Source: Hydrogenobaculum sp. Y04AAS1 | Lineage (GTDB): Bacteria; Aquificota; Aquificia; Aquificales; Aquificaceae | Reading direction: 5' to 3' | Assembly (NCBI RefSeq): GCF_000020785.1 | Contig: NC_011126.1 | Location: 868,001 to 932,000 of the forward strand | Length of the DNA stretch: 64,000 nucleotides | The notes under the pieces: model-generated | Databases searched by the model: none | What the model saw: the letters and a program-made list of their open reading frames with translations, nothing else | What the model was told of the DNA's origin: nothing | In this document: positions 1-64,000 of the stretch, one piece after another | Layout of the letters: every line of letters begins with the position of its first letter | Numbering within the stretch: the first letter of the stretch is position 1 | Program-made: the position numbers and the translations under genes

Positions 1-171
1 TTTACCTTTTACAAAATCTACAATTTCATCGGAAGTGATACTTTTAAAACCTAAAACTTTTAAGATTTTAATTTGTTTTTCAAAAAGCCTTGGGTTTGTA
101 TACAAGCTTTTCAGCAAAGCTTCCTTTGGTGGTATTCCTACGCTGTGATACATCAACGCTTTTATACTCAT
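1..171 (-). CDS. Polysaccharide deacetylase-like protein, N-terminal part
   Basis: The reverse strand encodes 57 residues from an ATG at 171 and runs off the window edge without a stop. The start reads MSIKALMYHSVG. The M-Y-H-S-V-G stretch is the usual opening beta-strand of NodB-type carbohydrate esterases (polysaccharide deacetylases), which act on surface glycans or peptidoglycan. The metal-binding and catalytic motifs lie outside the window, so activity cannot be judged. Its ATG overlaps the stop of the TauE gene by 4 nt (ATGA), so it is probably the last visible member of that operon and translationally coupled. Family assignment is moderately sure. Confidence 0.6.
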   Translation of the reverse strand, partial: MSIKALMYHSVGIPPKEALLKSLYTNPRLFEKQIKILKVLGFKSITSDEIVDFVKGK

Positions 172-908
172 ATAATATATATCTTTAAAAAGTAATATAT
201 TGCCAAAAAATACCCTACTATATTTATGAAAAGCCTGATATACTTTCTCTCTATTTTTTGAGATATCAAAGAAGACATCAATCCACCAACGGCAAAGCCT
301 ATCATCATAAGTATAGCATAGTGCCATTCTACTTTCCCGTATGCAATAAACAAAAACGCAGCGCTTAAGTTTATCAAAAAAGCCAACGTATTTTTTATCG
401 TATTTGCTATATGTATATCATCAATGCCAATAGCTGTAATACTTCCAAGCATCACTATACCCATACCGGCACCAAAGTATCCGCCGTAAATAGCAGTTAT
501 AAGCTGTATTAAAAATACGTATCTAGCTTTTATACGAGAAGTAAATCTTGATATTTTTGGCCCAAAACTAAACAATATCGCAGCAAACAGTATAAGAAAA
601 GGGACTATGAAGTTAAAAGTTTTTTGAGGTGTATACAAAAGCAAAAAACCACCCAATATACCACCTATCAAAGACGGTATGAAAAGCTTTTTGATATTAG
701 GCAAGGCATCTTTAAAATAGCTTTTATAACCTATCGCTCCAAGCAGTGAACCAGTCCACAGAGCAACGGTGTTTGTTGTGTTTGATAGCTTTGAAGATAA
801 GCCAAGTTCTATAAGCGTAGGAAAGCTTATTAAAGTACCCCCACCTGCTACAGCATTGATACCACCGGCAAACAAAGATGAAAAAAATGCTAAAGCGTAA
901 TGTATCAT
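168..908 (-). CDS. TauE/SafE family membrane transporter
   Basis: The 246-aa protein is almost entirely hydrophobic, with about eight membrane segments. It opens with the G-G-I-N-A-V-A-G-G-G-T-L-I-S-F-P signature of the TauE/SafE (DUF81) family. A second glycine-rich repeat near residue 143 (YGGYFGAGMGIVMLG) matches the internal duplication typical of the family. Members export or import small sulfur compounds such as sulfite or sulfoacetate; the substrate here is unknown. It overlaps the APC permease upstream (905-908) and the deacetylase downstream (168-171) by 4 nt each, so all three are probably translated in series. Family call is firm; sulfur transport is inference. Confidence 0.85.
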   Translation of the reverse strand: MIHYALAFFSSLFAGGINAVAGGGTLISFPTLIELGLSSKLSNTTNTVALWTGSLLGAIGYKSYFKDALPNIKKLFIPSLIGGILGGFLLLYTPQKTFNFIVPFLILFAAILFSFGPKISRFTSRIKARYVFLIQLITAIYGGYFGAGMGIVMLGSITAIGIDDIHIANTIKNTLAFLINLSAAFLFIAYGKVEWHYAILMMIGFAVGGLMSSLISQKIERKYIRLFINIVGYFLAIYYFLKIYII

Positions 909-2764
909 TTTTTCGGTTTATAAGTACCGGCTCTATATTCTATAAAAAAGTTCCAATTTGGAAATTGTTTTGGCAATTGTAATATGTTGTATACCATAAC
1001 GCCTGTAAATATACGCTCAAACCAAGAAGACAAAGGCCATCCAAAATGTATGTTGAAAACTTTATCTTTATACTGATTGTTTATATCCTCTAAAAGTTTT
1101 TTAGAGCTATAGCCTATCCCCCAAAAAGCATTTACTGGCAATATAAAATGGCTTTTAAAAAGTTTTTTAGGTGGCCTTTTTTGTCTCAGAAAGAAAAATG
1201 TTATATATATCATATTTTCACCTATCTCGTATACATTTTCAGAAGGTCTTCTAAAATATATATGAATTGGCTTATCTTTCGACAAAGAACCTATATAATC
1301 TAATACATCAGCATATTTATCTATCTGGGCCATCTTTTCTTCTTCTTCGGTGGTTTTAATACGAGTTACAATATTTCCAGCTATGATGAAAAATAACACC
1401 ACAGACGTCCACATAAGAGTACCGTAAGGCTTGTGAATGACTATATAAATAAATGTTGATAAAAACACTATAAATAGTATTAAATTTCTAAATATACCAG
1501 TTCTGTATTCTTTGGTTTGTGCGCTTCCTCTTATAACTTTATAAAGTATTATAGTACCTGTGTTTATAACAAACGTTGCTATAAGCCCTATGGCGTACAT
1601 ATCGGCAACTATATCTTGGTTTCCCTGAGTGATTAGCACTATAAATGAGAAAAATACGCTCATAAAGATTATGATGCGGTGATGAGCGTGAAACTTGTTG
1701 GTGGTAGATATCCAATAAGCTTTATGATTATCAGCCATTGTAGATATTAATTCTGTAGCACCTACCAAGGCAGTATTTACAGCAAAAGCAAGGGTCAAGG
1801 AAGCAAGTATAACAACCGCTATAGCCATTATATTTGTTCCCACTAGTTTAGAGTAGTAAGTTATAAGATCATCCACATGATCCAATGGATTTTCTACCTT
1901 TGCCAAAGCTAATGTGCCTATTAAAGGTGTAAATATCCCTACTGTTAACCCAAGCATAATATAAGCTTTATATATAGTTTTCCAATTTTCCACCAACTTG
2001 TGGGTTTGAAGCACGGATTCTATACCAGAGTAAGCCAAAATCGTTGATCCAAATCCAATGGATATAAGTTCTATAGTCTTTACAGGATCTAAAGTTAAGA
2101 AATCTTCCGAAAGTGTTGTTTTATAAGATGTTACAGCTCTATGAATTTGAGTATGGTCTAACTGAGATATACCTAAAAAAGCCAAAATTGAAAGCACGTA
2201 AGCTGTTATCCCAAACAAAACGTATGTTACTTTTGCATTTTCTCTTGCCCCTACGAGATTTAAACCCGCTATCAACCATATTATCAGAAGCTCTAAACCA
2301 AGCTTAAATATAAGTGGCCAATGAAAAAAAAAGTTTAAATTCTCCACAGCACTTATTGAAGAAATAACAGCTGTATTTACATAGTCTACTATAATAGAGC
2401 CTGCCGCTATAAAAGACGCTGTAGCACCAAATACAAAATAGGAAAAGCTATAGACCCCTCCTCCTTTTATCTTGTTGTTTTCAAGTATCTCAGCTATTTC
2501 GGTCATGGTAAGAGAGTATAAAAATATCAATAGCGATGTGAGCGAAAGATATGTAATGGACTTATAACCTATAAATCTAAAAGCCTCACCAGGTGCATAA
2601 AATATGCTGGTGAGCTCGTCCATCATGGTAATAACCGCAACTCCGGCGAAACCTAACCATAATTTACCTTTTTTAGTGTAATAAAGATATTCTCTTTTTC
2701 TTGTAAGAAAAAACAAGACCAAACTGACAAATAAAACTGCCAACGATACCGCCACTATCCTCAT
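905..2764 (-). CDS. APC-superfamily amino acid/polyamine permease with a cytoplasmic tail
   Basis: At 619 aa this is longer than a usual APC carrier (about 450-500 aa). Residues 1 to about 470 form roughly twelve membrane segments, including the SGIESVLQTHKLVENW region characteristic of APC proteins. About 150 soluble residues follow, beginning at an acidic TTEEEEK stretch; I do not recognise this tail. The protein probably exchanges amino acids or a related solute with a cation. It lies 11 nt after the 58-aa microprotein and overlaps TauE by 4 nt. Family assignment is good; substrate and tail function are unknown. Confidence 0.8.
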   Translation of the reverse strand: MRIVAVSLAVLFVSLVLFFLTRKREYLYYTKKGKLWLGFAGVAVITMMDELTSIFYAPGEAFRFIGYKSITYLSLTSLLIFLYSLTMTEIAEILENNKIKGGGVYSFSYFVFGATASFIAAGSIIVDYVNTAVISSISAVENLNFFFHWPLIFKLGLELLIIWLIAGLNLVGARENAKVTYVLFGITAYVLSILAFLGISQLDHTQIHRAVTSYKTTLSEDFLTLDPVKTIELISIGFGSTILAYSGIESVLQTHKLVENWKTIYKAYIMLGLTVGIFTPLIGTLALAKVENPLDHVDDLITYYSKLVGTNIMAIAVVILASLTLAFAVNTALVGATELISTMADNHKAYWISTTNKFHAHHRIIIFMSVFFSFIVLITQGNQDIVADMYAIGLIATFVINTGTIILYKVIRGSAQTKEYRTGIFRNLILFIVFLSTFIYIVIHKPYGTLMWTSVVLFFIIAGNIVTRIKTTEEEEKMAQIDKYADVLDYIGSLSKDKPIHIYFRRPSENVYEIGENMIYITFFFLRQKRPPKKLFKSHFILPVNAFWGIGYSSKKLLEDINNQYKDKVFNIHFGWPLSSWFERIFTGVMVYNILQLPKQFPNWNFFIEYRAGTYKPKK

Positions 2765-2775
2765 ATTTGCCCCTT

Positions 2776-2952
2776 CTATTTCTTAAACACATCCATAAAT
2801 ATTAGTAAGCCTATAAGTATCGTCTCCGTTATAACACCAAAAATAAACTGAGAACTGCTTATGTATGGTTTTAATATTACTATTAAAAGCCCATAAACTA
2901 TAGCTATTATAGTAACTACTCTTGGATTTGAAAGTTTTTTTAAAAAATTCAT
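2776..2952 (-). CDS. 58-aa single- or two-span membrane microprotein
   Basis: An ATG at 2952 opens a 58-codon frame ending in TAG at 2776. The peptide starts MNFLKKLSNPRVV and has two hydrophobic stretches (about residues 12-28 and 36-53) divided by a short polar turn. The protein ends in a basic VFKK tail. Its start overlaps the metallo-hydrolase stop by 4 nt (ATGA) and it ends 11 nt before the permease, so it sits inside the operon with ideal coupling. That placement, not homology, is the main argument that it is real. It may be a partner of the adjacent permease; no family was recognised. Confidence 0.7.
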   Translation of the reverse strand: MNFLKKLSNPRVVTIIAIVYGLLIVILKPYISSSQFIFGVITETILIGLLIFMDVFKK

Positions 2953-3704
2953 AATATTATTTTAGCACCGTCAAAGGCAGCTATAGTTTTTACATTTGTT
3001 TTATCTTCTATTTCTTTTGCCACATTCTCTGGACCAGCCTCAATCATGTCTGAAGCAAAATGAGTGATAATAGCCATTTTTGGTTTTACTATATTTATTA
3101 TCTCAATGACATCATCTTTACAAAGATGGTCTATATTTTGCTTTTGTCTATAAAAAGTCGTATTTAAAATAAGCACTTCTACATTTTTTGGATAATACTC
3201 TACTATATGCGGTTCAAACTTTGCACATGGATGATATGCTATTATATCGTTAAAAACGATACCATACGTTATGGCACCATGGTGAGTATGCTTTTTCAAT
3301 ATATCCACTTTTAAGTCTTTCCACATATAGCTAGCCTTCTCTTTGAAAATAAAATGTTTATCAATTTTTTTGAGTATAAAATCTAATATAACTTTTGTGT
3401 TTCCATAAAAAGCATCTTCTGGTGCACCTATTGCTAATTGTTTATTGGATTCTTTTGTACCTACTTTAGCAGACTCAACCATCGTATTTATATCCGCCGA
3501 ATGGTCTAAGTGAATATGAGAAAGGATAAATATATCCATATCCCAAGGTTTAAAACCAAGAGATAAAATATTTAAGAAGGCTCCAGGACCAGGGTCTATG
3601 TGAGCTGTTGTGTTTCTGGCTTTTATGATAAAACCACCTGATTTTCTTATATATTTAAAAGTAGAAACACGGCCCCCGGCCGTGCCTACAAAATATATTT
3701 CTAT
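2949..3704 (-). CDS. MBL-fold metallo-hydrolase with apparent AUA start codon
   Basis: The metallo-beta-lactamase motif H63-x-H65-x-D67-H68 (SHIHLDHS) is complete, and a later HPC and THF carry further likely metal-ligand histidines. The first in-frame ATG is at 3539, but the open frame extends 55 codons upstream and encodes a typical N-terminal MBL strand (EIYFVGTAGGR...HIDPGPGA). No ATG, GTG or TTG occurs in that extension. An ATA at 3704-3702 lies 7 nt after a strong AAAGGAG, so a 251-aa product initiated at AUA is the best model. Starting at 3539 would remove the first strands of the fold. The substrate is unknown; the enzyme could be a phosphodiesterase-like or phosphonate-type hydrolase. 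Confidence 0.8.
   Translation of the reverse strand: MEIYFVGTAGGRVSTFKYIRKSGGFIIKARNTTAHIDPGPGAFLNILSLGFKPWDMDIFILSHIHLDHSADINTMVESAKVGTKESNKQLAIGAPEDAFYGNTKVILDFILKKIDKHFIFKEKASYMWKDLKVDILKKHTHHGAITYGIVFNDIIAYHPCAKFEPHIVEYYPKNVEVLILNTTFYRQKQNIDHLCKDDVIEIINIVKPKMAIITHFASDMIEAGPENVAKEIEDKTNVKTIAAFDGAKIIL
3668..3684. repeat. GC-rich perfect hairpin just inside the metallo-hydrolase start
   Basis: CACGGCC-CCC-GGCCGTG forms a 7-bp perfect stem with a 3-nt loop. It begins 20 nt downstream of the putative AUA codon and stands out in an AT-rich surround. It lies within the conserved GTAGGR coding motif, so part of its composition is set by glycine and alanine codons. Confidence 0.6.
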
Positions 3705-3726
3705 AAAAAATCTCCTTTCTGAGATA

Positions 3727-3939
3727 TCATTCTTCTATTACTTCTGTAGATATAGCACCGCTTGGGCACTCATCCGTTACTTCTAAAACCGCATCTTGAA
3801 GCTCTGGCGGTACATCTGATTTAACAACTTCAGCTATACCGTCTCCGCGGTTTTTATATATCTCTGGAACCCTATCATAGCACACCTCACAGGCTGTGCA
3901 TAGATCAGGGTCAACTATGGTTTTGACAATTTTTTCCAT
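3727..3939 (-). CDS. Small [4Fe-4S] ferredoxin
   Basis: The 70-aa acidic protein has C-x2-C-x2-C (C-TA-C-EV-C) near residues 14-20 and a second C-P (DECPSGAI) near residue 58. This is the pattern of a single-cluster [4Fe-4S] ferredoxin of the kind with a degenerate second site. It would act as a cytoplasmic one-electron carrier, for example for reductive-TCA oxidoreductases. It has a clear AAGGAGG ribosome site, and a TATAAT box lies upstream at 3968-3973. The metallo-hydrolase follows 22 nt after its stop. Its redox partner cannot be told from the window. Confidence 0.88.
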   Translation of the reverse strand: MEKIVKTIVDPDLCTACEVCYDRVPEIYKNRGDGIAEVVKSDVPPELQDAVLEVTDECPSGAISTEVIEE

Positions 3940-3967
3940 AACGAAATACCTCCTTAAAAATAGTCTT

Positions 3968-3973
3968 ATTATA
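3968..3973 (-). promoter_or_regulatory. -10 box (TATAAT) of the ferredoxin operon
   Basis: A perfect TATAAT on the minus strand lies 29 nt before the ferredoxin ATG. I found no convincing -35 hexamer at 16-18 nt, so only the -10 is supported. It would drive fdx and the coupled downstream genes. Confidence 0.5.
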
Positions 3974-4008
3974 ATATAACAATCTGTTAATTTTTGCTAC
4001 CTTTTTAA

Positions 4009-4884
4009 TCATGATAATGCATCAGCAATAACTTTACCTATAAAAGCTGGATTTTCTATCACAGTCACATTAGCTTCCTTCAAAGCCTTCATTTTAGATT
4101 CAGCTGTTCCCTTGCCACCGCTTATAATAGCGCCAGCATGCCCCATGCGTTTACCTGGCGGAGCCGTAATACCGGCTATATAAGCAAATACCGGTTTTTT
4201 AACGTTAGAGGCTATATATTCGGCTGCCTCTTCTTCTGATGTGCCGCCTATCTCGCCTATCATGAGTATAGCTTTTGTCTCTTGGTCTTCGTTAAACATA
4301 GCCACCACATCTTTGTGCGATAAACCATGTACTGGATCTCCTCCTATACCTATGGCGCTTGATTGGCCTATATTTAGGTTTGAAAGCTGAAAAGCCGCTT
4401 CGTAAGTCAAGGTACCACTTCTTGAGACTATACCAACGTTACCTTTTTTGAAAATATGCCCTGGCATAATCCCTACTTTTGCCTCTTGGGGTGTAATAGC
4501 CCCAGGACAATTTGGACCTATTAGCTTTGTATTGGGATAATTTTTCTTAAGATAGTATTTTACAGGTATCATATCTTTTACTGGTATACCTTCTGTTATA
4601 CATATTATAAGCTCAATACCAGCATCTGCTGCTTCTACTATAGCATCTGCTGCAAAAGGTGGTGGGACAAAGATCAAAGAGCAGTTAGCTCCGGTGTTTT
4701 TCACCGCATTTTCTACCGTGTTAAAAACTGGTATACCTTCTACCTCTATACCTTCTTTGCCTGGGGTTACTCCAGCTACTACTTGTGTGCCATAGTTTTT
4801 ACATTGTATAGCATGGAAAGAACCTTCTTTACCAGTTATACCTTGAACTACCACTTTTGTATTTTTATTCACCAATATAGACAT
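4009..4884 (-). CDS. sucD: Succinyl-CoA synthetase alpha subunit
   Basis: The 291-aa protein has the CoA-binding Rossmann start ([14 protein letters not shown]) and the phosphohistidine loop ([13 protein letters not shown], His near 249). In a reductive TCA cycle the SucCD complex makes succinyl-CoA from succinate and ATP; in the oxidative direction it conserves energy as ATP. The length (291 aa) fits SucD and is shorter than the citryl-CoA synthetase small subunit known from Hydrogenobacter (about 340 aa by memory). It follows sucC with an 11-nt gap on the same strand, so the two subunits are co-transcribed. Confidence 0.93.
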
Positions 4885-4896
4885 ACAAAACCTCCT

Positions 4897-6045
4897 TTAT
4901 TGTGCAAGTTTTATAGCTTTCTGAGCGCCGTCCCACATATCTACAGCACTCTCAAAGTTTAAGCCAGATTCTTTTAAGAGTTTTCTTCCTTCTTCTACGT
5001 TTGTGCCCTCTAACCTTACCACTACAGGGATTTTTATATTGACGATCTTTGCCGCTTCTATAAGTCCATTGGCCAATCTATCACATCTTAGTATCCCGCC
5101 AAATATATTTATAAAAACTGCTTTTACATTTTCATCGGATGTGAGTATCCTAAAAGCGTTGGCTATTTGCTCCACAGAAGCACCACCTCCTACATCAAGG
5201 AAGTTTGCAGGTGCCCCACCAGCCAATTTAATAATATCCATAGTAGTCATGGCAAGCCCAGCTCCATTTACCATACATCCTATATTACCCTCAAGCTTTA
5301 TATAATTTAAACCGTATTTTTTGGCTTCCACTTCAAGCGGGTCTATTTGAGTGATATCTTCAAGCTCTTCTATATCTTTGTGTCTAAAAGCTGCATTATC
5401 ATCTATTTCTACCTTTGCATCCAAAAGCACTATATCTCCGTCTTTTGTAAGTACAAGAGGATTTATCTCTAACAAAGAAGCATCCAAATCCATATAAGCT
5501 TGATATAGCTTTGAAACTATTTTACCAAACAAAGATGGATTTAAACCAAGTGCAAAAGAGAGTTTTCTAGTCTGATAAGGCATTATACCAAGAACTGGGT
5601 CCACATACTCTTTTATTATTGCATCTGGTTTTTCTTTAGATAACTCCTCTATCTCCATACCACCTTCTTTAGAAGCCATTATAAGTATCTTTGAATTCGA
5701 CCTATCTAATGTAATGCTAAGATAAAACTCTTTTTCTATAGGGGTTGCTTTTTCTATTAAAAGCCTTGAAACCACTTTTCCATTTGGACATTGAACCGTT
5801 TTTAAGATTTTACCAAGTATAGCTTCTGAAAACGCTTCCAGTTCTTCATCGGATTTTACTATCTTTACTCCACCAGCTTTTCCTCTGGCGCCACAATGAA
5901 TCTGGGCTTTTACCACCAATGGATAACCTCCCAAAGCCTGAGCTGCTTCTTTTGCTTCTTTAACGTTAAAAGCAGCATACCCTTCTGGCACTGGTAAGCC
6001 ATATTTCTTGAGCAATTCCTTAGATTGATGCTCATGTAATTTCAT
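4897..6045 (-). CDS. sucC: Succinyl-CoA synthetase beta subunit, ADP-forming
   Basis: The 382-aa protein begins [20 protein letters not shown], the standard opening of the ATP-grasp beta subunit. It has the nucleotide-binding lysine region ([21 protein letters not shown]) and the C-terminal flavodoxin-like domain ([15 protein letters not shown]). It pairs with SucD to interconvert succinate, CoA and ATP with succinyl-CoA. A GGAGG site lies 8 nt before the ATG and an extended -10 promoter lies at 6075-6083. Length equals the family norm. Confidence 0.94.
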
Positions 6046-6074
6046 AGAAAACCTCCAGCTAAGATTAAACTAAT

Positions 6075-6083
6075 ATTATATCA
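6075..6083 (-). promoter_or_regulatory. Extended -10 promoter for sucCD
   Basis: The minus strand reads TGA-TATAAT, an extended -10 element, 30 nt before the sucC ATG. A -35 is not convincing, as expected for extended -10 promoters. The leader would be about 22 nt and carries GGAGG. Confidence 0.6.
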
Positions 6084-6161
6084 GAGGTTATATTTTGATT
6101 TTAACAAAGTTTTGATTTAATTTGATTAAAGAAGTTTTTATATACTTTAAATATCGATTTT

Positions 6162-6178
6162 GAATAAATTATTTATTC
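6162..6178. repeat. 17-bp perfect palindrome between sucC and cspA
   Basis: GAATAAAT-T-ATTTATTC is an 8-1-8 perfect inverted repeat in the otherwise gene-free stretch 6046-6242. It may be an operator, or simply an AT-rich coincidence; it lies 80 nt or more upstream of the sucC promoter. Confidence 0.35.
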
Positions 6179-6201
6179 TTTATATAAAGTTGAAAGATCC
6201 G

Positions 6202-6228
6202 TATGCCCCCGCTAAAAGCAAGGGCATA
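6202..6228 (-). terminator. Stem-loop after cspA, probable terminator
   Basis: Read on the minus strand, the arms UAUGCCC and GGGCAUA enclose an inner UUGCU/AGCGG pairing with two G-U pairs and a UUU loop, giving a 12-bp stem 14 nt past the cspA stop. The following U-tract is poor, so termination may be partial. Confidence 0.5.
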
Positions 6229-6242
6229 GGATTTTATATCAC

Positions 6243-6458
6243 TTAAGATAAAACGCGAACGTTTTTTGCCCTTGGACCTTTTGAATCTTGGTCTACCTCA
6301 AATTCAACTCTTTGCCCCTGAACCAAAGTTTTGAAACCTTGTCTATTTGGGTCGATTGCTGAGAAATGAACGAAAACGTCGCCTTGGTTATCATCCCTTG
6401 TGAGGAATCCATAACCTTTTTCTTTGCTGAACCACTTAACTGTGCCTGTGATGCCCAT
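6243..6458 (-). CDS. Cold-shock-domain protein
   Basis: The 71-aa protein has both nucleic-acid-binding motifs of the cold-shock fold: RNP1 KGYGFLTR and RNP2 VFVHFSAI. It starts [15 protein letters not shown], the classic CspA opening. It probably acts as an RNA chaperone that melts mRNA structure. It has a strong TAGGAGG site, its own promoter inside the 3' end of truB, and a leader of about 74 nt with a hairpin. Standing alone between a promoter and a stem-loop, it is likely monocistronic. Confidence 0.93.
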
Positions 6459-6496
6459 GGAACTAAAACCTCCTAAAGTTTGAGACTCTGGGATAC

Positions 6497-6514
6497 TTGA
6501 ATTGTTATATTCAA
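6497..6514 (-). promoter_or_regulatory. Hairpin in the cspA 5' leader
   Basis: TTGAAT-ATAACA-ATTCAA gives a 6-bp perfect stem in the predicted untranslated leader, about 40 nt before the start codon. Long structured leaders are typical of cold-shock mRNAs; a regulatory role here is inference. Confidence 0.4.
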
Positions 6515-6538
6515 ATATACCTTAATCTCTTGCTTTTA

Positions 6539-6566
6539 ATAATAACATATTTTTATATTTTGTCAA
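6539..6566 (-). promoter_or_regulatory. Sigma-70 type promoter of cspA inside truB
   Basis: TTGACA (6561-6566) and TATTAT (6539-6544) are separated by 16 nt on the minus strand. The -35 lies within the last codons of truB. The start would be near 6532, giving a leader of about 74 nt. Confidence 0.65.
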
Positions 6567-7404
6567 TATGATTTTTATCTTCTTGGCTTTGCATTCTTAA
6601 AGCTTTTAGAACATTATCTTTTACCTCTACAACGCCGTGAAACATTCCATCTTCCGATAAAAGTTTATATACGCCGTCTTTTGCTTCATATTTTATTACT
6701 TTACCATGCTTTAAACGCCTAACGATATCATCTTTTAATAGTAAAGACGGTATAAAATAAAGACCATCTTCAATAGAATAAATCTTACCTACGCTTTCAT
6801 TGCCAAATTTACCTACGGCGGTACGCTTTATAATAAGCGTAGTAGCACCCACTTTTAGAGTATCTCCTATATCGTTTATCAACGTCCTTATGTAAGTCCC
6901 CGTTGAAACAACAGCTTTTGTATAAAACTCAGGTATGTTGCATTCTAAAAGCTCAATACTGTAAACATTCACCGTTATAGGTTTTAGCTCTATGCTTTGG
7001 ACTTGGTTTTTTCTTGCTAATTTGTAAGCTTTTTTACCGTTTATCTTTTTAGCGGAGTAGATGGGGGGTATTTGGGTTATTTTGCCTTTGAATTTTTCAA
7101 TGGTGCTTTTTAGCTCTTCACAGGTTATATTTACATCTTCTATTTTCTGAATAACATTTCCTGAGATATCCTGGGTGTCTGTTTTTATACCAAGCATACC
7201 TTTTGTCTCGTAAATTTTTGGGAGCACATTGAAGTATTGCGTATACTTGGTGGCTTGCCCAAGAGCTATTATCATTATACCTTCTGCTTCTAAATCAAGC
7301 GTACCAGTATGTCCTGCTTTTGTATTTAGGCTTTTAGATATATCAAGCACAAATTTTGAAGATGATATACCAACCGGCTTATAGCCTATATAAAAACCAT
7401 CCAT
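6553..7404 (-). CDS. truB: tRNA pseudouridine-55 synthase
   Basis: The 283-aa protein carries the TruB catalytic motif GHTGTLDLEAEG with the nucleophilic aspartate at residue 37. It also has the tRNA-binding YETKG and STGTYIRTLI stretches. It converts U55 in the T-loop of tRNAs to pseudouridine. The C-terminal region (from about residue 230) resembles a small PUA-like domain. Its ATG abuts the stop of the sigma-factor gene with no gap (7404/7405), so it is expressed from the upstream operon. Its last codons also carry the cspA -35 box. Confidence 0.92.
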   Translation of the reverse strand: MDGFYIGYKPVGISSSKFVLDISKSLNTKAGHTGTLDLEAEGIMIIALGQATKYTQYFNVLPKIYETKGMLGIKTDTQDISGNVIQKIEDVNITCEELKSTIEKFKGKITQIPPIYSAKKINGKKAYKLARKNQVQSIELKPITVNVYSIELLECNIPEFYTKAVVSTGTYIRTLINDIGDTLKVGATTLIIKRTAVGKFGNESVGKIYSIEDGLYFIPSLLLKDDIVRRLKHGKVIKYEAKDGVYKLLSEDGMFHGVVEVKDNVLKALRMQSQEDKNHIDKI

Positions 7405-8340
7405 CTAACTTAAGAAATCTTTTAAATGTCTTTTTAAAGCAAAACTTCTTAGTTTTTTAATAGCTCTTGTTTCTAACTGCCTTACCCTTTCCCTTGAAAT
7501 ACCCAAAGCATCTCCTATCTCTCTCAGCGTTAGAGGTTCATTGCCGTTTAGACCATACCTTAGCTCAAGGACTTTTCTTTCCTTCTCCGGAAGTTTACTG
7601 ATTATATCGTGCAATTCCTTTTCCAATACATCTTTTATAACACCCTCTTCTATCTCGTCTGTGTCAGATATGCTAAGAAGGTCAACAAAAAGAGTATCTG
7701 GATTATCCCCCACAGGCGTATCCAAAGAAAGAGGTGTTTTACATATCTGAAGACATTTTTTTACATCCTCTTCAGTTACGGTATATTTATGCTCTTGGGT
7801 CATCGATTGCTCTAGCTCCTCTTCCGTAGGCGCAAAACCGGTTTCTTTTTTAAACTCTCTAATAATATTCTTTTTGTTTATATAATCTGCTATTTCTTTA
7901 TAAGTAGGTTCTCTTTCAAGCTCTTTTAAAAGCTCATTGTAAGCAAGACCCACTGCACTTATAAGATGAGAGTGCTTTACAGGTATTCTCACAGCTCCGG
8001 TTTGTTGAGACAAAGCTTGCATTATAGCTTGTCTTACCCACCATACAGCATAAGATATAAATTTTACGTTTTTATCTGGATCAAACCTCGTAGCCGCTTC
8101 TAAAAGACCCAAGTTTCCAGCCGCTATTAACTCAGACAAAGGTATGCCATACCCCATATACTGCTTTGCTACGCTTACCACAAATCTTAGGTTTGCTTCT
8201 ACTAAAGCTTTTAAGGCTTCCTTATCACCAGCTTTCGCTCTTTTGGCAAATTCTTTTTCTTCTTGAGGCGTTAAAAGCTTTACACTAGAGACTCGCTTCA
8301 TATATTGATTGATAATCTCTTGTTCACTATCAGAATACAT
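7405..8340 (-). CDS. RNA polymerase sigma-70 family factor (RpoD/RpoS-like)
   Basis: The 311-aa protein has region 1.2 (SEQEIINQYMKRVSSVKLLTP), region 2 with the core-binding and -10 helices (SYAVWWVRQAIMQALS), region 3 and a complete region 4 helix-turn-helix (TLREIGDALGISRERVRQ). It is much shorter than a primary RpoD (about 570 aa in Aquifex), lacks region 1.1 and is therefore probably a group 2 or RpoS-like factor. Region 3 contains an extra charged stretch (about residues 150-190). It lies between htrA and truB on one strand. Family is certain; the exact class is inferred. Confidence 0.85.
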   Translation of the reverse strand: MYSDSEQEIINQYMKRVSSVKLLTPQEEKEFAKRAKAGDKEALKALVEANLRFVVSVAKQYMGYGIPLSELIAAGNLGLLEAATRFDPDKNVKFISYAVWWVRQAIMQALSQQTGAVRIPVKHSHLISAVGLAYNELLKELEREPTYKEIADYINKKNIIREFKKETGFAPTEEELEQSMTQEHKYTVTEEDVKKCLQICKTPLSLDTPVGDNPDTLFVDLLSISDTDEIEEGVIKDVLEKELHDIISKLPEKERKVLELRYGLNGNEPLTLREIGDALGISRERVRQLETRAIKKLRSFALKRHLKDFLS

Positions 8341-8361
8341 AATAAACCCCTTATGTATGTT

Positions 8362-9783
8362 TCACCTTGTTTGTATACTTACGTAAAATCTTTGCCCATC
8401 CCTTGCCACCAAAAACAACACATATCCAGATTTTACATATTGAGATACAAGCGATTTAAAATCATTTACAGAGTTCACAGGATGGTTGTTTACCATTAGT
8501 ATCACGTCTCCAGGCTGAAGAGAACTAGCTGCTGGACTGTTTGGGCCTACGCTTACCACATAAACACCACCGCCGTAAGTTTGCATCTGTTGTGGAGTTA
8601 GGTTTGCTACAGATATGCCAAGGTCTGTGGTAGTTTGAGTTTCACTAACAGACGTTGGGTTTGTAGGCATTTTCCCTATAGTTACTTTTAAGTCCATGGG
8701 CTTTCCATTTCTTATTATGTGAAATGTGAGAGTAGTACCAGGTTTTGTCTCCATCACTTTAAATTGCAGCTGTTGTATAGTGCTTATATTTTCGTTGTCT
8801 ATACCTACTATAACATCACCCACTTTTATACCAGCTTTATCTGCAGGGCCATTTGGCATAACTTGAACTACCACAGCACCGTTTTGAACTTTTAGAGCTT
8901 TTGCTAAGCTTGGCGTAACTTGTTGTATCATCACACCTATCCATCCCCTTGTAACAGAACCATGTTTTATAATTTGAGAAGATACCCATTTTGCTAAATT
9001 TATAGGGATGGCAAAGCCAAGACCTTGACCGCCTTCTACCATAGCAGAGTTTATACCTATTACCTGGCCTTGTATATTTACAAGAGGCCCGCCGCTGTTG
9101 CCTGGGTTTATAGCAGCATCCGTTTGTATGTAATTTTCATATTGAGTTAAACCTATACTCCTATGTAAAGCAGATATAACCCCCATCGTCACAGTCCTAT
9201 CTAGGCCATAAGGATTACCTATAGCTAGCACGATTTGGCCCACTTGGAGTGTATCTGAATTACCAAGCGTTGCCACTCTTGAATCTGGATCTTTTATCCC
9301 CTTTGCACTAACTTCTAATACTGCCAAATCTGTTTTTGGATCTGCACCTAATACTTTAGCTTGATGCTGTTCATTTTTTCCAAAATTCACCACTACGCTT
9401 TTGCTATGAGCTATAACATGGTTGTTTGTAAGTATAAAAAACGTATCGTTTTGCTTGTTGTATTCAAATATAACACCGGACCCAAGAGCCTTTGTTTCTT
9501 GTGGTATCGAAGGTGTTGGAAGGTCAAAACCAGGTATTTGTGGAAAAAGCGGTACGTTTACCTCTTGGGTAGAAAATATCGTTACCACAGAAGGAGAGAC
9601 TCTTTTTACAATCTGCACAAGTTCATCTTGCATCTGTGCCAATACTGGTACATTTAATTTGAGTTGGTACTGGCTAGACGGTTGCTGAGTCGAGGTAGCT
9701 TGTTCTACTCTACTTTTCTTCACACAGGAGTTTGTGAAAAACAAAAGGGCAAATACAGATAATATTGCAAAAATTTTTCTCAT
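8362..9783 (-). CDS. HtrA/Deg-type periplasmic serine protease
   Basis: The 473-aa protein has the trypsin-like triad His122 (TNNHVIA), Asp152 (KTDLAVLEV) and Ser230 (NPGNSGGP). Two PDZ domains follow, at about residues 285-375 and 390-473. The N-terminus has a hydrophobic signal ending at Cys20 (FFTNSC), so it may be a lipoprotein, though the lipobox is imperfect. It should degrade or refold damaged envelope proteins. Its neighbour downstream is a stress-type sigma factor 21 nt away, which suggests joint envelope-stress expression. Confidence 0.92.
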   Translation of the reverse strand: MRKIFAILSVFALLFFTNSCVKKSRVEQATSTQQPSSQYQLKLNVPVLAQMQDELVQIVKRVSPSVVTIFSTQEVNVPLFPQIPGFDLPTPSIPQETKALGSGVIFEYNKQNDTFFILTNNHVIAHSKSVVVNFGKNEQHQAKVLGADPKTDLAVLEVSAKGIKDPDSRVATLGNSDTLQVGQIVLAIGNPYGLDRTVTMGVISALHRSIGLTQYENYIQTDAAINPGNSGGPLVNIQGQVIGINSAMVEGGQGLGFAIPINLAKWVSSQIIKHGSVTRGWIGVMIQQVTPSLAKALKVQNGAVVVQVMPNGPADKAGIKVGDVIVGIDNENISTIQQLQFKVMETKPGTTLTFHIIRNGKPMDLKVTIGKMPTNPTSVSETQTTTDLGISVANLTPQQMQTYGGGVYVVSVGPNSPAASSLQPGDVILMVNNHPVNSVNDFKSLVSQYVKSGYVLFLVARDGQRFYVSIQTR

Positions 9784-9787
9784 GTCT

Positions 9788-10399
9788 TCACACCTCTATT
9801 AAAAATGATAACACAACAAAAGAAGGATTTTCTATTTTTAATAATGTATCCTTTATCTGTGATTTACTAATGAAATAATTGCTATATTTTTTCTTTGGTT
9901 TGCCAGTCTTATTAATAAACTTAAGTAATTCAAGCTTTGTAAAATCAAGATAGTATACTCTTTTTTCAAATACTTTTATATTTTTTGATTTTAAAAGCTC
10001 AAAAACTCTATTCTCATCTGGAAATTCGTATATCCAATTTTCTAAACTCCCCCTTACCGGCAAAGAGCAAGCTACATATTTTTTTGATACCCTAATCATC
10101 TCTTTTATAGATAGCTCTGTGTTGCATAAATGCAAAGCAAAATTGCTAATTACCATATCAAAGCTCTCATCTTTAAAAGGTAGTTCTTCAGCGCTTCCTA
10201 CAAAGAAGTTTTTATGACAAGTTTTTAGGCTTTTATCAATATCAATAGCCATACATCTATTTAGGTGTTTAGTCAAAAATCCAGTCCCAGCTCCTACATC
10301 AAGAGCATTTTCGTATTCTAAATGTTTTATAATTTCTAAAAGGTTATCTGCCGCTTGTTTTTGTACAACGGCATATTTTTCGTATAAGGTTTTATTCAT
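9788..10399 (-). CDS. SAM-dependent methyltransferase, BioC-like
   Basis: The 203-aa protein has class I methyltransferase motif I (ALDVGAGTGFLTKHL), an acidic end of strand 2 (AIDIDKS) and a motif IV-like FDMVISNFALHLC. The N-terminal Y-E-K-Y-A-V-V-Q-K-Q-A and the overall layout resemble BioC, which methylates malonyl-ACP to open pimelate synthesis for biotin. At about 200 aa it is shorter than E. coli BioC (about 250). It overlaps the lipoate ligase gene by 8 nt and follows fabZ, so a cofactor/fatty-acid context fits. BioC function is an inference. Confidence 0.65.
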   Translation of the reverse strand: MNKTLYEKYAVVQKQAADNLLEIIKHLEYENALDVGAGTGFLTKHLNRCMAIDIDKSLKTCHKNFFVGSAEELPFKDESFDMVISNFALHLCNTELSIKEMIRVSKKYVACSLPVRGSLENWIYEFPDENRVFELLKSKNIKVFEKRVYYLDFTKLELLKFINKTGKPKKKYSNYFISKSQIKDTLLKIENPSFVVLSFLIEV

Positions 10400-11423
10400 T
10401 TATAATTTTTAAAATAATATCCGACAACTCTTCATCTGTCATAAAAGAAATTTTTAGGTTTGTATTATCAAAAAATGTTTTTATCTTTTGTTTTATCTCA
10501 TCAAAGTAAGAAAATTTAAGGTAGCTTTCTAAATCCTTGATGGCACTTGGTGGTGTGGCAAAAAAGTCTCCATTTATAATTATATATTCTAAAAGCCTTT
10601 TAGATTTATCTATTTTAAAACTTATTTTAAAAGTCCCTGCTTTGGTACGTATGGTTTTTGTGCTTATAAGCTTATCTGCAATCTCATTTTCAAATATCCA
10701 TTCTTTTGAGTTTAATTTGTTAGAAATCTCATCTAAAAGTTTAATCTCTTCTTGTGTTAAATCTTCTTGTTCTAAACCAAACTCTTCAAATTCTTTTTCT
10801 ATGGCTTTTGCAATATCTTCAAAAGATGGAGCATAACCAAGTTCTTGCTTTAAAGATGTAACTCTTTCTTTGGCAGAAGATATATTTTTGTCTTGGAGCT
10901 TTTCGTAAGGTATTTTTAACAAAGAGGCCATTTTGTCTGGATCAAAATCTATAAGTATAGTACCTTGATACAAAAAAGCCCCATCTTGTAGAACACCGCC
11001 AGTACCAGATATTTTTTTGGAGTTTATCTCGATGTCGTTTCTTGGTCTATATTTGGCGTTTAGACCAAAACTTGACAAAGCCTTTGCCACTTTTTCACAC
11101 ATGTATTGAGAAAGCTCTTCGTAATTTTTTATATTAAAGTCCTTTAAAGAGGCTACTATTTCCCATCCTATTTGAGCTTTGTTAAAATATATAGCACCGC
11201 CCCCTGTTCTTCTTCTTCCTATATCTATGTTTAGAGACTCACAAAGCTCTAAATTTACCTCATCATAGGGATTTTGATGATAACCTATGAGTACACATTC
11301 TGGATCAAAGCTTAAAAATCTAAGCGTATTTGGTATTTTGTTTTGGGCTTTTAAAGAAAGTAAAACAGAGTCAAGAGCCATATGGTAATACCAAGGTTTA
11401 TTAAAAGTGTACAAAACCCTCAT
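10392..11423 (-). CDS. lplA: Lipoate-protein ligase A family protein
   Basis: The 343-aa protein has the LplA/BPL fold motifs [11 protein letters not shown] (lipoyl-AMP loop) and KISGTGG (catalytic lysine region). It attaches lipoate to E2 or GcvH carrier domains in the cytoplasm. The C-terminal ~100 residues ([12 protein letters not shown] onwards) match the small accessory domain of LplA. Octanoyltransferase LipM is an alternative with the same fold, but the C-terminal domain favours LplA. It overlaps fabZ by 4 nt and the methyltransferase by 8 nt. Confidence 0.78.
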
Positions 11424-11866
11424 TTCTTGATAGATTCAAGCTCTCTGGCAGCTGCCATTAAAATCGCCTCCGCCACTACCTGGTTGTTTACTGTGGCAGT
11501 ACCTTTCATTTTTGATATGGTTTTTTTAAGAGATATGGTTTCAAGTTCCATTATAAGCTGGTCTCCTGGGTATACTGGCCTTTTAAACCTCGCTTCATCT
11601 ATACCGGCAAACACCACCGCATATTTTCCTATTTCAAGCCCAAGACTTTTTATCATCAATATTCCGCCCACTTGGGCCATAGCCTCAAGCATAAGAACTC
11701 CCGGCATCAAAGGATAACCTGGAAAATGCCCTTGGAAAAAAGGTTCGTTCACACTCACGTTTTTAAGTCCAACTATACGTTTTCCAAGCTCCATCTCCAA
11801 TATCTTATCCACCAATAGAAGCGGATATCTGTGTGGTATTATCTTCATAATTTCTAAGACATCCAT
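11420..11866 (-). CDS. fabZ: 3-hydroxyacyl-ACP dehydratase
   Basis: The 148-aa hot-dog protein starts [16 protein letters not shown] and contains the catalytic motif [20 protein letters not shown] with His47 and Glu61. It dehydrates 3-hydroxyacyl-ACP in fatty acid elongation. Length matches FabZ; the position of the glutamate argues for FabZ over FabA. A TTGGAGG site precedes the ATG. Its stop overlaps lplA by 4 nt, so it probably heads the operon running to truB. The divergent Memo-like gene starts 46 nt away. Confidence 0.93.
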
Positions 11867-11899
11867 ATCTTGCCTCCAATTAAATTAGATATTTTATTA

Positions 11900-11905
11900 T
11901 ATAAT
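11900..11905 (+). promoter_or_regulatory. -10 box placed for a leaderless Memo-like mRNA
   Basis: TATAAT ends exactly 6 nt before the ATG at 11912, and no Shine-Dalgarno sequence is present. Transcription would begin at or next to the start codon. The -35 (CAATTA) is weak. Confidence 0.55.
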
Positions 11906-11911
11906 ATTTTT

Positions 11912-12700
11912 ATGGTTAGAGAAGAAGCTGTAGCTGGACTTTTTTATCCGGGGGATAAGGATATACTTTTACAAGCCATAAACTTGGTATGTGAAAACGA
12001 GGTTATCCAAGATGTAGATGCAAAAGGTGTCATAGTACCACATGCTGGTTATATATACTCTGGGCATACGGCTTGTAGTGTTTATAAAAGACTAAAACCA
12101 AAGAAAAACATCATAATGATGGGGCCAAACCACACCGGCCAAGGCCCAGTAATATCAATAGACAGCTCGGATGCCTGGAAAACGCCCCTTGGGGAAGTAC
12201 CTATAAACAAAGAACTACGAGACAAGATAGCCTCTTTTGGTATAGAGATAGAACCCAAAGCCCATATAAAAGAGCATTCTTTAGAAGTACAACTTCCTTT
12301 TTTACAGGTGTATTTTAAAGATTTTACTATAGTACCTATGATATTGGGGTTTTTAGATTATGAGACTATAGTAAAATTTGGTAAATTCTTATCGTCTTTT
12401 GTAGATGATGATACCCTCATATTAGTTAGCTCTGATATGTCTCACTATATATCCCAAGAAGAGGCCCAGAAAAAAGATAGCTTTCTTTACGATACTATAT
12501 CAAGGTTAGATTCCAAAGAGCTCTACAGAAGAGCTATCCAATACAACATCACAATGTGCGGGTTTATACCGGCAGCAGTGGCCATAGAAGCCCTAAAGGA
12601 TAAAGTGAAAAAAGCTTATGCGGTGGAATATACAAATTCTGGTATGGTCACAAAAGATTTTGAAAAAGTAGTGGCATACCTTGGTGTTATCTTTGAATGA
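11912..12700 (+). CDS. AmmeMemoRadiSam system protein B (Memo family)
   Basis: The 262-aa protein has the Memo pattern: AGLFYPGD near the start, VPHAGYIYSGHTA (first metal histidine), MGPNHTG, EHSLEVQLPFLQ and VSSDMSHY. These residues form the metal site in the LigB-like fold. A TTG at 11870 would add 14 residues, but the family normally starts near VREEAVAG and a -10 box sits 6 nt before 11912, so I use that ATG. The biochemical role of bacterial Memo is unsettled. The stop overlaps the next gene by 4 nt. Confidence 0.85.
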   Translation: MVREEAVAGLFYPGDKDILLQAINLVCENEVIQDVDAKGVIVPHAGYIYSGHTACSVYKRLKPKKNIIMMGPNHTGQGPVISIDSSDAWKTPLGEVPINKELRDKIASFGIEIEPKAHIKEHSLEVQLPFLQVYFKDFTIVPMILGFLDYETIVKFGKFLSSFVDDDTLILVSSDMSHYISQEEAQKKDSFLYDTISRLDSKELYRRAIQYNITMCGFIPAAVAIEALKDKVKKAYAVEYTNSGMVTKDFEKVVAYLGVIFE

Positions 12701-13176
12701 AAATAGCCACCATAGGCTTTTCTGGAAGTGGTAAATCCTACATTGCATCCATTTTAGAAGGTCTTGGCTTTTATTGGCTGCGCTCAGACGCCATTAGAAA
12801 ATCTTTGTTTGGAAGCTTTTACGATGAAGAAACCACCAAAAAAGTCTACGAAGAGCTTATAAAAAGGGCAAAAGAGCACAAAGATGCCATTTTGGATGCA
12901 ACGTTTCTTAAAAAATGGCAAAGAAAACTCGTTGTAGATAACTTCCCCGATGAGTATTATTTTATTTTAATAAAAGCCGATGAAAACATCATAAAACAAA
13001 GGCTTCAAACGAGAAAAGATATATCTGATGCAGATTTTAATATCTATCTTATGCAAAAAGCCTCTTTTGAACCCCCAGACGAGATTCCACCAGATAGACT
13101 AATAAGCGTTGAAAACAATGGAAAAGAAGACATAAGCTTACTTTTAAAAAGCTTAATAAATAAAATAAAAGCTTGA
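12697..13176 (+). CDS. Small P-loop kinase/ATPase
   Basis: The 159-aa protein has a Walker A (GFSGSGKSY, residues 8-15) and a likely substrate acid in WLRSDAIRKSLFG. It also has a ILDATFLKKWQRK region and a R-L-Q-T-R-K lid resembling zeta-toxin, gluconate-kinase or polynucleotide-kinase-like small-molecule kinases (AAA_33 group). It overlaps the Memo-like gene by 4 nt, so the two are co-expressed. The substrate is unknown and I would not name one. Confidence 0.7.
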   Translation: MKIATIGFSGSGKSYIASILEGLGFYWLRSDAIRKSLFGSFYDEETTKKVYEELIKRAKEHKDAILDATFLKKWQRKLVVDNFPDEYYFILIKADENIIKQRLQTRKDISDADFNIYLMQKASFEPPDEIPPDRLISVENNGKEDISLLLKSLINKIKA

Positions 13177-13239
13177 ATATATTAAATCTTTCAATGCATC
13201 CGTTCGTAATATTTATAACTTGTCAATTGTTAACATTTT

Positions 13240-13255
13240 TGTAAACATATTTACA
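13240..13255 (+). promoter_or_regulatory. NifA-type upstream activator site before glnB
   Basis: TGT-N10-ACA (TGTAAACATATTTACA) lies in an 18-bp perfect palindrome TTGTAAA-CATA-TTTACAA (13239-13256). Its centre is about 88 nt upstream of the predicted sigma-54 start, a normal distance for NifA. The NifA gene itself is not in this window. Confidence 0.7.
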
Positions 13256-13309
13256 ATCAGTGCAAAATAGCATTTCAGTAATTCCCAGAAATATCAACAA
13301 TTTTGTAGA

Positions 13310-13325
13310 TGGTATAAAATTTGCT
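13310..13325 (+). promoter_or_regulatory. Sigma-54 (RpoN) promoter of glnB-amtB
   Basis: The sequence TGGTATAAAATTTGCT has GG (13311-13312) and GC (13323-13324) exactly 10 nt apart, with TTTGCT matching the -12 element. The -24 element (TGGTATA versus TGGCACG) is weaker. The start would fall near 13336, 25 nt before the glnB ATG. The element also forms a TGGTATA...TATACCA inverted repeat. Confidence 0.7.
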
Positions 13326-13357
13326 ATACCATATTTAGAAAACTTTTTAGGAGGTAG

Positions 13358-13699
<342 letters not shown>

Positions 13700-13722
13700 A
13701 AACTTTTAAAGGAGGTATAGAT

Positions 13723-14997
13723 ATGCTTAAAAAAGTCGGGTTAGGTTTTCTGCTTCTTACAGGAAGCGCTTTTGCCGATACGGCGCCAAAGCTAAACCAC
13801 GGTGATACAGCGTGGATGCTGGTAGCAAGCTCTTTGGTTATGCTTATGACCATACCAGGCTTGGCGTTTTTCTACGGTGGTATGGCAAAGAAAAAAGATC
13901 TTTTAAACACCATAGCCCTTAGTTTTATGGCTTATGCTATAACAAGTGTCATATGGGTACTTTACGCTTACTCTCTTGCCTTCGGTGCAGATGTGCACGG
14001 TATCATCGGTAATTTGCAATATCTTTTTATGAACGGAGTGACATCTAACACGATTCATCCATCTACCAATATACCTGAGTTTATATACGCTGGATTTCAA
14101 TTAGCTTTTGCTGCTATAGCTGTGGCTTTGATAAGTGGTTCTTTGATAGAAAGGCTAAAGTTTAGTGCATGGCTTGTGATAGTGCCTCTTTGTATTTCAT
14201 TTGTGTATGTTCCTGTGGCTCACTGGGTATGGGGAGGTGGATGGTTAGCTAAGCTTGGAGCTGTTGATTTTGCAGGTGGTATCGTTATCCATATAACTGC
14301 TGGTTTTGGTGGTCTTGCCGGTGCTCTTGTGCTTGGTAAACGTAAAAATACACAGCTTGTGCCAAACAACGTAGCTTATACTGTGCTTGGGGCTGGTCTT
14401 CTTTGGTTTGGATGGTTTGGTTTTAACGCTGGTTCAGAAGTGGCAGCTGATGGCATAGCTTCAAGTGCATGGCTTGTAACAAACACAGCCGGAGCCATAG
14501 CGGCTATATCCTGGATGATAACAGAATGGAAGATCCACGGAAAACCCACAACGCTCGGTATAGCCTCTGGTGCCATAGCAGGTTTGGCTGGTATAACCCC
14601 TGCTTCTGGTTATGTAAACATCATGGGTGCTATGGTTATAGGTATATTGGCTGGTGTATTGCCTGTGCTTGCGGTATCTTGGCTAAAACCAAAGCTTGGT
14701 TACGATGACGCTCTTGATGTATTTGGAGTGCATGGTGTAGCAAGTTTCTTCGGTGTTATTTTAACTGGTGTGTTTGCAGATCCATCTATAAACCCTTCTG
14801 AAAAAGGTATTTTGTACGGAAATTCTCATCTTCTTATAGCCCAAATAATAGCATCTATATCTACTATGATTTACGCTTTTGTGGTAAGCTTTGTTATCTT
14901 TAAAATAGTAGATATAACGATGGGTATAAGGATAAGAAAAGAAGAGGAGATAGAAGGCTTAGACTCAGTAGCTCATGGTGAAACAGCTTACAACTAA
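13723..14997 (+). CDS. amtB: Ammonium transporter
   Basis: The mature protein has about 11 membrane segments with Amt signatures FYGGMAKKKDLLNT, AGGIVIHITAGFGGLAGALVLG (twin-histidine region) and FGVHGVASFFG. A cleavable signal peptide (GLGFLLLTGSAFA) precedes it, as in other Amt proteins. An ATG at 13696 also lies in frame and overlaps glnB, but AAAGGAGG sits 7 nt before the ATG at 13723, so I choose that start (424 aa). It conducts ammonium and is regulated by the adjacent P-II. Confidence 0.94.
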   Translation: MLKKVGLGFLLLTGSAFADTAPKLNHGDTAWMLVASSLVMLMTIPGLAFFYGGMAKKKDLLNTIALSFMAYAITSVIWVLYAYSLAFGADVHGIIGNLQYLFMNGVTSNTIHPSTNIPEFIYAGFQLAFAAIAVALISGSLIERLKFSAWLVIVPLCISFVYVPVAHWVWGGGWLAKLGAVDFAGGIVIHITAGFGGLAGALVLGKRKNTQLVPNNVAYTVLGAGLLWFGWFGFNAGSEVAADGIASSAWLVTNTAGAIAAISWMITEWKIHGKPTTLGIASGAIAGLAGITPASGYVNIMGAMVIGILAGVLPVLAVSWLKPKLGYDDALDVFGVHGVASFFGVILTGVFADPSINPSEKGILYGNSHLLIAQIIASISTMIYAFVVSFVIFKIVDITMGIRIRKEEEIEGLDSVAHGETAYN

Positions 14998-15018
14998 CAT
15001 TTTAAGGAAGTTTATTAT

Positions 15019-16164
15019 ATGAAAAACTTTAAAACTTACAAACAAAATTACAAACGCTTTTTCATGACCTTGGCCATCCTATCCCTCCCCCTCTCCTTCA
15101 GGGGGGCTTATGCCTTCCAACTAGATGAAGGGGCTTTTGGTAAGCTAAATATAGATGGTGCTGTAAGTGGCTACTACCTTTACTCAAATAACGTACCTCC
15201 AAATTCTACTCCTCCTCCTAATGGAGATAAGAAAAATCGTTACGATATATCAAATGCCCTTGTAAATATATCAAAACCAGACGGTGTAGTAAGGTTTACT
15301 ATAGTAGCTGGTGCTTACGCTTTTCCTACAGTAGGTGAAACCACAGCCAAAACTACCCAAAGCGGATATAACACAGATCTATACTCTGCTTTGCCCATAG
15401 CTTACTTGGAGTTTGATCCAAATTCAAGCGTATCTATAAAAGCTGGTAAGCTTCCTACGATGATAGGCTACGAGTCAGCGTTTACCTATCAAAACATAGA
15501 TATCCAAAGAAGCATACTTTGGGGTATGCAACCTGTAGTAAGTAGAGGTATTAGGTTTACTTACACAAAAGGTATCTTTACAGGTAATATTGAACTAAAC
15601 GATGGTTTTTACTCTGAGAAAAAACTAGCTGTAGAAGGCTCTTTTAGTTTGGCTCCAAATCAAAACTCCTCTATAAGCTTTAACTTTATATATCCAGATA
15701 AAAGCACAAAACCAAACCCAACAGCCAGTCCTGCCAACAAACAAGAGTATGAGCTAACTGGCTCTTATACAGTATCTAAATTTACATTTGCCTTTGATTC
15801 TATGTATGTACATGTGCCTACCGAGACAGATCCATCGGTAAGTACTCAATCAAACCACGCTTTTGGTATAGCTGGTTATGCCACTTACAATATAAACGAT
15901 GCATGGTCTTTGAATGCAAGGGCCGAGTATGACGAGGAAGGGACTTCTGGCACCGATATAATGGGCTTTGGTCTTGGAGCTCACGCTTATTCTATCACTA
16001 TAACACCAGAATACAAGTATAAGCAATTTTTCATAAGACCTGAAGTATCTTATGTCCACATTACAAACGTAGCCTCAGCTTACTATTACACCTCACCATC
16101 TGATACTACACCTACAAAAAATACTCAAATAAGACTTGGTTTAGAAGCTGGATTTGTATTTTAA
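15019..16164 (+). CDS. Outer-membrane beta-barrel porin (BBP2/OmpL-like) in the glnB-amtB operon
   Basis: The 381-aa protein has a signal peptide ending near AYA-FQL. It then shows alternating beta-strand sequence with the BBP2-type block SIKAGKLPTMIGYESAF...QRSILWGMQPVVSRGIRFTY and a terminal phenylalanine (LEAGFVF) typical of BAM-inserted barrels. It starts 21 nt after amtB with an AAGGAAG site and no promoter of its own, so it should respond to nitrogen limitation with glnB-amtB. It may let ammonium or another nitrogen compound cross the outer membrane; the substrate is inferred from context only. Confidence 0.75.
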   Translation: MKNFKTYKQNYKRFFMTLAILSLPLSFRGAYAFQLDEGAFGKLNIDGAVSGYYLYSNNVPPNSTPPPNGDKKNRYDISNALVNISKPDGVVRFTIVAGAYAFPTVGETTAKTTQSGYNTDLYSALPIAYLEFDPNSSVSIKAGKLPTMIGYESAFTYQNIDIQRSILWGMQPVVSRGIRFTYTKGIFTGNIELNDGFYSEKKLAVEGSFSLAPNQNSSISFNFIYPDKSTKPNPTASPANKQEYELTGSYTVSKFTFAFDSMYVHVPTETDPSVSTQSNHAFGIAGYATYNINDAWSLNARAEYDEEGTSGTDIMGFGLGAHAYSITITPEYKYKQFFIRPEVSYVHITNVASAYYYTSPSDTTPTKNTQIRLGLEAGFVF

Positions 16165-16196
16165 AAAACATGGGTAAATGAGTGAGGGAGTAAAAG

Positions 16197-16328
16197 ATGG
16201 ACTTTTTTGAAGGTATGGAAATTAAGTCTTACCTTCAGCCCATCTTTTCTTTTAAAACCCAAGATTTGGTTGGTTTTGAAGCTCTTTGTAGAGGCTTTAA
16301 AAATGACAACATGATAATCGTTGTTTAA
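16197..16328 (+). pseudogene. EAL-domain phosphodiesterase remnant (N-terminal 43 residues)
   Basis: A frame of 43 codons from ATG 16197 encodes YLQPIFSFKTQDLVGFEALC, the start of an EAL c-di-GMP phosphodiesterase domain including the E-A-L variant. It ends at TAA (16326) soon after, and none of the remaining ~200 domain residues follow. A GTGAGGGAG site precedes it. It is either a decayed gene or the scar of a deletion between the two porins. Confidence 0.7.
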
Positions 16329-16387
16329 ACTTGCAAAAAGATAATATTTCTTGATTATTTATATCATCAAATTTATGATATATATTA

Positions 16388-16416
16388 TTGTATTTTTTAA
16401 AGCGTTATGTTAAATT
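16388..16416 (+). promoter_or_regulatory. Promoter of the molybdate-block porin
   Basis: TTGTAT (16388-16393), 17 nt, then TGT-TAAATT (-10 at 16411-16416, extended by TG). The leader to the ATG at 16469 would be about 46 nt and contains a 14-bp palindrome TTAAAGTACTTTAA (16432-16445) and TAGGAGG. Confidence 0.55.
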
Positions 16417-16426
16417 ATATATAACG
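16403..16426 (+). promoter_or_regulatory. ModE-like operator overlapping the porin -10
   Basis: CGTTAT-N12-ATAACG is a 24-bp inverted repeat whose halves resemble the CGTTATAT / ATATAACG halves of known ModE sites. It covers the -10 box, the expected place for repression. modE itself lies two genes downstream in the same block. Confidence 0.6.
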
Positions 16427-16468
16427 GAAGATTAAAGTACTTTAAAGTAGATTTAGGAGGAAAAAACA

Positions 16469-17818
16469 ATGAAGTACAAAGTAGGTAGTATTTTGCTTTT
16501 TAGTGGGTTATGTATATTAAGCCATAACGCCGATGCGATCTTGCTAAAAGCTTCAAACTATGAGTTTGCACAAGTGGGCTTGAAAATGGAAATATGGGCT
16601 CAGCAAGATGGTGCTACCTACACAAACGATCATAGTTCCACAAATTTCTCAGTAGCTCAAACACGTGTTTACTTTACAGGCCAGATAAACCCAATAGTAC
16701 AGTTTGGTGCAGATTTAGATTTTGCCGACAACAACACTTTAAAAGCCGATGGTACAGCCAGGACTCATCAAGGTGTACTCTACACAATGGTAAGGGATGC
16801 TTTTATAAACTTTCATTTTAACAAAAGCGCTAATATCATGACAGGCTTATTTCTAAATCCATGGTCAAGATATGAGCTTGAATACACATGGAGTTTTTAT
16901 ATACCTACGGAAAACTTCATACCAGAGATAGGAACAATAAGCAACGATATAACCAGCAAGCTTGCCCCAGCAATAAGCCAGAACAAAAAAATGTTTATTA
17001 CACCTTTGGCAAGCTTCAATATAGGAGGAGATAGTGAGTTTTTAAGCGCCCTTAGAGATATGGGAGTTGTATATTGGGGAAGTGTTGGTAAAGATGCAAT
17101 GCTAAAGTATTATGCTTTTATAGGAAACGGTAAATATGACTATCAAGATGGATACAACAGCAAAAGCAATTTAAAGTATGGATTTAGATTGGAATTTACA
17201 CCCACAATGCTTGGATATAAAGGAGAACCAGGCTATGTAGACCAAGATACTTACCTTGGAAAAAGAAATACGCTTACCTTTGGTTTTGGCTATCAACAAC
17301 AAAAGATAGATTGCTCAGGTACATGGCCCCAGCAAAACAATATATGTGATGGTCAAACCTCTTCCACAATAGCAAAAGCTTATACATTTGATGTGCTTTG
17401 GGAACAAAAGTTTAGTGATTTTGTACCAAACTTCCAAGCAGCATGGCTTGATCAAAAGGATTTGGGATATGCAAAAGCAGGTAGCGCAGTAGCTCAACCA
17501 GAAGTAAAAGGATATTATCTTCAAACACAGCTTTTATACGACAGATATGTAAGTATAGGTAAACCAGCCATAGCTCTTAGATACGAACAAGACGAAGATA
17601 AAAACTACTATGTAAATTCAAATAACACAGGTTTTACAGATGCAAAGATAGGGCTTTTTAGTGCTGCTTTTGATTATTACATATCTGGTTTAAATGCAAA
17701 TGTAGGCTTAGAGGCCACAAGGGTAGTCCCAGATGCCAACTTAATAGGTGCTACTGCAGGTAGTTATTCTTTAAAATCTTTTTGGGACTATACGGTAGCT
17801 TTGAGGACGGTATTTTAA
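16469..17818 (+). CDS. Outer-membrane porin, probably molybdate-regulated
   Basis: The 449-aa protein has a signal peptide (cut after SHNADA) and beta-barrel sequence ending in a terminal phenylalanine (LRTVF). It is a paralogue of the porin at 32156: both share ILLKA/IVLKA...EFA.VGL and the block INPIVQFGADLDFADN near residue 75, and overall resemble phosphate-selective-type porins. A ModE-like operator overlaps its promoter and modE-modABC follow directly, so it is likely an outer-membrane path for molybdate or another oxyanion. No ligand residues can be assigned from sequence alone. Confidence 0.75.
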   Translation: MKYKVGSILLFSGLCILSHNADAILLKASNYEFAQVGLKMEIWAQQDGATYTNDHSSTNFSVAQTRVYFTGQINPIVQFGADLDFADNNTLKADGTARTHQGVLYTMVRDAFINFHFNKSANIMTGLFLNPWSRYELEYTWSFYIPTENFIPEIGTISNDITSKLAPAISQNKKMFITPLASFNIGGDSEFLSALRDMGVVYWGSVGKDAMLKYYAFIGNGKYDYQDGYNSKSNLKYGFRLEFTPTMLGYKGEPGYVDQDTYLGKRNTLTFGFGYQQQKIDCSGTWPQQNNICDGQTSSTIAKAYTFDVLWEQKFSDFVPNFQAAWLDQKDLGYAKAGSAVAQPEVKGYYLQTQLLYDRYVSIGKPAIALRYEQDEDKNYYVNSNNTGFTDAKIGLFSAAFDYYISGLNANVGLEATRVVPDANLIGATAGSYSLKSFWDYTVALRTVF

Positions 17819-17820
17819 TA

Positions 17821-17826
17821 TAAAAT
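17821..17826 (+). promoter_or_regulatory. -10 box for a leaderless modE mRNA
   Basis: TAAAAT ends 6 nt before the modE ATG at 17833, right after the porin stop. There is no Shine-Dalgarno sequence. Confidence 0.45.
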
Positions 17827-17832
17827 ATTGCT

Positions 17833-18624
17833 ATGATAGAAATTAAAGGTGATATCTTTATAAACAAAGACGGTGAAGGCTTTTTTGGACAAGGAAGATA
17901 TAAGCTTTTAAAGCTTATAGACAAATACGGTTCTATATCAAAAGCTGCAAAAGAGATGAAGATGAGCTATAAAGCAGCTTGGGACCATATACAGTCTATC
18001 AATAACCTATCAGAAGAGCCTGTTGTTTATACAAAAGCTGGTGGTAAAGATGGTGGGCAAACTATACTTACACCATACGGCAAAAGGCTCCTTAAGCATT
18101 ATGAGCGTATTCAAGAAGAATATCAAAAGTTTTTGGAGCTTTTAAAAGAAGAAGAGTTAGAAAGTTTATACGTTATAAGGAGATTAGATATGAAATTGTC
18201 AGCAAGGAATCAGCTTCTTGGAAAAGTAAGCACTGTAGAAAGAGGCCAAGCGGTTTCAGAGGTTGTGATCTCAATAAGAAACGGCGCTACAATAAAGTCT
18301 GTAATAACTACAGAAGCAGTAGATACCCTAGATTTAAAACCTGGTAAAGACGTGGTGGCTATTGTAAAGTCCTCTGATGTTATACTGGGAGTAGGGAAGG
18401 AGGTTGAAAAACTATATCCATTGAGCGTAAGAAACATCCTAAAAGGTACCGTCAAACAGATAGTGGAATCTGATGTAAATAGCATGGTAAAAGTAGATAT
18501 AGGAGCTGAGCTTACCATTAGCTCTGTAATCACTACAGAGTCTTTGAAAGAGCTTGGTATAAAAGAGGGCTCTTCGGTTTATGTCATAATAAAAGCCTCA
18601 AATGTGATGATTTATGTAATTTAG
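17833..18624 (+). CDS. modE: ModE-type molybdate-responsive transcriptional regulator
   Basis: The 263-aa protein has an N-terminal winged helix-turn-helix (about residues 1-100, SISKAAKEMKMSYKAAWDHI) and two tandem Mop/TOBE domains. Those domains start at MKLSARNQLLGKV (about 120) and PLSVRNILKGTV (about 195), the exact architecture of E. coli ModE. Molybdate binding between Mop domains drives DNA binding. It heads modABC, 11 nt before modA, and its probable site overlaps the upstream porin promoter. It lacks a ribosome site, which fits a leaderless start. Confidence 0.93.
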   Translation: MIEIKGDIFINKDGEGFFGQGRYKLLKLIDKYGSISKAAKEMKMSYKAAWDHIQSINNLSEEPVVYTKAGGKDGGQTILTPYGKRLLKHYERIQEEYQKFLELLKEEELESLYVIRRLDMKLSARNQLLGKVSTVERGQAVSEVVISIRNGATIKSVITTEAVDTLDLKPGKDVVAIVKSSDVILGVGKEVEKLYPLSVRNILKGTVKQIVESDVNSMVKVDIGAELTISSVITTESLKELGIKEGSSVYVIIKASNVMIYVI

Positions 18625-18635
18625 GAGATGATTTT

Positions 18636-19370
18636 ATGAAAAAGTTTATAGTTTTTGGGCTTTTAGCAAGTAAAATAGTCTTTGGTGCTACAATCACAGT
18701 GGCAGCTGCTGCTGATCTTAGGTTTGTATTGCAAGATTTAACAGCACTTTATGAGAAAGAATATCCTAAAGACAAACTAAAGTTTATATACGGAGCTTCT
18801 GGTAACTTTTACAATCAAATAAGAGCTGGTTATCCTATAGATGTATTTATGTCTGCGGATACACATTTTCCTGAGCTTCTTTATAAACAAGGTTTATCTT
18901 ACAAACCAAGAGCTTACGCCATAGGCAAACTTGCTCTTTTTACCACAAAAAATATAGATGTGGATAATCCAAAACTTGCTTTCTTAAAAGCTCAAAAAGT
19001 GGCCATAGCAAACCCAAGAGTAGCCCCTTATGGTATAGCTGGTATATCTACACTTCATTGTTATCATGTGTACAACGACGTTAAAGATAAAATAATTTTC
19101 GGTGAAAATATAATCCAAACTACTCAATTTGTAGCTTCTAAAAATGCCGATGTGGGACTTGTTTCTTATTCTCTTATCTTGGCACCACAGCTTCATAGTA
19201 AGGGTAAATTTTACCTTATACCTCAAGCTTGCTATAAACCTATCGTACAAGGCGCTGCTGTAATAAAAGCAACAAAAGATAAAAATGCTGCCATGAGATT
19301 TTTTAACTTTTTATATTCCCAGGAAGCAATAGCCATCTGGAAATCTTTTGGATACGGCATACCAAAATAA
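18636..19370 (+). CDS. modA: Molybdate ABC transporter, periplasmic binding protein
   Basis: The 244-aa protein has a signal peptide (FGLLASKIVFGA) followed by TITVAAAADLRFVLQDL, the ModA N-terminus whose A-A-S/A-D segment binds the oxyanion. FIYGASGNFYNQI and PIDVFMSAD are further family blocks. It captures molybdate or tungstate in the periplasm for ModBC. A TTAGGAG site precedes the ATG. It ends directly against modB with no gap. Confidence 0.93.
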   Translation: MKKFIVFGLLASKIVFGATITVAAAADLRFVLQDLTALYEKEYPKDKLKFIYGASGNFYNQIRAGYPIDVFMSADTHFPELLYKQGLSYKPRAYAIGKLALFTTKNIDVDNPKLAFLKAQKVAIANPRVAPYGIAGISTLHCYHVYNDVKDKIIFGENIIQTTQFVASKNADVGLVSYSLILAPQLHSKGKFYLIPQACYKPIVQGAAVIKATKDKNAAMRFFNFLYSQEAIAIWKSFGYGIPK

Positions 19371-20027
19371 ATGGATTACAAAGTTTTTCTAATAAGTTTT
19401 GAGTTAGCTATATCCACTACGCTAGTCCTCGGCGTGGTGGGAATTTTCATATCTTATTTTTTAGCTTTTAATAAAAGTATATGGATTGATATGATAGAGC
19501 CTTTTATCATGAGTCCATTGGTGCTTCCTCCCACTGTGCTTGGGTTTTATATCATATATATATTTGGGCTTCAAAGCCCATTGGGAAGGTTTTTAAACAA
19601 CATTGGTATACATCTTCTTTTTAACTTTAACGGTCTTCTTTTGGGTTCTATCATATACAGCTTGCCTTTCGCTGTATCCCCAGTGGTATCTGGTTTTAGA
19701 TCTGTGCCAAAATCTATCATAGAAGCCTCTTATACCCTTGGAAAATCAAAGTTTTATACGCTTTTAAAAGTTATAATACCAAACTCCAAATACTCTATAA
19801 TAAGTGCTTTGGTGCTTGTATTTTCTCATACAATAGGTGAGTTTGGCGTTGTGCTTATGGTAGGGGGCGATATTCCTGGTAAAACTAGAACCGCTTCTAT
19901 AGCTATATTTGATTATGTGCAAGAACTAAACTATAAACAAGCAAACATCACAGCTTTGATACTCTTTGCAATAGCTATGAGTACTCTCATTTTTTTACAA
20001 ATTTTAAAAAGACTTCAAGAAAGATGA
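19371..20027 (+). CDS. modB: Molybdate ABC transporter, permease
   Basis: The 218-aa protein has about five membrane segments and the binding-protein-dependent permease loop (EASYTLGKSKFYTLLKVIIPNS), which docks the ATPase. Its opening (SFELAISTTLVLGVVGIF) is typical ModB. The ATG follows the modA stop immediately and has no ribosome site of its own, so it depends on translational coupling. It overlaps modC by 4 nt. Confidence 0.93.
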   Translation: MDYKVFLISFELAISTTLVLGVVGIFISYFLAFNKSIWIDMIEPFIMSPLVLPPTVLGFYIIYIFGLQSPLGRFLNNIGIHLLFNFNGLLLGSIIYSLPFAVSPVVSGFRSVPKSIIEASYTLGKSKFYTLLKVIIPNSKYSIISALVLVFSHTIGEFGVVLMVGGDIPGKTRTASIAIFDYVQELNYKQANITALILFAIAMSTLIFLQILKRLQER

Positions 20028-20653
20028 TGGAAATAAGTATTGAAACAAAGTTTTTTAAATTTGAAATCAACCTTTCTAAAAGCCAAATACTTGGTATAGT
20101 GGGTCCTTCTGGCATTGGTAAAACCACGACCTTAAGAGCAATAGCCGGTTTAGAAGAACCTAAGGGTAAGATTGTAGTTGATAATGAAGTATGGCTTGAT
20201 GAAAATTTATCTTTAGCTCCTCAGAAGCGTTCTATAGGATTTGTATTTCAAGATTTTGCACTTTTCCCAAATATGAGCGTGTTTGAGAATGTAGCTTATG
20301 CCTCTTCAAAAGAACATGCTTTAGAGATTTTAAAAGCTTTTAACATAGAACATCTAAAAGATAAACGCCCAAACAAACTATCTGGTGGCGAGCGTCAAAG
20401 GGTGGCAATAGCAAGGGCTATAGCAAGAGCTCCAAAAGTTTTACTTATGGATGAGCCTTTTTCAGCCCTTGATAGAAAAACAAAGCATTTTATTCAAGAT
20501 AAAATATTGGAATTTTCAAAGATGTATAAGTTTTATACAATATTTGTAGCTCATGATCTTACGGATGTTGTAAAATTATCTGATTTAGTTTTTTCAGTGG
20601 AAGATCAAAAGCTTTTATCCAAAGAAGAGTTTGAAGAATATTCTTTAATGTAA
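20024..20653 (+). CDS. modC: Molybdate ABC transporter, ATPase lacking a TOBE domain
   Basis: The 209-aa protein has Walker A (GPSGIGKTT), the Q-loop (VFQDFALFPNMSV), the ABC signature LSGGERQRVAIARA, Walker B (LLMDEPFSAL) and the switch histidine (VAHD). Typical ModC is about 350 aa because a C-terminal TOBE/Mop domain follows; here the protein ends at residue 209, just after the ATPase core. Molybdate sensing is therefore missing from the ATPase and may rest with ModE and the free Mop protein at 22937. No frame remnant of a TOBE domain is seen downstream. Confidence 0.92.
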   Translation: MMEISIETKFFKFEINLSKSQILGIVGPSGIGKTTTLRAIAGLEEPKGKIVVDNEVWLDENLSLAPQKRSIGFVFQDFALFPNMSVFENVAYASSKEHALEILKAFNIEHLKDKRPNKLSGGERQRVAIARAIARAPKVLLMDEPFSALDRKTKHFIQDKILEFSKMYKFYTIFVAHDLTDVVKLSDLVFSVEDQKLLSKEEFEEYSLM

Positions 20654-20669
20654 AAAATATTACAAAAAT

Positions 20670-20685
20670 TGTAATAACTATAACA
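20670..20685 (+). promoter_or_regulatory. NifA-type site 2 upstream of nifB
   Basis: TGTAATAACTATAACA matches TGT-N10-ACA exactly. It lies 29 nt upstream (start to start) of a second copy, among further AT-rich inverted repeats (ATTACAA-AAA-TTGTAAT at 20659-20675 and ATAACAATTGTTAT). Confidence 0.6.
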
Positions 20686-20698
20686 ATTGTTATATGGT

Positions 20699-20714
20699 TG
20701 TAAATTTCATTACA
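20699..20714 (+). promoter_or_regulatory. NifA-type site 1 upstream of nifB
   Basis: TGTAAATTTCATTACA matches TGT-N10-ACA, centred about 80 nt before the predicted start. It has the same TTGTAA/TTACAA arms as the glnB site. Confidence 0.7.
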
Positions 20715-20760
20715 ATCTTATCAAAACCTTATATACCAATGCATTTTCTGAATTTGATAA

Positions 20761-20776
20761 TGGCATGATAATTGCC
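20761..20776 (+). promoter_or_regulatory. Sigma-54 promoter of the nifB operon
   Basis: TGGCATGATAATTGCC is a near-consensus -24/-12 element (TGGCACG-N4-TTGC), with GG at 20762-20763 and GC at 20774-20775 spaced by 10 nt. The start would fall near 20787, just before AAAGGAGG and the ATG at 20806. Confidence 0.85.
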
Positions 20777-20805
20777 AAATAACATATGAAAGGAGGTTAA
20801 GAATC

Positions 20806-22215
20806 ATGGGTTGCAATTCTAAAGCTTGTGGAATAGGCTCAAACACAGAAGATTTTCTTCCAGATCATATAAAGGAAAAGGTGAAAAATCACCCTTGCTA
20901 CTCTCAAGAAGCACATCACTTTTATGCTAGAATGCATGTGGCTGTGGCACCAGCTTGCAACATTCAATGCAATTATTGCAATAGAAAATACGACTGTGCC
21001 AATGAATCAAGGCCCGGCGTAGTGAGCGAGCTTCTTACTCCAGAAGAAGCTGCCAAAAAAGTTTTAGCTGTGGCGATGGAAATACCACAACTATCTGTAG
21101 TTGGCATAGCAGGTCCTGGAGACCCATTAGCAAATCCAGAAAGGACATTTAGAACTTTTGAGCTCATAAAAGAAAAAGCTCCAGATATAAAGCTGTGTCT
21201 TTCTACAAACGGTCTTGTATTGGATAAGTATGTAGATAAGATAAAAGAGCTTGATGTAGACCATGTTACAGTGACTGTAAACGCTGTTAGCGTCGATACT
21301 GCATCAAGGATATACCCTTGGGTATTCTACAACCACAAAAGATACAAGGGTAAAGAAGCCGCTGCTATATTGTTAGAAAAACAATATGAAGGTTTACAAG
21401 CTTGTGTAGAAAATGGAATTTTAGTTAAGGTAAATACCGTTTTCGTACCTGAGATAAATGGAGATGAAATTTTAGATCTCAGCAAAAAAGTAAAATCAAT
21501 AGAAGCATTCTTGCACAACATAATGCCTTATGTGGAAGGTGATGGAACTGCTTTCCAAAAAGCCGGCATAAAATCCCCTTCTCCTCAAGTGTTGAAAGAG
21601 ATACAAGAAAAATGCGAAGGCGATATGAATCTAATGAGGCACTGTAGGCAGTGTAGAGCTGATGCAGTAGGACTTTTGGGCGAAGACAGGGGGCAAGAGT
21701 TTACTAAAGACAAGTTAGATAAGTTAAACATAAACTACGATCCCAGTTGGCGCAAGCAAGTCCACGAGGAGATAGAAAAAGAAAGAGAAAAATTACACAA
21801 AGCTAGGGAGCTCTTATACAGTGCAAAAGAAGACAATAACCCAAAAGTGCTGGTAGCTGTGGCTTCAAAAGGACAGATGACTGTAAATGAACATTTTGGA
21901 ACCGCTAATGAATTTTTAATATACGAAGTAAGTGCTATCGGTGCTAAGTTTATACATCATAGAAAAGTAACACCTTATTGCCATGGTTCTATATCATGCT
22001 TAGAAGGCGAAAATATCTTAGAAGATACTATCTCAAAACTTTCAGATTGCAAAGCTATAATAGCCGCTAAAATAGGGTTTGAGCCAAGAGATGTATTGAA
22101 AGAAAGGAATATAGATTGCGTTGATGAATACGCTTTCCTCACTATAGACGAAGCCTTGGCAAAATACTATAAAGAGTACGTTCTTGAAAAGATGAATGAA
22201 AAAGTGGAGGTATGA
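20806..22215 (+). CDS. nifB: Nitrogenase cofactor biosynthesis protein NifB
   Basis: The 469-aa protein has the radical SAM motif C51-x3-C55-x2-C58 inside APACNIQCNYCNRKYDC. It also has the extra NifB cysteines (HPCYS near 31, MRHCRQCRADAVG) and a C-terminal NifX/NafY-like domain from about residue 347 (VLVAVASKGQMTVNEHFG). NifB fuses two [4Fe-4S] clusters with a SAM-derived carbide to make NifB-co, the precursor of FeMo-co. It leads a five-gene unit with fdxN, nifW, nifZ and mop under a sigma-54/NifA promoter. Length and motifs are standard. Confidence 0.96.
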   Translation: MGCNSKACGIGSNTEDFLPDHIKEKVKNHPCYSQEAHHFYARMHVAVAPACNIQCNYCNRKYDCANESRPGVVSELLTPEEAAKKVLAVAMEIPQLSVVGIAGPGDPLANPERTFRTFELIKEKAPDIKLCLSTNGLVLDKYVDKIKELDVDHVTVTVNAVSVDTASRIYPWVFYNHKRYKGKEAAAILLEKQYEGLQACVENGILVKVNTVFVPEINGDEILDLSKKVKSIEAFLHNIMPYVEGDGTAFQKAGIKSPSPQVLKEIQEKCEGDMNLMRHCRQCRADAVGLLGEDRGQEFTKDKLDKLNINYDPSWRKQVHEEIEKEREKLHKARELLYSAKEDNNPKVLVAVASKGQMTVNEHFGTANEFLIYEVSAIGAKFIHHRKVTPYCHGSISCLEGENILEDTISKLSDCKAIIAAKIGFEPRDVLKERNIDCVDEYAFLTIDEALAKYYKEYVLEKMNEKVEV

Positions 22216-22218
22216 CAT

Positions 22219-22431
22219 ATGGCTTACTCTATAGATAAAAACGCCTGCGTATCTTGTTACGCATGCGAGGATTTGTGCCCTACAAAAGCAATATATCACG
22301 ATGATAACGAAACTTTCTTTATAGATCCCAAAGTATGCGTTGAGTGTGAGGGCTTTTATGATGAACCACAATGTGTAGCTATATGCCCTATAGATTTATG
22401 TATCACCAAGCTAAAGGAGGTGAGTGTATGA
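22219..22431 (+). CDS. fdxN: 2[4Fe-4S] ferredoxin, nif-associated (FdxN-like)
   Basis: The 70-aa protein has two cysteine motifs, CVSCYACEDLCP and CVECEGFYDEPQCVAICP. The second holds the longer spacing typical of nif-linked ferredoxins. It lies 3 nt after nifB and overlaps nifW by 4 nt. It probably donates electrons to NifB or to nitrogenase cofactor assembly in the cytoplasm. The symbol follows the equivalent position in other nif clusters. Confidence 0.88.
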   Translation: MAYSIDKNACVSCYACEDLCPTKAIYHDDNETFFIDPKVCVECEGFYDEPQCVAICPIDLCITKLKEVSV

Positions 22432-22745
22432 GTTTGTTCGAAGATATAAAAAAGCTAAGTAGCGCGGAAGAATTTTTTGATTACTTCAAAATACCCTATG
22501 AAGAGCATATATTAAAACCTTTTAGACTACATATTTTACAAAAGTTTAAAATTTATATAGATTCTTTATCAGTGTCCTCTGAAGAAGAAGCCTATCAAAA
22601 GATGAGGGATTTCTTAGTAAAAGCTTATTCGGATTTTCAAAGCACTGATAGTCCGTTCAAAGAAAGGCTGTTTAAAGTACATCAAGATGTAGTAAAACCA
22701 AATGTTGTATTTGAGGTTGGTTTAAATGATAGAACCAAAGTTTAA
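22428..22745 (+). CDS. nifW: Nitrogenase-protective protein NifW
   Basis: The 105-aa protein begins MSLFEDIKKLSSAEEFFDYF, closely matching the NifW block (L-S-S-A-E-E-F-F-D-x-F) followed by PYEEHILKPFRLHILQKF. A longer frame exists from 22371, but the ATG at 22428 follows GGAGGTGAG and overlaps the ferredoxin stop by 4 nt, so that start is right. NifW helps protect or mature the MoFe protein, especially against oxygen. Its end overlaps nifZ by 20 nt. Confidence 0.88.
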   Translation: MSLFEDIKKLSSAEEFFDYFKIPYEEHILKPFRLHILQKFKIYIDSLSVSSEEEAYQKMRDFLVKAYSDFQSTDSPFKERLFKVHQDVVKPNVVFEVGLNDRTKV

Positions 22746-22974
22746 AGTAGGTGATATTGTAAAAACCAAGAGAAAAATAAGAAATGACGGTACATTCCCA
22801 GGGTTACCCTGGGATGAGCTACTTCTACCAAAAGGCGCTGAAGGAGTGGTAATAGACATAGGTAGATTCTTGCAAACACAAGTGGTGTATGTGGTAAATT
22901 TTTTAGAGCATGGTAAAATAGTGGGGTGTTTGGAGCATGAGCTTGAAGCCTGTAACGAGATATACTCTATTTAA
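22726..22974 (+). CDS. nifZ: Nitrogenase P-cluster maturation protein NifZ
   Basis: The 82-aa protein follows the NifZ pattern: FKVGDIVKTKRKIRNDGTFPG, a glycine-rich turn (PKGAEGVVIDIG) and FLQTQVVYVVNFL...VGCLEHEL. NifZ assists formation of the second P-cluster of the MoFe protein. It overlaps nifW by 20 nt upstream and the small Mop gene by 38 nt downstream, so the three are tightly linked. It is near the short end for the family. Confidence 0.85.
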   Translation: MIEPKFKVGDIVKTKRKIRNDGTFPGLPWDELLLPKGAEGVVIDIGRFLQTQVVYVVNFLEHGKIVGCLEHELEACNEIYSI

Positions 22975-23164
22975 GGGTGTTATAACAGATTTGGATGTCG
23001 GTGAGTTTAGAGCTTCTATAATGGTAAAGTTCAAAAACTTAGAACTTTCAGCCGTTATACCAAAGAAGATGGCTACAGAATGGGGACTAAAAGTTGGCGA
23101 TAAAGTGATGGTCCATATAGAAGAAGGGGGCGGTATATATATATACAAAAACAAATTTACATAA
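22937..23164 (+). CDS. Free-standing Mop/TOBE-domain (molybdate-binding) protein
   Basis: The 75-aa product is one TOBE-like domain: a beta-strand start (LFKGVITDLDVGEFRASIMVKF), an ELSAVIPKKMATEWGL loop and LKVGDKVMVHIEEGGGIYIY. It resembles molbindin-type Mop proteins that store or deliver molybdate, although the usual S-A-R-N opening is replaced by T-R-Y-T. It is the last gene of the nifB unit and overlaps nifZ by 38 nt. Since the ModC here lacks a TOBE domain, this protein could be the local molybdate buffer; that is inference. Confidence 0.65.
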   Translation: MSLKPVTRYTLFKGVITDLDVGEFRASIMVKFKNLELSAVIPKKMATEWGLKVGDKVMVHIEEGGGIYIYKNKFT

Positions 23165-23214
23165 TAAAGATAGTTTATAAAAGCTCAAAAAAAAGCTCAT
23201 CATTACAAGAACTA

Positions 23215-24054
23215 TTATAAAGGTCTTATATCCGCCTTAAAATCCATCATAGGTGCTTGGTATAAGCTTGAAGTGACTAGTACATCTACACCAGTACTAG
23301 CATATTGCTCTACATTTGACATATTTATGCCGCCAGCCGCCAAAACAACCATTTCTGGTTTTAGAGATTTTATGTGTTTTACAGCCTTTTCTAAAAGCTC
23401 AGGGTTAAGTTTATCAAATTGTATCATATCAACTATATCTATAAAGCCTAAAATCTCTTCCAAGGAAGAAACTTCTACGCATATCTTATGTTCTTTTGCC
23501 CTTTGCTTTAAGTTTTTAACAGCTTTTAACAAATCTTCATGGGTTTTAAAAAATACCTTATGTTGATCGAAAATCAATATACTTTCAGATAAACCAAGCC
23601 TATGAGGGATTGCTCCACCCGTTAAAATAGATTTTATAGTTAAACCTTTATTAAAACCTATCAATTTTCTAGTAGTGGCTATTTCTATGTCTTCTCTTAC
23701 GCTTTTAGCTTTTCTTACCATTTCGTAGGTTTTTGTAGCTATACCAGACATGTACTCTAATATATTTAGACATATTCTCCAAGCTTTATGTATATCTTTT
23801 GCGTCTCCTGATGCTTCAAAGATCATTTCTTTGGGTTTTAAAATGGTGCCAGATGGCTTGAAAAATTTTATTTGTAAGTTTAACTTATTGGCTATTCTTG
23901 TAGCTTCTTCTGTACCACAAAGAATACATTCTTTTCTGTTAGATATACTTATAGTGGCGAGAGATTTTATATCTAGAAGTTCTGTTGTTATATCCCAATA
24001 AGGAATATCATCCTGAATAAACTTATCCAATTCCTCATCCGTTATATATATCAT
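23215..24054 (-). CDS. modD: ModD, NadC-like phosphoribosyltransferase-fold protein of molybdenum metabolism
   Basis: The 279-aa protein has the quinolinate phosphoribosyltransferase fold. Its N-terminus (FIQDDIPYWDITTELL) and blocks such as ATTRKLIGFNKGLTIKSILTGGAIPHRLGLSESILIF match ModD. A true NadC usually reads T-R-K-T-x-P-x-x-R at this place, so ModD is favoured, also by the mod/nif neighbours. ModD is reported in molybdenum systems but its reaction is not settled. The ATG lies next to the T-run of a terminator and has no ribosome site, an unusual arrangement. Confidence 0.75.
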   Translation of the reverse strand: MIYITDEELDKFIQDDIPYWDITTELLDIKSLATISISNRKECILCGTEEATRIANKLNLQIKFFKPSGTILKPKEMIFEASGDAKDIHKAWRICLNILEYMSGIATKTYEMVRKAKSVREDIEIATTRKLIGFNKGLTIKSILTGGAIPHRLGLSESILIFDQHKVFFKTHEDLLKAVKNLKQRAKEHKICVEVSSLEEILGFIDIVDMIQFDKLNPELLEKAVKHIKSLKPEMVVLAAGGINMSNVEQYASTGVDVLVTSSLYQAPMMDFKADIRPL

Positions 24055-24093
24055 ATAAAAAACCCAAGACCGGTGGTTAAACCGGCCATAGGG
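24055..24093 (-). terminator. Rho-independent terminator abutting the modD start
   Basis: On the minus strand CCGGT-N6-ACCGG with outer GCCC/GGGT pairing is followed by six T residues (24062-24057). It ends the LysM-protein transcript, and the modD ATG starts only 2 nt after the T-run. Confidence 0.75.
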
Positions 24094-24111
24094 CTTTATT
24101 AAAACTTACAA

Positions 24112-24807
24112 TTATTTCTTCTTGGCTTTTTCTGTAGCTTTCTTAGCTGCAGCTTTAGCTTTTGTGTGGGCTTTTTTGGCGGTTTTTGCCATGTGTTTGG
24201 CGTGAGATTTTACTTCTACTGGTTTGCCGTGGAGTATACAGAGTGGGTTACGTTTTCTGTCTTTGTATTTGAGTGTCCAGTAGTTGAACTCACGTCTTGC
24301 TTTTGCTCTTTCGGCTGGTGTGAGATGTACTAAGTATCTTAGCCTCATACCTACTCTCAATATCCATGGGTCTCTACCAATGGCTCTTCTGTTTAGGTCA
24401 TAGATTGATGGCCAGTATACTTGGGTACCGTAAATCCTTTGAGCTATTGTAGAAAGAGTATCGCATGGTTTTACTCTGTAATAACCGTACATAGCGTGCG
24501 GTTTTACTATTGGCTTACTTACTGGAGGTGGAGGTGGTGGTGGCGTTTCTGGTGGAGGGGGTGGTGGTGGTGGAGGTGGTGGTGGAGGTGGTGGTGGAGG
24601 TGGAGGTGGAGCTGGTTTGTGCTCTTCTTTACCAAGAGCCTTGATCTTGTTGATGTCAATACAAGTTATCCAATAAGCGCCATTGTTACAGGTGTCTGGC
24701 TCTGGGTTTGCGTACACACCTGCACCTTCATTTCCGTGCGCGCTTGCTGCATAAAGCATGAACCCCAGACCTATGGCTGGCGCCAGCATTGCAAGAAACC
24801 TATTCAT
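24112..24807 (-). CDS. LysM-domain envelope protein with polyproline linker and Lys/Ala-rich tail
   Basis: The 231-aa protein has an N-terminal membrane/signal segment (FLAMLAPAIGLGFMLYAASAHG). A polyproline linker follows (about residues 67-95, over 25 prolines broken by one ET), then a LysM domain (YRVKPCDTLSTIAQRIYG), then a basic alanine/lysine tail (KAKAAAKKATEKAKKK) resembling histone-H1 tails. LysM binds peptidoglycan; the linker would span the periplasm and the tail could bind acidic polymers. The proline tract is encoded by imperfect GGT/GGA repeats on the plus strand. It is flanked by a strong promoter and a terminator, so it is monocistronic and probably abundant. Confidence 0.8.
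   Translation of the reverse strand: MNRFLAMLAPAIGLGFMLYAASAHGNEGAGVYANPEPDTCNNGAYWITCIDINKIKALGKEEHKPAPPPPPPPPPPPPPPPPPPPPETPPPPPPPVSKPIVKPHAMYGYYRVKPCDTLSTIAQRIYGTQVYWPSIYDLNRRAIGRDPWILRVGMRLRYLVHLTPAERAKARREFNYWTLKYKDRKRNPLCILHGKPVEVKSHAKHMAKTAKKAHTKAKAAAKKATEKAKKK
24529..24612. repeat. Trinucleotide-rich tract coding the polyproline linker
   Basis: About 80 bp of near-continuous GGT/GGA/GGG triplets (plus strand) encode the proline linker. Such tracts can change length by slippage in units of 3 nt without breaking the frame. Confidence 0.7.
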
Positions 24808-24829
24808 AGCTTTCTCCTCCTTTAACTAA

Positions 24830-24858
24830 AGTATAGCATCTAATACTGCTTTTGTCAA
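24830..24858 (-). promoter_or_regulatory. Near-consensus sigma-70 promoter of the LysM gene
   Basis: TTGACA (24853-24858), a 17-nt spacer and TATACT (24830-24835) on the minus strand. The leader is about 15-20 nt and contains AAAGGAGGAG. Confidence 0.85.
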
Positions 24859-24982
24859 GCTATGTATATTATATCGTAATTTTATAAAAAAAGTATAAAC
24901 TTTTTACAAATATACTTAATGATATATATTATACTGTTTTAAAGCTTTTAGAAAAAAAATACTATGTTATAATAAGCTTTTA
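24859..24982. other. AT-rich gap before carA
   Basis: This stretch carries an inverted repeat AAGTATA (24891-24897) / TATACTT (24911-24917), two copies of AAAGCTTTTA-type sequence, and the extended -10 TGT-TATAAT (24965-24973) of carA, whose ATG follows 9 nt later without a Shine-Dalgarno sequence. Confidence 0.5.
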
Positions 24983-26041
24983 ATGAAAGCAATCTTATGT
25001 CTTGAAGATGGTACATACTTTATAGGCAAATCTTTTGGCAAAACTGGGGAATGTTTTGGAGAAGTGGTATTTAACACCGCAATAACAGGTTATCAAGAGA
25101 TTATAACAGACCCCTCTTACAAAGGCCAAATAGTGGTGATGACAACCCCCCAGATAGGGAATTACGGTGTAAACAACAATGTAGAGTCAGATTCCCCCAA
25201 AGTCGCAGGTTTCGTGGTAAGGGAAATATCAAAGATAGATAGCAATCATACGTCTATAGACACTCTATCCTCTTACCTTGAAAAGCACAACATAGTAGGG
25301 ATATCAAACATAGACACGAGGGCTTTGGTAAAAATACTACGAGAAAGAGGCGTTACCAGAGGATTTATATCTACTATAGATTTAAAGCCAAAAGCTATAT
25401 ACGAAAAGGTAAGGATGGTAAAAGATATATCTTCTCTTGATTTGGTATCTGAGGTAACTACGGATAAGATTTATAAAGTTCACGCTTATAAAAGCTCAAA
25501 ACACTTTGTATTGGTAGATTTTGGTATAAAACAAAGTATAATAAGATATCTTGTAGAAAATGACATCACCTGCACCGTAGTACCAGCAAACACACCAAAA
25601 GAAGATATAGAAGCTATGAATCCAGATGCAGTGTTTTTGTCAAATGGGCCTGGAGACCCAGCAAACGTGCTAAACGGTATCGCCATAGCCAAACATTTTT
25701 TTGGTAAAAAGCCCATATTTGGTATATGTCTTGGTCATCAAATCATGTCTTTGGCAATTGGAGCCAAAACTTACAAGTTAAAATTTGGGCATCACGGAGC
25801 CAATCATCCTGTTAAGGATATGAGAAACAATAGAGTAGTAATAACTTCTCAAAATCACAATTACGCCGTAGAAGATTTACCGGATTTCATGGAAGTCACA
25901 CATATAAACCTTTTAGACAACACCATAGAGGGTATGATCCACAAAAATATCCCATATTACTCTGTGCAATTTCACCCAGAGGCCTCACCTGGACCTCACG
26001 ATGCTCTTTATATATTTAAAGAGTTCAAAGATATGGCTTAA
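24983..26041 (+). CDS. carA: Carbamoyl-phosphate synthase small subunit (glutamine amidotransferase)
   Basis: The 352-aa protein has the CarA N-terminal domain (ALVKILRERGVTRGFIS) and a class I glutaminase domain. The nucleophilic cysteine is in FGICLGHQ, and histidine and glutamate are in VQFHPEASPGP. It supplies ammonia from glutamine to CarB for pyrimidine and arginine synthesis. carB is not adjacent. A TGT-TATAAT box lies 9 nt before the ATG and no ribosome site is present, so the mRNA has almost no leader. The MFS gene starts right after its stop. Confidence 0.94.
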   Translation: MKAILCLEDGTYFIGKSFGKTGECFGEVVFNTAITGYQEIITDPSYKGQIVVMTTPQIGNYGVNNNVESDSPKVAGFVVREISKIDSNHTSIDTLSSYLEKHNIVGISNIDTRALVKILRERGVTRGFISTIDLKPKAIYEKVRMVKDISSLDLVSEVTTDKIYKVHAYKSSKHFVLVDFGIKQSIIRYLVENDITCTVVPANTPKEDIEAMNPDAVFLSNGPGDPANVLNGIAIAKHFFGKKPIFGICLGHQIMSLAIGAKTYKLKFGHHGANHPVKDMRNNRVVITSQNHNYAVEDLPDFMEVTHINLLDNTIEGMIHKNIPYYSVQFHPEASPGPHDALYIFKEFKDMA

Positions 26042-27187
26042 ATGTATAAAAACATAGCTTATATTTCTATATTTAGGGTTTTAAGGGGTATCGCTGGTGG
26101 GATTATTATGGTGGTTTTCCCTTACCTTATTTTAAAAGATTTTCATAAAAGCATAGGATACTTAGGGATTATATACGCTTTGGCTACCATAACAACAGCG
26201 CTTTTATCTGTGGTGGGCGGTGTAATAGCGGATGTGTGGCATAGGAAAAACTCAACTATATTGATATCGCTACTTTTGCCCTTGAGTGCTTTGTTTTTAT
26301 ATTTAAAACCTTCTTATACAGTAGCTTTTTTAAGCGCTGTTTTAGGTGGATATTCTGCTACTGGTTCTTTGATGAGCGGTGGAGTTGGCGGAGCTGTGAT
26401 GCCTATGGTAAACGCTTTAGCCACAGATATAATTCCAAAAGAAAAAAGAGTATTTGCTTATTCTGTATTCACTTTCCTAACAGGTATATCTGGGGCTTTT
26501 GGAGCTTATTTGGTAAAATATATTCCAAACGATAAGGATGCTTTTTTGATAGCCTCTTTGCTGTCTTTTGTTGGCATACTTTTCATAATACCCATAGACG
26601 CCTATCACAAAAAAGGTCGGATAGATACTCTTACCAGTAAAAAAACCATAGGTCAGTTTTCGGTGGTAGGGTTTTTAAACGGCTTTTCCCAAGGGCTTAT
26701 AACACCATTTCTAATACCATTTTTTATAATAGTTTATCACGTAAAAAAATCAGATATGGCCTCCTGGGCTTTTGTGGGCGGAGTTTTGGCTTCTTTTGCA
26801 CCTCTTTTTGCAAACATATTGTATAGATATCTTGGCAATCTTAAAAGCATAATACTTACAAGAACCATAGGCACTCTAATGATATTTTTTATGCCGCTTG
26901 TAAAAAACCTATACATAGATTTGATCCTTTATAGCCTTTACCCTTCTTTTAGAGTACTGTCGCTTCCACTCCAGCAATCTATGATGAGTGAGATGGTGGA
27001 CGCTTCAGAAATGGCAAGGGCTTTTAGTCTAAATCAAATATCAAGATTGGGAGCTTCATCGATTGGAACGTTTTTAACAAGCTTTTTATGGGAGCTTTCA
27101 TATGTTGGTTTACCGTTTTTTATATATTCGTCTATTATGGCTTTTAATATATTTTTATATAAAAAATTCTTTGGAAACAAAGAATGA
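26042..27187 (+). CDS. Major facilitator superfamily transporter
   Basis: The 381-aa protein has about 12 membrane segments in two halves and an MFS loop (GGVIADVWHRKNS) after segment 2. An alanine/glycine-rich stretch near residues 90-115 (GGYSATGSLMSGGVGGAV) is unusual. It starts directly at the carA stop (TAA-ATG) without a ribosome site, so it is coupled to carA. The substrate is unknown; a drug or metabolite exporter is possible. It ends convergently, abutting the FlgO-like gene. Confidence 0.78.
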   Translation: MYKNIAYISIFRVLRGIAGGIIMVVFPYLILKDFHKSIGYLGIIYALATITTALLSVVGGVIADVWHRKNSTILISLLLPLSALFLYLKPSYTVAFLSAVLGGYSATGSLMSGGVGGAVMPMVNALATDIIPKEKRVFAYSVFTFLTGISGAFGAYLVKYIPNDKDAFLIASLLSFVGILFIIPIDAYHKKGRIDTLTSKKTIGQFSVVGFLNGFSQGLITPFLIPFFIIVYHVKKSDMASWAFVGGVLASFAPLFANILYRYLGNLKSIILTRTIGTLMIFFMPLVKNLYIDLILYSLYPSFRVLSLPLQQSMMSEMVDASEMARAFSLNQISRLGASSIGTFLTSFLWELSYVGLPFFIYSSIMAFNIFLYKKFFGNKE

Positions 27188-27760
27188 CTATTCGTCGTGG
27201 AGTTCTCTTATCTCATCGTTGACTGGTATTTCATCCGTATAAGCTTTGTCTATGTTGCCTGTTCTTAGGTTTATAAGTCTCGTGTAGACTATGAGCTGAT
27301 GTCTTGTAAGTGTATACATCCCTTGGTATATGTAAGAGGTTCTAAATTTTGTTCTCAAATCGTTTACATTGGAAGAAAGAGCCACATCACCATGGGAGTT
27401 TACCGTCACATACTTGGATAGATTTATTTCTATGATTTTCACATGGCACTCTCTTATAAGAGCATCTTTGAAAAGCTCTGTGAGGGTTTTACCCAAAGCA
27501 CTTGTATAGTTTATATCGCTTGAATCTACGTAAGTCATTACAGCCACCACGGGTATAGTATAGGTCTTGTTATATACTTTGAATGTTGGACATGTATGAT
27601 AAGCCATCCTATCTGCAAGATATTTTAAAGGTGCTTTAGATTTTTCTATACCAAGCTTGTAGACTTCATAGTTTACCGTAGAGGTTATAGAAGAGCAACT
27701 TATTTGTAAGATAGAAATCGTTGTAAGAGTTATAAATGTTAAGAGCTTTTTGTATTGCAT
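27188..27760 (-). CDS. FlgO-like outer-membrane lipoprotein
   Basis: The 190-aa protein has a lipoprotein signal ending in LQISC (Cys22). A FlgO-type domain follows: LADRMA, PVVAVMTYVDSSDINYTSALGKTLTELFKDALI and a closing region about regulated lipoprotein assembly. In Vibrio, FlgO helps anchor the flagellar outer-membrane ring, but many relatives act elsewhere in the envelope. Its start overlaps pth by 22 nt, and it is the last gene of the rplY-pth transcript. Domain assignment is likely; a flagellar role is not shown. Confidence 0.6.
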   Translation of the reverse strand: MQYKKLLTFITLTTISILQISCSSITSTVNYEVYKLGIEKSKAPLKYLADRMAYHTCPTFKVYNKTYTIPVVAVMTYVDSSDINYTSALGKTLTELFKDALIRECHVKIIEINLSKYVTVNSHGDVALSSNVNDLRTKFRTSYIYQGMYTLTRHQLIVYTRLINLRTGNIDKAYTDEIPVNDEIRELHDE

Positions 27761-28305
27761 AAAGTCATAACATACTCTAAAGGCTCTTCTAAGCTTCTTA
27801 TAGCGTATTCGCTAGCTTTCTCTATCGTCTTTTTTACAATAGGTGTATCTTTGTATTCAAAAGGACTTAAAACGTAGTTTGTGACCTCTTCTTTTGAAGC
27901 TGGTCTTCCTATGCCTATTCTAAGCCTAGGAAACTCTTGGGTTCTTAACTCCCTTATAATAGACTCCACCCCGTTGTGCCCACCAGAGCCTCCGTTTGGC
28001 TTCATCTTTATAGTGCCTATAGGTAAATCCATATCATCGTATATTACAAGTATATCACTCGGCGCTATCTTTGTTTTTTCCACAAACTGCCTAAGTGCTA
28101 TACCAGAGTTGTTCATAAAGGTTTGTGGTTTTATAAGGTATATATCTTGTTCTTTTATATGAAAAACTATAGACATATATTTTTCTAATGGATTTTTTAA
28201 ATGCAGTTTAAAAGCGACTTCGTCTATTACTTTAAAACCTATGTTGTGCTTGGTGTCTTTGTATTTGGGGCCTGGGTTTCCAAGCCCCACTAAAGCTTTT
28301 ATCAT
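27739..28305 (-). CDS. pth: Peptidyl-tRNA hydrolase
   Basis: The 188-aa protein begins IKALVGLGNPGPKYKDTKHNIGF, with the catalytic His20 in place, and has DDMDLPIGTIKMKPNGGSGGHNG and the FPRLRIGIGRP block. It releases peptides from peptidyl-tRNAs dropped from ribosomes. It follows rplY with a one-base overlap (stop/start at 28305), an arrangement found in many bacteria. Length is standard. Confidence 0.95.
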   Translation of the reverse strand: MIKALVGLGNPGPKYKDTKHNIGFKVIDEVAFKLHLKNPLEKYMSIVFHIKEQDIYLIKPQTFMNNSGIALRQFVEKTKIAPSDILVIYDDMDLPIGTIKMKPNGGSGGHNGVESIIRELRTQEFPRLRIGIGRPASKEEVTNYVLSPFEYKDTPIVKKTIEKASEYAIRSLEEPLEYVMTLCNTKSS

Positions 28306-28898
28306 TATTTGGTAGCAGCTTCTTGAGCTTGTTCTTCTTCGCCTTCTTTAGTTTCTTCTGGTTCTGCCACTACAAGCACCACTTCTTCCGGATCTTCCAT
28401 CAACCTACAATTTGCCGGTATATTTAAATCTTTAACGTGTAAAACGCCTCCTAAATCTACGTTTGATATGTCTACTGTGATTTTTTCTGGTATATTCCTT
28501 GGATCTACTTTTAGTTCTATACTGTGCAGGTGTATTTCAAGGGTGCCGCCAAGCTCTACACCTTTTGGAGTACCAACAAACTCAAGGGGCACTTCTACAT
28601 CGGTCTCTGTAACGTTTGATATGTTGTATAAATCTACATGCACTGGATTATCACCAAGCCATCCGTATTGAATGTCTTTCAACAGGCAAGGTAGCACTTC
28701 ATTACCAAGCTTTGCTTCTATCAAAAACGTAGTACCGTGAGGCATGGCCGCTAAGTCTTTTATTCTCATGTAAGCGTGTATATTTTGAACGCCTTTGCCG
28801 TAGATCTCTACAGGCACAAGCCCTTCTTTCCTTTTGCTTTTTTTATCACCTTTTGTAGAAGCTTCTCTTTCTAAAAGCTCAATACTAACCCTTTTCAT
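28305..28898 (-). CDS. rplY: 50S ribosomal protein L25 (Ctc family)
   Basis: The 197-aa protein has the 5S-rRNA-binding L25 domain (about 1-90, VPVEIYGKGVQNIHAYM) plus the C-terminal TL5/Ctc beta domain (VPLEFVGTPKGVELGG...). An acidic tail (EEVVLVVAEPEETKEGEEEQ) follows. A GTG at 28907 would add three residues, but it overlaps the AAGGAG site, so the ATG at 28898 is the better start. An extended -10 (TGC-TATAAT at 28937-28945) lies upstream. It heads the rplY-pth-lipoprotein unit. Confidence 0.93.
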   Translation of the reverse strand: MKRVSIELLEREASTKGDKKSKRKEGLVPVEIYGKGVQNIHAYMRIKDLAAMPHGTTFLIEAKLGNEVLPCLLKDIQYGWLGDNPVHVDLYNISNVTETDVEVPLEFVGTPKGVELGGTLEIHLHSIELKVDPRNIPEKITVDISNVDLGGVLHVKDLNIPANCRLMEDPEEVVLVVAEPEETKEGEEEQAQEAATK

Positions 28899-28936
28899 AA
28901 CAATCACTCCTTCTATAGAAAGTTTTCAAGCTATAT

Positions 28937-28956
28937 ATTATAGCATAATTTATAAT
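28937..28956. promoter_or_regulatory. Divergent, nearly touching -10 boxes of rplY and rsmG
   Basis: On the minus strand TGC-TATAAT (28937-28945) serves rplY. On the plus strand TATAAT (28951-28956) ends 6 nt before the rsmG ATG, with no Shine-Dalgarno sequence, so rsmG is probably leaderless. The two promoters cannot easily be used at the same time. Confidence 0.6.
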
Positions 28957-28962
28957 TAACTT

Positions 28963-29493
28963 ATGGATATAGATAAAGCTTATGAAATATATATAAATGA
29001 AATCCTAAAATGGAACAAGGTACATAAGCTTATATCAAAAGCCGATGAATCAAAGATTTTTGAAAGACACATAAAAGACGCTGAAGAGATATTTTACAAA
29101 TTAAAAGATTTTGATATAAAAGAAATAGCAGATGTAGGAGCTGGAGCTGGTTTTTTAGGCGTGGTGTTTTCTATCCTTGATAAGGATCTAAAAGTTAGTC
29201 TAATAGAAGTTGTGGCAAAAAAATGCGCTTTTTTAGAGCATATAAAAGTTAAGCTTGGACTAAATTACGAGGTTTTATGCAAAGATGCCACTCGTTTAGA
29301 AAAAACCTTTGAGGCCACTATAGAAAGGGCTTTTGGCAAACCCCTTGATATAGTAAGTACGATGGAAAAACTATCAAACAAATATACGTTTCTTGTCTTA
29401 GGAGAAAACGAGGACCTTAAACCTTTAAAACATTTAGGCTATACACCAATTAAGCTATCAAAGGGTTTTTTGGCTTTTAAAAGCCTAAAATAA
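28963..29493 (+). CDS. rsmG: 16S rRNA (guanine-527 N7) methyltransferase
   Basis: The 176-aa protein has the RsmG motifs: IADVGAGAGFLGVVFSI (SAM binding), LIEVVAKKCAFLEHI, and an ERAFGK segment in place of the usual R-A motif. It methylates G527 of 16S rRNA. It is shorter than E. coli RsmG (about 207 aa), mostly at the N-terminus. It stands alone between a divergent ribosomal-protein gene and an AAA-ATPase gene with its own promoter. Confidence 0.85.
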   Translation: MDIDKAYEIYINEILKWNKVHKLISKADESKIFERHIKDAEEIFYKLKDFDIKEIADVGAGAGFLGVVFSILDKDLKVSLIEVVAKKCAFLEHIKVKLGLNYEVLCKDATRLEKTFEATIERAFGKPLDIVSTMEKLSNKYTFLVLGENEDLKPLKHLGYTPIKLSKGFLAFKSLK

Positions 29494-29500
29494 ATAATGT

Positions 29501-29506
29501 TATAAT
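29501..29506 (+). promoter_or_regulatory. -10 box for a leaderless AAA-ATPase mRNA
   Basis: TGT-TATAAT (hexamer 29501-29506) ends 6 nt before the ATG at 29513. The same arrangement precedes the decayed second copy at 33924-33929. Confidence 0.6.
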
Positions 29507-29512
29507 CATATT

Positions 29513-31039
29513 ATGAAGCTTTTACCAATAGGCATACAAACCTTTAGAGATATCATAGAAGGCGGTTTTTACTATGTAGACAAAACACATTTTATACCAA
29601 AGCTAACAAGCAAATACTATTTTCTATCCCGCCCAAGAAGGTTTGGTAAATCTCTTTTTCTTGATACATTAAAAGAAGCATTTTCTGGCAACAAAGAGCT
29701 TTTTAAAGGGTTATATCTATACGATCATTGGAATTGGGGGAAAAAGTATCCAGTGATAAGGCTTGATTTAAGCCAAACTTATCCAGATACAGAGGAAAAT
29801 CTTCAAAAATCTATCAATTCTTTTTTGAGAAAAATATCAAAAGAGCATGGAATAACCTTAGAAGAAGAGATATTAGGCCTAAAATTTAAAGAGCTCATCC
29901 AAAAACTGTACGAAAAATACAATCAAAAAGTGGTGGTGCTTATAGATGAATACGATAAACCTATTCTTGATGTAATAGAAGACATAGAAAAGGCAAGGAG
30001 AAATAGAGATATACTAAAAAAGTTTTTTGAGATATTAAAGCCCTCTGACCCATATCTAAAACTTGTATTCTTAACAGGTGTATCAAGGTTTTCAAAAGTA
30101 TCCATCTTTAGTGGACTGAATCAACTTCAAGATATCACTTTAAATGAAGAGTTTTCAACTGTTTGCGGATATACACAATCTGAGCTTGAAAGCGTGTTTT
30201 TCGATAGACTAAAAGATTTTGATAAAGAGAGGGTAAAAGAGTGGTACAATGGCTATAGTTGGCTTGGGGAGAGAGTTTACAATCCTTTTGATATACTCCT
30301 TCTTTTTTCAGAAAAAAGGTTTAGAGCCTTTTGGTTTGAGACAGGGACACCTACATTTCTTATTAAGATGTTTATGAAAAATAGATATTACATCCCAGAA
30401 CTTGAGAATTTAGAAGTAGGAGAAGAGATTTTATCAAATCTTGATGTGGATAACATATTTCCTGAGAATCTTTTGTTTCAAGCTGGTTATCTTACAATAA
30501 AAGAGTTTATGGAAGAATACGGAACATACATACTGTCTTATCCAAACCTTGAAGTAAGAAAAAGCTTTAACAGCTCATTTTTGATATATGTATTTAAAGA
30601 ACCAGTAAGTGTAAGCAAAACCGAAACAAATATAAAAAAGGCTATACTCACAAAAGATATAGACAAACTAAAAGATGCTATATACACATTTTTTGCAAGC
30701 ATACCCCATGATTGGTATAGGAAAAACAATATAGACTCTTATGAGGGCTTTTATGCATCTATTGTATATACTCTTTTTAACGGAGCAGGGCTAAATGTGA
30801 TAGCAGAAGACAATACCAATAAGGGTCAGATAGATCTAAGCGTCTTTAACCAGGACAGCGTTTATATAATAGAGTTTAAGGTGGTAGAAGATAAGGAAGA
30901 GGGCATTGCTTTAAAACAGATAAAAGAGAAAAGATATTATGAGAAGTACATGGGTAAGTACCAAGAAATCTATCTAATAGGTATAGAGTTTAGCAAAGAG
31001 AAGAAGAATATAGTTAGTTTTGAATGGGAGAGGGTATAA
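29513..31039 (+). CDS. AAA-ATPase-like / PD-(D/E)XK nuclease-like protein
   Basis: The 508-aa protein belongs to the widespread family with an N-terminal AAA-ATPase-like domain and a C-terminal PDDEXK-like domain. It starts LPIGIQTFRDIIEGGFYYVDKT and has a Walker A variant (RPRRFGKSLFLDTLKE) and Walker B (VVVLIDEYDKPIL). At the C-terminus, GQIDLSVFNQDSVYIIEFKV has the D...E-x-K nuclease-type signature. The role is unknown; these genes are often multicopy. A second, truncated copy lies at 33936. The mRNA is probably leaderless. Confidence 0.85.
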   Translation: MKLLPIGIQTFRDIIEGGFYYVDKTHFIPKLTSKYYFLSRPRRFGKSLFLDTLKEAFSGNKELFKGLYLYDHWNWGKKYPVIRLDLSQTYPDTEENLQKSINSFLRKISKEHGITLEEEILGLKFKELIQKLYEKYNQKVVVLIDEYDKPILDVIEDIEKARRNRDILKKFFEILKPSDPYLKLVFLTGVSRFSKVSIFSGLNQLQDITLNEEFSTVCGYTQSELESVFFDRLKDFDKERVKEWYNGYSWLGERVYNPFDILLLFSEKRFRAFWFETGTPTFLIKMFMKNRYYIPELENLEVGEEILSNLDVDNIFPENLLFQAGYLTIKEFMEEYGTYILSYPNLEVRKSFNSSFLIYVFKEPVSVSKTETNIKKAILTKDIDKLKDAIYTFFASIPHDWYRKNNIDSYEGFYASIVYTLFNGAGLNVIAEDNTNKGQIDLSVFNQDSVYIIEFKVVEDKEEGIALKQIKEKRYYEKYMGKYQEIYLIGIEFSKEKKNIVSFEWERV

Positions 31040-31139
31040 TTTTTATCTCCATATCAAAGGTAGAGTTTGCTTATTAATCTTTGCTTAAAACCCCTGCGTT
31101 TTGGGCTTTTAACATAAATCAAGCTTTAAAAAAATCAAA

Positions 31140-31748
31140 TTATGGCAATATCCTCTTAGCAAACAGAAAATGTTTTATAAGATATGGATCGGTGGCTACA
31201 TCATCCACTACCACTCTTCCGTAAACAGAAGAAGCTTCTATCATCTTTCCATCTCCTATATATATACCTACATGAGACGGATAGGGAGCGTATGTGGAGA
31301 AAAACAGCAAATCTCCTGGTTTTAGATGATGTCTTACGAGTTTTCCAAGCCTTGCTTGTTCCCTGGCAGTGCGTGGTAAGTTTATACCAAGCTGTCTAAA
31401 TACATCTTGAGTAAAAGCCGAACAGTCAATACCATACCTTGAATTACCACCAAACCTATAAGGTATACCAAGATATTGGAAAGCCACTTCCTTTAATCTC
31501 TCTATAAAGTTTCTATTTATATCTTTATAAGAATAAGACTTTCCGTAGGTTTTGTAAGTGTAAGAAGCGGGGCGAAATCCCCCGTTGGCGTAATCTATGT
31601 TTTGTCTTATGTAATCGCCTATAATATCGTCGTTTCTTACTCTATAAGTGGCGTTGCTGTATTCATTTATTATGCGCTTTATAGGATCTCCCAAACTTAT
31701 ACTTACACCAAAAGCCAATATACCAAAAGCAAGAAGCACCTTTTTCAT
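31140..31748 (-). CDS. NlpC/P60 family peptidoglycan endopeptidase
   Basis: The 202-aa protein has a signal peptide (VLLAFGILAFGVSISLG) and a C-terminal NlpC/P60 domain. The catalytic Cys109 (YGIDCSAFTQDVF) and His159 (PSHVGIYIGDGKMIEAS) are both visible. It should cleave stem peptides in the periplasm. A GAGGAGG site precedes the ATG. Upstream on the same strand is a TonB-receptor stump ending 11 nt away, so an older operon has been damaged. Confidence 0.9.
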   Translation of the reverse strand: MKKVLLAFGILAFGVSISLGDPIKRIINEYSNATYRVRNDDIIGDYIRQNIDYANGGFRPASYTYKTYGKSYSYKDINRNFIERLKEVAFQYLGIPYRFGGNSRYGIDCSAFTQDVFRQLGINLPRTAREQARLGKLVRHHLKPGDLLFFSTYAPYPSHVGIYIGDGKMIEASSVYGRVVVDDVATDPYLIKHFLFAKRILP

Positions 31749-31758
31749 AAAGCCTCCT

Positions 31759-32091
31759 CTAAAATGTTTTATCTATACTTACATAAAAAGTACGCCCTTG
31801 GGCGTATTGGGGTCCAAAAACCCCTATACCTTGGTCCCTCAGCTCGTAAACGTTGTTAAATAAGTTTACCACATATAAGTTTATCTGTGTATGTCCAAAA
31901 GCTTTTAAAAACAAATCCTTGGTTATCCCTGCGTTGGTCTGGAAGTAAGAAGGTCCATGAGTATAGTTTGGCGGATAATCCCCAGTAGCAAGCCCAGACC
32001 CATATATGTTATCGGCATAAAGGGTTAGGTCTTTATCTGCAATATATTGATATACATCATATAAAAATAAAGCTTTTAAGATTAAAAACAC
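31759..32091 (-). pseudogene. TonB-dependent receptor, C-terminal stump
   Basis: The frame encodes about 95 residues resembling the last strands of a TonB-dependent outer-membrane receptor (LYADNIYGSGL, AGITKDLF, INLYVVNLFNNVYELRDQGIGVFGPQYAQGRTFYVSIDKTF region, terminal Phe). Everything N-terminal (plug and most of the barrel) is missing. Upstream of about 32055 the sequence switches to the promoter of the adjacent porin. It is best read as the remnant of a larger gene cut by a rearrangement. Confidence 0.7.
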
Positions 32092-32121
32092 TTGACAAAA
32101 GGACGATAATGTGATTAAATT
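32083..32121 (+). promoter_or_regulatory. Porin promoter with sigma-28-like and sigma-70-like elements
   Basis: TAAA (32083-32086), 15 nt, GACGATAA (32102-32109) matches the FliA consensus TAAA-N15-GCCGATAA with one mismatch. TTGACA (32092-32097) followed by TTAAAT or TAAATT at 17-18 nt gives an overlapping sigma-70 alternative. Which is used cannot be decided. Confidence 0.5.
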
Positions 32122-32155
32122 ATTTTTAAGAAACCTTTAAAAGGAGGACAAAGCT

Positions 32156-33493
32156 ATGAAAAAGAAACTTCTCTTGGCGATGGCAGTCTTAGGAGCTGCT
32201 GCTTGGCAAGGAGCCAATGCTATAGTTTTAAAGGCCAACGACAACGAATTTGCAAACGTAGGTCTTGAACTTCAAATCTGGGCTCAAAACGATGGAAAAG
32301 TAACCAACAACGACCAAACTTCCAACAACTTTTCCATCAACAATGCAAGGGTATACTTTTCAGGTGAAATCAACCCAATAGTCCAATTTGGCGCAGATTT
32401 GGATTTCGCAGACAATGGAACTTTAGCCGCTGATGGCACAGCAAGACATCACCAAGGCACAAGCTACACAAGAGTAACAGATGCATTCATCAACTTCAAA
32501 TTTATGCCAGAAGTTCAACTCATGGCAGGTCTATTTAGAGATCCAGTATCAAGACTCTCCAACACAGACGAGTATACCTATGTAATACCCACTGGTTTTG
32601 GTTATGGATTTGATACGGTGTGGAGTCACATCACTAATGATGCAAATGGTGTAGACTCTACTATAAATGGCACTAACTATGCTCTTGATAATCTCCTAAA
32701 CCCATTTACACCTATTACACTTGGTGGTGATGTCCAAAATGCCAACAGAGATGCCGGTATAGCTATATGGGGTAATGTAGCAGATACAATGCTCAAATAC
32801 TATCTATTTGCCGCCAACGGCGCTTACGACTATCAAGCTTTACCAGGTGGTCTAAACGGCAAAGGCAATTTAAAGTATGGTATAAGAGTAGAGTTTACAC
32901 CTACAATGCTTGGATACAAAAACTCATCTGGTTTTGTAGATCAAGATACATTCTTGGGCGCTCTCAACAACCTAACAATAGGTCTTGGCTATGAACAACA
33001 AAAGTTAGATACCCCATCCGTCTTTGGCAGCAGTAGTCTCACACCAAAATACTACGATGTAGATGCCAACTGGGAACAAAAGTTTGGTACTTTTGTACCA
33101 CAAATCCAACTTGGCTGGGCAGAAAAGAAAGATTTAATGGCTACAAGTTATGGCAATGTAAAATCTGACGGCTACTATGTCCAACTTGCAGGCCTCTACG
33201 ATCAAGTGGTAGGTCTTGGAAAACCAGGTATAGCCTTTAGATGGGAAAATTCTAAGGTGGATAATGCTGATTTCTCTAATTTTTGTAGTTCTAGTGGTGT
33301 TTGTGGTCTTGATCTTGGTGGTCAAAGCGGCAAAATCAACAGATACAGCATATTTGTAAACTACTACATAGCTGGCGAAGCTGCTAAGATGTCTCTTGGT
33401 GCTGATATCGTAGATCCAAACAGCACTTTGAAGAATGCGTACAACGGCAAAAGCTTTACAGACTGGACACTCGCTCTTCAAACAGAGTTCTAA
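32156..33493 (+). CDS. Outer-membrane porin, paralogue of the porin at 16469
   Basis: The 445-aa protein has a signal peptide (cut after WQGANA) and a beta-barrel body with the shared blocks EINPIVQFGADLDFADN, FTPTMLGYK and FVDQDTFLG. It ends in a terminal Phe (LQTEF). Clear AAAGGAGG, a strong promoter region and a terminator make it a monocistronic and possibly abundant porin. It lacks the ModE-like operator of its relative, so the two probably serve different solutes or conditions. Confidence 0.8.
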   Translation: MKKKLLLAMAVLGAAAWQGANAIVLKANDNEFANVGLELQIWAQNDGKVTNNDQTSNNFSINNARVYFSGEINPIVQFGADLDFADNGTLAADGTARHHQGTSYTRVTDAFINFKFMPEVQLMAGLFRDPVSRLSNTDEYTYVIPTGFGYGFDTVWSHITNDANGVDSTINGTNYALDNLLNPFTPITLGGDVQNANRDAGIAIWGNVADTMLKYYLFAANGAYDYQALPGGLNGKGNLKYGIRVEFTPTMLGYKNSSGFVDQDTFLGALNNLTIGLGYEQQKLDTPSVFGSSSLTPKYYDVDANWEQKFGTFVPQIQLGWAEKKDLMATSYGNVKSDGYYVQLAGLYDQVVGLGKPGIAFRWENSKVDNADFSNFCSSSGVCGLDLGGQSGKINRYSIFVNYYIAGEAAKMSLGADIVDPNSTLKNAYNGKSFTDWTLALQTEF

Positions 33494-33514
33494 TATAGCT
33501 AATATAGCTTTCAT

Positions 33515-33532
33515 ACCCCGCTTTGGCGGGGT
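33515..33532 (+). terminator. Terminator hairpin after the porin
   Basis: ACCCCGC-TTTG-GCGGGGT is a perfect 7-bp GC-rich stem 22 nt after the porin stop. The T-rich tail is short. Confidence 0.75.
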
Positions 33533-33543
33533 CTTATAAATAT

Positions 33544-33903
33544 ATGAATAAGTTTGAAAATATCTTGCAAAATCAAGTTTGCACTGTAGAAGAAGCTATA
33601 TCAAAGTATAAGGCTTTTAGAACATCAAAACTTATCATCACCACAGAGTTTATCAAAAATCTTTATTATTACGCTGATTTATTTTACAAAATACTCACAT
33701 CTACAAAATATTTAAATATATCAAACGAAGAACCTATAAAAGACTTGGCAAAAGCCCTTTGTTATATAAGCTCTCCTCGCAAAAGATTTCCTATCTTAGG
33801 TTATATAGAAGATTATAGACTTGTAAAATATGTATTTAGAAAGCATAGAGATTTTATAGATTCTTATTTAGAAACCAACAAGCTTCTTTTAAACGCATTT
33901 TGA
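33544..33903 (+). CDS. Small helical protein, possible DUF1232 relative
   Basis: An upstream start at 33523 would lie inside the terminator hairpin, so the ATG at 33544 (119 aa) is preferred. The C-terminal half reads KDLAKALCYISSPRKRFPILGYIEDYRLVKYVF, which resembles the DUF1232 pattern (A-L-x-Y-x-x-S-P ... P-x-x-G-Y-x-D-D). DUF1232 proteins are small, mostly membrane-associated and of unknown role. No ribosome site is visible. Treat as a hypothetical protein. Confidence 0.5.
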   Translation: MNKFENILQNQVCTVEEAISKYKAFRTSKLIITTEFIKNLYYYADLFYKILTSTKYLNISNEEPIKDLAKALCYISSPRKRFPILGYIEDYRLVKYVFRKHRDFIDSYLETNKLLLNAF

Positions 33904-33935
33904 TCTTATAATCATCAAAGTGTTATAATTACATT

Positions 33936-34266
33936 ATGAAACTTTTACCAATAGGTATACAAACCTTTAGAGATATCATAGAAGGTGGTTTTTACTATGT
34001 AGATAAAACACATTTTATACCAAAGCTAACTAGCAAATATTATTTCTTATCTCGCCCCAGAAGGTTTGGCAAATCTCTTTTTCTTGATACATTAAAAGAA
34101 GCATTTTCTGGCAACAAAGAGCTTTTTAAAGGGTTATATCTATACGATCATTGGAATTGGGGGAAAAGATAAGGTGGTAAAAGATAAAGAAGTGTATTTG
34201 ATAGGGATAGAGTTTAGTAAAGAGAAGAAGAATATAGTTAGTTTTGAGTGGGAAAAGTATAATTAA
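33936..34266 (+). pseudogene. Decayed second copy of the AAA-ATPase/nuclease gene
   Basis: The first 76 codons give the same protein as the copy at 29513, differing only at silent positions, and the promoter geometry is the same (TATAAT 6 nt before ATG). At about 34168 the frame reaches a stop. The rest (to TAA at 34264-34266) matches the C-terminus (KVV.DKE, then YLIGIEFSKEKKNIVSFEWE), so about 1.1 kb of the middle and a further short piece are missing. Confidence 0.85.
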
Positions 34267-34269
34267 GCA

Positions 34270-35610
34270 TCAAATAGCTATATCAATAGCTTCCATTATA
34301 TGGCTTACACCAAAGAGTTCAAGATCTGTCTTAGGTAAATCTTTTATTGAGCTTTTAGGCAAAATAACCTTTTTTATACCAAAGCGCTCTAACTCTTTTA
34401 GTCTTGCCTCCACATGATGCACAGCTCTTATCTCACCACCCAAGCCAAGTTCCCCAAAGATAGCTGTATCTTTTGATATAGGTTTTTCTTTTTTTGAAGA
34501 AGCTATAGCTATAGCGATAGCCAAATCACAGGCTGGTTCTTGTATCTCAATACCACTAACTACATTTACATAAACATCTGAATCTCTTGTAAAAATTCTT
34601 GCTTCTTTTTCAAGCACGCCAAGAATTATGGCAAGTCTATTTACATCAAAACCTTGAGTTTTACGCTGAGGGGTGGTGTATAGAGCTTTTAGGACAAGAG
34701 CTTGAATCTCTACAAGTATTGGTTTTGTGCCTTCGGTATGGGGAAATATTACAGAACCTATGGCGTTTTCTTTTCTTTCACTCAAGAAAAACAAAGAAGG
34801 CTCTAACACTTCTGTAAGCCCTCTATCTTCCATCTTAAAGACAGCCATTTCACCTGTAGCTCCATATCTATTTTTTAAAATCATTAAAACTCTGTAAAGG
34901 TTAAAGCGCTCTCCTTCAAATTGACATACGGTATCCACTATATGCTCCAATACTTTTGGTCCAGCTATAGCACCTTCTTTATTTATATGCCCCACTATAA
35001 AACAGGGTATAGCGCTACTTTTACAAAATTCCACAAGTTTAAAAGTAGATTCCCTCACTTGAGCCACAGATCCCGGCGAAGACTCCAAAGCGTTGGTATA
35101 CATTGTTTGTATAGAGTCTATTATGAGAGCTTTGGCGTTGTATTCTTTTGCACAAGATATTATATGCTCTATATTTGTAGAATTTAACACATATAGATTT
35201 GATGAGTTTATATCCATTCTGCTCGCTCTTATAGATATTTGAGAGGAAGACTCCTCCCCAGAAGCGTATATCACAACATGTTCTTTTGACATAAAATCTG
35301 CTATTTTTAATAAAAGCGTAGATTTTCCAATACCAGGCTCACCGCTTAAAAGTATCACCTGCCCTTTCACAATTCCACCGCCTAAAGCCATATCAAGGGT
35401 TTTATAGCCAGTGGAAGTCCTAAAAAGTTGTTCTTTTTCTATATCCACAAGTTTTGTAGGCTTTTCAAAAGATTTAACTATATTTTCTGATATGGTGAGC
35501 TTTTCTTCTACAACAGAATTCCATTCACCACAAGCACTACACCTACCAACCCATTTTACATAAGTTTGACCGCAGTTTTGACATACGTAAGTGGTTTTTT
35601 CCTTCGCCAT
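34270..35610 (-). CDS. radA: DNA repair protein RadA
   Basis: The 446-aa protein has a C4 zinc motif (Cys10, 13, 24, 27), a RecA-like ATPase with Walker A GEPGIGKST (about 90-98) and the RadA-specific KNRYG motif. A C-terminal Lon-like domain follows (DVYVNVVSGIEIQEPACDLAIAIAIAS). It drives branch migration during recombination. It starts one base into the DUF218 stop (35610) and ends the long ndk-radA series on the minus strand. Confidence 0.94.
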   Translation of the reverse strand: MAKEKTTYVCQNCGQTYVKWVGRCSACGEWNSVVEEKLTISENIVKSFEKPTKLVDIEKEQLFRTSTGYKTLDMALGGGIVKGQVILLSGEPGIGKSTLLLKIADFMSKEHVVIYASGEESSSQISIRASRMDINSSNLYVLNSTNIEHIISCAKEYNAKALIIDSIQTMYTNALESSPGSVAQVRESTFKLVEFCKSSAIPCFIVGHINKEGAIAGPKVLEHIVDTVCQFEGERFNLYRVLMILKNRYGATGEMAVFKMEDRGLTEVLEPSLFFLSERKENAIGSVIFPHTEGTKPILVEIQALVLKALYTTPQRKTQGFDVNRLAIILGVLEKEARIFTRDSDVYVNVVSGIEIQEPACDLAIAIAIASSKKEKPISKDTAIFGELGLGGEIRAVHHVEARLKELERFGIKKVILPKSSIKDLPKTDLELFGVSHIMEAIDIAI

Positions 35611-36344
35611 TAGACCACCTTTAAAATTATAAAATAGTACAATATACCAAGATATTCTCTAATGGCTTTCGTAGAGTTTTCCAAATCTGACATATTTGGC
35701 AAAAAGCTCCTTACGTTGTATCTTAGGTCCTCTTTGTAATCTACAGGATAAGGTATTACGTTTTTAAAAAATCTATCAAAAAGCATCTTTGCTCTTGGCA
35801 TATGATAGGCAGATGTTACAAGTATTATACTGTTGCAATCTGGTGTTATGTAGCGAGTACATACCTTATAGCTTTGGGCTGCGTTTTGCATAGTATCTTT
35901 GCTTTTAACATCTTCATATATATTTCCTATATCTATAGCGTTTATAAGCTTTACTATAGGTGTATTTTTAGGAAGGTATTTTATATCAATACCAGAGAGT
36001 ATGAGAGGAATTTTTGTCTTATAAGACAGATAAACACCTGCCAAAAGCCTTTTAACAGTTTCACCAGATAAGTTGCCGTTTTTGTAATACCCACCACCAA
36101 GTACAACTATCGCGTTGGCGTTTAAAAAGCCTTTTGGTTGACTGTAGGTACGCTCCAAAGGCGTTATAAGAGCATCTTTTACAGGGGTTATAGAAAGAAG
36201 ATAAAGAAGTATAGTCATACCAAATGATAGTATTTTTATTTTCTTATTTCTAACAAAAAAGCTTATAAAGAAAAACGTTATTATAAAAATACCGGGAGAT
36301 ATTAGAATAGAAGTGAAAATTTTTTTAAAAAGAAAAAATATCAT
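35610..36344 (-). CDS. YdcF/ElyC-like DUF218 membrane protein
   Basis: The 244-aa protein has two N-terminal membrane segments and then a DUF218 domain (ANAIVVLGGGYYKNG...SGETVKRLLAGVYL...ILVTSAYHMPRAKMLFDRF). E. coli ElyC/SanA relatives act in envelope integrity and lipid-carrier metabolism. It overlaps the TolR-like gene by 4 nt and the radA gene by one base, so an envelope context is shared with the TolQ/R pair. The precise role is unknown. Confidence 0.8.
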   Translation of the reverse strand: MIFFLFKKIFTSILISPGIFIITFFFISFFVRNKKIKILSFGMTILLYLLSITPVKDALITPLERTYSQPKGFLNANAIVVLGGGYYKNGNLSGETVKRLLAGVYLSYKTKIPLILSGIDIKYLPKNTPIVKLINAIDIGNIYEDVKSKDTMQNAAQSYKVCTRYITPDCNSIILVTSAYHMPRAKMLFDRFFKNVIPYPVDYKEDLRYNVRSFLPNMSDLENSTKAIREYLGILYYFIILKVV

Positions 36345-36763
36345 CTTTTCATACGAGTAGCTATGAGGATGTTTTTAATGCCGTTTTGCTTGGCTACATC
36401 CATAAGAGCTACTACGTACTTTTCTAAAGTGTTTTCATCGGCTTCTATAATGAGGTCGTTTATAGGTTGATTGTTTACTTTCGTATTTTGAATGGCGTTT
36501 TGAATATCTGTAAGAGTCACATATTGGCCGTTAAGTATATATTGGCCATTTGGTAATATTTCAACCCTCATAGTCTGTACAACGGTTTTTTTACCTGTTT
36601 GAGCTTGAGGAAGCTTAACCGCCAAAAATACCATTGGTGATTGAAAAGCAAGGATTGCCAAGAATAAAAACACAGCCAAAAGAGTATCCACCAGAGGAAC
36701 TACATCTACATACGTCCTCTCTTCTATAGACATACCTACCTTTGCTTTTTTTCTTAAATTCAT
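36341..36763 (-). CDS. ExbD/TolR family protein
   Basis: The 140-aa protein has one N-terminal membrane segment with the functionally essential aspartate (VVPLVDTLLAVFLFLAILA) and a periplasmic domain ending DLIIEADENTLEKYVVALMDVAKQNGIKNI. It forms the proton-driven motor with the ExbB/TolQ partner directly upstream (1-nt gap). No TonB, TolA, TolB or Pal gene is in the window, so Tol and Ton roles cannot be separated; the upstream TPR protein may be a partner. Confidence 0.88.
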   Translation of the reverse strand: MNLRKKAKVGMSIEERTYVDVVPLVDTLLAVFLFLAILAFQSPMVFLAVKLPQAQTGKKTVVQTMRVEILPNGQYILNGQYVTLTDIQNAIQNTKVNNQPINDLIIEADENTLEKYVVALMDVAKQNGIKNILIATRMKR

Positions 36764-36764
36764 A

Positions 36765-37385
36765 TTATCCCTCCGATATGGCGTCTATTACCTCTTTTAC
36801 TTCTGTCTCTACTTTAGATACTATACGATTTTCTACAGCTTTGTAAACCCAATAAAAAAATAAAGCTGGTATAGCCACCGCAAGCCCTGTGGCTGCCGCT
36901 GTGAGAGCTTCGCTTATACCATTTGCCAAAAGATACATAGCAGATTGGGTCTCAGAAGTAGAGAATGCTGCAAAAACCTTTATAAGACCTGTTATAGTAC
37001 CAAAGAGCCCTAAAAGTGGTGATACTGAAGCTACCGTAGAAAGAAAAACCAAGTTTTTATCTGCATCCGATATCACATAAGAAAAGGAGTCTTCGGCAAT
37101 TCTGTTTAGCTGATAAGAGTCTCTCCTTCCTTTTAGATAGGCTTTTAAAAGCGATAAAAAAGCCTTTGAAGCGTTTGTGTTTTGAGTTTCAAGCATCTTA
37201 ACAGCAGCGTCTATATTTCTACCAAGTATAAGAGCTTTTATCTGAGTGTAACCCTTTGGCAAAAATCTGCTTAGTCTTAGAGAGAAAGCTCTTTCTAATA
37301 TAATAGCCCAAGATATAATAGAAAGTACCAAAAGAGGATATATTACTATACCACCTCTTTGAATTATTATCATAATATCATCCAT
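36765..37385 (-). CDS. MotA/TolQ/ExbB proton-channel family protein
   Basis: The 206-aa protein has three membrane segments and the conserved block FLSTVASVSPLLGLFGTITGLIKVF. It also has the AISEALTAAATGLAVAIPALFFYW segment that lines the channel with ExbD/TolR. It uses the proton gradient to energise the outer membrane. It lies between the TPR protein (3-nt gap) and the TolR-like protein (1-nt gap) in the same transcript. Confidence 0.9.
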   Translation of the reverse strand: MDDIMIIIQRGGIVIYPLLVLSIISWAIILERAFSLRLSRFLPKGYTQIKALILGRNIDAAVKMLETQNTNASKAFLSLLKAYLKGRRDSYQLNRIAEDSFSYVISDADKNLVFLSTVASVSPLLGLFGTITGLIKVFAAFSTSETQSAMYLLANGISEALTAAATGLAVAIPALFFYWVYKAVENRIVSKVETEVKEVIDAISEG

Positions 37386-37388
37386 CTT

Positions 37389-40061
37389 CTAACCTCCAAT
37401 ATTTAAAAGATTTTTGTTTTTACAAGCCGGTAAACGACGTTTAAGGCTTTTTACATGATAAAGCTCTTGATTGGACAGAGAACTCATGTTTAGCTTATCC
37501 AAAAGACAAGAAGCATCTTCGTAAGCGTGCATACTTATCAAAATTTTTGAGGCTTTTAGTATAGAATCCTTATATATATCCTGCTCGTTTGGAGTAAGTA
37601 TGACAACGCTAACATACTCTTTTAAAGCCTTATTTTTGTCGCCATTAGAAAGATAATAGTCTCCTAACTCATAGAAAGCTTTAGCCTTTATGGAAGGATC
37701 TTGCGAATTTGATGCGAACTTAAGAAGACTTGGGTCTTTGTAGGTATTAAAAGCCTCTAAAGCCAAAGCTCTCACCTTATCATCTTGGTATTGGGATATA
37801 AGTCTATTTAGTATATCTTTTGCTTTGTTTAACATATGGTTTGATATGTATATCTCGTAAGCGTGTATCAAATCTTTTTCATCACCGGTAGAATATATAG
37901 CGGCAGCTTTATTTATATGCCCTTCTTTTAAATATAAATCTGCCAAGAGTTCCTTTGCCTTTTCTTTAGTTTCTCCTTGAGCGTTGTCTATTACGTTTAT
38001 AAGAAGCTCTTCTTTTTTGTGAGGATCTAGTTCTAACATAGCCATTTTTAACATAGCCCTGTAGCGAGGACCACCAACTATACTTGATAAGAGGCTGTAA
38101 GCTTTTTCTTTTTTACCCTGCTTTATATAAATGTTTGCAAGTTGATACTTTAGATCTTCAGAAAGCGGGTTATTTTTATATCTTTCTATAAACTGCTTTA
38201 TGGCCACTTCCAAATTTTTAGAAGGGTTTTTAATGCGAGAAGATATAATATCGTAAGAAGCCTCCATAGCTTCTTTTGAGTTTGGATAGTTTTCCACTAC
38301 CTTTTGATAATAGTAAATGGCTTTGTTGATATCGCCTAAATTGTAGTAAGCATCGCCAAGCTTAAGAAGCGCCCTCGCTCCAAAGCGTTTGGAAGAAACT
38401 ATTTCTTTAAAATATCTTATAGCATCTTGATAATCATCTTGTATAAAGTAAGAAAGCCCATAAAGATATTTGGCTTCAGCAGTGGTTGGTTTTAACACTT
38501 CCCTTGCTTTAGCGGGTTCATCTATAGATAGGTAAGCTTTGGCAAGAAGAATTCTTTCGTCGTAGGTAGATGGGTTTTCTAAAAGCCTTATAACGTCTTT
38601 ATAATCTCCCATGTTGAAGTAGACTATAGCTCTATAGTATCTGCTTGTGAAGTAAGTTAAAGCTTTTTGATAGTCTCCAAGCTTGAAATAATACCATCCT
38701 TCATAGTAGTTGTGAAGCTCAGTATAGCGTTTGAAACCTTCGCTTCTTAAAAGATTTCTAAGGGCTATGAGATGTTTAGTATAATAATAGCTCTCTGCAA
38801 GCCATTTGTAATAAAACTCATCGTGGTTTGGCATCATTTGTAAAATATTTATAGCATCCTTATAGTCTTTGGCTTTTACACAAGCATAAACTGCATCCTT
38901 ATAATCTTTTATCTTTAGGAATAAAAGCTTGGCATAGTTGTAATCACCGTTGTTGTAAGCTTGGACCGCCGCTAACTTTGTAAGGATACTGTATTTGTTG
39001 TTTGATAGAATAGAAGCAACGGCTGCGCCTTTAGGATTTTCTTCACCTATAAGAGCGTATAGGTTTAAAGCCAAGTCAGAACCAGGATAAAGATTTTCTA
39101 TCATCACAGCTTTTTCTAAGGCTTTTTCGTATTTTTTATTCTTCAAATCTATTAAAGCAAGGTAATAAAGGGCTTTATATCTTAGATTGTAAGGAAGAGA
39201 GTAGTTTGTGTATATGGTTTCAAAAATTTGCTTTGCTATGTCGTATTTTTTAGAAAAATAGTTTATAATACCAGACCTAAAAAATAGGCTGTTTTGATAA
39301 TAACCAGGTATTATGATACCTTGGATAAAATCGTTTATATAAGAGCAGTAATTTTTAAAAACAAACTCACTACAATTTACAGCGGAGTACCTACCGCCAT
39401 TTTTTATAGCAAATACAGTTTCCCAAAGCTTTTTATGATAAGTGGGGGAATTTATAAAAACTGGTTTTTGATTGAGCTTCAAACTAAGAGCGTAATAACC
39501 TTCACAGGCACTTTGCTGATATATAGAAGTGTATTTACAAGAGTTATAAAACATGTCCCTTGCAGAAAGTTCGTTGTTTTCTTTTAGCCTCGTCATACCC
39601 ATTACGTAGTATCCCATTGGAAGGTAAGGTGAATAAGTATATTTTAAAAGCCTTTGAAAATTCCTCTCAACACCTTTATAATCACCGTTTAGATAATCAG
39701 ATACCATGCTTGAGTAATCTGCTACATCATCTGGCTCACCACAGCTTATAATAGATGAGTTTTTTAGCTTTTGGACTGGAGTAAGTTCCATATAAGCAGG
39801 GGCTTGGAGCACCTCACCGCTTAAATCAAGCTCTTTGAAAGAGGGGGCTCTTAGCTTAGCTGGGGGTTCTAAGGGTGGTTTGTCTATGTTAAATTGGCTT
39901 ATCACCTGGACGTTTAAATTTAATTGATGTGGGATTCCTGTTTTGTTGGAAGATGCTTGTTCTTCTTTTAGCTCTTTTATGTTTACCTTTGTGGAGTCTG
40001 TAGCAAAAGACGCTACTATAAAAAATATAAATAAGCTAAATAGCCCTATGCGCTTCAGCAT
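37389..40061 (-). CDS. Large secreted TPR-repeat protein
   Basis: The 890-aa protein has a signal peptide (LFSLFIFFIVASFA), a proline-rich N-terminal stretch, and then many tetratricopeptide-like repeats over about residues 130-870 (examples: ALLKLGDAYYNLGDINKAIYYYQKV; EDLKYQLANIYIKQGKKEKAYSLL). These superhelices bind partner proteins. Its place just before tolQ/tolR suggests a periplasmic scaffold for that motor, perhaps replacing CpoB/YbgF, but this is inference. It overlaps the phosphatase gene by 26 nt. Confidence 0.82.
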   Translation of the reverse strand: MLKRIGLFSLFIFFIVASFATDSTKVNIKELKEEQASSNKTGIPHQLNLNVQVISQFNIDKPPLEPPAKLRAPSFKELDLSGEVLQAPAYMELTPVQKLKNSSIISCGEPDDVADYSSMVSDYLNGDYKGVERNFQRLLKYTYSPYLPMGYYVMGMTRLKENNELSARDMFYNSCKYTSIYQQSACEGYYALSLKLNQKPVFINSPTYHKKLWETVFAIKNGGRYSAVNCSEFVFKNYCSYINDFIQGIIIPGYYQNSLFFRSGIINYFSKKYDIAKQIFETIYTNYSLPYNLRYKALYYLALIDLKNKKYEKALEKAVMIENLYPGSDLALNLYALIGEENPKGAAVASILSNNKYSILTKLAAVQAYNNGDYNYAKLLFLKIKDYKDAVYACVKAKDYKDAINILQMMPNHDEFYYKWLAESYYYTKHLIALRNLLRSEGFKRYTELHNYYEGWYYFKLGDYQKALTYFTSRYYRAIVYFNMGDYKDVIRLLENPSTYDERILLAKAYLSIDEPAKAREVLKPTTAEAKYLYGLSYFIQDDYQDAIRYFKEIVSSKRFGARALLKLGDAYYNLGDINKAIYYYQKVVENYPNSKEAMEASYDIISSRIKNPSKNLEVAIKQFIERYKNNPLSEDLKYQLANIYIKQGKKEKAYSLLSSIVGGPRYRAMLKMAMLELDPHKKEELLINVIDNAQGETKEKAKELLADLYLKEGHINKAAAIYSTGDEKDLIHAYEIYISNHMLNKAKDILNRLISQYQDDKVRALALEAFNTYKDPSLLKFASNSQDPSIKAKAFYELGDYYLSNGDKNKALKEYVSVVILTPNEQDIYKDSILKASKILISMHAYEDASCLLDKLNMSSLSNQELYHVKSLKRRLPACKNKNLLNIGG

Positions 40062-40674
40062 ATAATTCTCCTAAATGACAGCTTATATTTAGCTTTTGAA
40101 TTATATCTTGCTCCCCCAAACTCAAAATAGAATAAGAGGCGTTATCGCATCCAAAAGCCCAAAAATGAGATAAATCAATACCAAGCACCATACAGTAAAA
40201 TACACGTATAGGCACCGAGTGAGATACCGCCACTACGGTTTTATCCTTGTATGTGGCTTTTATGAAAGATATAAAATCTATCGTCCTATCAAAAACCTCT
40301 TTTAAAGATTCCCCTTTTGGAAATCTTATCTTATGAGGAGCCTTCATCCAAGTTTCAAAATCTTCTTTGTATTTTTTTTCTATATCATCCACAAGCTCAC
40401 CAGCCCATTCTCCGTGGTCTATCTCAATGAGTCTTTTATCTAAGATAATATCTTTACCGATGGCATTCCCTATGGCTTGGGCGGTTTTTCTTGTTCTAGT
40501 AAGAGGAGATGAATATATAGCCTCTACGTGTGGAAACTCTTTTTTTATATGGATGGCCAAAGCCTTTGCCTGAAGCTCACCTCTTTGTGAGAGATCTGGA
40601 TCTAAAATCCCTTGATACCTTCCTATGGGATTCCACTGGCTTTCGGCGTGTCTTACAAGGATCAATTTACACAT
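40036..40674 (-). CDS. pspA: Histidine-phosphatase family, probable metal-independent phosphoserine phosphatase
   Basis: The 212-aa protein has the RHAE motif with catalytic His9 (LILVRHAESQW), the companion arginine (SSPLTRTRKTA), and the second histidine (VVAVSHSVPIRVF). It looks like a cofactor-dependent phosphoglycerate mutase, but Hydrogenobacter thermophilus uses such a homologue (PspA, iPSP) of very similar length as phosphoserine phosphatase. The class V aminotransferase upstream overlaps by 13 nt, which supports serine synthesis. Phosphoglycerate mutase remains the alternative. Confidence 0.75.
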   Translation of the reverse strand: MCKLILVRHAESQWNPIGRYQGILDPDLSQRGELQAKALAIHIKKEFPHVEAIYSSPLTRTRKTAQAIGNAIGKDIILDKRLIEIDHGEWAGELVDDIEKKYKEDFETWMKAPHKIRFPKGESLKEVFDRTIDFISFIKATYKDKTVVAVSHSVPIRVFYCMVLGIDLSHFWAFGCDNASYSILSLGEQDIIQKLNISCHLGELYAEAHRAI

Positions 40675-41786
40675 AAAGCTTTTACTGTATTTATATACTC
40701 TTCTAGCACATCTTTAGAGGTATTCGTAATAATAGAGGCGGCTTGTATTACAGAAAAAGTGGATATAGCATCTATTTGACCCATATGGGATACTCTAAAA
40801 ATCTTACCCTTTAACTTATCTTGTCCCCCTGCTGTTCTTATACCAAGTTTTAAAAGCTCTTTTCTAAAGGCTTCCGCATCCATATTGGGTGTTTCTATGG
40901 CGCTTACAGATATAGAAGGATTTTTGCTAAAAGCCTTAAAACCCATCTTTTCAAAGGCTTTTATTGTGGCTTTTGATATGGCTGTGGTTTTCTTTTCTAT
41001 GTTTTTTATCCCTTCATTTAAGATCATTTCCAAAGATTTTTTTAGACCAAGTATAATTGGTATAGCTGGTGTATAAGCGGTTTGACCTTCTATTTGCTTT
41101 TTTAGTTCCTTTGAGATGTTAAAATAATATCCTTTAGGACTCAATCTTTTACTAGCTTTTTCAGAAAACCAGAGCATAGAAAGACCTGGTGGAAGCATAA
41201 AAGATTTTTGGGAACCACCTACTATTATATCTATACCGTCTTCTTCTGGTTTTATATCGTAAGTACCAAGAGCTGTTATAGCATCAGCCACCAAAAGAAT
41301 ATCTGAATCTTTCAAAAGATTACCTATAAATTTAGGATCATGGTATGTGGCTGTAGAGGTCTCAGAAATTTGGATAAAAACTCCTTTTACATTTTCTTTT
41401 TCAATGATATTTTTAAGTGCATCTTTATCGTAAGTCTCTCCCCATTCTACCTTAAAATCTACCACATCAAGACCATAGGTTTTACAAAGCTCTAGCCATC
41501 TTTCGGCAAATTTACCACCGTTTAAAACAAGTACTTTATCCCCTTGATTGAAGAAGTTTATAACTGCAGCTTCCATCGCTCCAGTACCAGAGCTCGCAAA
41601 AAATACAAAATTATCGCTTTCGCTCGAAATAAGCTTTTTAAAAAGGGTTCTTGTATCTATAAGCGCTTGTTTAAACTCTGGGGTTCTATGGTGTATTATC
41701 TGGGCTCCCAAAATAGCCCTTATTTCCTCTGGTATCTCTACAGGACCTGGTGTGAAAAGCTTTTCGTTGGATTTATAGCAATTCAT
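40662..41786 (-). CDS. Class V aminotransferase, likely phosphoserine or serine-type
   Basis: The 374-aa PLP enzyme matches the alanine-glyoxylate/serine-pyruvate aminotransferase group: FTPGPVEIPEEI at the start, SGTGAMEAAVINFF, and the PLP lysine in VGGSQKSFMLPPGLSML. Known relatives use serine, alanine or phosphoserine. Placed directly before the iPSP-like phosphatase, it could transaminate 3-phosphohydroxypyruvate to phosphoserine; that step is inferred. It overlaps ndk by 4 nt. Confidence 0.82.
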   Translation of the reverse strand: MNCYKSNEKLFTPGPVEIPEEIRAILGAQIIHHRTPEFKQALIDTRTLFKKLISSESDNFVFFASSGTGAMEAAVINFFNQGDKVLVLNGGKFAERWLELCKTYGLDVVDFKVEWGETYDKDALKNIIEKENVKGVFIQISETSTATYHDPKFIGNLLKDSDILLVADAITALGTYDIKPEEDGIDIIVGGSQKSFMLPPGLSMLWFSEKASKRLSPKGYYFNISKELKKQIEGQTAYTPAIPIILGLKKSLEMILNEGIKNIEKKTTAISKATIKAFEKMGFKAFSKNPSISVSAIETPNMDAEAFRKELLKLGIRTAGGQDKLKGKIFRVSHMGQIDAISTFSVIQAASIITNTSKDVLEEYINTVKALCVN

Positions 41787-42208
41787 GAGTATATCTCTAA
41801 AGATGAAAATATGTAAGGGATCTCGTAAGAGGCTGATTCTTTGGAATCAGAGGCATGTATAGCATTCTTTCCTTTATCTGTACCAAAAAGGGCTCTTATG
41901 GAATTTGGAGCTATCTTCCTTGCCTCTTCGCTATCGGTGGGCCCTATTAGCTCTCTTACCTTTGATATGGCGTTTTCACCCTCTAAAACCATTGCCACCA
42001 CAGGACCAGAGCACATAAACTCTACAAGCTCACCAAAAAACCCTCTTTCTCTATGTACATAGTAAAAGCCTTCTGCTTTTTCTTTAGTAAATTTAAACAT
42101 TTTGAGCGCCAAAAGCCTAAGACCATTTTTAGAAAGTATATCAATGATGGCTCCGGTGGCCCCTTTCTCAAAAGCATCTGGTTTTACTATCACAAGCGTC
42201 CTTTCCAT
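41783..42208 (-). CDS. ndk: Nucleoside diphosphate kinase
   Basis: The 141-aa protein has the Ndk fold motifs ERTLVIVKPDAFEKG and the phosphorylated His118 in GKNAIHASDS. It transfers phosphate between nucleoside di- and triphosphates. An extended -10 promoter (42245-42253) and AAAGGGG precede it. It heads the longest operon in the window (ndk to radA, eight genes, almost no gaps). Confidence 0.95.
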   Translation of the reverse strand: MERTLVIVKPDAFEKGATGAIIDILSKNGLRLLALKMFKFTKEKAEGFYYVHRERGFFGELVEFMCSGPVVAMVLEGENAISKVRELIGPTDSEEARKIAPNSIRALFGTDKGKNAIHASDSKESASYEIPYIFSSLEIYS

Positions 42209-42244
42209 GCAATTTACCCCTTTTAAAGCTTTTAATAAATAGAT

Positions 42245-42253
42245 ATTATACCA
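42245..42253 (-). promoter_or_regulatory. Extended -10 promoter of the ndk-radA operon
   Basis: TGG-TATAAT on the minus strand, 36 nt before the ndk ATG. The leader includes AAAGCTTTTA and AAAGGGG. Confidence 0.6.
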
Positions 42254-42298
42254 TAGCTTAAACTCTCAAGCGATAGATTGATTCTAAATAATTAAAAT

Positions 42299-42940
42299 TT
42301 ATACGGTAAAGATAACATTTTTGTTTAAACATGCGTTTCTAAGTATACACTCATCACAGTTTGGAGTTTTTTGGCAGTATCTTTTAGCATGCTCTACGAT
42401 AAGTGCGTGGTATTCTTTGTATATATCTATATCCTTTGGAATATTAGAAGTTATAAAATCTGCGTATTCATCGTATTCTTTAAAGGTAAGTCCAAACAAC
42501 CTTTTTATAATCCTTTTTGTATACATATCTATCACAAAATAAGGTTTGTTGTAAGCGTATAGAAGTATCGAGTCGGCGGTTTCTTTCCCTATACCTTTAA
42601 TGTTTAAAAGGATTTCTCTTGTGAGCTCGAACTCTATATTTGATACATCTTTTAGTATATTAGCTTTTCTTTGGAAAAAGCCAGATGGTCTTATTAGTTC
42701 TTTTAAAAGCTCTATATCTACATGTTTTATAGCTTTTAGGCTTAAAAGTTTATAATTTTTTAGGTTTTCTAAAGCCTTTTCTACGTTTTTCCAGTTTGTG
42801 TTTTGGGTAAGTATTGCTCCTATTATAATCTCATCTTTTGGATCTGTGTTATAGGTCTTATGATAATCGATATCTACTGGCCACCAGTTTTGATAGCCAT
42901 AACTATCAAGAAAAATGTTATAAAGCTCCAGCAGATTCAT
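42299..42940 (-). CDS. HhH-GPD DNA glycosylase (MagIII-like) with Fe-S loop
   Basis: The 213-aa protein has the helix-hairpin-helix (NIKGIGKETADSILLYAYNKP) and the catalytic aspartate (FVIDMYTKRI). A terminal C-x6-C-x2-C-x5-C iron-sulfur loop lies in the last 20 or so residues (YCQKTPNCDECILRNAC). Endonuclease III has a lysine after G-x-G-R-K; here it is G-K-E, as in H. pylori MagIII and other monofunctional glycosylases. The opening WWPVDI...ILTQNTNWKNV also fits MagIII. It probably removes alkylated purines without lyase activity. Confidence 0.82.
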   Translation of the reverse strand: MNLLELYNIFLDSYGYQNWWPVDIDYHKTYNTDPKDEIIIGAILTQNTNWKNVEKALENLKNYKLLSLKAIKHVDIELLKELIRPSGFFQRKANILKDVSNIEFELTREILLNIKGIGKETADSILLYAYNKPYFVIDMYTKRIIKRLFGLTFKEYDEYADFITSNIPKDIDIYKEYHALIVEHAKRYCQKTPNCDECILRNACLNKNVIFTV

Positions 42941-43200
42941 AGCCTCTTTTTTAGCTTTTCTACAAACACAAGGACTTTTGCGACAGCTTTGTAAAGCTCT
43001 GGCGGTATTTCTTCATAAATATCTAGGTTGTAAGCGGCAGATAGGAGTTTTTCATCTTGGATAACAGGTACTTGATGCTCTTTAGCAAATTCTATAATCT
43101 TTTGGGCTATATAACCTTTCCCTTTTGCCACAAGACGAGGGGCGTTGTCTTTTCCTCTTTCGTATTTTAAGGCTATAGCTTTTTTCTCTTTCTCATCCAT
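42937..43200 (-). CDS. FlhB C-terminal-domain-like small protein (YlqH-like)
   Basis: The 87-aa protein resembles the cytoplasmic domain of FlhB/YscU (AIALKYERGKDNAPRLVAKGKGYIAQKIIEFAKEHQVPVIQD...LDIYEEIPPELYKAVAKVLVFV). It lacks the membrane part and the N-P-T-H autocleavage motif, which here reads GKDN. Such orphan proteins pair with a FliK-like protein, as ylqG-ylqH do in Bacillus, and that partner is directly upstream with a 1-nt gap. A role in secretion substrate switching is inferred. Confidence 0.78.
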   Translation of the reverse strand: MDEKEKKAIALKYERGKDNAPRLVAKGKGYIAQKIIEFAKEHQVPVIQDEKLLSAAYNLDIYEEIPPELYKAVAKVLVFVEKLKKRL

Positions 43201-43201
43201 A

Positions 43202-44800
43202 CTATGTAAAAATATTTAAATTTGAATTTTGGGTTATGTTTCTTGCTACTTCTAAGTCAAAGTCTTGGGCTTTTAACATAAAAACTTCCAAAGCACTTAA
43301 ATTTAAACCTTCTTCTTTTAATACGTTATCAAGCTCGTCCTTAGAGGATTCCAAAAGCTTCGAAAGAGGTTCTATATCTGTGTAAAATTTTATAGAAATT
43401 TTTTTTGTATCGTTTTTTGGCATCTCTAAAATACTCCCTAAAAATCCGTCTTCCCAGTTTAGTTTTATAAAAGCTCTATAGGTGTTTTCTTCTTTCTTAA
43501 AAGCCCCAAAACCTTTTCTTGAACCCTCTTCAAAATTTATAAAAAATGCGTTGTTTTGTAGTATAAACTGCTGGGCTAAGTTAATATTGTATAGCATATT
43601 TGCATCTTCCTTAAGATGGTTGAGCTTAGTATCAAAGCTTACGTTGTTTTGCAAGTTGTTTAAGGCTTCTTTTATATGTTTTGAAAATTCCAACACCTTT
43701 ACGGGGTTTTGAGATATTTGGTTTAACACATCCTGTTTGATACTGTTTATATCTTTTAACACATCACCAATAATAGTTTTTAAAGCGTTGTCTTGTATAT
43801 TTGCCACAAGCTCCTTAGGGTCTTTTGCGTTTAAAATATCAAGAAAGAGCTCTGGGTTTGATTTTAAAAGTTCTTTGGCGCTTTGATTTTTTATGTTTAA
43901 AATGTCTTGGAGGCTTTTAAAAAAGATATCTTTTACATCGGAGGGCATATTTTTCAATACACTTGAAAGTTCCAATACAAAGTTTGGAAGGGATTTTGCA
44001 TTAAAAATAAAATTTTTTTCTATATTAGCTAATATACTTTGAGCTTTTGGTATATAGTTTAAAACATCTTTTGGAATGCCTTTAGGTTCTTGGGTCAGCA
44101 ATAAGCTGAGTATATCTTTTATATCCTCTGGTGAGCTTTGTGATTTAAAAAGCGCTTCCAAATCTGCTTTTGAAAAGTTGGCGTTTGATATATTTTCGAT
44201 GGCTACTTTCATATCTTCTTTTAGGTTTTTAAAAGCTTCTAGACTTTTTATATCTTTAGCGGTGTTTACTATGTCTTGAAGAAGCTTATATTTGTTATCT
44301 TGGATGAGAGTTGAAAGGTCTTTGGCTTTTAAAAGAAAATCTAAAAGCTTTTTTTCATAAAAAAGGCCGCTATTTTCAATATCGGTTTTAGAAAGGCTTT
44401 GAGAGAGGACCGAAGATTCGTAATCCATTGCTTTATTTAAAGCACCTATAGGAGATGAAGGAGATTTTACATCAGCTATCTTTAGAACAAGAGGATTTAT
44501 AGAGCTTATAACTAGTTTTAACATATCGTTTTTCTTTATATCAAGCGTAGTGGCGGCGTTTACTTCAATCTCTATACCATTGCTAAGCATTAGTTTATAG
44601 GCGTTTGGCTTCACATCTTCTACAGTGGCTTCTATAAAACCTTGTTTTGATAACTCATCACTCAAAGCTCCAAGAAGTGCTTGGGAAACGGTGGTTTTTA
44701 TAGCTATGGCAAGGTTTTCAGACTCTTTGGAAACCTCTAAGGGCTGTGAGTTTAAAATAGTCTCGTTTAAAGCTGTACCTTCAAGTCTTTTAATATCCAT
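43202..44800 (-). CDS. FliK-like hook-length-control-type protein
   Basis: The 532-aa protein is mostly helical, leucine/lysine-rich repeats (residues ~100-400). The compact C-terminal part (FINFEEGSRKGFGAFKKEENTYRAFIKLNWEDGFLGSILEMP...) resembles the FliK C-terminal domain. It starts within the 3' end of pdxA (11-nt overlap) and precedes the FlhB-like protein. The pair may be remnants or relatives of the type III export switch. Assignment is moderate because most of the protein is low complexity. Confidence 0.6.
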   Translation of the reverse strand: MDIKRLEGTALNETILNSQPLEVSKESENLAIAIKTTVSQALLGALSDELSKQGFIEATVEDVKPNAYKLMLSNGIEIEVNAATTLDIKKNDMLKLVISSINPLVLKIADVKSPSSPIGALNKAMDYESSVLSQSLSKTDIENSGLFYEKKLLDFLLKAKDLSTLIQDNKYKLLQDIVNTAKDIKSLEAFKNLKEDMKVAIENISNANFSKADLEALFKSQSSPEDIKDILSLLLTQEPKGIPKDVLNYIPKAQSILANIEKNFIFNAKSLPNFVLELSSVLKNMPSDVKDIFFKSLQDILNIKNQSAKELLKSNPELFLDILNAKDPKELVANIQDNALKTIIGDVLKDINSIKQDVLNQISQNPVKVLEFSKHIKEALNNLQNNVSFDTKLNHLKEDANMLYNINLAQQFILQNNAFFINFEEGSRKGFGAFKKEENTYRAFIKLNWEDGFLGSILEMPKNDTKKISIKFYTDIEPLSKLLESSKDELDNVLKEEGLNLSALEVFMLKAQDFDLEVARNITQNSNLNIFT

Positions 44801-45722
44801 AACGTTTTAAAAGCTCCAAAGAGTATCCGGCGCTATCTACCCTTGCTAAACCCTTGTAAGCTATATCGTAAGCGGTACCATGATCTGGTGATGTTCTTAA
44901 AAATGAAAGGCCTATAGTAACATTTGAGCCCTTATCAAAAGCTAACATCTTAAAAGGTATAAGGCCTTGATCATGATACATACAAAGAAATATATCATCT
45001 TTTTTTATGTCTATAAAAGCTGTATCCGGTGGGATTGGTCCTACAACATCCTCATCTCTTATGGCTGGTATTATAATCTTTGCCTCTTCATCACCTATAA
45101 GCCCGCCTTCTCCGGCGTGCGGGTTTAAGCCAAGCACCTTTATAGTTGGTATAAAACGAAAGTATTTTGGTATGTAATCTTTTATAAGTTTTATCTTTTG
45201 TTTTATGAGTTCTACATTTATTGCATTGGCTATATCTTTTAAAGGTATATGTATGGTAGCAAGCACCACTTTTATAGCATCGCTATACATCATCATGGCA
45301 AAATCTTTTTTGTTGTCTGCAAAAGCAAGATATTCCGTTTGACCGTTGAAGCTAAAACCAGAGGCTTTTGCAAAATACTTGTTTATGGGCATCGTTAAAA
45401 TACCATTTAGTTTTTTTGAAATAGCATCCGCTGTAGCTCTTGCAAGATAAGCTATAGCAAGCTTGCCAGAAGAAGGAGATGGCTCCAAAGCACCCTTTAG
45501 ACTAAGAGATATAAGATATATACCTTTATCTTTTACATCGTCTACGCTATTTACTTTCTCATAATAAAAATTCTGCCCCAAAACACTTGAAGCATGTTTT
45601 AAAATATACTCTTCTCCATATATTACGTATGCGTTTTCATCTTCCATGTCTTTTTGAAGCTTTAGTATAAGCTCAGGTCCTATACCCGCTGGATCGCCCA
45701 TCGTAATACCAAATATCTTCAT
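44790..45722 (-). CDS. pdxA: 4-hydroxythreonine-4-phosphate dehydrogenase
   Basis: The 310-aa protein begins KIFGITMGDPAGIGPELILK, the PdxA signature, and has the metal-binding histidines (NGQTEYLA region, GLNPHAGEGG, CMYHDQGLIPFK) and GLSFLRTSPDHGTAYDIA. It makes the aminoketone precursor of pyridoxal phosphate. It overlaps recO by 4 nt and the FliK-like gene by 11 nt. Confidence 0.94.
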   Translation of the reverse strand: MKIFGITMGDPAGIGPELILKLQKDMEDENAYVIYGEEYILKHASSVLGQNFYYEKVNSVDDVKDKGIYLISLSLKGALEPSPSSGKLAIAYLARATADAISKKLNGILTMPINKYFAKASGFSFNGQTEYLAFADNKKDFAMMMYSDAIKVVLATIHIPLKDIANAINVELIKQKIKLIKDYIPKYFRFIPTIKVLGLNPHAGEGGLIGDEEAKIIIPAIRDEDVVGPIPPDTAFIDIKKDDIFLCMYHDQGLIPFKMLAFDKGSNVTIGLSFLRTSPDHGTAYDIAYKGLARVDSAGYSLELLKRYGY

Positions 45723-46393
45723 CTATTTAAACCCCTAAAAAGTCTCATCATAAATTTAGTCCCTTCTTTGGTATCTGATATGCTCATTTTTACATCACCT
45801 ATATTTTCTAAATCGGTGTTTGATATGATTTTTAAAAGCTCTAAAACATGTTTTCTTACTTTCATAGAGTACTTTGACATCCCTATATCCCCATCCTGAA
45901 GGTTTATATACAGAAAATTTGGGCTTTTAGAAAAATCTTTATCCAAAAAGATAGGTCTAAAACCAAAATAGTCTGCTACATTTATTAAAAACCACAAAAC
46001 TGGAATATAAAAGTTTTTACCAAAATCATAACCCCAGAAAAACTCCAAAAGCTCATAAACATATTCATCGTAGAGTTTTATATCTTCTTTTATTGCTTTT
46101 GAAATATAGGAAAGCCCCATATAATTTTCATAAGAGTATAGATTTTTATTTCTCTTATAATCTATTATATCTACCAAATTTGCCAAATCTTTTGCAGATT
46201 CCCACCATATGTTTACTTTATCAAAAAGCTCCAGCTTACCAAAAAAGTTGGAATCTACGTATATGTCTCTTACATAAAGAGTGACAAGACCTCTTGATTT
46301 TAAATAAACTTGTACAATCTTTGTAAGAGCCTCGGTTTCCTCAGCCTCTAAAAGATAAAACCTGTTTAGTATATAGCCTTCTGATTTTAACAT
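45719..46393 (-). CDS. recO: RecO-like DNA repair protein
   Basis: The 224-aa protein starts MLKSEGYILNRFYLLEAEET...GLVTLYVRDIYVDSNFFGKLELFDKVNIWW, the layout of the RecO OB-fold domain, followed by an all-helical domain. The usual RecO zinc cysteines are not present. RecO loads RecA onto SSB-coated DNA. Its ATG directly follows the SDR stop. Similarity is by pattern only, so the call is tentative. Confidence 0.55.
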   Translation of the reverse strand: MLKSEGYILNRFYLLEAEETEALTKIVQVYLKSRGLVTLYVRDIYVDSNFFGKLELFDKVNIWWESAKDLANLVDIIDYKRNKNLYSYENYMGLSYISKAIKEDIKLYDEYVYELLEFFWGYDFGKNFYIPVLWFLINVADYFGFRPIFLDKDFSKSPNFLYINLQDGDIGMSKYSMKVRKHVLELLKIISNTDLENIGDVKMSISDTKEGTKFMMRLFRGLNR

Positions 46394-47128
46394 CTAACAT
46401 TTGTTTTTACCGAGTTTTTTCATCAAAGAAGATGGTACAAGTTTTAAGGCTTTTATTATAAACTCGTAAAAATAAGGTGTGTAAAGAACATCCTTTTTCT
46501 TTAGCATAGCATCGTATATATCTTTTGCCACAGTCTCTTTTTCTCCTGCTAAAAAGCTTGGGAAAGATATATCTTTGGTCATCTTAGTTTTTATAAATCC
46601 AGGTTTTACACTCATCACATGAATATTTTTTGAAGCCATGCAGTATCTCAAACCCTCAAGGTAAAAGCTAAAACCTGCCTTAGAAGAGCCATACAAAGAA
46701 TTTGATGGTCTTGCCCTATCTCCTGCCACCGAAGAAACACCTATAAGCATGCCGTGATGTTGTCTTAACAAATGTTTTATGGCAAAGTTTGCACTCATCA
46801 CACAAGAGGTATAGTTTACGTCTATAGTATTTAAAATCTCTTTTTTATCGTATGTATCTTTTGGCAAATATCCTTGGAATATCAATACCACATCTATGAT
46901 ATTTTGTGAAAATATCTCATCCATTATCTTTTCTAAACTGTCGTAATCCGTTAAATCACAAACATAAGTATTAGGCTTTTTCGAAGATAAAACATTTATA
47001 TGATTTGCAATCTCTTCTAACTTATCTTTATTCCTTGCTATCAAAAAAAGCTCAAAACCGTTTTTGGCAAACTCTTCTTCTGTAGCTATAGCCAAATCAG
47101 AACTTGCCCCAATAAAAAGCGCTTTCAT
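46394..47128 (-). CDS. Short-chain dehydrogenase/reductase
   Basis: The 244-aa protein has the Rossmann motif (LFIGASSDLAIATEEEF) and the catalytic S...Y-x3-K (GVSSVAGD...LYGSSKAGF). After the active site it has SVKPGFIKTKM, typical of classical SDRs. The C-terminal hydrophobic end (FIIKALKLVPSSLMKKLG) suggests membrane association, as in epimerase partners such as DprE2, but the substrate is unknown. A TGT-TAAAAT box lies 6 nt before its ATG and there is no ribosome site, so the transcript should be leaderless. Confidence 0.8.
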   Translation of the reverse strand: MKALFIGASSDLAIATEEEFAKNGFELFLIARNKDKLEEIANHINVLSSKKPNTYVCDLTDYDSLEKIMDEIFSQNIIDVVLIFQGYLPKDTYDKKEILNTIDVNYTSCVMSANFAIKHLLRQHHGMLIGVSSVAGDRARPSNSLYGSSKAGFSFYLEGLRYCMASKNIHVMSVKPGFIKTKMTKDISFPSFLAGEKETVAKDIYDAMLKKKDVLYTPYFYEFIIKALKLVPSSLMKKLGKNKC

Positions 47129-47134
47129 AATAGT

Positions 47135-47140
47135 ATTTTA
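47135..47140 (-). promoter_or_regulatory. -10 box for a leaderless SDR operon mRNA
   Basis: TGT-TAAAAT on the minus strand, ending 6 nt before the ATG at 47128. It faces the plus-strand promoter at 47153-47161. Confidence 0.55.
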
Positions 47141-47152
47141 ACATAGATAAGA

Positions 47153-47161
47153 TGTTATAAT
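47153..47161 (+). promoter_or_regulatory. Extended -10 promoter of the repeat leader and glycosyltransferase
   Basis: TGT-TATAAT on the plus strand. Transcription would start near 47168, about 5 nt before the first tandem repeat, so all three repeats would be in the 5' leader. Confidence 0.55.
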
Positions 47162-47172
47162 AAGAGAGTGAA

Positions 47173-47404
47173 AGAGTGATGAAATCGCATTTCGGGGCTA
47201 AAGAACAGACAAAGCCACTCAAGGAGATGTGAGAAATGCTAAAGCACACTAGAGCGATGAAATCGCATTTCGGGACTAAAGAACAAGCAATGAAACTTAG
47301 GAGAAGAAAGAAATGCTAAAGCACACTAGAGCGCTATCAGCGCATTTAGGAGCTAAAGAACAGACAAAGCCACTAAGGAGCTAAGAGAAATGCTAAAGCA
47401 CACT
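47173..47404 (+). repeat. Three tandem 77-78 bp units forming the glycosyltransferase leader
   Basis: Units are 47173-47250, 47251-47327 and 47328-47404. Each has a hairpin near its start, a GCTAAAGAACA-like block, a purine-rich ribosome-site-like stretch (AAGGAG, TAGGAG, AAGGAG) and ends AAATGCTAAAGCACACT. The third end is the real gene start (ATG 47390). Hairpin arms are GTGAT/ATCGC, GCGAT/ATCGC and GCGCT/AGCGC, so pairing is kept while sequence changes. Confidence 0.85.
47179..47384 (+). other. Three short upstream ORFs within the repeats
   Basis: Frames run 47179-47232 (17 aa, MKSHFGAKEQ...), 47236-47319 (27 aa, MLKHTRAMKSHFGTKEQ...) and 47313-47384 (23 aa, MLKHTRALSAHLGAKEQ...). The last two begin with the same MLKHT as the glycosyltransferase, each with a purine-rich site 7-10 nt before the ATG. 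Whether they are translated is unknown. Confidence 0.4.
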
Positions 47405-48495
47405 GTTTGTCTTTATGTACATAATTTAGGAAGAGCTTCGCAAAATGGTACGGCTATAACCATCATGTCTATAGATATAGCAAATGCACTCAAAAAATTG
47501 GGCCATGAGGTTTTCTTTGTATTAAATAAACCTATAGTAGAAGAAGATATAGATTTTAAAGTCTATCACCTTTACAAAGAAAACACGTTTTTAAACGGAG
47601 AATTGCCTTACGCCATCAGACTATCAAATATATTAAAAGCTGAAAAACCAGATATAGTGATGTCTTTTATGAAAGCCCAGACTATTGTACTATCTCTTTC
47701 AAAGCTTATAAACCCATCTAAAAATACTATTTATTTAGGAAGTATACACAACAACGACAATTATTATGCTTACGGGAAAAATGTATATATACCTTATAGA
47801 TATTTGATAAAGTTTTTATACGAAAGCTTAGATTACATCGTAGTACCATCAGAAGCTATTAAAGAAGATCTTCAAAAGACATTTTTTATAAAAGAAGATA
47901 AGTTTAAGACAAGGCCAAACTGTATAGACTTTGAAAAACTTGATAAACTATCGGAAGAACATTGCGATATAAAAGGAGATTTTATAAATATAGGTAGGTT
48001 GATAGACCAAAAAGGCCAAATCTATCTTATTGAGGCTTTTAAAAAAGTAAAAGATAGATTTAAAGATGCAAAGCTTGTCATAATAGGAGAAGGTAGTTTG
48101 AGAGATAAAATAGAAAACAAAATCAAAGAACTTGGGCTTGAAAACGATGTCATACTCACTGGATATCAAACAAACCCTTACAAATATCTTAAAAATTCAA
48201 AAATCTTTGTATTAAGTTCCATTTTTGAAGGTTTTGGTAATGTGATAATAGAGGCTATGCACTTTGGACTACCCGTTATATCTTACGAGTGCCCGGTGGA
48301 CCAAAAGAGATAATAAAAAATGAGTTCGGAGTTTTAGTGCCACCAAAAGACGTAGACGCTTTAGCAAATGCTATGATAGAAATGCTTGAGAATAAAGAAA
48401 AACAAAAACATTACTCTATTATGTCTAAGAAAAGAGTTTTGGATTACGATTGTAAAAGCTATGCAAAAACGTTGATATCTTTGAAAATGCTCTAA
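47390..48495 (+). pseudogene. GT4-type glycosyltransferase with a single-base frameshift
   Basis: The first frame (47390-48313) encodes a GT4 glycosyltransferase: an N-terminal acceptor domain, then FINIGRLIDQKGQIYLIEAF, LVIIGEGSLRDKIE and the E-x7-E nucleotide-sugar motif (EGFGNVIIEAMHFG). At PVISYEC the frame reads PVDQKR-stop. The conserved continuation PGGPKEIIKNEFGVLVP lies in the -1 frame from 48292 to 48495. Adding one C to CCC at 48292-48294 restores a roughly 368-aa enzyme. It would act on cell-surface sugars if repaired. The cause is a recent mutation, an assembly error or frameshifting. Confidence 0.85.
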
Positions 48496-48533
48496 CGTAT
48501 TATAATATTTACAATAATTTTTAGGGGGTGATT

Positions 48534-49988
48534 ATGAAAGTTTGTATCATAGGAGGCGGTATAGGGGCTTACAATGTTACCGAGGAGCTCGTAAAACAAG
48601 GAAATGTAGATATACATATCTTCTCAGAAGAAAAGTTTTTGCCCTACAACAAGATATATATACTTGATGTACTAAGCGGTAAAAAGACCTTTGAGCAAAT
48701 ACTTTTAAAAGATGAAGCTTGGTATAAAGAACATGGTGTTGAGGTTTTATTAAATACCAAAATAACTAAAATTTATCCTAAAGATAAAACCTTTGTTAGC
48801 GATAAAGGTGAGGCGTTTTCTTACAATAAGCTAATATTGGCTACTGGGAGTGTGTCAAAAGTACCACCAATAGAAGGTTTAAACAAAGAAAACGTATTTT
48901 TTGTAAACAACATAGAAGATATATACAAGATCTCTAACTACGCCAAGCATTCTAAAAAAGCTGTTGTAATAGGTGGTGGTTTTATAGGCATTGAAGGGGC
49001 AAAAGCTTTAAAAGATATAGGTCTTCAAACAACAATCGTACATATCTTTGATATCCTAATGGAAAATTGGTTAGACAAAGAAGCCAGCGATATGCTTGTT
49101 AAATATCTAAAGAAATTAGATATAGATGTGCTTCTTTCTAAAAAAGCCACAAAATTTAACGGAGATAAACTTGTTGATAAGATTGAATTTTCAGATGGCA
49201 CCGCGATAGAAACAGACTTTGTGATCCTTGCCACTGGTGTATCGCCAAATGTAGAGCTTGCGAAAAACTCTGGGCTAAATGTCAACAAGGGTATAGTGGT
49301 AAATGAATATTTAGAGACATCGGAAACTGATATATACGCAATAGGGGATTGCATAGAATTTCAAGGAAGAACCTTTGGCTCGGTAGCGCCTATAATGGAT
49401 CAAGTAAAAGTATGCACCAAAAACATACTAAATGCCAACAAAGAAAGATACACTATGCATGAACCAGACTATGCTATTTTAAAATCCTTTGATATAAGCA
49501 TAGTTGTGATAGGCAATACAAAAGATGAAGCTAATGCCGACGAAATCATTTACAAAAACACCCTAAAAGATATATACAAAAAGGTAATAATAAAAAACGG
49601 TTTTATAACAGGGGCTATACTCTACAACACACATGGTTTTAGCGAAATTTTACACTTAGCTCAGTCCAAGACAAGCGTCCTTGGTGTAAACACAGACTTT
49701 CTTGTGGAAGATTTGATTGAAAAATCCGAAAACAGGGAGTTTGATCTATCTCATATCGTATGCAGGTGTAATTTTGTCACTTATGGTACCATATTAAAAG
49801 CCATAGAAAACGGTGCAAAAACAGTTCAAGACATAGAAAAAATGACCAAAGCCGGCACCTCCTGTGGGGCTTGTATACCGGACATCAAGATGATACTATC
49901 CACCAAGGTAAAAGACTACTCTCCTACATCTGATGTATATAAACCAAAAACCAACAACGTTGATTTTAGTATATTTGATAATCTTTGA
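48534..49988 (+). CDS. FAD-dependent NAD(P)H oxidoreductase with C-terminal [2Fe-2S] (BFD-like) domain
   Basis: The 484-aa protein has an FAD dinucleotide motif (VCIIGGGIGAYNVTEEL), a second NAD motif (VVIGGGFIGIEGAKAL) and the AIGDC flavin-binding motif. This is the nitrite-reductase-NirB/rubredoxin-reductase group. A BFD-like domain (HIVCRCNFVTYGTI...TSCGACIPD, four cysteines as C-x-C ... C-x2-C) follows near residue 415. An in-frame GTG lies at 48528, but the AGGGGGTG site places the start at ATG 48534. The electron acceptor is unknown. Confidence 0.85.
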   Translation: MKVCIIGGGIGAYNVTEELVKQGNVDIHIFSEEKFLPYNKIYILDVLSGKKTFEQILLKDEAWYKEHGVEVLLNTKITKIYPKDKTFVSDKGEAFSYNKLILATGSVSKVPPIEGLNKENVFFVNNIEDIYKISNYAKHSKKAVVIGGGFIGIEGAKALKDIGLQTTIVHIFDILMENWLDKEASDMLVKYLKKLDIDVLLSKKATKFNGDKLVDKIEFSDGTAIETDFVILATGVSPNVELAKNSGLNVNKGIVVNEYLETSETDIYAIGDCIEFQGRTFGSVAPIMDQVKVCTKNILNANKERYTMHEPDYAILKSFDISIVVIGNTKDEANADEIIYKNTLKDIYKKVIIKNGFITGAILYNTHGFSEILHLAQSKTSVLGVNTDFLVEDLIEKSENREFDLSHIVCRCNFVTYGTILKAIENGAKTVQDIEKMTKAGTSCGACIPDIKMILSTKVKDYSPTSDVYKPKTNNVDFSIFDNL

Positions 49989-50016
49989 TATCTACTTCAT
50001 TCATTGTAAAACTCAT
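49966..50016 (-). other. Sixteen-codon antisense frame with a strong ribosome site
   Basis: On the minus strand TTAGGAGGAG is followed 7 nt later by ATG (50016) and a short frame (MSFTMNEVDIKDYQIY) ending at 49966. It overlaps the 3' end of the oxidoreductase gene. It may be a leftover gene start or chance. Confidence 0.25.
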
Positions 50017-50076
50017 ACAAACTCCTCCTAATCTATGATACAATATTGGACTTAGAATTTTAAAAGGAGGTTTTTT

Positions 50077-50262
50077 ATGAAAAAGGATATACATCCTGAA
50101 CTAAAGGAAACTGTATTTCATTGCGGTTGTGGTAACACGTTCACCCTTCTTTCGGTAAAAGGTGGTACAGTGTATTTGGAAACATGCAACCAGTGTCATC
50201 CTTTTTATGCCGGAAAGTTAAAGCTAAGACCGGCATTTTTGGAGCTTGATAAGAAAAACTAG
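50077..50262 (+). CDS. rpmE: 50S ribosomal protein L31
   Basis: The 61-aa protein has the L31 opening MKKDIHPEL and the zinc-type cysteines HCGCGNTF and CNQCHPFYAGK (C+ paralogue). It binds the large ribosomal subunit and bridges to the small subunit. AAAAGGAGG precedes the ATG. It is followed 15 nt later by prfA, a common pairing in bacteria. Confidence 0.95.
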   Translation: MKKDIHPELKETVFHCGCGNTFTLLSVKGGTVYLETCNQCHPFYAGKLKLRPAFLELDKKN

Positions 50263-50277
50263 CGCGGTCAAGGGGTG

Positions 50278-51348
50278 ATGCTTCCAAAAAACTTCTTAGA
50301 GAAAATCCAAGATATAGAACAAAAGTATGCGCAAACGGAAGAGAAGCTAGCATCCCTTGATATAACAAAAGATGCAGATACTTACAAAGCTCTTAGCAAA
50401 GATTTAAAGGAGTTATCCTACATACATGAGCTTTACAAAGATTACAACAAAATACTAAAAGATATAGAAGACACCAAAGAACTTTTAAAAGATAAAGACT
50501 TAAGAGAATTAGCAGAAAAAGAACTGGAGAACCTAAACACTAAGCTTTTACAAAAAGAAAAAGAACTTATCAACGTACTTACACCAAAAGATGCCAACGA
50601 TAGCAAAAACGTCATACTCGAAATAAGAGCTGGAGCCGGAGGAGAGGAAGCAGCGCTTTTTGCTGCAGACCTTCTTAGAATGTACCAAAGGTATGCTGAA
50701 AGAAAAGGTTGGAAATTCAACATATTAGAAGCCAACAAAACAGGCTTAGGAGGCTACAAAGAGGTTATTGTATCAATAGAGGGTAAAAATGTTTACTCTC
50801 ACCTAAAGTACGAAAGTGGCGTACATAGAGTCCAAAGGGTACCAATAACAGAATCTGGTGGTAGAATACACACATCTACTATCACAGTAGCAGTATTACC
50901 AGAAGCCGACGAAACCGACGTGGTTATAAACCCTCAAGATCTAAGAATAGAAACTTTTAGAGCCTCTGGAGCCGGTGGACAATACGTAAACACCACAGAA
51001 TCGGCGGTGAGAATCACGCATATTCCTACTGGCATCAGCATATCTTGCCAAGACGAGAGAAGCCAACTTCAAAACAAGTTAAAAGCTATGCGCATACTTT
51101 ACGCTAGATTAAAAGATTTTTATGAAAAACAGAAAAAAGAGGAAACCGACAAAGAAAGGAAAGAACAGGTGGGCACCGGAGAAAGAAGCGAAAAAATAAG
51201 AACTTACAACTTCTCCCAAAACAGGGTTACCGACCATAGGATAAACCTTACGTTACACAAACTTCAAGATGTATTGGACGGAGACTTGGACGATATAATA
51301 TCTTCTTTACAAGCAAAAGAATTGGAGGAAAAGTTAGCTAGCGCATGA
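50278..51348 (+). CDS. prfA: Peptide chain release factor 1
   Basis: The 356-aa protein has the GGQ peptidyl-hydrolysis motif (RASGAGGQYVNTTESAVRITHIPTG) and an N-terminal helical domain. The stop-codon recognition region (VPITESGGRIHTS), with a P-x-T-like tripeptide, identifies RF1 (UAA/UAG). An in-frame GTG at 50275 lies in the AAGGGGTG site, so ATG 50278 is used. The stop overlaps the next small gene by 4 nt. No PrmC methyltransferase is adjacent. Confidence 0.94.
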   Translation: MLPKNFLEKIQDIEQKYAQTEEKLASLDITKDADTYKALSKDLKELSYIHELYKDYNKILKDIEDTKELLKDKDLRELAEKELENLNTKLLQKEKELINVLTPKDANDSKNVILEIRAGAGGEEAALFAADLLRMYQRYAERKGWKFNILEANKTGLGGYKEVIVSIEGKNVYSHLKYESGVHRVQRVPITESGGRIHTSTITVAVLPEADETDVVINPQDLRIETFRASGAGGQYVNTTESAVRITHIPTGISISCQDERSQLQNKLKAMRILYARLKDFYEKQKKEETDKERKEQVGTGERSEKIRTYNFSQNRVTDHRINLTLHKLQDVLDGDLDDIISSLQAKELEEKLASA

Positions 51349-51437
51349 GACTTATTTTTTTGTTAGAACCGCTTATACTTATACTTGCAATAATAGGTGT
51401 AATTTTATTTATCTTTAGAGAGATGAGGAACAAGTGA
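51345..51437 (+). CDS. 30-aa single-span membrane microprotein
   Basis: ATG 51345 overlaps the prfA stop (ATGA) and the frame ends at TGA 51435-51437. That stop overlaps the GTG start of the DUF202 gene (GTGA). The peptide is one hydrophobic helix (FLLEPLILILAIIGVILFIF) with a charged R-E-M-R-N-K end. Overlaps of 4 nt on both sides, as in the rest of the operon, suggest a real coupled gene. No family was recognised. Confidence 0.55.
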   Translation: MRLIFLLEPLILILAIIGVILFIFREMRNK

Positions 51438-52087
51438 TAATATTTAAGAATTTGCCATCCGTAGATGAGCCAAGGCTCTACATGTCTTTAGAAAGAACAT
51501 ACCTTACATATCTTAAATTTATACTACTTGCTTTTGGTAGCGGGATAGTGGCAAAGAGGCTTGAAATATATTTTTTCTATACGGGCTTCTATAAGCTGGC
51601 AATTTTTTTCGGAGAACTTCACACTATATTGATTTGGCCATCGCTTTTAGCTCTTCTTTTCTTAGCTGTTAAGTTTTACTTAGATATAAAATATATACAA
51701 GGAGGCGAAAAGGTGAGCCAAAAGGAAGTAATAGATCCTCGTATATACATGGCTGCAGAAAGAACATTTTTAGCTTGGATAAGAACCGCCATAGGTCTTA
51801 TAGCCTTTGGTTTTGTAGTAGAAAAGTTCGATTTTTTCTTAAAGCAATTATCCATAATGCTTCATACCAATATAAACATCAACGGTCACTTTGAGGGTAT
51901 GGGTTTTGTATTTATATTTTTTGGTATATCAACGCTTATAATAGGAGGGTTAAATTTTATAAAAACTATAGACGATATAAATAAAGGCACTTACAAAACA
52001 CATAAAGCTCTTTATATCGCTTATGGACTTATAATATTTGTATGTATGATAATATTGGCATCTATGCTTATAGGAGTTAATTTATGA
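51434..52087 (+). CDS. Double DUF202 membrane protein
   Basis: The 217-aa protein has two DUF202-like units: EPRLYMSLERTYLTYLKFILLAFG near residue 10 and DPRIYMAAERTFLAWIRTAIGLIAFGFVVEKF near residue 97. Each starts with an R-x-Y-M-x-x-E-R-T motif and is followed by further membrane segments (about five or six in all). DUF202 proteins (relatives of yeast VTC-complex subunits) are small membrane proteins of uncertain function; a tandem fusion is uncommon. The start is GTG at 51434. It overlaps aroA by 4 nt. Confidence 0.8.
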   Translation: MIIFKNLPSVDEPRLYMSLERTYLTYLKFILLAFGSGIVAKRLEIYFFYTGFYKLAIFFGELHTILIWPSLLALLFLAVKFYLDIKYIQGGEKVSQKEVIDPRIYMAAERTFLAWIRTAIGLIAFGFVVEKFDFFLKQLSIMLHTNININGHFEGMGFVFIFFGISTLIIGGLNFIKTIDDINKGTYKTHKALYIAYGLIIFVCMIILASMLIGVNL

Positions 52088-53367
52088 TAATAAAAAAAGT
52101 AGAGAAAATAGAAAAAGAACTAAGAGTACCATCAGACAAATCTATATCTCATAGAAGTGTAATGTTTGGAGCTTTAGCAAGCGGTACATCGTATATAAAA
52201 AATTGGCTAGTGGCAGAAGATACTTTGGCTACGTTAGATATCTTTAGGAAGCTTGGCATAAATATAAGAAGAGAAAACAACATCTTAGAGATAAAGGGTG
52301 GTAAAGAATACTTCAAAGAACCAGAAGATATACTAGATGCAAAAAACTCCGGCACCACCGCTAGAATAACGTCTGGTATATTGGCAGGCTTTAATTTTTT
52401 TAGCGTTTTAACAGGAGATGAAAGCCTCAAAAAAAGACCTATGAAAAGGGTTACAAGACCTCTATCTTTGATGGGAGCTACAATAATAGGAAGAGAAGAT
52501 GCCTCTTTGCTTCCTATAGCTATAAAAGGTGGGGATTTAATAGGTGGTAGCTTTGAAAACAAAGAAGCCTCTGCCCAAGTAAAATCTTGTATTCTTTTGG
52601 CTGGATTTTTGGCAAAAGAAAACACTATCACAGAGGTAATAGAGCCTTACACCTCAAGAGACCATACCGAAAGGATGCTTTCTAGCATGGGGGCAGATAT
52701 AAACATCATTTCCAATAATAAACATATAGTAAAGATAAAATCAGGCGGAGTTTTAAATCCGATAAATATAGACGTACCAGCCGATCCTTCTTCAGCAGCT
52801 TTTATAGCAGCCCTTGCGATACTTACCAAAGATAGCTACGTTGTTTTAAAAGATGTCCTTATAAATCCAACCAGGGATGGGTTTTTTAGAAAAGCAAAAG
52901 ACATGGGAGCAAATATAAACTATATAAACAAAAGACATCAAAACGGGGAAGACATAGCCGATATAGAGGTTAGATATTCACCAAATTTAAAAGCAATAAG
53001 TATAGATGAAAAGGATGTACCTTCTTTGATAGATGAAATACCAATTTTATCTGTACTTATGTGCTTTGCAGAAGGTATTAGTTTGGTAAAAGGAGCAAAA
53101 GAACTAAGGAAAAAAGAAAGTGACCGTATAAGAGCTATTTACGTAAATCTCAAAAATGCTGGAGCCATCATAGAAGAATTTGAAGATGGTTTTAGCATAA
53201 AAGGTCCTTGCAAGCTAAAGCTAAAAGAGATAAAATCTTTTAAAGACCATAGGATTGCCATGAGTATGAGTATACTTGGTATGGTGCTTGGAACAGAAGC
53301 CGAGTTAGATGACCCAGAATGTGTAAGCATATCTTATCCAAACTTCTTTCAAGGTATTTATTCTTAA
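52084..53367 (+). CDS. aroA: 3-phosphoshikimate 1-carboxyvinyltransferase (EPSP synthase)
   Basis: The 427-aa protein has LRVPSDKSISHRSVMFGALA (shikimate-3-phosphate binding), NSGTTARI, the arginine-rich DESLKKRPMKRV, and RKKESDRIRA and FKDHRIAMSM near the C-terminus. It makes EPSP from PEP for aromatic amino acids. The N-S-G-T-T-A-R loop (versus N-A-G-T-A-x-R) suggests a class II type with altered PEP-site residues. It overlaps the DUF202 gene by 4 nt. Confidence 0.95.
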   Translation: MIIKKVEKIEKELRVPSDKSISHRSVMFGALASGTSYIKNWLVAEDTLATLDIFRKLGINIRRENNILEIKGGKEYFKEPEDILDAKNSGTTARITSGILAGFNFFSVLTGDESLKKRPMKRVTRPLSLMGATIIGREDASLLPIAIKGGDLIGGSFENKEASAQVKSCILLAGFLAKENTITEVIEPYTSRDHTERMLSSMGADINIISNNKHIVKIKSGGVLNPINIDVPADPSSAAFIAALAILTKDSYVVLKDVLINPTRDGFFRKAKDMGANINYINKRHQNGEDIADIEVRYSPNLKAISIDEKDVPSLIDEIPILSVLMCFAEGISLVKGAKELRKKESDRIRAIYVNLKNAGAIIEEFEDGFSIKGPCKLKLKEIKSFKDHRIAMSMSILGMVLGTEAELDDPECVSISYPNFFQGIYS

Positions 53368-53383
53368 TCTTTCTTTAAAATCC

Positions 53384-53412
53384 TTGAAAAAAAAGACTTC
53401 AACAAATATAAT
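53384..53412 (+). promoter_or_regulatory. Promoter of the fliA-like operon
   Basis: TTGAAA (53384-53389), 17 nt, TATAAT (53407-53412). The start would fall near 53419, within the adjoining palindrome. Confidence 0.7.
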
Positions 53413-53413
53413 A

Positions 53414-53430
53414 GATGTATGTTATACATC
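53414..53430. promoter_or_regulatory. Palindrome at the fliA-like transcription start
   Basis: GATGTAT-GTT-ATACATC is a perfect 7-3-7 inverted repeat lying directly behind the -10 box, a typical repressor site. It could also fold at the very 5' end of the mRNA. Confidence 0.5.
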
Positions 53431-53447
53431 AAATACGAGGACATAAA

Positions 53448-54185
53448 ATGTCTACAAACATAAACAAAGATTTTGATATAGAAAAAAAAGAACAACGAGA
53501 AAAGAAAATTTTAGAATATATACCACTTGTAAAAAAGATATGCGGTAAAATGTCAAGAAATTTACCCCCAAGCGTAGATTACAACGATCTAGTTAGCAAC
53601 GGTATAATAGGGCTTATCAACGCTATAGACCATCTTGATGAGTTGAAAAATCCAGAGTCTTACATAAAAATTAGAGTAAAAGGAGCTATTTATGATTATC
53701 TTAGAAGTCTTGATTTTGGTAGTAGAAACATAAGAGATAAAGAGCATAAAATAAAAGAAATTATAAGAACCTTTCAAAACGAATATCAACGAGAGCCTAC
53801 CGACGAGGAGATAAGCAGCATTTTAGGTGAAAGCTTAGAAGAGTATCAAAACAGCCTTTATAAGATATCTTTTTCCTATCTACAAAGTTTAGAGGACATG
53901 GTGTATAAAATAACAGAAGAAAATGAAAGTTCCTACGACAACTTTGTAATATCAAGCATTGAAACCCCAGAAGAATATGCTGTAAAATCAGATTTAGCAG
54001 AGAAGTTAAAAGAAGCTATTGATAAACTTGAAGAGAGAGAAAAGTTGGTTTTACAGCTTTTATTTTATGAAGAGTTTGGTATAAAAGAGGTGGCAGAGAT
54101 TTTAAATGTATCTTTATCAAGGGTATCTCAAATAAAATCTCAGGCTCTAGAAAAATTAAGGAAACATTTAGAGGAAGCTATATGA
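53448..54185 (+). CDS. FliA/sigma-28-like RNA polymerase sigma factor
   Basis: The 245-aa protein has sigma region 2 in the WhiG/FliA style (YIPLVKKICGKMSRNLPPSVDYNDLVSNGIIGLINAID...RVKGAIYDYLRSLDFGSR), region 3 and region 4 (FGIKEVAEILNVSLSRVSQIKSQALEKLRK). A start at 53415 is possible but lies in the palindrome; ATG 53448 has GAGGA in front, so it is preferred. It controls flagellar or other late genes in most bacteria. It heads an operon with an exporter and GspN/GspK-like genes rather than flagellar genes. Confidence 0.83.
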   Translation: MSTNINKDFDIEKKEQREKKILEYIPLVKKICGKMSRNLPPSVDYNDLVSNGIIGLINAIDHLDELKNPESYIKIRVKGAIYDYLRSLDFGSRNIRDKEHKIKEIIRTFQNEYQREPTDEEISSILGESLEEYQNSLYKISFSYLQSLEDMVYKITEENESSYDNFVISSIETPEEYAVKSDLAEKLKEAIDKLEEREKLVLQLLFYEEFGIKEVAEILNVSLSRVSQIKSQALEKLRKHLEEAI

Positions 54186-55687
54186 AATGGTTATATACGT
54201 TTATTGTTTTAAGTGGTACGTTTGTAGCAGTATTAGGTATAACCAGCGTAAATGTGGCTATGCCAAAGATGATAGCCCCTCTTTCTACAGATATTTACGG
54301 TATACAGTGGGTTTCTATAAGCTATCTTGTGGCTACAGCTATCACAATATTGGTTTTTAATCATTTTACAAACCTTTACGGTCTTAAAAGAGTTTATCTT
54401 GCCGGTATTGTATTTTTTGCAATTGGAAGCGCACTCTCTGGTGCAGTAGATAACATAGGCACAATGATAATGGCAAGATCCATACAAGGTATAGGAGAAG
54501 GATTTTTGATACCAGCTGCTCAAGCTATCATATTCAGGATCTTTCCACCAGAACAACGGGGAATGGCTATGGGAATGTATGCCATGGGTGTTGCATTTGC
54601 ACCGGGTCTTGGTCCTACTGTAGGTGGTTATCTAGTAGAATATATGTCTTGGAGATGGGTATTTTATATGAATTTACCTTTTATTATACCAATATTCTTT
54701 GCATCTTTGATATTGCTACCGGATTTTCACAATCAACAAAAGCATGAAAAACCTTTTAACTATATAAGTTTTGGGCTTTTAGCCACAGCATCCACAAGCC
54801 TTATAATCTTGTTATCAAGAGGAGAGAAATGGGAATGGTTTAGCTCTATAAAAACTATCGTTTTTTTGAGTATCGCTATACTTTGCTTTTTAGCCTTTTT
54901 AATATCAGATTTAATATCAAAACATCCTCTCATAGGTTTTGACATATTCAAATACAAGGAATTCGATTATGCTGTGATAACGTTTGTTTTGGTGTATGGA
55001 CTTGCTTTTTTCCAAATTCTTTATATAATGCCAGTTTACTTTGAGAGGGTAAGAGGACTTGGAAGCTTTGATACAGGTTTATACATATTTCCTTTTGCAA
55101 TAGGCATAGTGCTTTTTTCTCCTATAGGTGGAAGACTAAGCGATAGGTTGGATCCAAAGATACTTCTTCTTGCTTGTCAAAGCATTATTTTTATAGACAT
55201 ACACTTTTTCCTTTCTCATGTAGACTTTTTCACACCTAAGCTAAACATATCTTTTTATATGTTCTTTGTGGGTATTGGTATGGGACTTTTCTTTGCACCT
55301 CTTACAGCTTTGGCTCTTAGGCATTTAAGACATGATTTAGTCCCGCTCGGTTCTGCTTTATATAACTATGCAAGACTTATAGGTGCTGCCGCTGGGACCT
55401 CTATAGCCACCAACACATTTACCAAAAGTAGCGCCTATATATATGATAATATAAACAATATGAACTATACGCATACACATTATATATACTATAGACTTGA
55501 AACGTTGAAGTGGATTTTAAATATAAGTCTCCTAAAGGCTAAAGCTCTTGTAATAGGACTTCAGTCTCTTATATCCCAAGCTTACGCTGTGCAATCTGTT
55601 TTGAGGTTTGGGTCTTTTACGCTTGTTATAGCTATGATTTTCACTTTAATACTCATGTATATAGAAAGGAAAAAGGTAAAAGCATGA
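54182..55687 (+). CDS. EmrB/DHA2-type multidrug exporter
   Basis: The 501-aa MFS protein has about 14 membrane segments. It has the DHA2 block VNVAMPKMIAPL...IQWVSISYLVATA, loop motif GLKRVYLAG, and motif C (GVAFAPGLGPTVGGYLVEYMSWRWVFYMN). Such proteins export drugs or organic acids with protons; partner EmrA/TolC genes are not in the window. It overlaps the sigma factor and the next gene by 4 nt. Confidence 0.88.
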   Translation: MKWLYTFIVLSGTFVAVLGITSVNVAMPKMIAPLSTDIYGIQWVSISYLVATAITILVFNHFTNLYGLKRVYLAGIVFFAIGSALSGAVDNIGTMIMARSIQGIGEGFLIPAAQAIIFRIFPPEQRGMAMGMYAMGVAFAPGLGPTVGGYLVEYMSWRWVFYMNLPFIIPIFFASLILLPDFHNQQKHEKPFNYISFGLLATASTSLIILLSRGEKWEWFSSIKTIVFLSIAILCFLAFLISDLISKHPLIGFDIFKYKEFDYAVITFVLVYGLAFFQILYIMPVYFERVRGLGSFDTGLYIFPFAIGIVLFSPIGGRLSDRLDPKILLLACQSIIFIDIHFFLSHVDFFTPKLNISFYMFFVGIGMGLFFAPLTALALRHLRHDLVPLGSALYNYARLIGAAAGTSIATNTFTKSSAYIYDNINNMNYTHTHYIYYRLETLKWILNISLLKAKALVIGLQSLISQAYAVQSVLRFGSFTLVIAMIFTLILMYIERKKVKA

Positions 55688-55995
55688 ACAAGGATATTAT
55701 AGCAAAAGCTATAAAAGAGATAACAAAAGAGCTAGAGCTTTCCGAGCCATCTGGGTTTATGCTGTCTTACGATTTTAACGACATATGGATTGATATATCT
55801 TTAGAAAAAAACGAAAACGGTGAATGGGATAACAAAATATACACCATAAGTGTAGGTAAACAAAAAGCCAAAAATTTTATAGATTACATCTCCGAGTTAA
55901 CATCTGAGATTTACGAAGACAACGATAGAGTATATGTACAACTCACAGAAGAAGAGTGGTATTCTATTCAAGATTTTATCTTAGATATCATATGA
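55684..55995 (+). CDS. Small acidic protein of unknown function
   Basis: The 103-aa protein has no family I recognise. It is acidic and soluble, with predicted strands (FMLSYDFNDIWIDISLE; IYTISVG) and terminal helices. It overlaps the exporter by 4 nt upstream and the GspN-like gene by 4 nt downstream, so it is certainly in the operon and probably made in a coupled manner. Function cannot be proposed. Confidence 0.75.
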   Translation: MNKDIIAKAIKEITKELELSEPSGFMLSYDFNDIWIDISLEKNENGEWDNKIYTISVGKQKAKNFIDYISELTSEIYEDNDRVYVQLTEEEWYSIQDFILDII

Positions 55996-56732
55996 ACTCA
56001 AGCTCTTTTAGTTTAAAAAACGTTTTTAAACCATTATATTTGCTTTATTTGGTAGCTTCCATGATTACAGTATTTTTGGGAATCATACTATTTGGTGAAA
56101 AGATTTTAATAGCAAGATACATAATAGCAAAAAACGGGTATTATGTCTACTATAAAAAAGCAAAAGAATATATAACAAGCATAGACTTAAACGATGTGAA
56201 AATCTTTTACAAAAATCCCAAGAGCCCATCAACGAACTTTCAATACTTAGCGCATCTTTCCTACGTAGGTATTGGATTTTATCCACCTTTTATGCTAAGC
56301 GCTTCTTTTACTTGTCAAAATGGATACGTTGATCTAAGAGAAAACATGCTTTTAAAACATATAAACATAAACTCTAAAAGGTTTCCACTTTCTTGTATTA
56401 AAGCTTCAAAATCTCAAGGTCAAATGAACTCGAAAATGCTTCTTACACCAAACTATGTGGATGGTTTTATGGATTTTAAAATGTTAAACATAAAAGGTTA
56501 TTATATTAAAAGCCTAAAACTAAACTTCAAAAAAACCCACTTTACATTTGAAGGTAAAGCAGATATTTTCAACACAACCGTTGATGTAAAAGGAGACGGT
56601 ATTGTTAGCATAAACCAAAATACCCTTACAAATTCAAAAATATCTGGTGTGGGACTTATAAATCTTCCTTTTAAAAGGATGCGCCTTGTTTTTGGAGGTA
56701 CCGTTGTAAACCCTACTATAAACATAGAATGA
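55992..56732 (+). CDS. GspN-like membrane-anchored protein
   Basis: The 246-aa protein has one N-terminal membrane anchor (LYLLYLVASMITVFLGIILFG) and a beta-rich periplasmic domain ending LINLPFKRMRLVFGGTVVNPTINIE. The layout resembles the GspN-type subunits of type II secretion in delta-like lineages. ATG 55992 overlaps the previous stop by 4 nt and is preferred to 55956. It also overlaps the GspK-like gene by 4 nt. Assignment is by pattern and neighbour. Confidence 0.5.
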   Translation: MNSSSFSLKNVFKPLYLLYLVASMITVFLGIILFGEKILIARYIIAKNGYYVYYKKAKEYITSIDLNDVKIFYKNPKSPSTNFQYLAHLSYVGIGFYPPFMLSASFTCQNGYVDLRENMLLKHININSKRFPLSCIKASKSQGQMNSKMLLTPNYVDGFMDFKMLNIKGYYIKSLKLNFKKTHFTFEGKADIFNTTVDVKGDGIVSINQNTLTNSKISGVGLINLPFKRMRLVFGGTVVNPTINIE

Positions 56733-57595
56733 TAGTACTACTAGCTTTGTTTTTTTCTTTAGGAGCTATATTTTACAGTTTAGAGGCTTTCAAAGAAGCA
56801 AAAAATTATTACAACTATACGCTAAAGTTATACCTAAAGCAAAGCTTGAGCGTTACCAACGATTCTTTGATACCTATTGTATTGAAAAAAGCTCAAGAAA
56901 TCTATCTAGAAAACCCATACAATCCATACTACAAAGAAAGTATGAAAGTAGAAGATATAAGTATTAAGCTTTTAATAAAAGATGACAACAAGTTCAACGT
57001 AAATTCCATAAAAAACCCTATTTATTTTAACGTTTTTAAAAGTTTATCGGAAGAGTTCTGTATGCCAAAAGATTTTCCATACTACGTTTATTACTGGATA
57101 ACCGGCAAAAACAAAAGCAATATAAACGTTGATGCACTTTCATATACAGCTCCTTTTAAAGATATGCAGTCAAAAGAAGAAATTATATACGCTACACCTT
57201 ATGTTAACTTTTTATACAAAAACAACTGCCACGGCAAAAAACGGGAAAAAGGCATATGGTATTTTTTAGATACGAAAAACCAAAGTTTAAATATAAATAC
57301 AATACCAATACCTATATTAAAAGCTCTAAACAAAGATATTACAAACTCTATAGCAAAAGAAATTCTAAATTATGTAAATTTACACCCTATCAAAAATATT
57401 CAGGATTTGGTGAATATAAGAGGCTTATCTTTAGATGATATTTATAAAATACAAAGCATCGTATCCACAAAATCAAGCGTAGAAGTCATAAAGATAATCT
57501 CAAAAATCAAAATGGGTAGTATAATACAAAGACTTACTACAAAAATTTATTATTCACCTGTTCAAATTAAGATATTGGGTATTTATCAATATTGA
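56729..57595 (+). CDS. GspK-like minor pseudopilin
   Basis: The 288-aa protein has an N-terminal hydrophobic helix (VLLALFFSLGAIFYSLEAF) without a clear prepilin peptidase site. The helix-hairpin region SLNINTIPIPILKAL...SIAKEILNYVNLHPIKNIQDLVNIRG is diagnostic of GspK (L-N-I-N-T-A pattern). GspK caps the type II pseudopilus. It is shorter than normal GspK and the rest of the secretion system is not nearby. It closes the fliA-like operon. Confidence 0.65.
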   Translation: MIVLLALFFSLGAIFYSLEAFKEAKNYYNYTLKLYLKQSLSVTNDSLIPIVLKKAQEIYLENPYNPYYKESMKVEDISIKLLIKDDNKFNVNSIKNPIYFNVFKSLSEEFCMPKDFPYYVYYWITGKNKSNINVDALSYTAPFKDMQSKEEIIYATPYVNFLYKNNCHGKKREKGIWYFLDTKNQSLNINTIPIPILKALNKDITNSIAKEILNYVNLHPIKNIQDLVNIRGLSLDDIYKIQSIVSTKSSVEVIKIISKIKMGSIIQRLTTKIYYSPVQIKILGIYQY

Positions 57596-57603
57596 GGTAT
57601 AAT
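57575..57603 (+). promoter_or_regulatory. Promoter of the CoA-binding protein-secA operon
   Basis: TTGGGT (57575-57580), 17 nt, TATAAT (57598-57603); the -35 lies within the last codons of the GspK-like gene. Confidence 0.65.
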
Positions 57604-57643
57604 ATATTAAGTAAACTTTTAGATTTTAAAAGGAGTAAGGACT

Positions 57644-58066
57644 ATGGCAGGACACAACAACACACCACATAAAGATGATGCTTTTAAAACTCTTAAAGAT
57701 GCTAAAGTCATAGCCGTAGTGGGGTTTTCAGATAACCCAGAAAGACCATCTTACTATGTTACAGAGAGAGTTTTAAAGAAAGGCCTTCATAAAATATATC
57801 CAATTAACCCTAAGCTAGCAGGACAGGAGATAATGGGTCTTAAAGTATATAGGTCTTTAGAGGAAATACCAGAGCCTATAGATATAGTAAACGTTTTTAG
57901 AAACCCTGCCCACGTAGAACCTATAGTTCAAGAGGCTATAAAGCTTGGGGCAAAAACAGTTTGGCTTCAGCCTGGCGCTGAGAACTACGAAGTCATTGAA
58001 AAATATAAAGATAAGATTCATTTTGTTTATGAAGCTTGTATAGGAGTTGAGGCAGGATATTTATGA
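57644..58066 (+). CDS. CoA-binding domain protein (YccU-like)
   Basis: The 140-aa protein has the Rossmann CoA-binding pattern VIAVVGFSDNPERPSYYVTERVL, YPINPKLAGQEIMGLKVYRSLEEIP and KTVWLQPGAENYEV. Related proteins bind CoA without known catalysis. AAAGGAG precedes the ATG and the stop overlaps secA by 4 nt. Its role may be a metabolic regulator. Confidence 0.9.
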   Translation: MAGHNNTPHKDDAFKTLKDAKVIAVVGFSDNPERPSYYVTERVLKKGLHKIYPINPKLAGQEIMGLKVYRSLEEIPEPIDIVNVFRNPAHVEPIVQEAIKLGAKTVWLQPGAENYEVIEKYKDKIHFVYEACIGVEAGYL

Positions 58067-60897
58067 TAGGATATGTTTTAAAAAAAATTTTAGGTACAAA
58101 AAACGATAGAGAGATAAAAAAGATAAGGAAATGGGTAGAAAAGATAAATGCTTTAGAAGAATCTCTGGATAAGCTTTCTAACAAAGATATTGTTTTAAAA
58201 GCCCAAGACTTATACTTTAGAGTAAACCAAAACGAACATATAAAACAAGCCATAATAGAAGGAGAAATGGTAGAAGAGCTAATAGAGGCGTTTGCTCTAG
58301 TAAGAGAGGCTTCAAAACGCACCATGGGCTTAAGGCAGTTTGATGTACAGCTAATAGGTGGTATAGTCTTGTATCAAGGTAAAATTGCCGAGATGAAAAC
58401 CGGCGAAGGAAAAACCCTTGTGGCGGCAGCCCCAGCATTTTTCACAGCTTTAACCGATACAGGAGTACATGTTGTCACTGTAAACGATTATTTGGCAAAA
58501 AGAGATGCAACGTGGATAGGCCCTATATATAGGTTTCTTGGGCTTGATGTAGGTGTTATAAACTCAGACAACATGAGCTATATAATAGATTGGCAAGACC
58601 CAGAAAAAGCGATGGAAGCTATAGAAAAAGATATAAGGGTGTGGCCCAAAGGTATGGTAGGAGATGCCATAGATTACTCTAAAATAGATGTGCATGCCAA
58701 GACCTCCTATTTTACAAAGGCGATATCAGTAGAACGTGCAAAGGCTTATGAAGCTCACATAACCTACGGTACCAACAACGAATTTGGCTTTGACTATTTG
58801 AGAGACAACTTAGCAGTATCAAAAGACCAGATAGTACAAGTAAAAGGTCATGGTTATGCCATAGTGGATGAAATAGACAGTATTTTGATAGATGAGGCTA
58901 GAACTCCTCTTATAATAGCCGGTCCATCAAATTTAGATAACAAGGTTGTTTTGCAAGCCAACGAATTTGTGCAAACACTTGAAATAGAAAAAGATTTCAT
59001 AGTAGACGAAAAAAATAGAACAGCGATGCTCACAGAAGAGGGTATAGAAAAAGCAGAAAAATATTTTAATATTCAAAATCTATACGACATTAGACATATC
59101 GACTTAGTGCACGCTATCAACAAGGCTCTTCTTGCTCACAATCTTTATAAAAAAGACGTACATTACATGGTAAAAGACGGAGAAATACTCATAGTAGATG
59201 AGTTTACTGGAAGAGCCTTGCCAGGTAGAAGATGGAGCGAAGGTCTTCACCAAGCTATAGAAGCCAAAGAAGGAGTTGAAATTCAAGAAGAAAATCAAAC
59301 TCTCGCCACCACGGCATTCCAAAATTATTTTAAGCTTTATAAAAAATTAGCTGGCATGACAGGTACAGCAGAAACAGAAGCTCTTGAATTCAAAGAAATA
59401 TATAGCTTAGACGTCGTTGTTATACCCACCAACAAACCAAACATAAGAAAAGACCTACCAGATGCAATATTTAAAACTAAAAAAGAAAAATGGGAATATA
59501 TAGCAAAAGTAATTGAAGAAAACCATGCCAAAGGAAGACCTATATTAGTAGGGACTGTATCGATAGAAGACTCTGAAACACTTTCAAAGCTTTTAGAACA
59601 AAGAGGTATAAAGCACAACGTATTAAACGCCAAGCAACACGAAAAAGAAGCTTGGATAATAGCTCAAGCCGGAAGAAAAGGCGCTGTGACAATAGCAACA
59701 AATATGGCAGGAAGAGGCACAGATATACTTCTTGGTGGTAATCCTGAATTTTTGGCAAGGGAGATTTTAAAGCAAAAAGGTATAGATGAGGATAAAGCTA
59801 CAGAAGAAGAGTGGAAACAGGCCTATGAAGAAGCCACAAAGATTACCCAAAAGGAAAAAGAAGAAGTTATAAAAGCTGGTGGTCTTTTGGTAATAGGTAC
59901 CGAAAGGCATGAATCAAGGAGGGTTGATAATCAACTAAGAGGTAGGGCAGGAAGGCAAGGAGATCCAGGCGAGTCAAGGTTTATATTGTCTTTAGAGGAT
60001 GATCTTCTTAGGATATTTGGTGGAGATAGGGTTAAAAAGCTTATGGAATTCATGAAAATACCCGAAGGAGAACCCATAGAAAGCTCTATAGTATCAAAAT
60101 CTTTAGAAGGCGCCCAAGAAAGAGTGGAACTTCAAAACTTCCAATCTCGGAAAAGGCTACTAGAGTATGATGAAGTGATAAATATACAACGTTCTGTGGT
60201 ATACGATATAAGGCGTTCTATTCTCTTTCAAGATGATATAAAAGAAGAGATAAAAGATTTTATAAAAGATGTAATACACACCCAAGTTTTTACGCTTTTA
60301 ACAGAAGACGAACCAGAACTATGGGAGTTAGAACCTCTAAAAACATTTTTTAAAGAATGGATAGATCTTGATTTACCAGAAAAATTTGAAGCAAAAGACA
60401 GAGAAGAGTTAGAAGAGGAAATATTTAAACTCGTCATGGAAAAGTACGCCCAGAAAGAACAAGAAATAGGCGAAAAAACCATGAGAGAAATAGAAAAGGT
60501 ATTTACTTTAAACATCATAGACAACCTTTGGAGAGAACAACTTCACACTATAGATAAATTAAGAGAGGGGATATACCTAAGAAGCTACGCTCAAAGAGAC
60601 CCTCTAGTAGAATTTAAAAAAGAGGCTTTTAGGCTTTTTGAAGAGCTTATGCTAAACTTCAAAATATCCGCCATTCAATCAATAATGAACGCCCAAATAT
60701 CAAAAGAAGAATTAGAGCAACAAGAGCAAAACATGTTTAACTTAGAAATAGACACATTAAACAAAAGCATGGCTATAAGTGAAGCTTTAGAAAATATAGC
60801 AAAAGAGTTTCAAGAGAAAAGACCAAGGTTTAGGACGTTAAAAGATAGGTTGGAAGAACGTAAGAAAAAGCTAGAAAAGAAGGGAGAATCAGCATGA
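58063..60897 (+). CDS. secA: Preprotein translocase ATPase SecA
   Basis: The 944-aa protein has all SecA motifs: Walker A (EMKTGEGKTLVAA), Walker B/DEAD-like (IVDEIDSILIDEARTPL), the NTRPLR-type AGMTGTAETEALEF region, and TNMAGRGTDILLGGNPEF. It powers protein export through SecYEG. A stretch in the NBD1 region (residues ~150-205, YIIDWQDPEKAMEAIEKDIRVWP) is an insertion common in some thermophiles. The C-terminal C-x-C-x8-C-H zinc/SecB domain is absent. It overlaps the neighbouring genes by 4 nt on both sides. Confidence 0.96.
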   Translation: MIGYVLKKILGTKNDREIKKIRKWVEKINALEESLDKLSNKDIVLKAQDLYFRVNQNEHIKQAIIEGEMVEELIEAFALVREASKRTMGLRQFDVQLIGGIVLYQGKIAEMKTGEGKTLVAAAPAFFTALTDTGVHVVTVNDYLAKRDATWIGPIYRFLGLDVGVINSDNMSYIIDWQDPEKAMEAIEKDIRVWPKGMVGDAIDYSKIDVHAKTSYFTKAISVERAKAYEAHITYGTNNEFGFDYLRDNLAVSKDQIVQVKGHGYAIVDEIDSILIDEARTPLIIAGPSNLDNKVVLQANEFVQTLEIEKDFIVDEKNRTAMLTEEGIEKAEKYFNIQNLYDIRHIDLVHAINKALLAHNLYKKDVHYMVKDGEILIVDEFTGRALPGRRWSEGLHQAIEAKEGVEIQEENQTLATTAFQNYFKLYKKLAGMTGTAETEALEFKEIYSLDVVVIPTNKPNIRKDLPDAIFKTKKEKWEYIAKVIEENHAKGRPILVGTVSIEDSETLSKLLEQRGIKHNVLNAKQHEKEAWIIAQAGRKGAVTIATNMAGRGTDILLGGNPEFLAREILKQKGIDEDKATEEEWKQAYEEATKITQKEKEEVIKAGGLLVIGTERHESRRVDNQLRGRAGRQGDPGESRFILSLEDDLLRIFGGDRVKKLMEFMKIPEGEPIESSIVSKSLEGAQERVELQNFQSRKRLLEYDEVINIQRSVVYDIRRSILFQDDIKEEIKDFIKDVIHTQVFTLLTEDEPELWELEPLKTFFKEWIDLDLPEKFEAKDREELEEEIFKLVMEKYAQKEQEIGEKTMREIEKVFTLNIIDNLWREQLHTIDKLREGIYLRSYAQRDPLVEFKKEAFRLFEELMLNFKISAIQSIMNAQISKEELEQQEQNMFNLEIDTLNKSMAISEALENIAKEFQEKRPRFRTLKDRLEERKKKLEKKGESA

Positions 60898-62270
60898 TAA
60901 AATTTGGTACAGACGGTTGGAGAGCAATAATAGGTTTTGAGTTTAGCCAGGACAACATAGTAAAAGTTGCAAAAGCCCATGCGAAAGCGTTAAAAAGGCA
61001 CGGTTTAAATAAAGTTATAGTGGGGTACGACCACAGATTTTTAGGGGAGAAATTTGCAATGTTAGTTGCCGATATAATGAAAACAGATGGTATAGAGGCC
61101 GATATAACGAAAGGAGCTGTTAGCACACCAAATATATCTTTTGCAGTAAAATATATGGGGTATCATCAGGGCGTGATGATAACAGCTTCCCACAATCCTT
61201 ACTATTACAATGGGTATAAGATAAAAGAGTCTTTTGGGGGGGCAGCTACACCAGAGTTTATAAGCGAAGTAGAAGACGAGATTAAAAATATAAAAGATAT
61301 TGATTTTAAAGAACACGACATAAAAAGAGCTGATATCATATCTCAATATATAGAAAAAACGTTGTCAAATATAGACAAAAATATTCTTTTCGAAAAAGAG
61401 CTAAACATAGTACACGATTCTATGTATGGACCAGCTTTTAAATACTATTTAGAGGCTTTTAAAGATAAAAAATTAAATCTTTTTTTTATAAGACATCACA
61501 AAGATGCACTTTTTGGAGAAGGAGCTCCTGAACCTGTAGAGAAAAATTTAAGGATATTAAAAGACAAAGTAAAAACAGTAAAAGCCAACCTTGGTATAGC
61601 AAACGATGGAGATGGCGATAGAATAGCGCTTGTGGACGAGAACGGAGAGTTTGTAAATTCACAGCTTGTTTATATACTTCTTATGCTTCATATTCTTAAA
61701 AACAAAGGTATAAAAAAGGGAGTGGTGGTAAAAACAGTATCTACAAGTTTTTTGGTAGATAGAATATGTAAAGACTTTGGCATAGAAGTAGAAGAAACAC
61801 CTGTGGGATTTAAATATATAAACGAAATAGTGCTAAAAAAAGATGTAATATTTGGCGGGGAAGAATCTGGTGGATACGGATTTCCATTTTTCCTACCAGA
61901 AAGAGATGGATTTTTATCGGGACTTTTTATAATAGAAATGATGCTTTTAGAGGACAAGTCTTTATCAGCTATTATAAAAGATATTTTTGACAAATACGGG
62001 GAAGCCTACTACAACAGAGTAGATCTGAAAGTAGAAGAACATATAAAAGATAGGCTAAAAAATCTTATCAAAAATCCACCTGATACATTAGATGGCATAA
62101 AAGTACAAAAAGTAAACACAAAAGATGGATTAAAACTCATATTTGAAGATGATTCATGGGTAATGTTGAGAGCCTCAGGCACAGAACCTCTTATTAGAAT
62201 ATACGCAGAAGCTTCTTCAAAAGATTTGCTAAATACCTTGCTTTTAAAAGCTCAAAAACTAGTATCGTAA
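60894..62270 (+). CDS. Phosphoglucomutase/phosphomannomutase
   Basis: The 458-aa alpha-D-phosphohexomutase has the phosphoserine loop (TASHNP, Ser99), the metal loop DGDGDR, the sugar-binding GGEESGGYGF (glucose/mannose type E-E-S-G) and a C-terminal RASGTEPLIRIYAEA. It interconverts hexose 1- and 6-phosphates for glycan and glycogen building blocks. GlmM is less likely because the sugar loop is not D-x-S-G. It overlaps secA by 4 nt. Confidence 0.92.
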   Translation: MIKFGTDGWRAIIGFEFSQDNIVKVAKAHAKALKRHGLNKVIVGYDHRFLGEKFAMLVADIMKTDGIEADITKGAVSTPNISFAVKYMGYHQGVMITASHNPYYYNGYKIKESFGGAATPEFISEVEDEIKNIKDIDFKEHDIKRADIISQYIEKTLSNIDKNILFEKELNIVHDSMYGPAFKYYLEAFKDKKLNLFFIRHHKDALFGEGAPEPVEKNLRILKDKVKTVKANLGIANDGDGDRIALVDENGEFVNSQLVYILLMLHILKNKGIKKGVVVKTVSTSFLVDRICKDFGIEVEETPVGFKYINEIVLKKDVIFGGEESGGYGFPFFLPERDGFLSGLFIIEMMLLEDKSLSAIIKDIFDKYGEAYYNRVDLKVEEHIKDRLKNLIKNPPDTLDGIKVQKVNTKDGLKLIFEDDSWVMLRASGTEPLIRIYAEASSKDLLNTLLLKAQKLVS

Positions 62271-62278
62271 AAAGAAAG

Positions 62279-62866
62279 ATGGAAAAAGAGAAACTGGTTA
62301 TCTTCATAGATGGTTCAAATGTATTTCATGGATTGAAAAATGAAACCTTCAGATTAGATTACTTAAAGCTAATAGAATTTTTAACAGGCGATAGATATTT
62401 GGTAAGAGCATATTTTTATTCTGCACTTCCAAGCGACAAAGATGTAGATAAGCAATCAAAAGAAGGTTTTAACAAACAAAAAAAGTTCTTGGAAGATTTG
62501 GCTTTTATGGGAATCAAAGTAAAGCTTGCAAAATTAAGAAAACTACCAGATGGTAATTTTTTAGAAAAAGAAGTAGATATAATGTTAGCCACAGATATGC
62601 TATCTTTAGCCTATAAAAATGCTTACGATTCATGTGTACTTGTAAGTGGAGATAGCGATTTTTCATACACAGTAGAAGCGGTACAATTCTTAGGTAAAAG
62701 AGTAGAGAATGCCACATTCAAAAAAACATCTTCATACTCTTTGAGAAGACTTTGTGATAAATTTATATATCTTGATGATCATCTAGACAAATTCTTACTA
62801 AAACCAAAAGAACCCACCGTATGGGACAAAATTAAAAATGTTTTCAAAATCAACATTGTAAATTAA
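62279..62866 (+). CDS. NYN-domain (LabA/DUF88) putative nuclease
   Basis: The 195-aa protein has the NYN/PIN-like motif IFIDGSNVFHGL at the start, KEVDIMLATDMLSLAY and VLVSGDSDFSYTVEAVQFLGKRV. The aspartates form a PIN-like metal site. Such proteins are likely RNases or regulators of unknown target. It follows the phosphohexomutase with an 8-nt gap, so it is in the secA unit. Confidence 0.88.
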   Translation: MEKEKLVIFIDGSNVFHGLKNETFRLDYLKLIEFLTGDRYLVRAYFYSALPSDKDVDKQSKEGFNKQKKFLEDLAFMGIKVKLAKLRKLPDGNFLEKEVDIMLATDMLSLAYKNAYDSCVLVSGDSDFSYTVEAVQFLGKRVENATFKKTSSYSLRRLCDKFIYLDDHLDKFLLKPKEPTVWDKIKNVFKINIVN

Positions 62867-62869
62867 ATC

Positions 62870-62898
62870 TTGAAAATTTTATAAAATTGCTTTATAAT
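62870..62898 (+). promoter_or_regulatory. Promoter of the serine-rich lipoprotein gene
   Basis: TTGAAA (62870-62875), 17 nt, TATAAT (62893-62898), followed by AAAGGAGGAG before the ATG at 62930. Confidence 0.75.
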
Positions 62899-62929
62899 AT
62901 AATTATACTTTTTTTAAAGGAGGAGTAAG

Positions 62930-63271
62930 ATGAAAAAGTTACTCATCATAGCAGCCGCAGGCTTGGCACTTGTTGCTTGCTCAAAGCAACAATCCGCTGA
63001 ACAAAGCAGCGGTAGCGAAAACGCACCAGCAGCTACCCAAAACGCAGCACCACCACCACCAACACCAGCAACGCCAGAAGCTGGTTCTTCATCTTCAAGT
63101 TCTTCAAACAACGGATCAGCTACTACACCATCATCTGGTTCTTCAAGCTCTACAAGCAATGGCGCCAATGCTTCGTCATCAAACTCAAACAGCTCAAGCT
63201 CCAACAGCTCAAATTCATCTTCAACACCAGCTCCAGCACCAGCAGCTCCATCTGGCTCAAACGGTCAATAA
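62930..63271 (+). CDS. Serine/proline-rich low-complexity lipoprotein
   Basis: The 113-aa protein has a signal with lipobox (LALVACS, Cys17) followed by an unstructured body of serine, asparagine, alanine and proline (PPPPTPATPEAG; long Ser/Asn runs; PAPAPAAP end). No folded domain follows. It would be a lipid-anchored, disordered surface or periplasmic chain, perhaps glycosylated or proteolysed. Own promoter and terminator make it monocistronic. The repeats may vary by slippage. Confidence 0.82.
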   Translation: MKKLLIIAAAGLALVACSKQQSAEQSSGSENAPAATQNAAPPPPTPATPEAGSSSSSSSNNGSATTPSSGSSSSTSNGANASSSNSNSSSSNSSNSSSTPAPAPAAPSGSNGQ

Positions 63272-63283
63272 CAAAGGTTTAGT

Positions 63284-63309
63284 GCCCCCAAGTTTAATGG
63301 GGGCTTTTT
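63284..63309 (+). terminator. Rho-independent terminator of the lipoprotein gene
   Basis: GCCCCC (63284-63289) and GGGGGC (63299-63304) form a 6-bp stem with a 9-nt loop and a following TTTTT. Confidence 0.85.
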
Positions 63310-63323
63310 GGTTAACTTTATGA

Positions 63324-63329
63324 TAAAAT
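63324..63329 (+). promoter_or_regulatory. -10 box for a leaderless HARP mRNA
   Basis: TGA-TAAAAT (extended), with the hexamer ending 6 nt before the ATG at 63336. No ribosome site is present. Confidence 0.55.
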
Positions 63330-63335
63330 ATATTA

Positions 63336-63896
63336 ATGCAAGATAATGTAATAATAGATACAAGTATATTTACAAATCCAAATATCTACAAAAGCATATC
63401 CTTAGAGCAACCCATAGACGCCATAGAAGCTTTTATCGGCTTAACCCATAAAAGCAGTAAAAAAATATATATGCCTAGGACAGTTTATATAGAGCTATGC
63501 AAGGTTGTGGATTTAGAATCAATAAAAAGCAGATTTGAATCTAGCATCATTATAAAATCCCCAAACAGATGCAACATTACCATAAACGCTTTGGCGTTGT
63601 TTGATTTTGTAGAGGATATGCGTATAAGAATAAACAAAGGCTTAAGAATAGCCGAAGAATTTGCCAGAGATAAAACACAAGATATACAAAATACTATATC
63701 AAAGCTAAGGGAAAAGTACAAAGAGGCTCTAAGACAAGGTACATTAGATAGCAAAGAAGACGTGGATGTTATATTGCTTGCTTTAGAACTAAACGGCGTT
63801 ATATTATCTGGGGATGAAGGCATAAACAGCTGGGCAGACAAATTTGGCATAAGAACAGTAAATCCGCTTTTTATACAAGAGTTTTTGAGCTTTTAG
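63336..63896 (+). CDS. HARP-type protein-only RNase P (homologue of Aquifex RNase P)
   Basis: The 186-aa PIN-like protein begins VIIDTSIFTNP, has VEDMRIRINKGLRIAEE and then SKEDVDVILLALELNGVILSGDEGINSWADKFG, with aspartates in the positions of the PIN active site. This closely follows the Aquifex HARP family (Aq_880, about 190 aa), the smallest known RNase P, which cuts the 5' leader of pre-tRNAs without RNA and assembles into a ring. Older annotations call it RNA ligase partner protein. A general PIN-domain nuclease is the alternative. The transcript appears leaderless. Confidence 0.85.
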   Translation: MQDNVIIDTSIFTNPNIYKSISLEQPIDAIEAFIGLTHKSSKKIYMPRTVYIELCKVVDLESIKSRFESSIIIKSPNRCNITINALALFDFVEDMRIRINKGLRIAEEFARDKTQDIQNTISKLREKYKEALRQGTLDSKEDVDVILLALELNGVILSGDEGINSWADKFGIRTVNPLFIQEFLSF

Positions 63897-63927
63897 TATA
63901 TAATAGATAATAATTAAGGAGGTTTAT

Positions 63928-64000
63928 ATGAAGTTAAAAAGAATAGCTATTGCTTTGGCAGCTTGGACGATGTTCTACAACGTATCGCCAGCCATGGCTT
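63928..64000 (+). CDS. Secreted protein, N-terminal part only
   Basis: An ATG at 63928, preceded by AAGGAGG and a TATAAT box (63900-63905), opens a frame that runs off the window. The visible 24 residues are a signal peptide (KLKRIAIALAAWTMFYNV...) with a probable AMA cleavage site. The mature protein is outside the window. Confidence 0.7.
   Translation, partial: MKLKRIAIALAAWTMFYNVSPAMA

What the first reader, a model, noticed from the sequence alone, without database searches (positions are those of the whole stretch)
47168..47404. Tandem-repeat mRNA leader with covarying hairpins and uORFs
Three 77-78 bp units each carry a small hairpin, a purine-rich ribosome-site-like stretch and an AUG followed by CUAAAGCACACU. 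The stems are GTGAT/ATCGC, GCGAT/ATCGC and GCGCT/AGCGC: two positions changed together so pairing survives, a sign of selected RNA structure. Two upstream frames begin MLKHT exactly like the glycosyltransferase. A promoter just before unit 1 would place the full array in the leader. I know of no described element like this.
Basis: seen in the sequence. Interest (0 to 1): 0.75.

Follow-up and report, generated by a model that had tools for sequence, protein, structure and literature searches.

The report
Hopping repeat donating a start codon
The three repeats ahead of this sugar-transferase gene are copies of a short, hairpin-bearing DNA element scattered through Hydrogenobaculum genomes, where it sits in frame inside working genes and inside tmRNA, and here it has replaced the gene's own start codon with one it carries itself.

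Summary
In detail: three 77-78 bp units (47173-47404), covarying hairpins, uORFs and an upstream promoter are all there. But this is not a dedicated mRNA leader. The unit is a dispersed, genus-restricted insertion element: 66 matches in this genome and 48 in a sister species, none in three other genus members or 56 other members of the family. Copies lie in frame inside conserved genes (ribonucleotide reductase, topoisomerase, a helicase, an EAL protein); 21 of 22 intragenic arrays are multiples of 3 nt. One copy is the unexplained 78-nt tmRNA insertion published in 2014. Clean empty sites exist. At the window locus a relative has the empty site ATGAAA|ATATGTCTT, so the array landed between codons 2 and 3 of a glycosyltransferase gene. 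The last unit now supplies Shine-Dalgarno and ATG (MLKHT...). The same happened to an rRNA methyltransferase gene, whose native ATG has decayed to ACG in the sister species, and to a rhodanese-like gene. It works like Rickettsia palindromic elements but is unrelated in host and apparently in sequence. Transposition mechanism, protein expression and any regulatory role of the uORFs are untested. I call it a new variant of a known kind.

The parts
47153..47161 (+). Extended -10 promoter motif TGTTATAAT, 6 nt before the original start codon; predicted to start transcription at about 47167-47168, so the ancestral mRNA was probably leaderless and the whole array now lies in the leader (inferred)
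   Evidence: Sequence; same TGnTATAAT and 6-nt spacing in G003 and at the empty site of G004
47168..47173 (+). Remains of the original first two codons, GTG AAA, now followed by GAG TGA (stop)
   Evidence: G004 empty site reads ATG AAA ATA TGT CTT; G000 reads GTG AAA [array] GTT TGT CTT
47173..47250 (+). Element copy 1 (78 nt)
47251..47327 (+). Element copy 2 (77 nt); orthologous to the last unit of G003, 92% identical
47328..47404 (+). Element copy 3 (77 nt), extra relative to G003; carries the Shine-Dalgarno and start codon of the downstream gene
47236..47319 (+). uORF MLKHTRAMKSHFGTKEQAMKLRRRKKC; its TAA overlaps the next AUG (ATGCTAA)
   Evidence: Sequence
47313..47384 (+). uORF MLKHTRALSAHLGAKEQTKPLRS; stop codon 5 nt before the glycosyltransferase AUG
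   Evidence: Sequence
47375..47380 (+). Shine-Dalgarno AAGGAG, 9 nt before the AUG at 47390, within element copy 3
   Evidence: Duplex energy -7.1 kcal/mol; units of start-donating arrays median -7.3 (13 units) against 0.4 in 55 other units
47390..48313 (+). Family-4 glycosyltransferase gene whose first five codons (MLKHT) come from the element; a 1-nt deletion near 48290 relative to G003 and G004 truncates it to 307 codons (368 in G003)

Best explanation
The window array is a tandem copy of a small (about 78 bp), hairpin-bearing, genus-restricted insertion element, which I call the Hydrogenobaculum in-frame element. It inserted between codons 2 and 3 of a glycosyltransferase gene that was probably transcribed without a leader. 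The insertion cut the gene off from its own start codon. Because the element's 3' end reads (AAGGAG)...AAATG CTA AAG CAC ACT in frame with the gene, its last unit took over as Shine-Dalgarno site and start codon, adding the N-terminus MLKHT. Copy number then drifted (3 here, 2 in the sister species). Shown: dispersal, empty sites, in-frame insertion, start donation in sequence at three genes in two species. Inferred: that ribosomes use these starts, that the mRNA starts before the array, and that the units are coupled by termination-reinitiation. Unknown: the enzyme that moves the element.
For: Covariance model R1 finds 66 copies in this genome and 48 in G003, none in three other genus members or in 56 more members of the family; an exact core pattern is absent from 85k other species and from viral contigs. 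GT empty site in G004. The tmRNA copy is exactly one 78-nt unit, absent from G002-G004; G001's tmRNA match is 349 nt against 426 here, so it lacks it too. Ribonucleotide reductase has a 26-residue in-frame insert absent from G003, G004 and G002, and G003 has a different one. 21 of 22 intragenic arrays have length divisible by 3, against 14 of 31 others, Fisher p=1e-4. Start donation in both species at GT, at the SpoU/TrmH-type methyltransferase (MLKHTMQSYV in G000; MLKHTTQNYV in G003, where the native ATG is ACG; native MQNYV/MQNYI in G001 and G004) and at the rhodanese-like gene (MHTKILLDV, MLKHTKTLLDV; native MNEQVLLDV in G002). Shine-Dalgarno strength is enriched in start-donating arrays, p=2.7e-4.
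Against: No transcript, ribosome profile or proteome was available. Only three genes show start donation, and units within an array are not independent. The rhodanese-gene copy in G003 lacks a good Shine-Dalgarno. The window glycosyltransferase is frameshifted in this genome, so the locus may be decaying here, although the gene is intact in G003. No mobilising enzyme was identified, and insertion is inferred only from presence/absence.
Confidence: 0.85

Rival explanations
1. A dedicated riboregulatory leader: tandem hairpins and uORFs sense something and control the glycosyltransferase by attenuation or coupled reinitiation.
For: Promoter before the array; uORFs whose stops overlap or nearly touch the next start; hairpin covariation across the family; array kept in two species with the same MLKHT fusion.
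Against: The same unit lies inside proteins, a tmRNA and many unrelated intergenic sites; the relative G004 has the gene with no leader element; stem mismatch in the G003 orthologue of unit 1; uORF differences between G000 and G003 are mostly non-synonymous (sequence); whole-leader fold z only -1.8.
Confidence: 0.12
2. A neutral tandem repeat of MIRU type: local duplication of a small coupled ORF without any mobility.
For: Unit length about 77 bp, head-to-tail copies, ATGCTAA stop/start overlap, copy number differing between species.
Against: Single copies at dozens of unrelated sites with clean empty sites in relatives need dispersal, not only local duplication; many copies have no ATG or overlap at all.
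Confidence: 0.05
3. A classical MITE moved by a transposase with TA target-site duplication, its coding capacity being incidental. This is a rival about how it moves; it can be true together with the start-donation reading.
For: Most left ends read TAGAG and many right ends CACACTA, so a 76-bp core with TA duplication fits the ribonucleotide reductase site.
Against: No duplication at the tmRNA, EAL or second ribonucleotide reductase junctions (right flank TT or TTG), and the ends AGAGCG/CACACT are only imperfectly inverted.
Confidence: 0.3

Closest known systems
Rickettsia palindromic elements (RPE) and Wolbachia palindromic elements
   Same: Small dispersed hairpin-forming repeats inserted in frame inside conserved protein genes, also intergenic, also inside tmRNA (RPEs are reported in tmRNA and RNase P RNA: PMC2229807; in-frame frequency: PMC10969869; Wolbachia: PMC4224334)
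   Different: Host is a free-living thermophilic Aquificota; unit 78 bp against 105-150 bp; head-to-tail arrays; donates start codons; only the small 5-bp hairpin is conserved in most copies; no copies of the core pattern outside Hydrogenobaculum, so no sign of homology
78-nt insertion in Hydrogenobaculum sp. Y04AAS1 tmRNA (Lechner et al. 2014, PMC4227106)
   Same: It is one copy of this element
   Different: Reported as an isolated oddity of the tmRNA; its dispersed nature was not mentioned in the passages read
MIRU (mycobacterial interspersed repetitive units; from memory)
   Same: About 77-bp tandem units with small ORFs whose ends overlap neighbouring starts
   Different: MIRUs are described as intergenic; not known to me as in-frame protein or tmRNA inserts
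Correia/NEMIS, ERIC, RUP MITEs
   Same: Small non-autonomous dispersed repeats; some fused in frame to ORFs (PMC2229807)
   Different: Those have terminal inverted repeats and TA duplications; not clear here
PARCEL repeats (PMC2996958)
   Same: About 75-nt tandem coding unit with dyad symmetry
   Different: PARCELs build repeat domains of membrane proteins; here single units interrupt unrelated housekeeping genes

Membership tests
Rickettsia palindromic element type | In-frame insertion inside conserved protein genes, gene remaining open | tested here: met
   Ribonucleotide reductase, topoisomerase, DinG-like helicase, EAL protein and others; 21/22 arrays divisible by 3
Rickettsia palindromic element type | Also inserted in structural RNA genes | tested here: met
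   One unit in tmRNA, absent from relatives
Rickettsia palindromic element type | Whole unit is a long palindrome (stem-loop) | tested here: inconclusive
   Clear for the tmRNA copy (z -4.4) and a few others; mean z -0.58 over 92 copies; window units not significant
Rickettsia palindromic element type | Sequence homology to RPE families / host in Rickettsiales | tested here: not met
   Host is Hydrogenobaculum; exact core pattern absent from 85k species genomes outside the genus; no profile comparison with RPEs was made
MITE | Terminal inverted repeats and target-site duplication | tested here: inconclusive
   Ends AGAGCG/CACACT imperfect; TA duplication fits some sites, not others
MITE | Autonomous partner with matching ends | not tested
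   No search for a partner was run; none was seen in the loci read
MIRU | Tandem small ORFs with overlapping stop/start | tested here: met
   ATGCTAA overlap between uORF and next start at 47313-47319 and at the G003 GT start (sequence)
MIRU | Confined to intergenic regions | tested here: not met
   22 intragenic arrays; feature recalled from memory
Known cis-regulatory RNA (Rfam) | Match to a described family | tested here: not met
   No Rfam match up to E=5

The most novel reading that the evidence does not exclude
A mobile translation-initiation cassette: a dispersed DNA element that by insertion brings its own Shine-Dalgarno and start codon in frame with the host gene (three genes in two species), can equally be read through in frame inside proteins or be tolerated inside tmRNA, and moves without a clear target duplication by an unidentified mechanism.
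Probability: 0.45. Interest if true: 0.8.

Novelty: new variant of a known kind. Interest (0 to 1): 0.68.

Why it matters
In-frame hairpin elements inside housekeeping proteins have been treated as a peculiarity of Rickettsiales. Finding an independent family in a free-living thermophile, again including tmRNA, points to a general class of selfish DNA that evades purging by being translatable. It also shows a concrete route by which genes acquire new start sites and N-termini, explains a published anomaly in tmRNA, and offers a free-living host in which the unknown insertion mechanism could be studied.

Tried and rejected
Rfam: no match. Locus-specific riboswitch or attenuator: rejected as the main account because the unit is dispersed and sits inside proteins. 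Assembly artefact: rejected, since an independent complete genome carries the same locus with a different copy number. Virus-borne origin: the exact core pattern is absent from viral contigs. My first attempt to list terminal units failed through a bad regular expression and was redone; the first TrmH script printed nothing for the same reason (redone). A model hit at 781127 is the conserved UvrB gene, i.e. chance. A long-stem model pairing GCATTTC with GAAATGC, as I wrote it, was mis-registered and gave no support beyond the small hairpin. Purifying selection on the uORF peptide: the few differences between the orthologous uORFs are non-synonymous, so no support.

Full report
Observation. The three tandem units at 47173-47404 are real and are the strongest tandem repeat in the window. 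Each carries the 5-bp hairpin, a purine-rich stretch and ATG CTA AAG CAC ACT. The third ATG is the start of a family-4 glycosyltransferase gene.

Dispersal. The window belongs to a 1,559,514-bp single-contig genome. The unit hits dozens of places in this genome. A covariance model built from 28 units finds 66 copies here and 48 in a second complete genome of the genus, G003, but none in three other genus members, none in 56 further members of the family, and an exact core pattern is absent from 85k other species and from viral contigs. The smallest hairpin covaries across copies: 60 of 92 distinct copies are fully paired, against 27 expected and at most 37 in 2000 shuffles. Whole units are only slightly more foldable than shuffles (mean z -0.58). 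The strongest palindromes include insertions found only in this genome, such as the tmRNA copy (z -4.4) and a ribonucleotide reductase copy (z -2.5), which would fit young copies being palindromic and older ones decaying (correlation not formally tested).

Insertions in genes. Many copies lie inside long open frames, in frame. In ribonucleotide reductase, this genome has a 26-residue insert (RALLTHFRVNEHAQPLNSSENGSKHT) that is exactly missing from G003, G004 and G002, while G003 has a double insert near the N-terminus that is missing here. The 26-residue insert falls between conserved blocks of the solved Pseudomonas-type enzyme chain 5im3_A. Other hosts include topoisomerase, a DinG-like helicase (two), an EAL-domain protein and a CDP-alcohol phosphatidyltransferase, and by my reading of the sequence an IS transposase, a TnpB-like protein and isoleucyl-tRNA synthetase. 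The element is read in three different frames, including one on the opposite strand. Of 22 intragenic arrays 21 have a length divisible by three, against 14 of 31 other arrays (Fisher p = 1e-4; five of the 22 are orthologous pairs, so the effective number is about 17). Shared copies often diverge faster than their flanks (73-77% against 85-95% identity in three cases), though one does not (97%).

tmRNA. The 78-nt insertion that Lechner et al. 2014 reported in Hydrogenobaculum tmRNA, without tracing its origin in the passage read, is exactly one unit. G002, G003 and G004 lack it. RPEs of Rickettsia are likewise known in tmRNA and RNase P RNA (PMC2229807).

The window locus. G004 has the empty site: TGATATAAT-ACAAGA-ATG AAA ATA TGT CTT. 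The window reads TGTTATAAT-AAGAGA-GTG AAA [array] GTT TGT CTT. So the array landed between codons 2 and 3. The extended -10 element ends 6 nt before the original start, so the ancestral message was probably leaderless (inference), and the array now lies in the leader. The old start runs into a stop after three codons. The last unit supplies AAGGAG and, 9 nt on, ATG CTA AAG CAC ACT, in frame with the gene. G003 has the same fusion with two units instead of three.

Recurrent start donation. The same happened at a SpoU/TrmH-type methyltransferase gene. Relatives without the element start MQNY after AAGGAG (G001, G004). This genome reads MLKHT-MQSYV. G003 reads MLKHT-TQNYV, the native ATG having become ACG, so the element's ATG is the only good start left. 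At a rhodanese-like gene (my reading of the sequence), G002 starts MNEQVLLDV, while G003 has MLKHTKTLLDV and this genome MHTKILLDV. Units of these arrays have much stronger Shine-Dalgarno pairing (median -7.3 kcal/mol, 13 units) than other units (0.4, 55 units; p = 2.7e-4, not corrected for relatedness of tandem units, and using an assumed standard anti-Shine-Dalgarno).

Mechanism. Best reading: a selfish, translatable hairpin element in the manner of Rickettsia palindromic elements, tolerated because its length and frames keep genes open, and occasionally co-opted as a start site. Junctions fit blunt insertion of AGAG...CACACT; a TA duplication fits some sites only. No mobilising enzyme was identified. 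Termination-reinitiation along the uORFs (ATGCTAA overlaps) is possible but untested.

The sequence facts were right and well seen. The interpretation as a dedicated RNA leader is only partly supported: the leader exists, but as the footprint of a dispersed insertion element.

Noticed in passing
G000 genome, e.g. L018 about 1750-1775, L015 1715-1790, L016 RNR; not in the window: An 18-bp micro-repeat (ACAAGTMTRCCACGNNNN) with 120 sites in this genome (control pattern 1) and in all five genus members, often in tandem at an 18-bp period, nested in the 78-bp elements (96-nt units), and found as exact in-frame 18-bp insertions in the EAL protein and ribonucleotide reductase; tandem pairs outside this genome found only in Hydrogenobaculum or Aquificaceae contigs. 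How so short a sequence disperses is unexplained; it may deserve its own study.
   Followed up: partly
window 48285-48295: The glycosyltransferase gene has a 1-nt deletion (TGCCCGG against TGCCCCGG in G003 and G004), truncating it from about 368 to 307 codons; real frameshift or sequencing error not decided.
   Followed up: partly
L017 (G000:200000-207000) and L112 (G003:1148700-1153800): A second, related element type with a long stem (GCATTTTACATCGTA...TACGATGTAAGAAATGC), sharing the ends TAGAGCG and CACACT, arranged in mosaic arrays with the first type.
   Followed up: partly
L085 (G000:1438967-1439044): A copy of the element lies inside a TnpB-like gene (my reading), near the C-terminal cysteine region.
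   Followed up: no
window 24523-24616: TGGAGG/TGGTGG repeat array.
   Followed up: no
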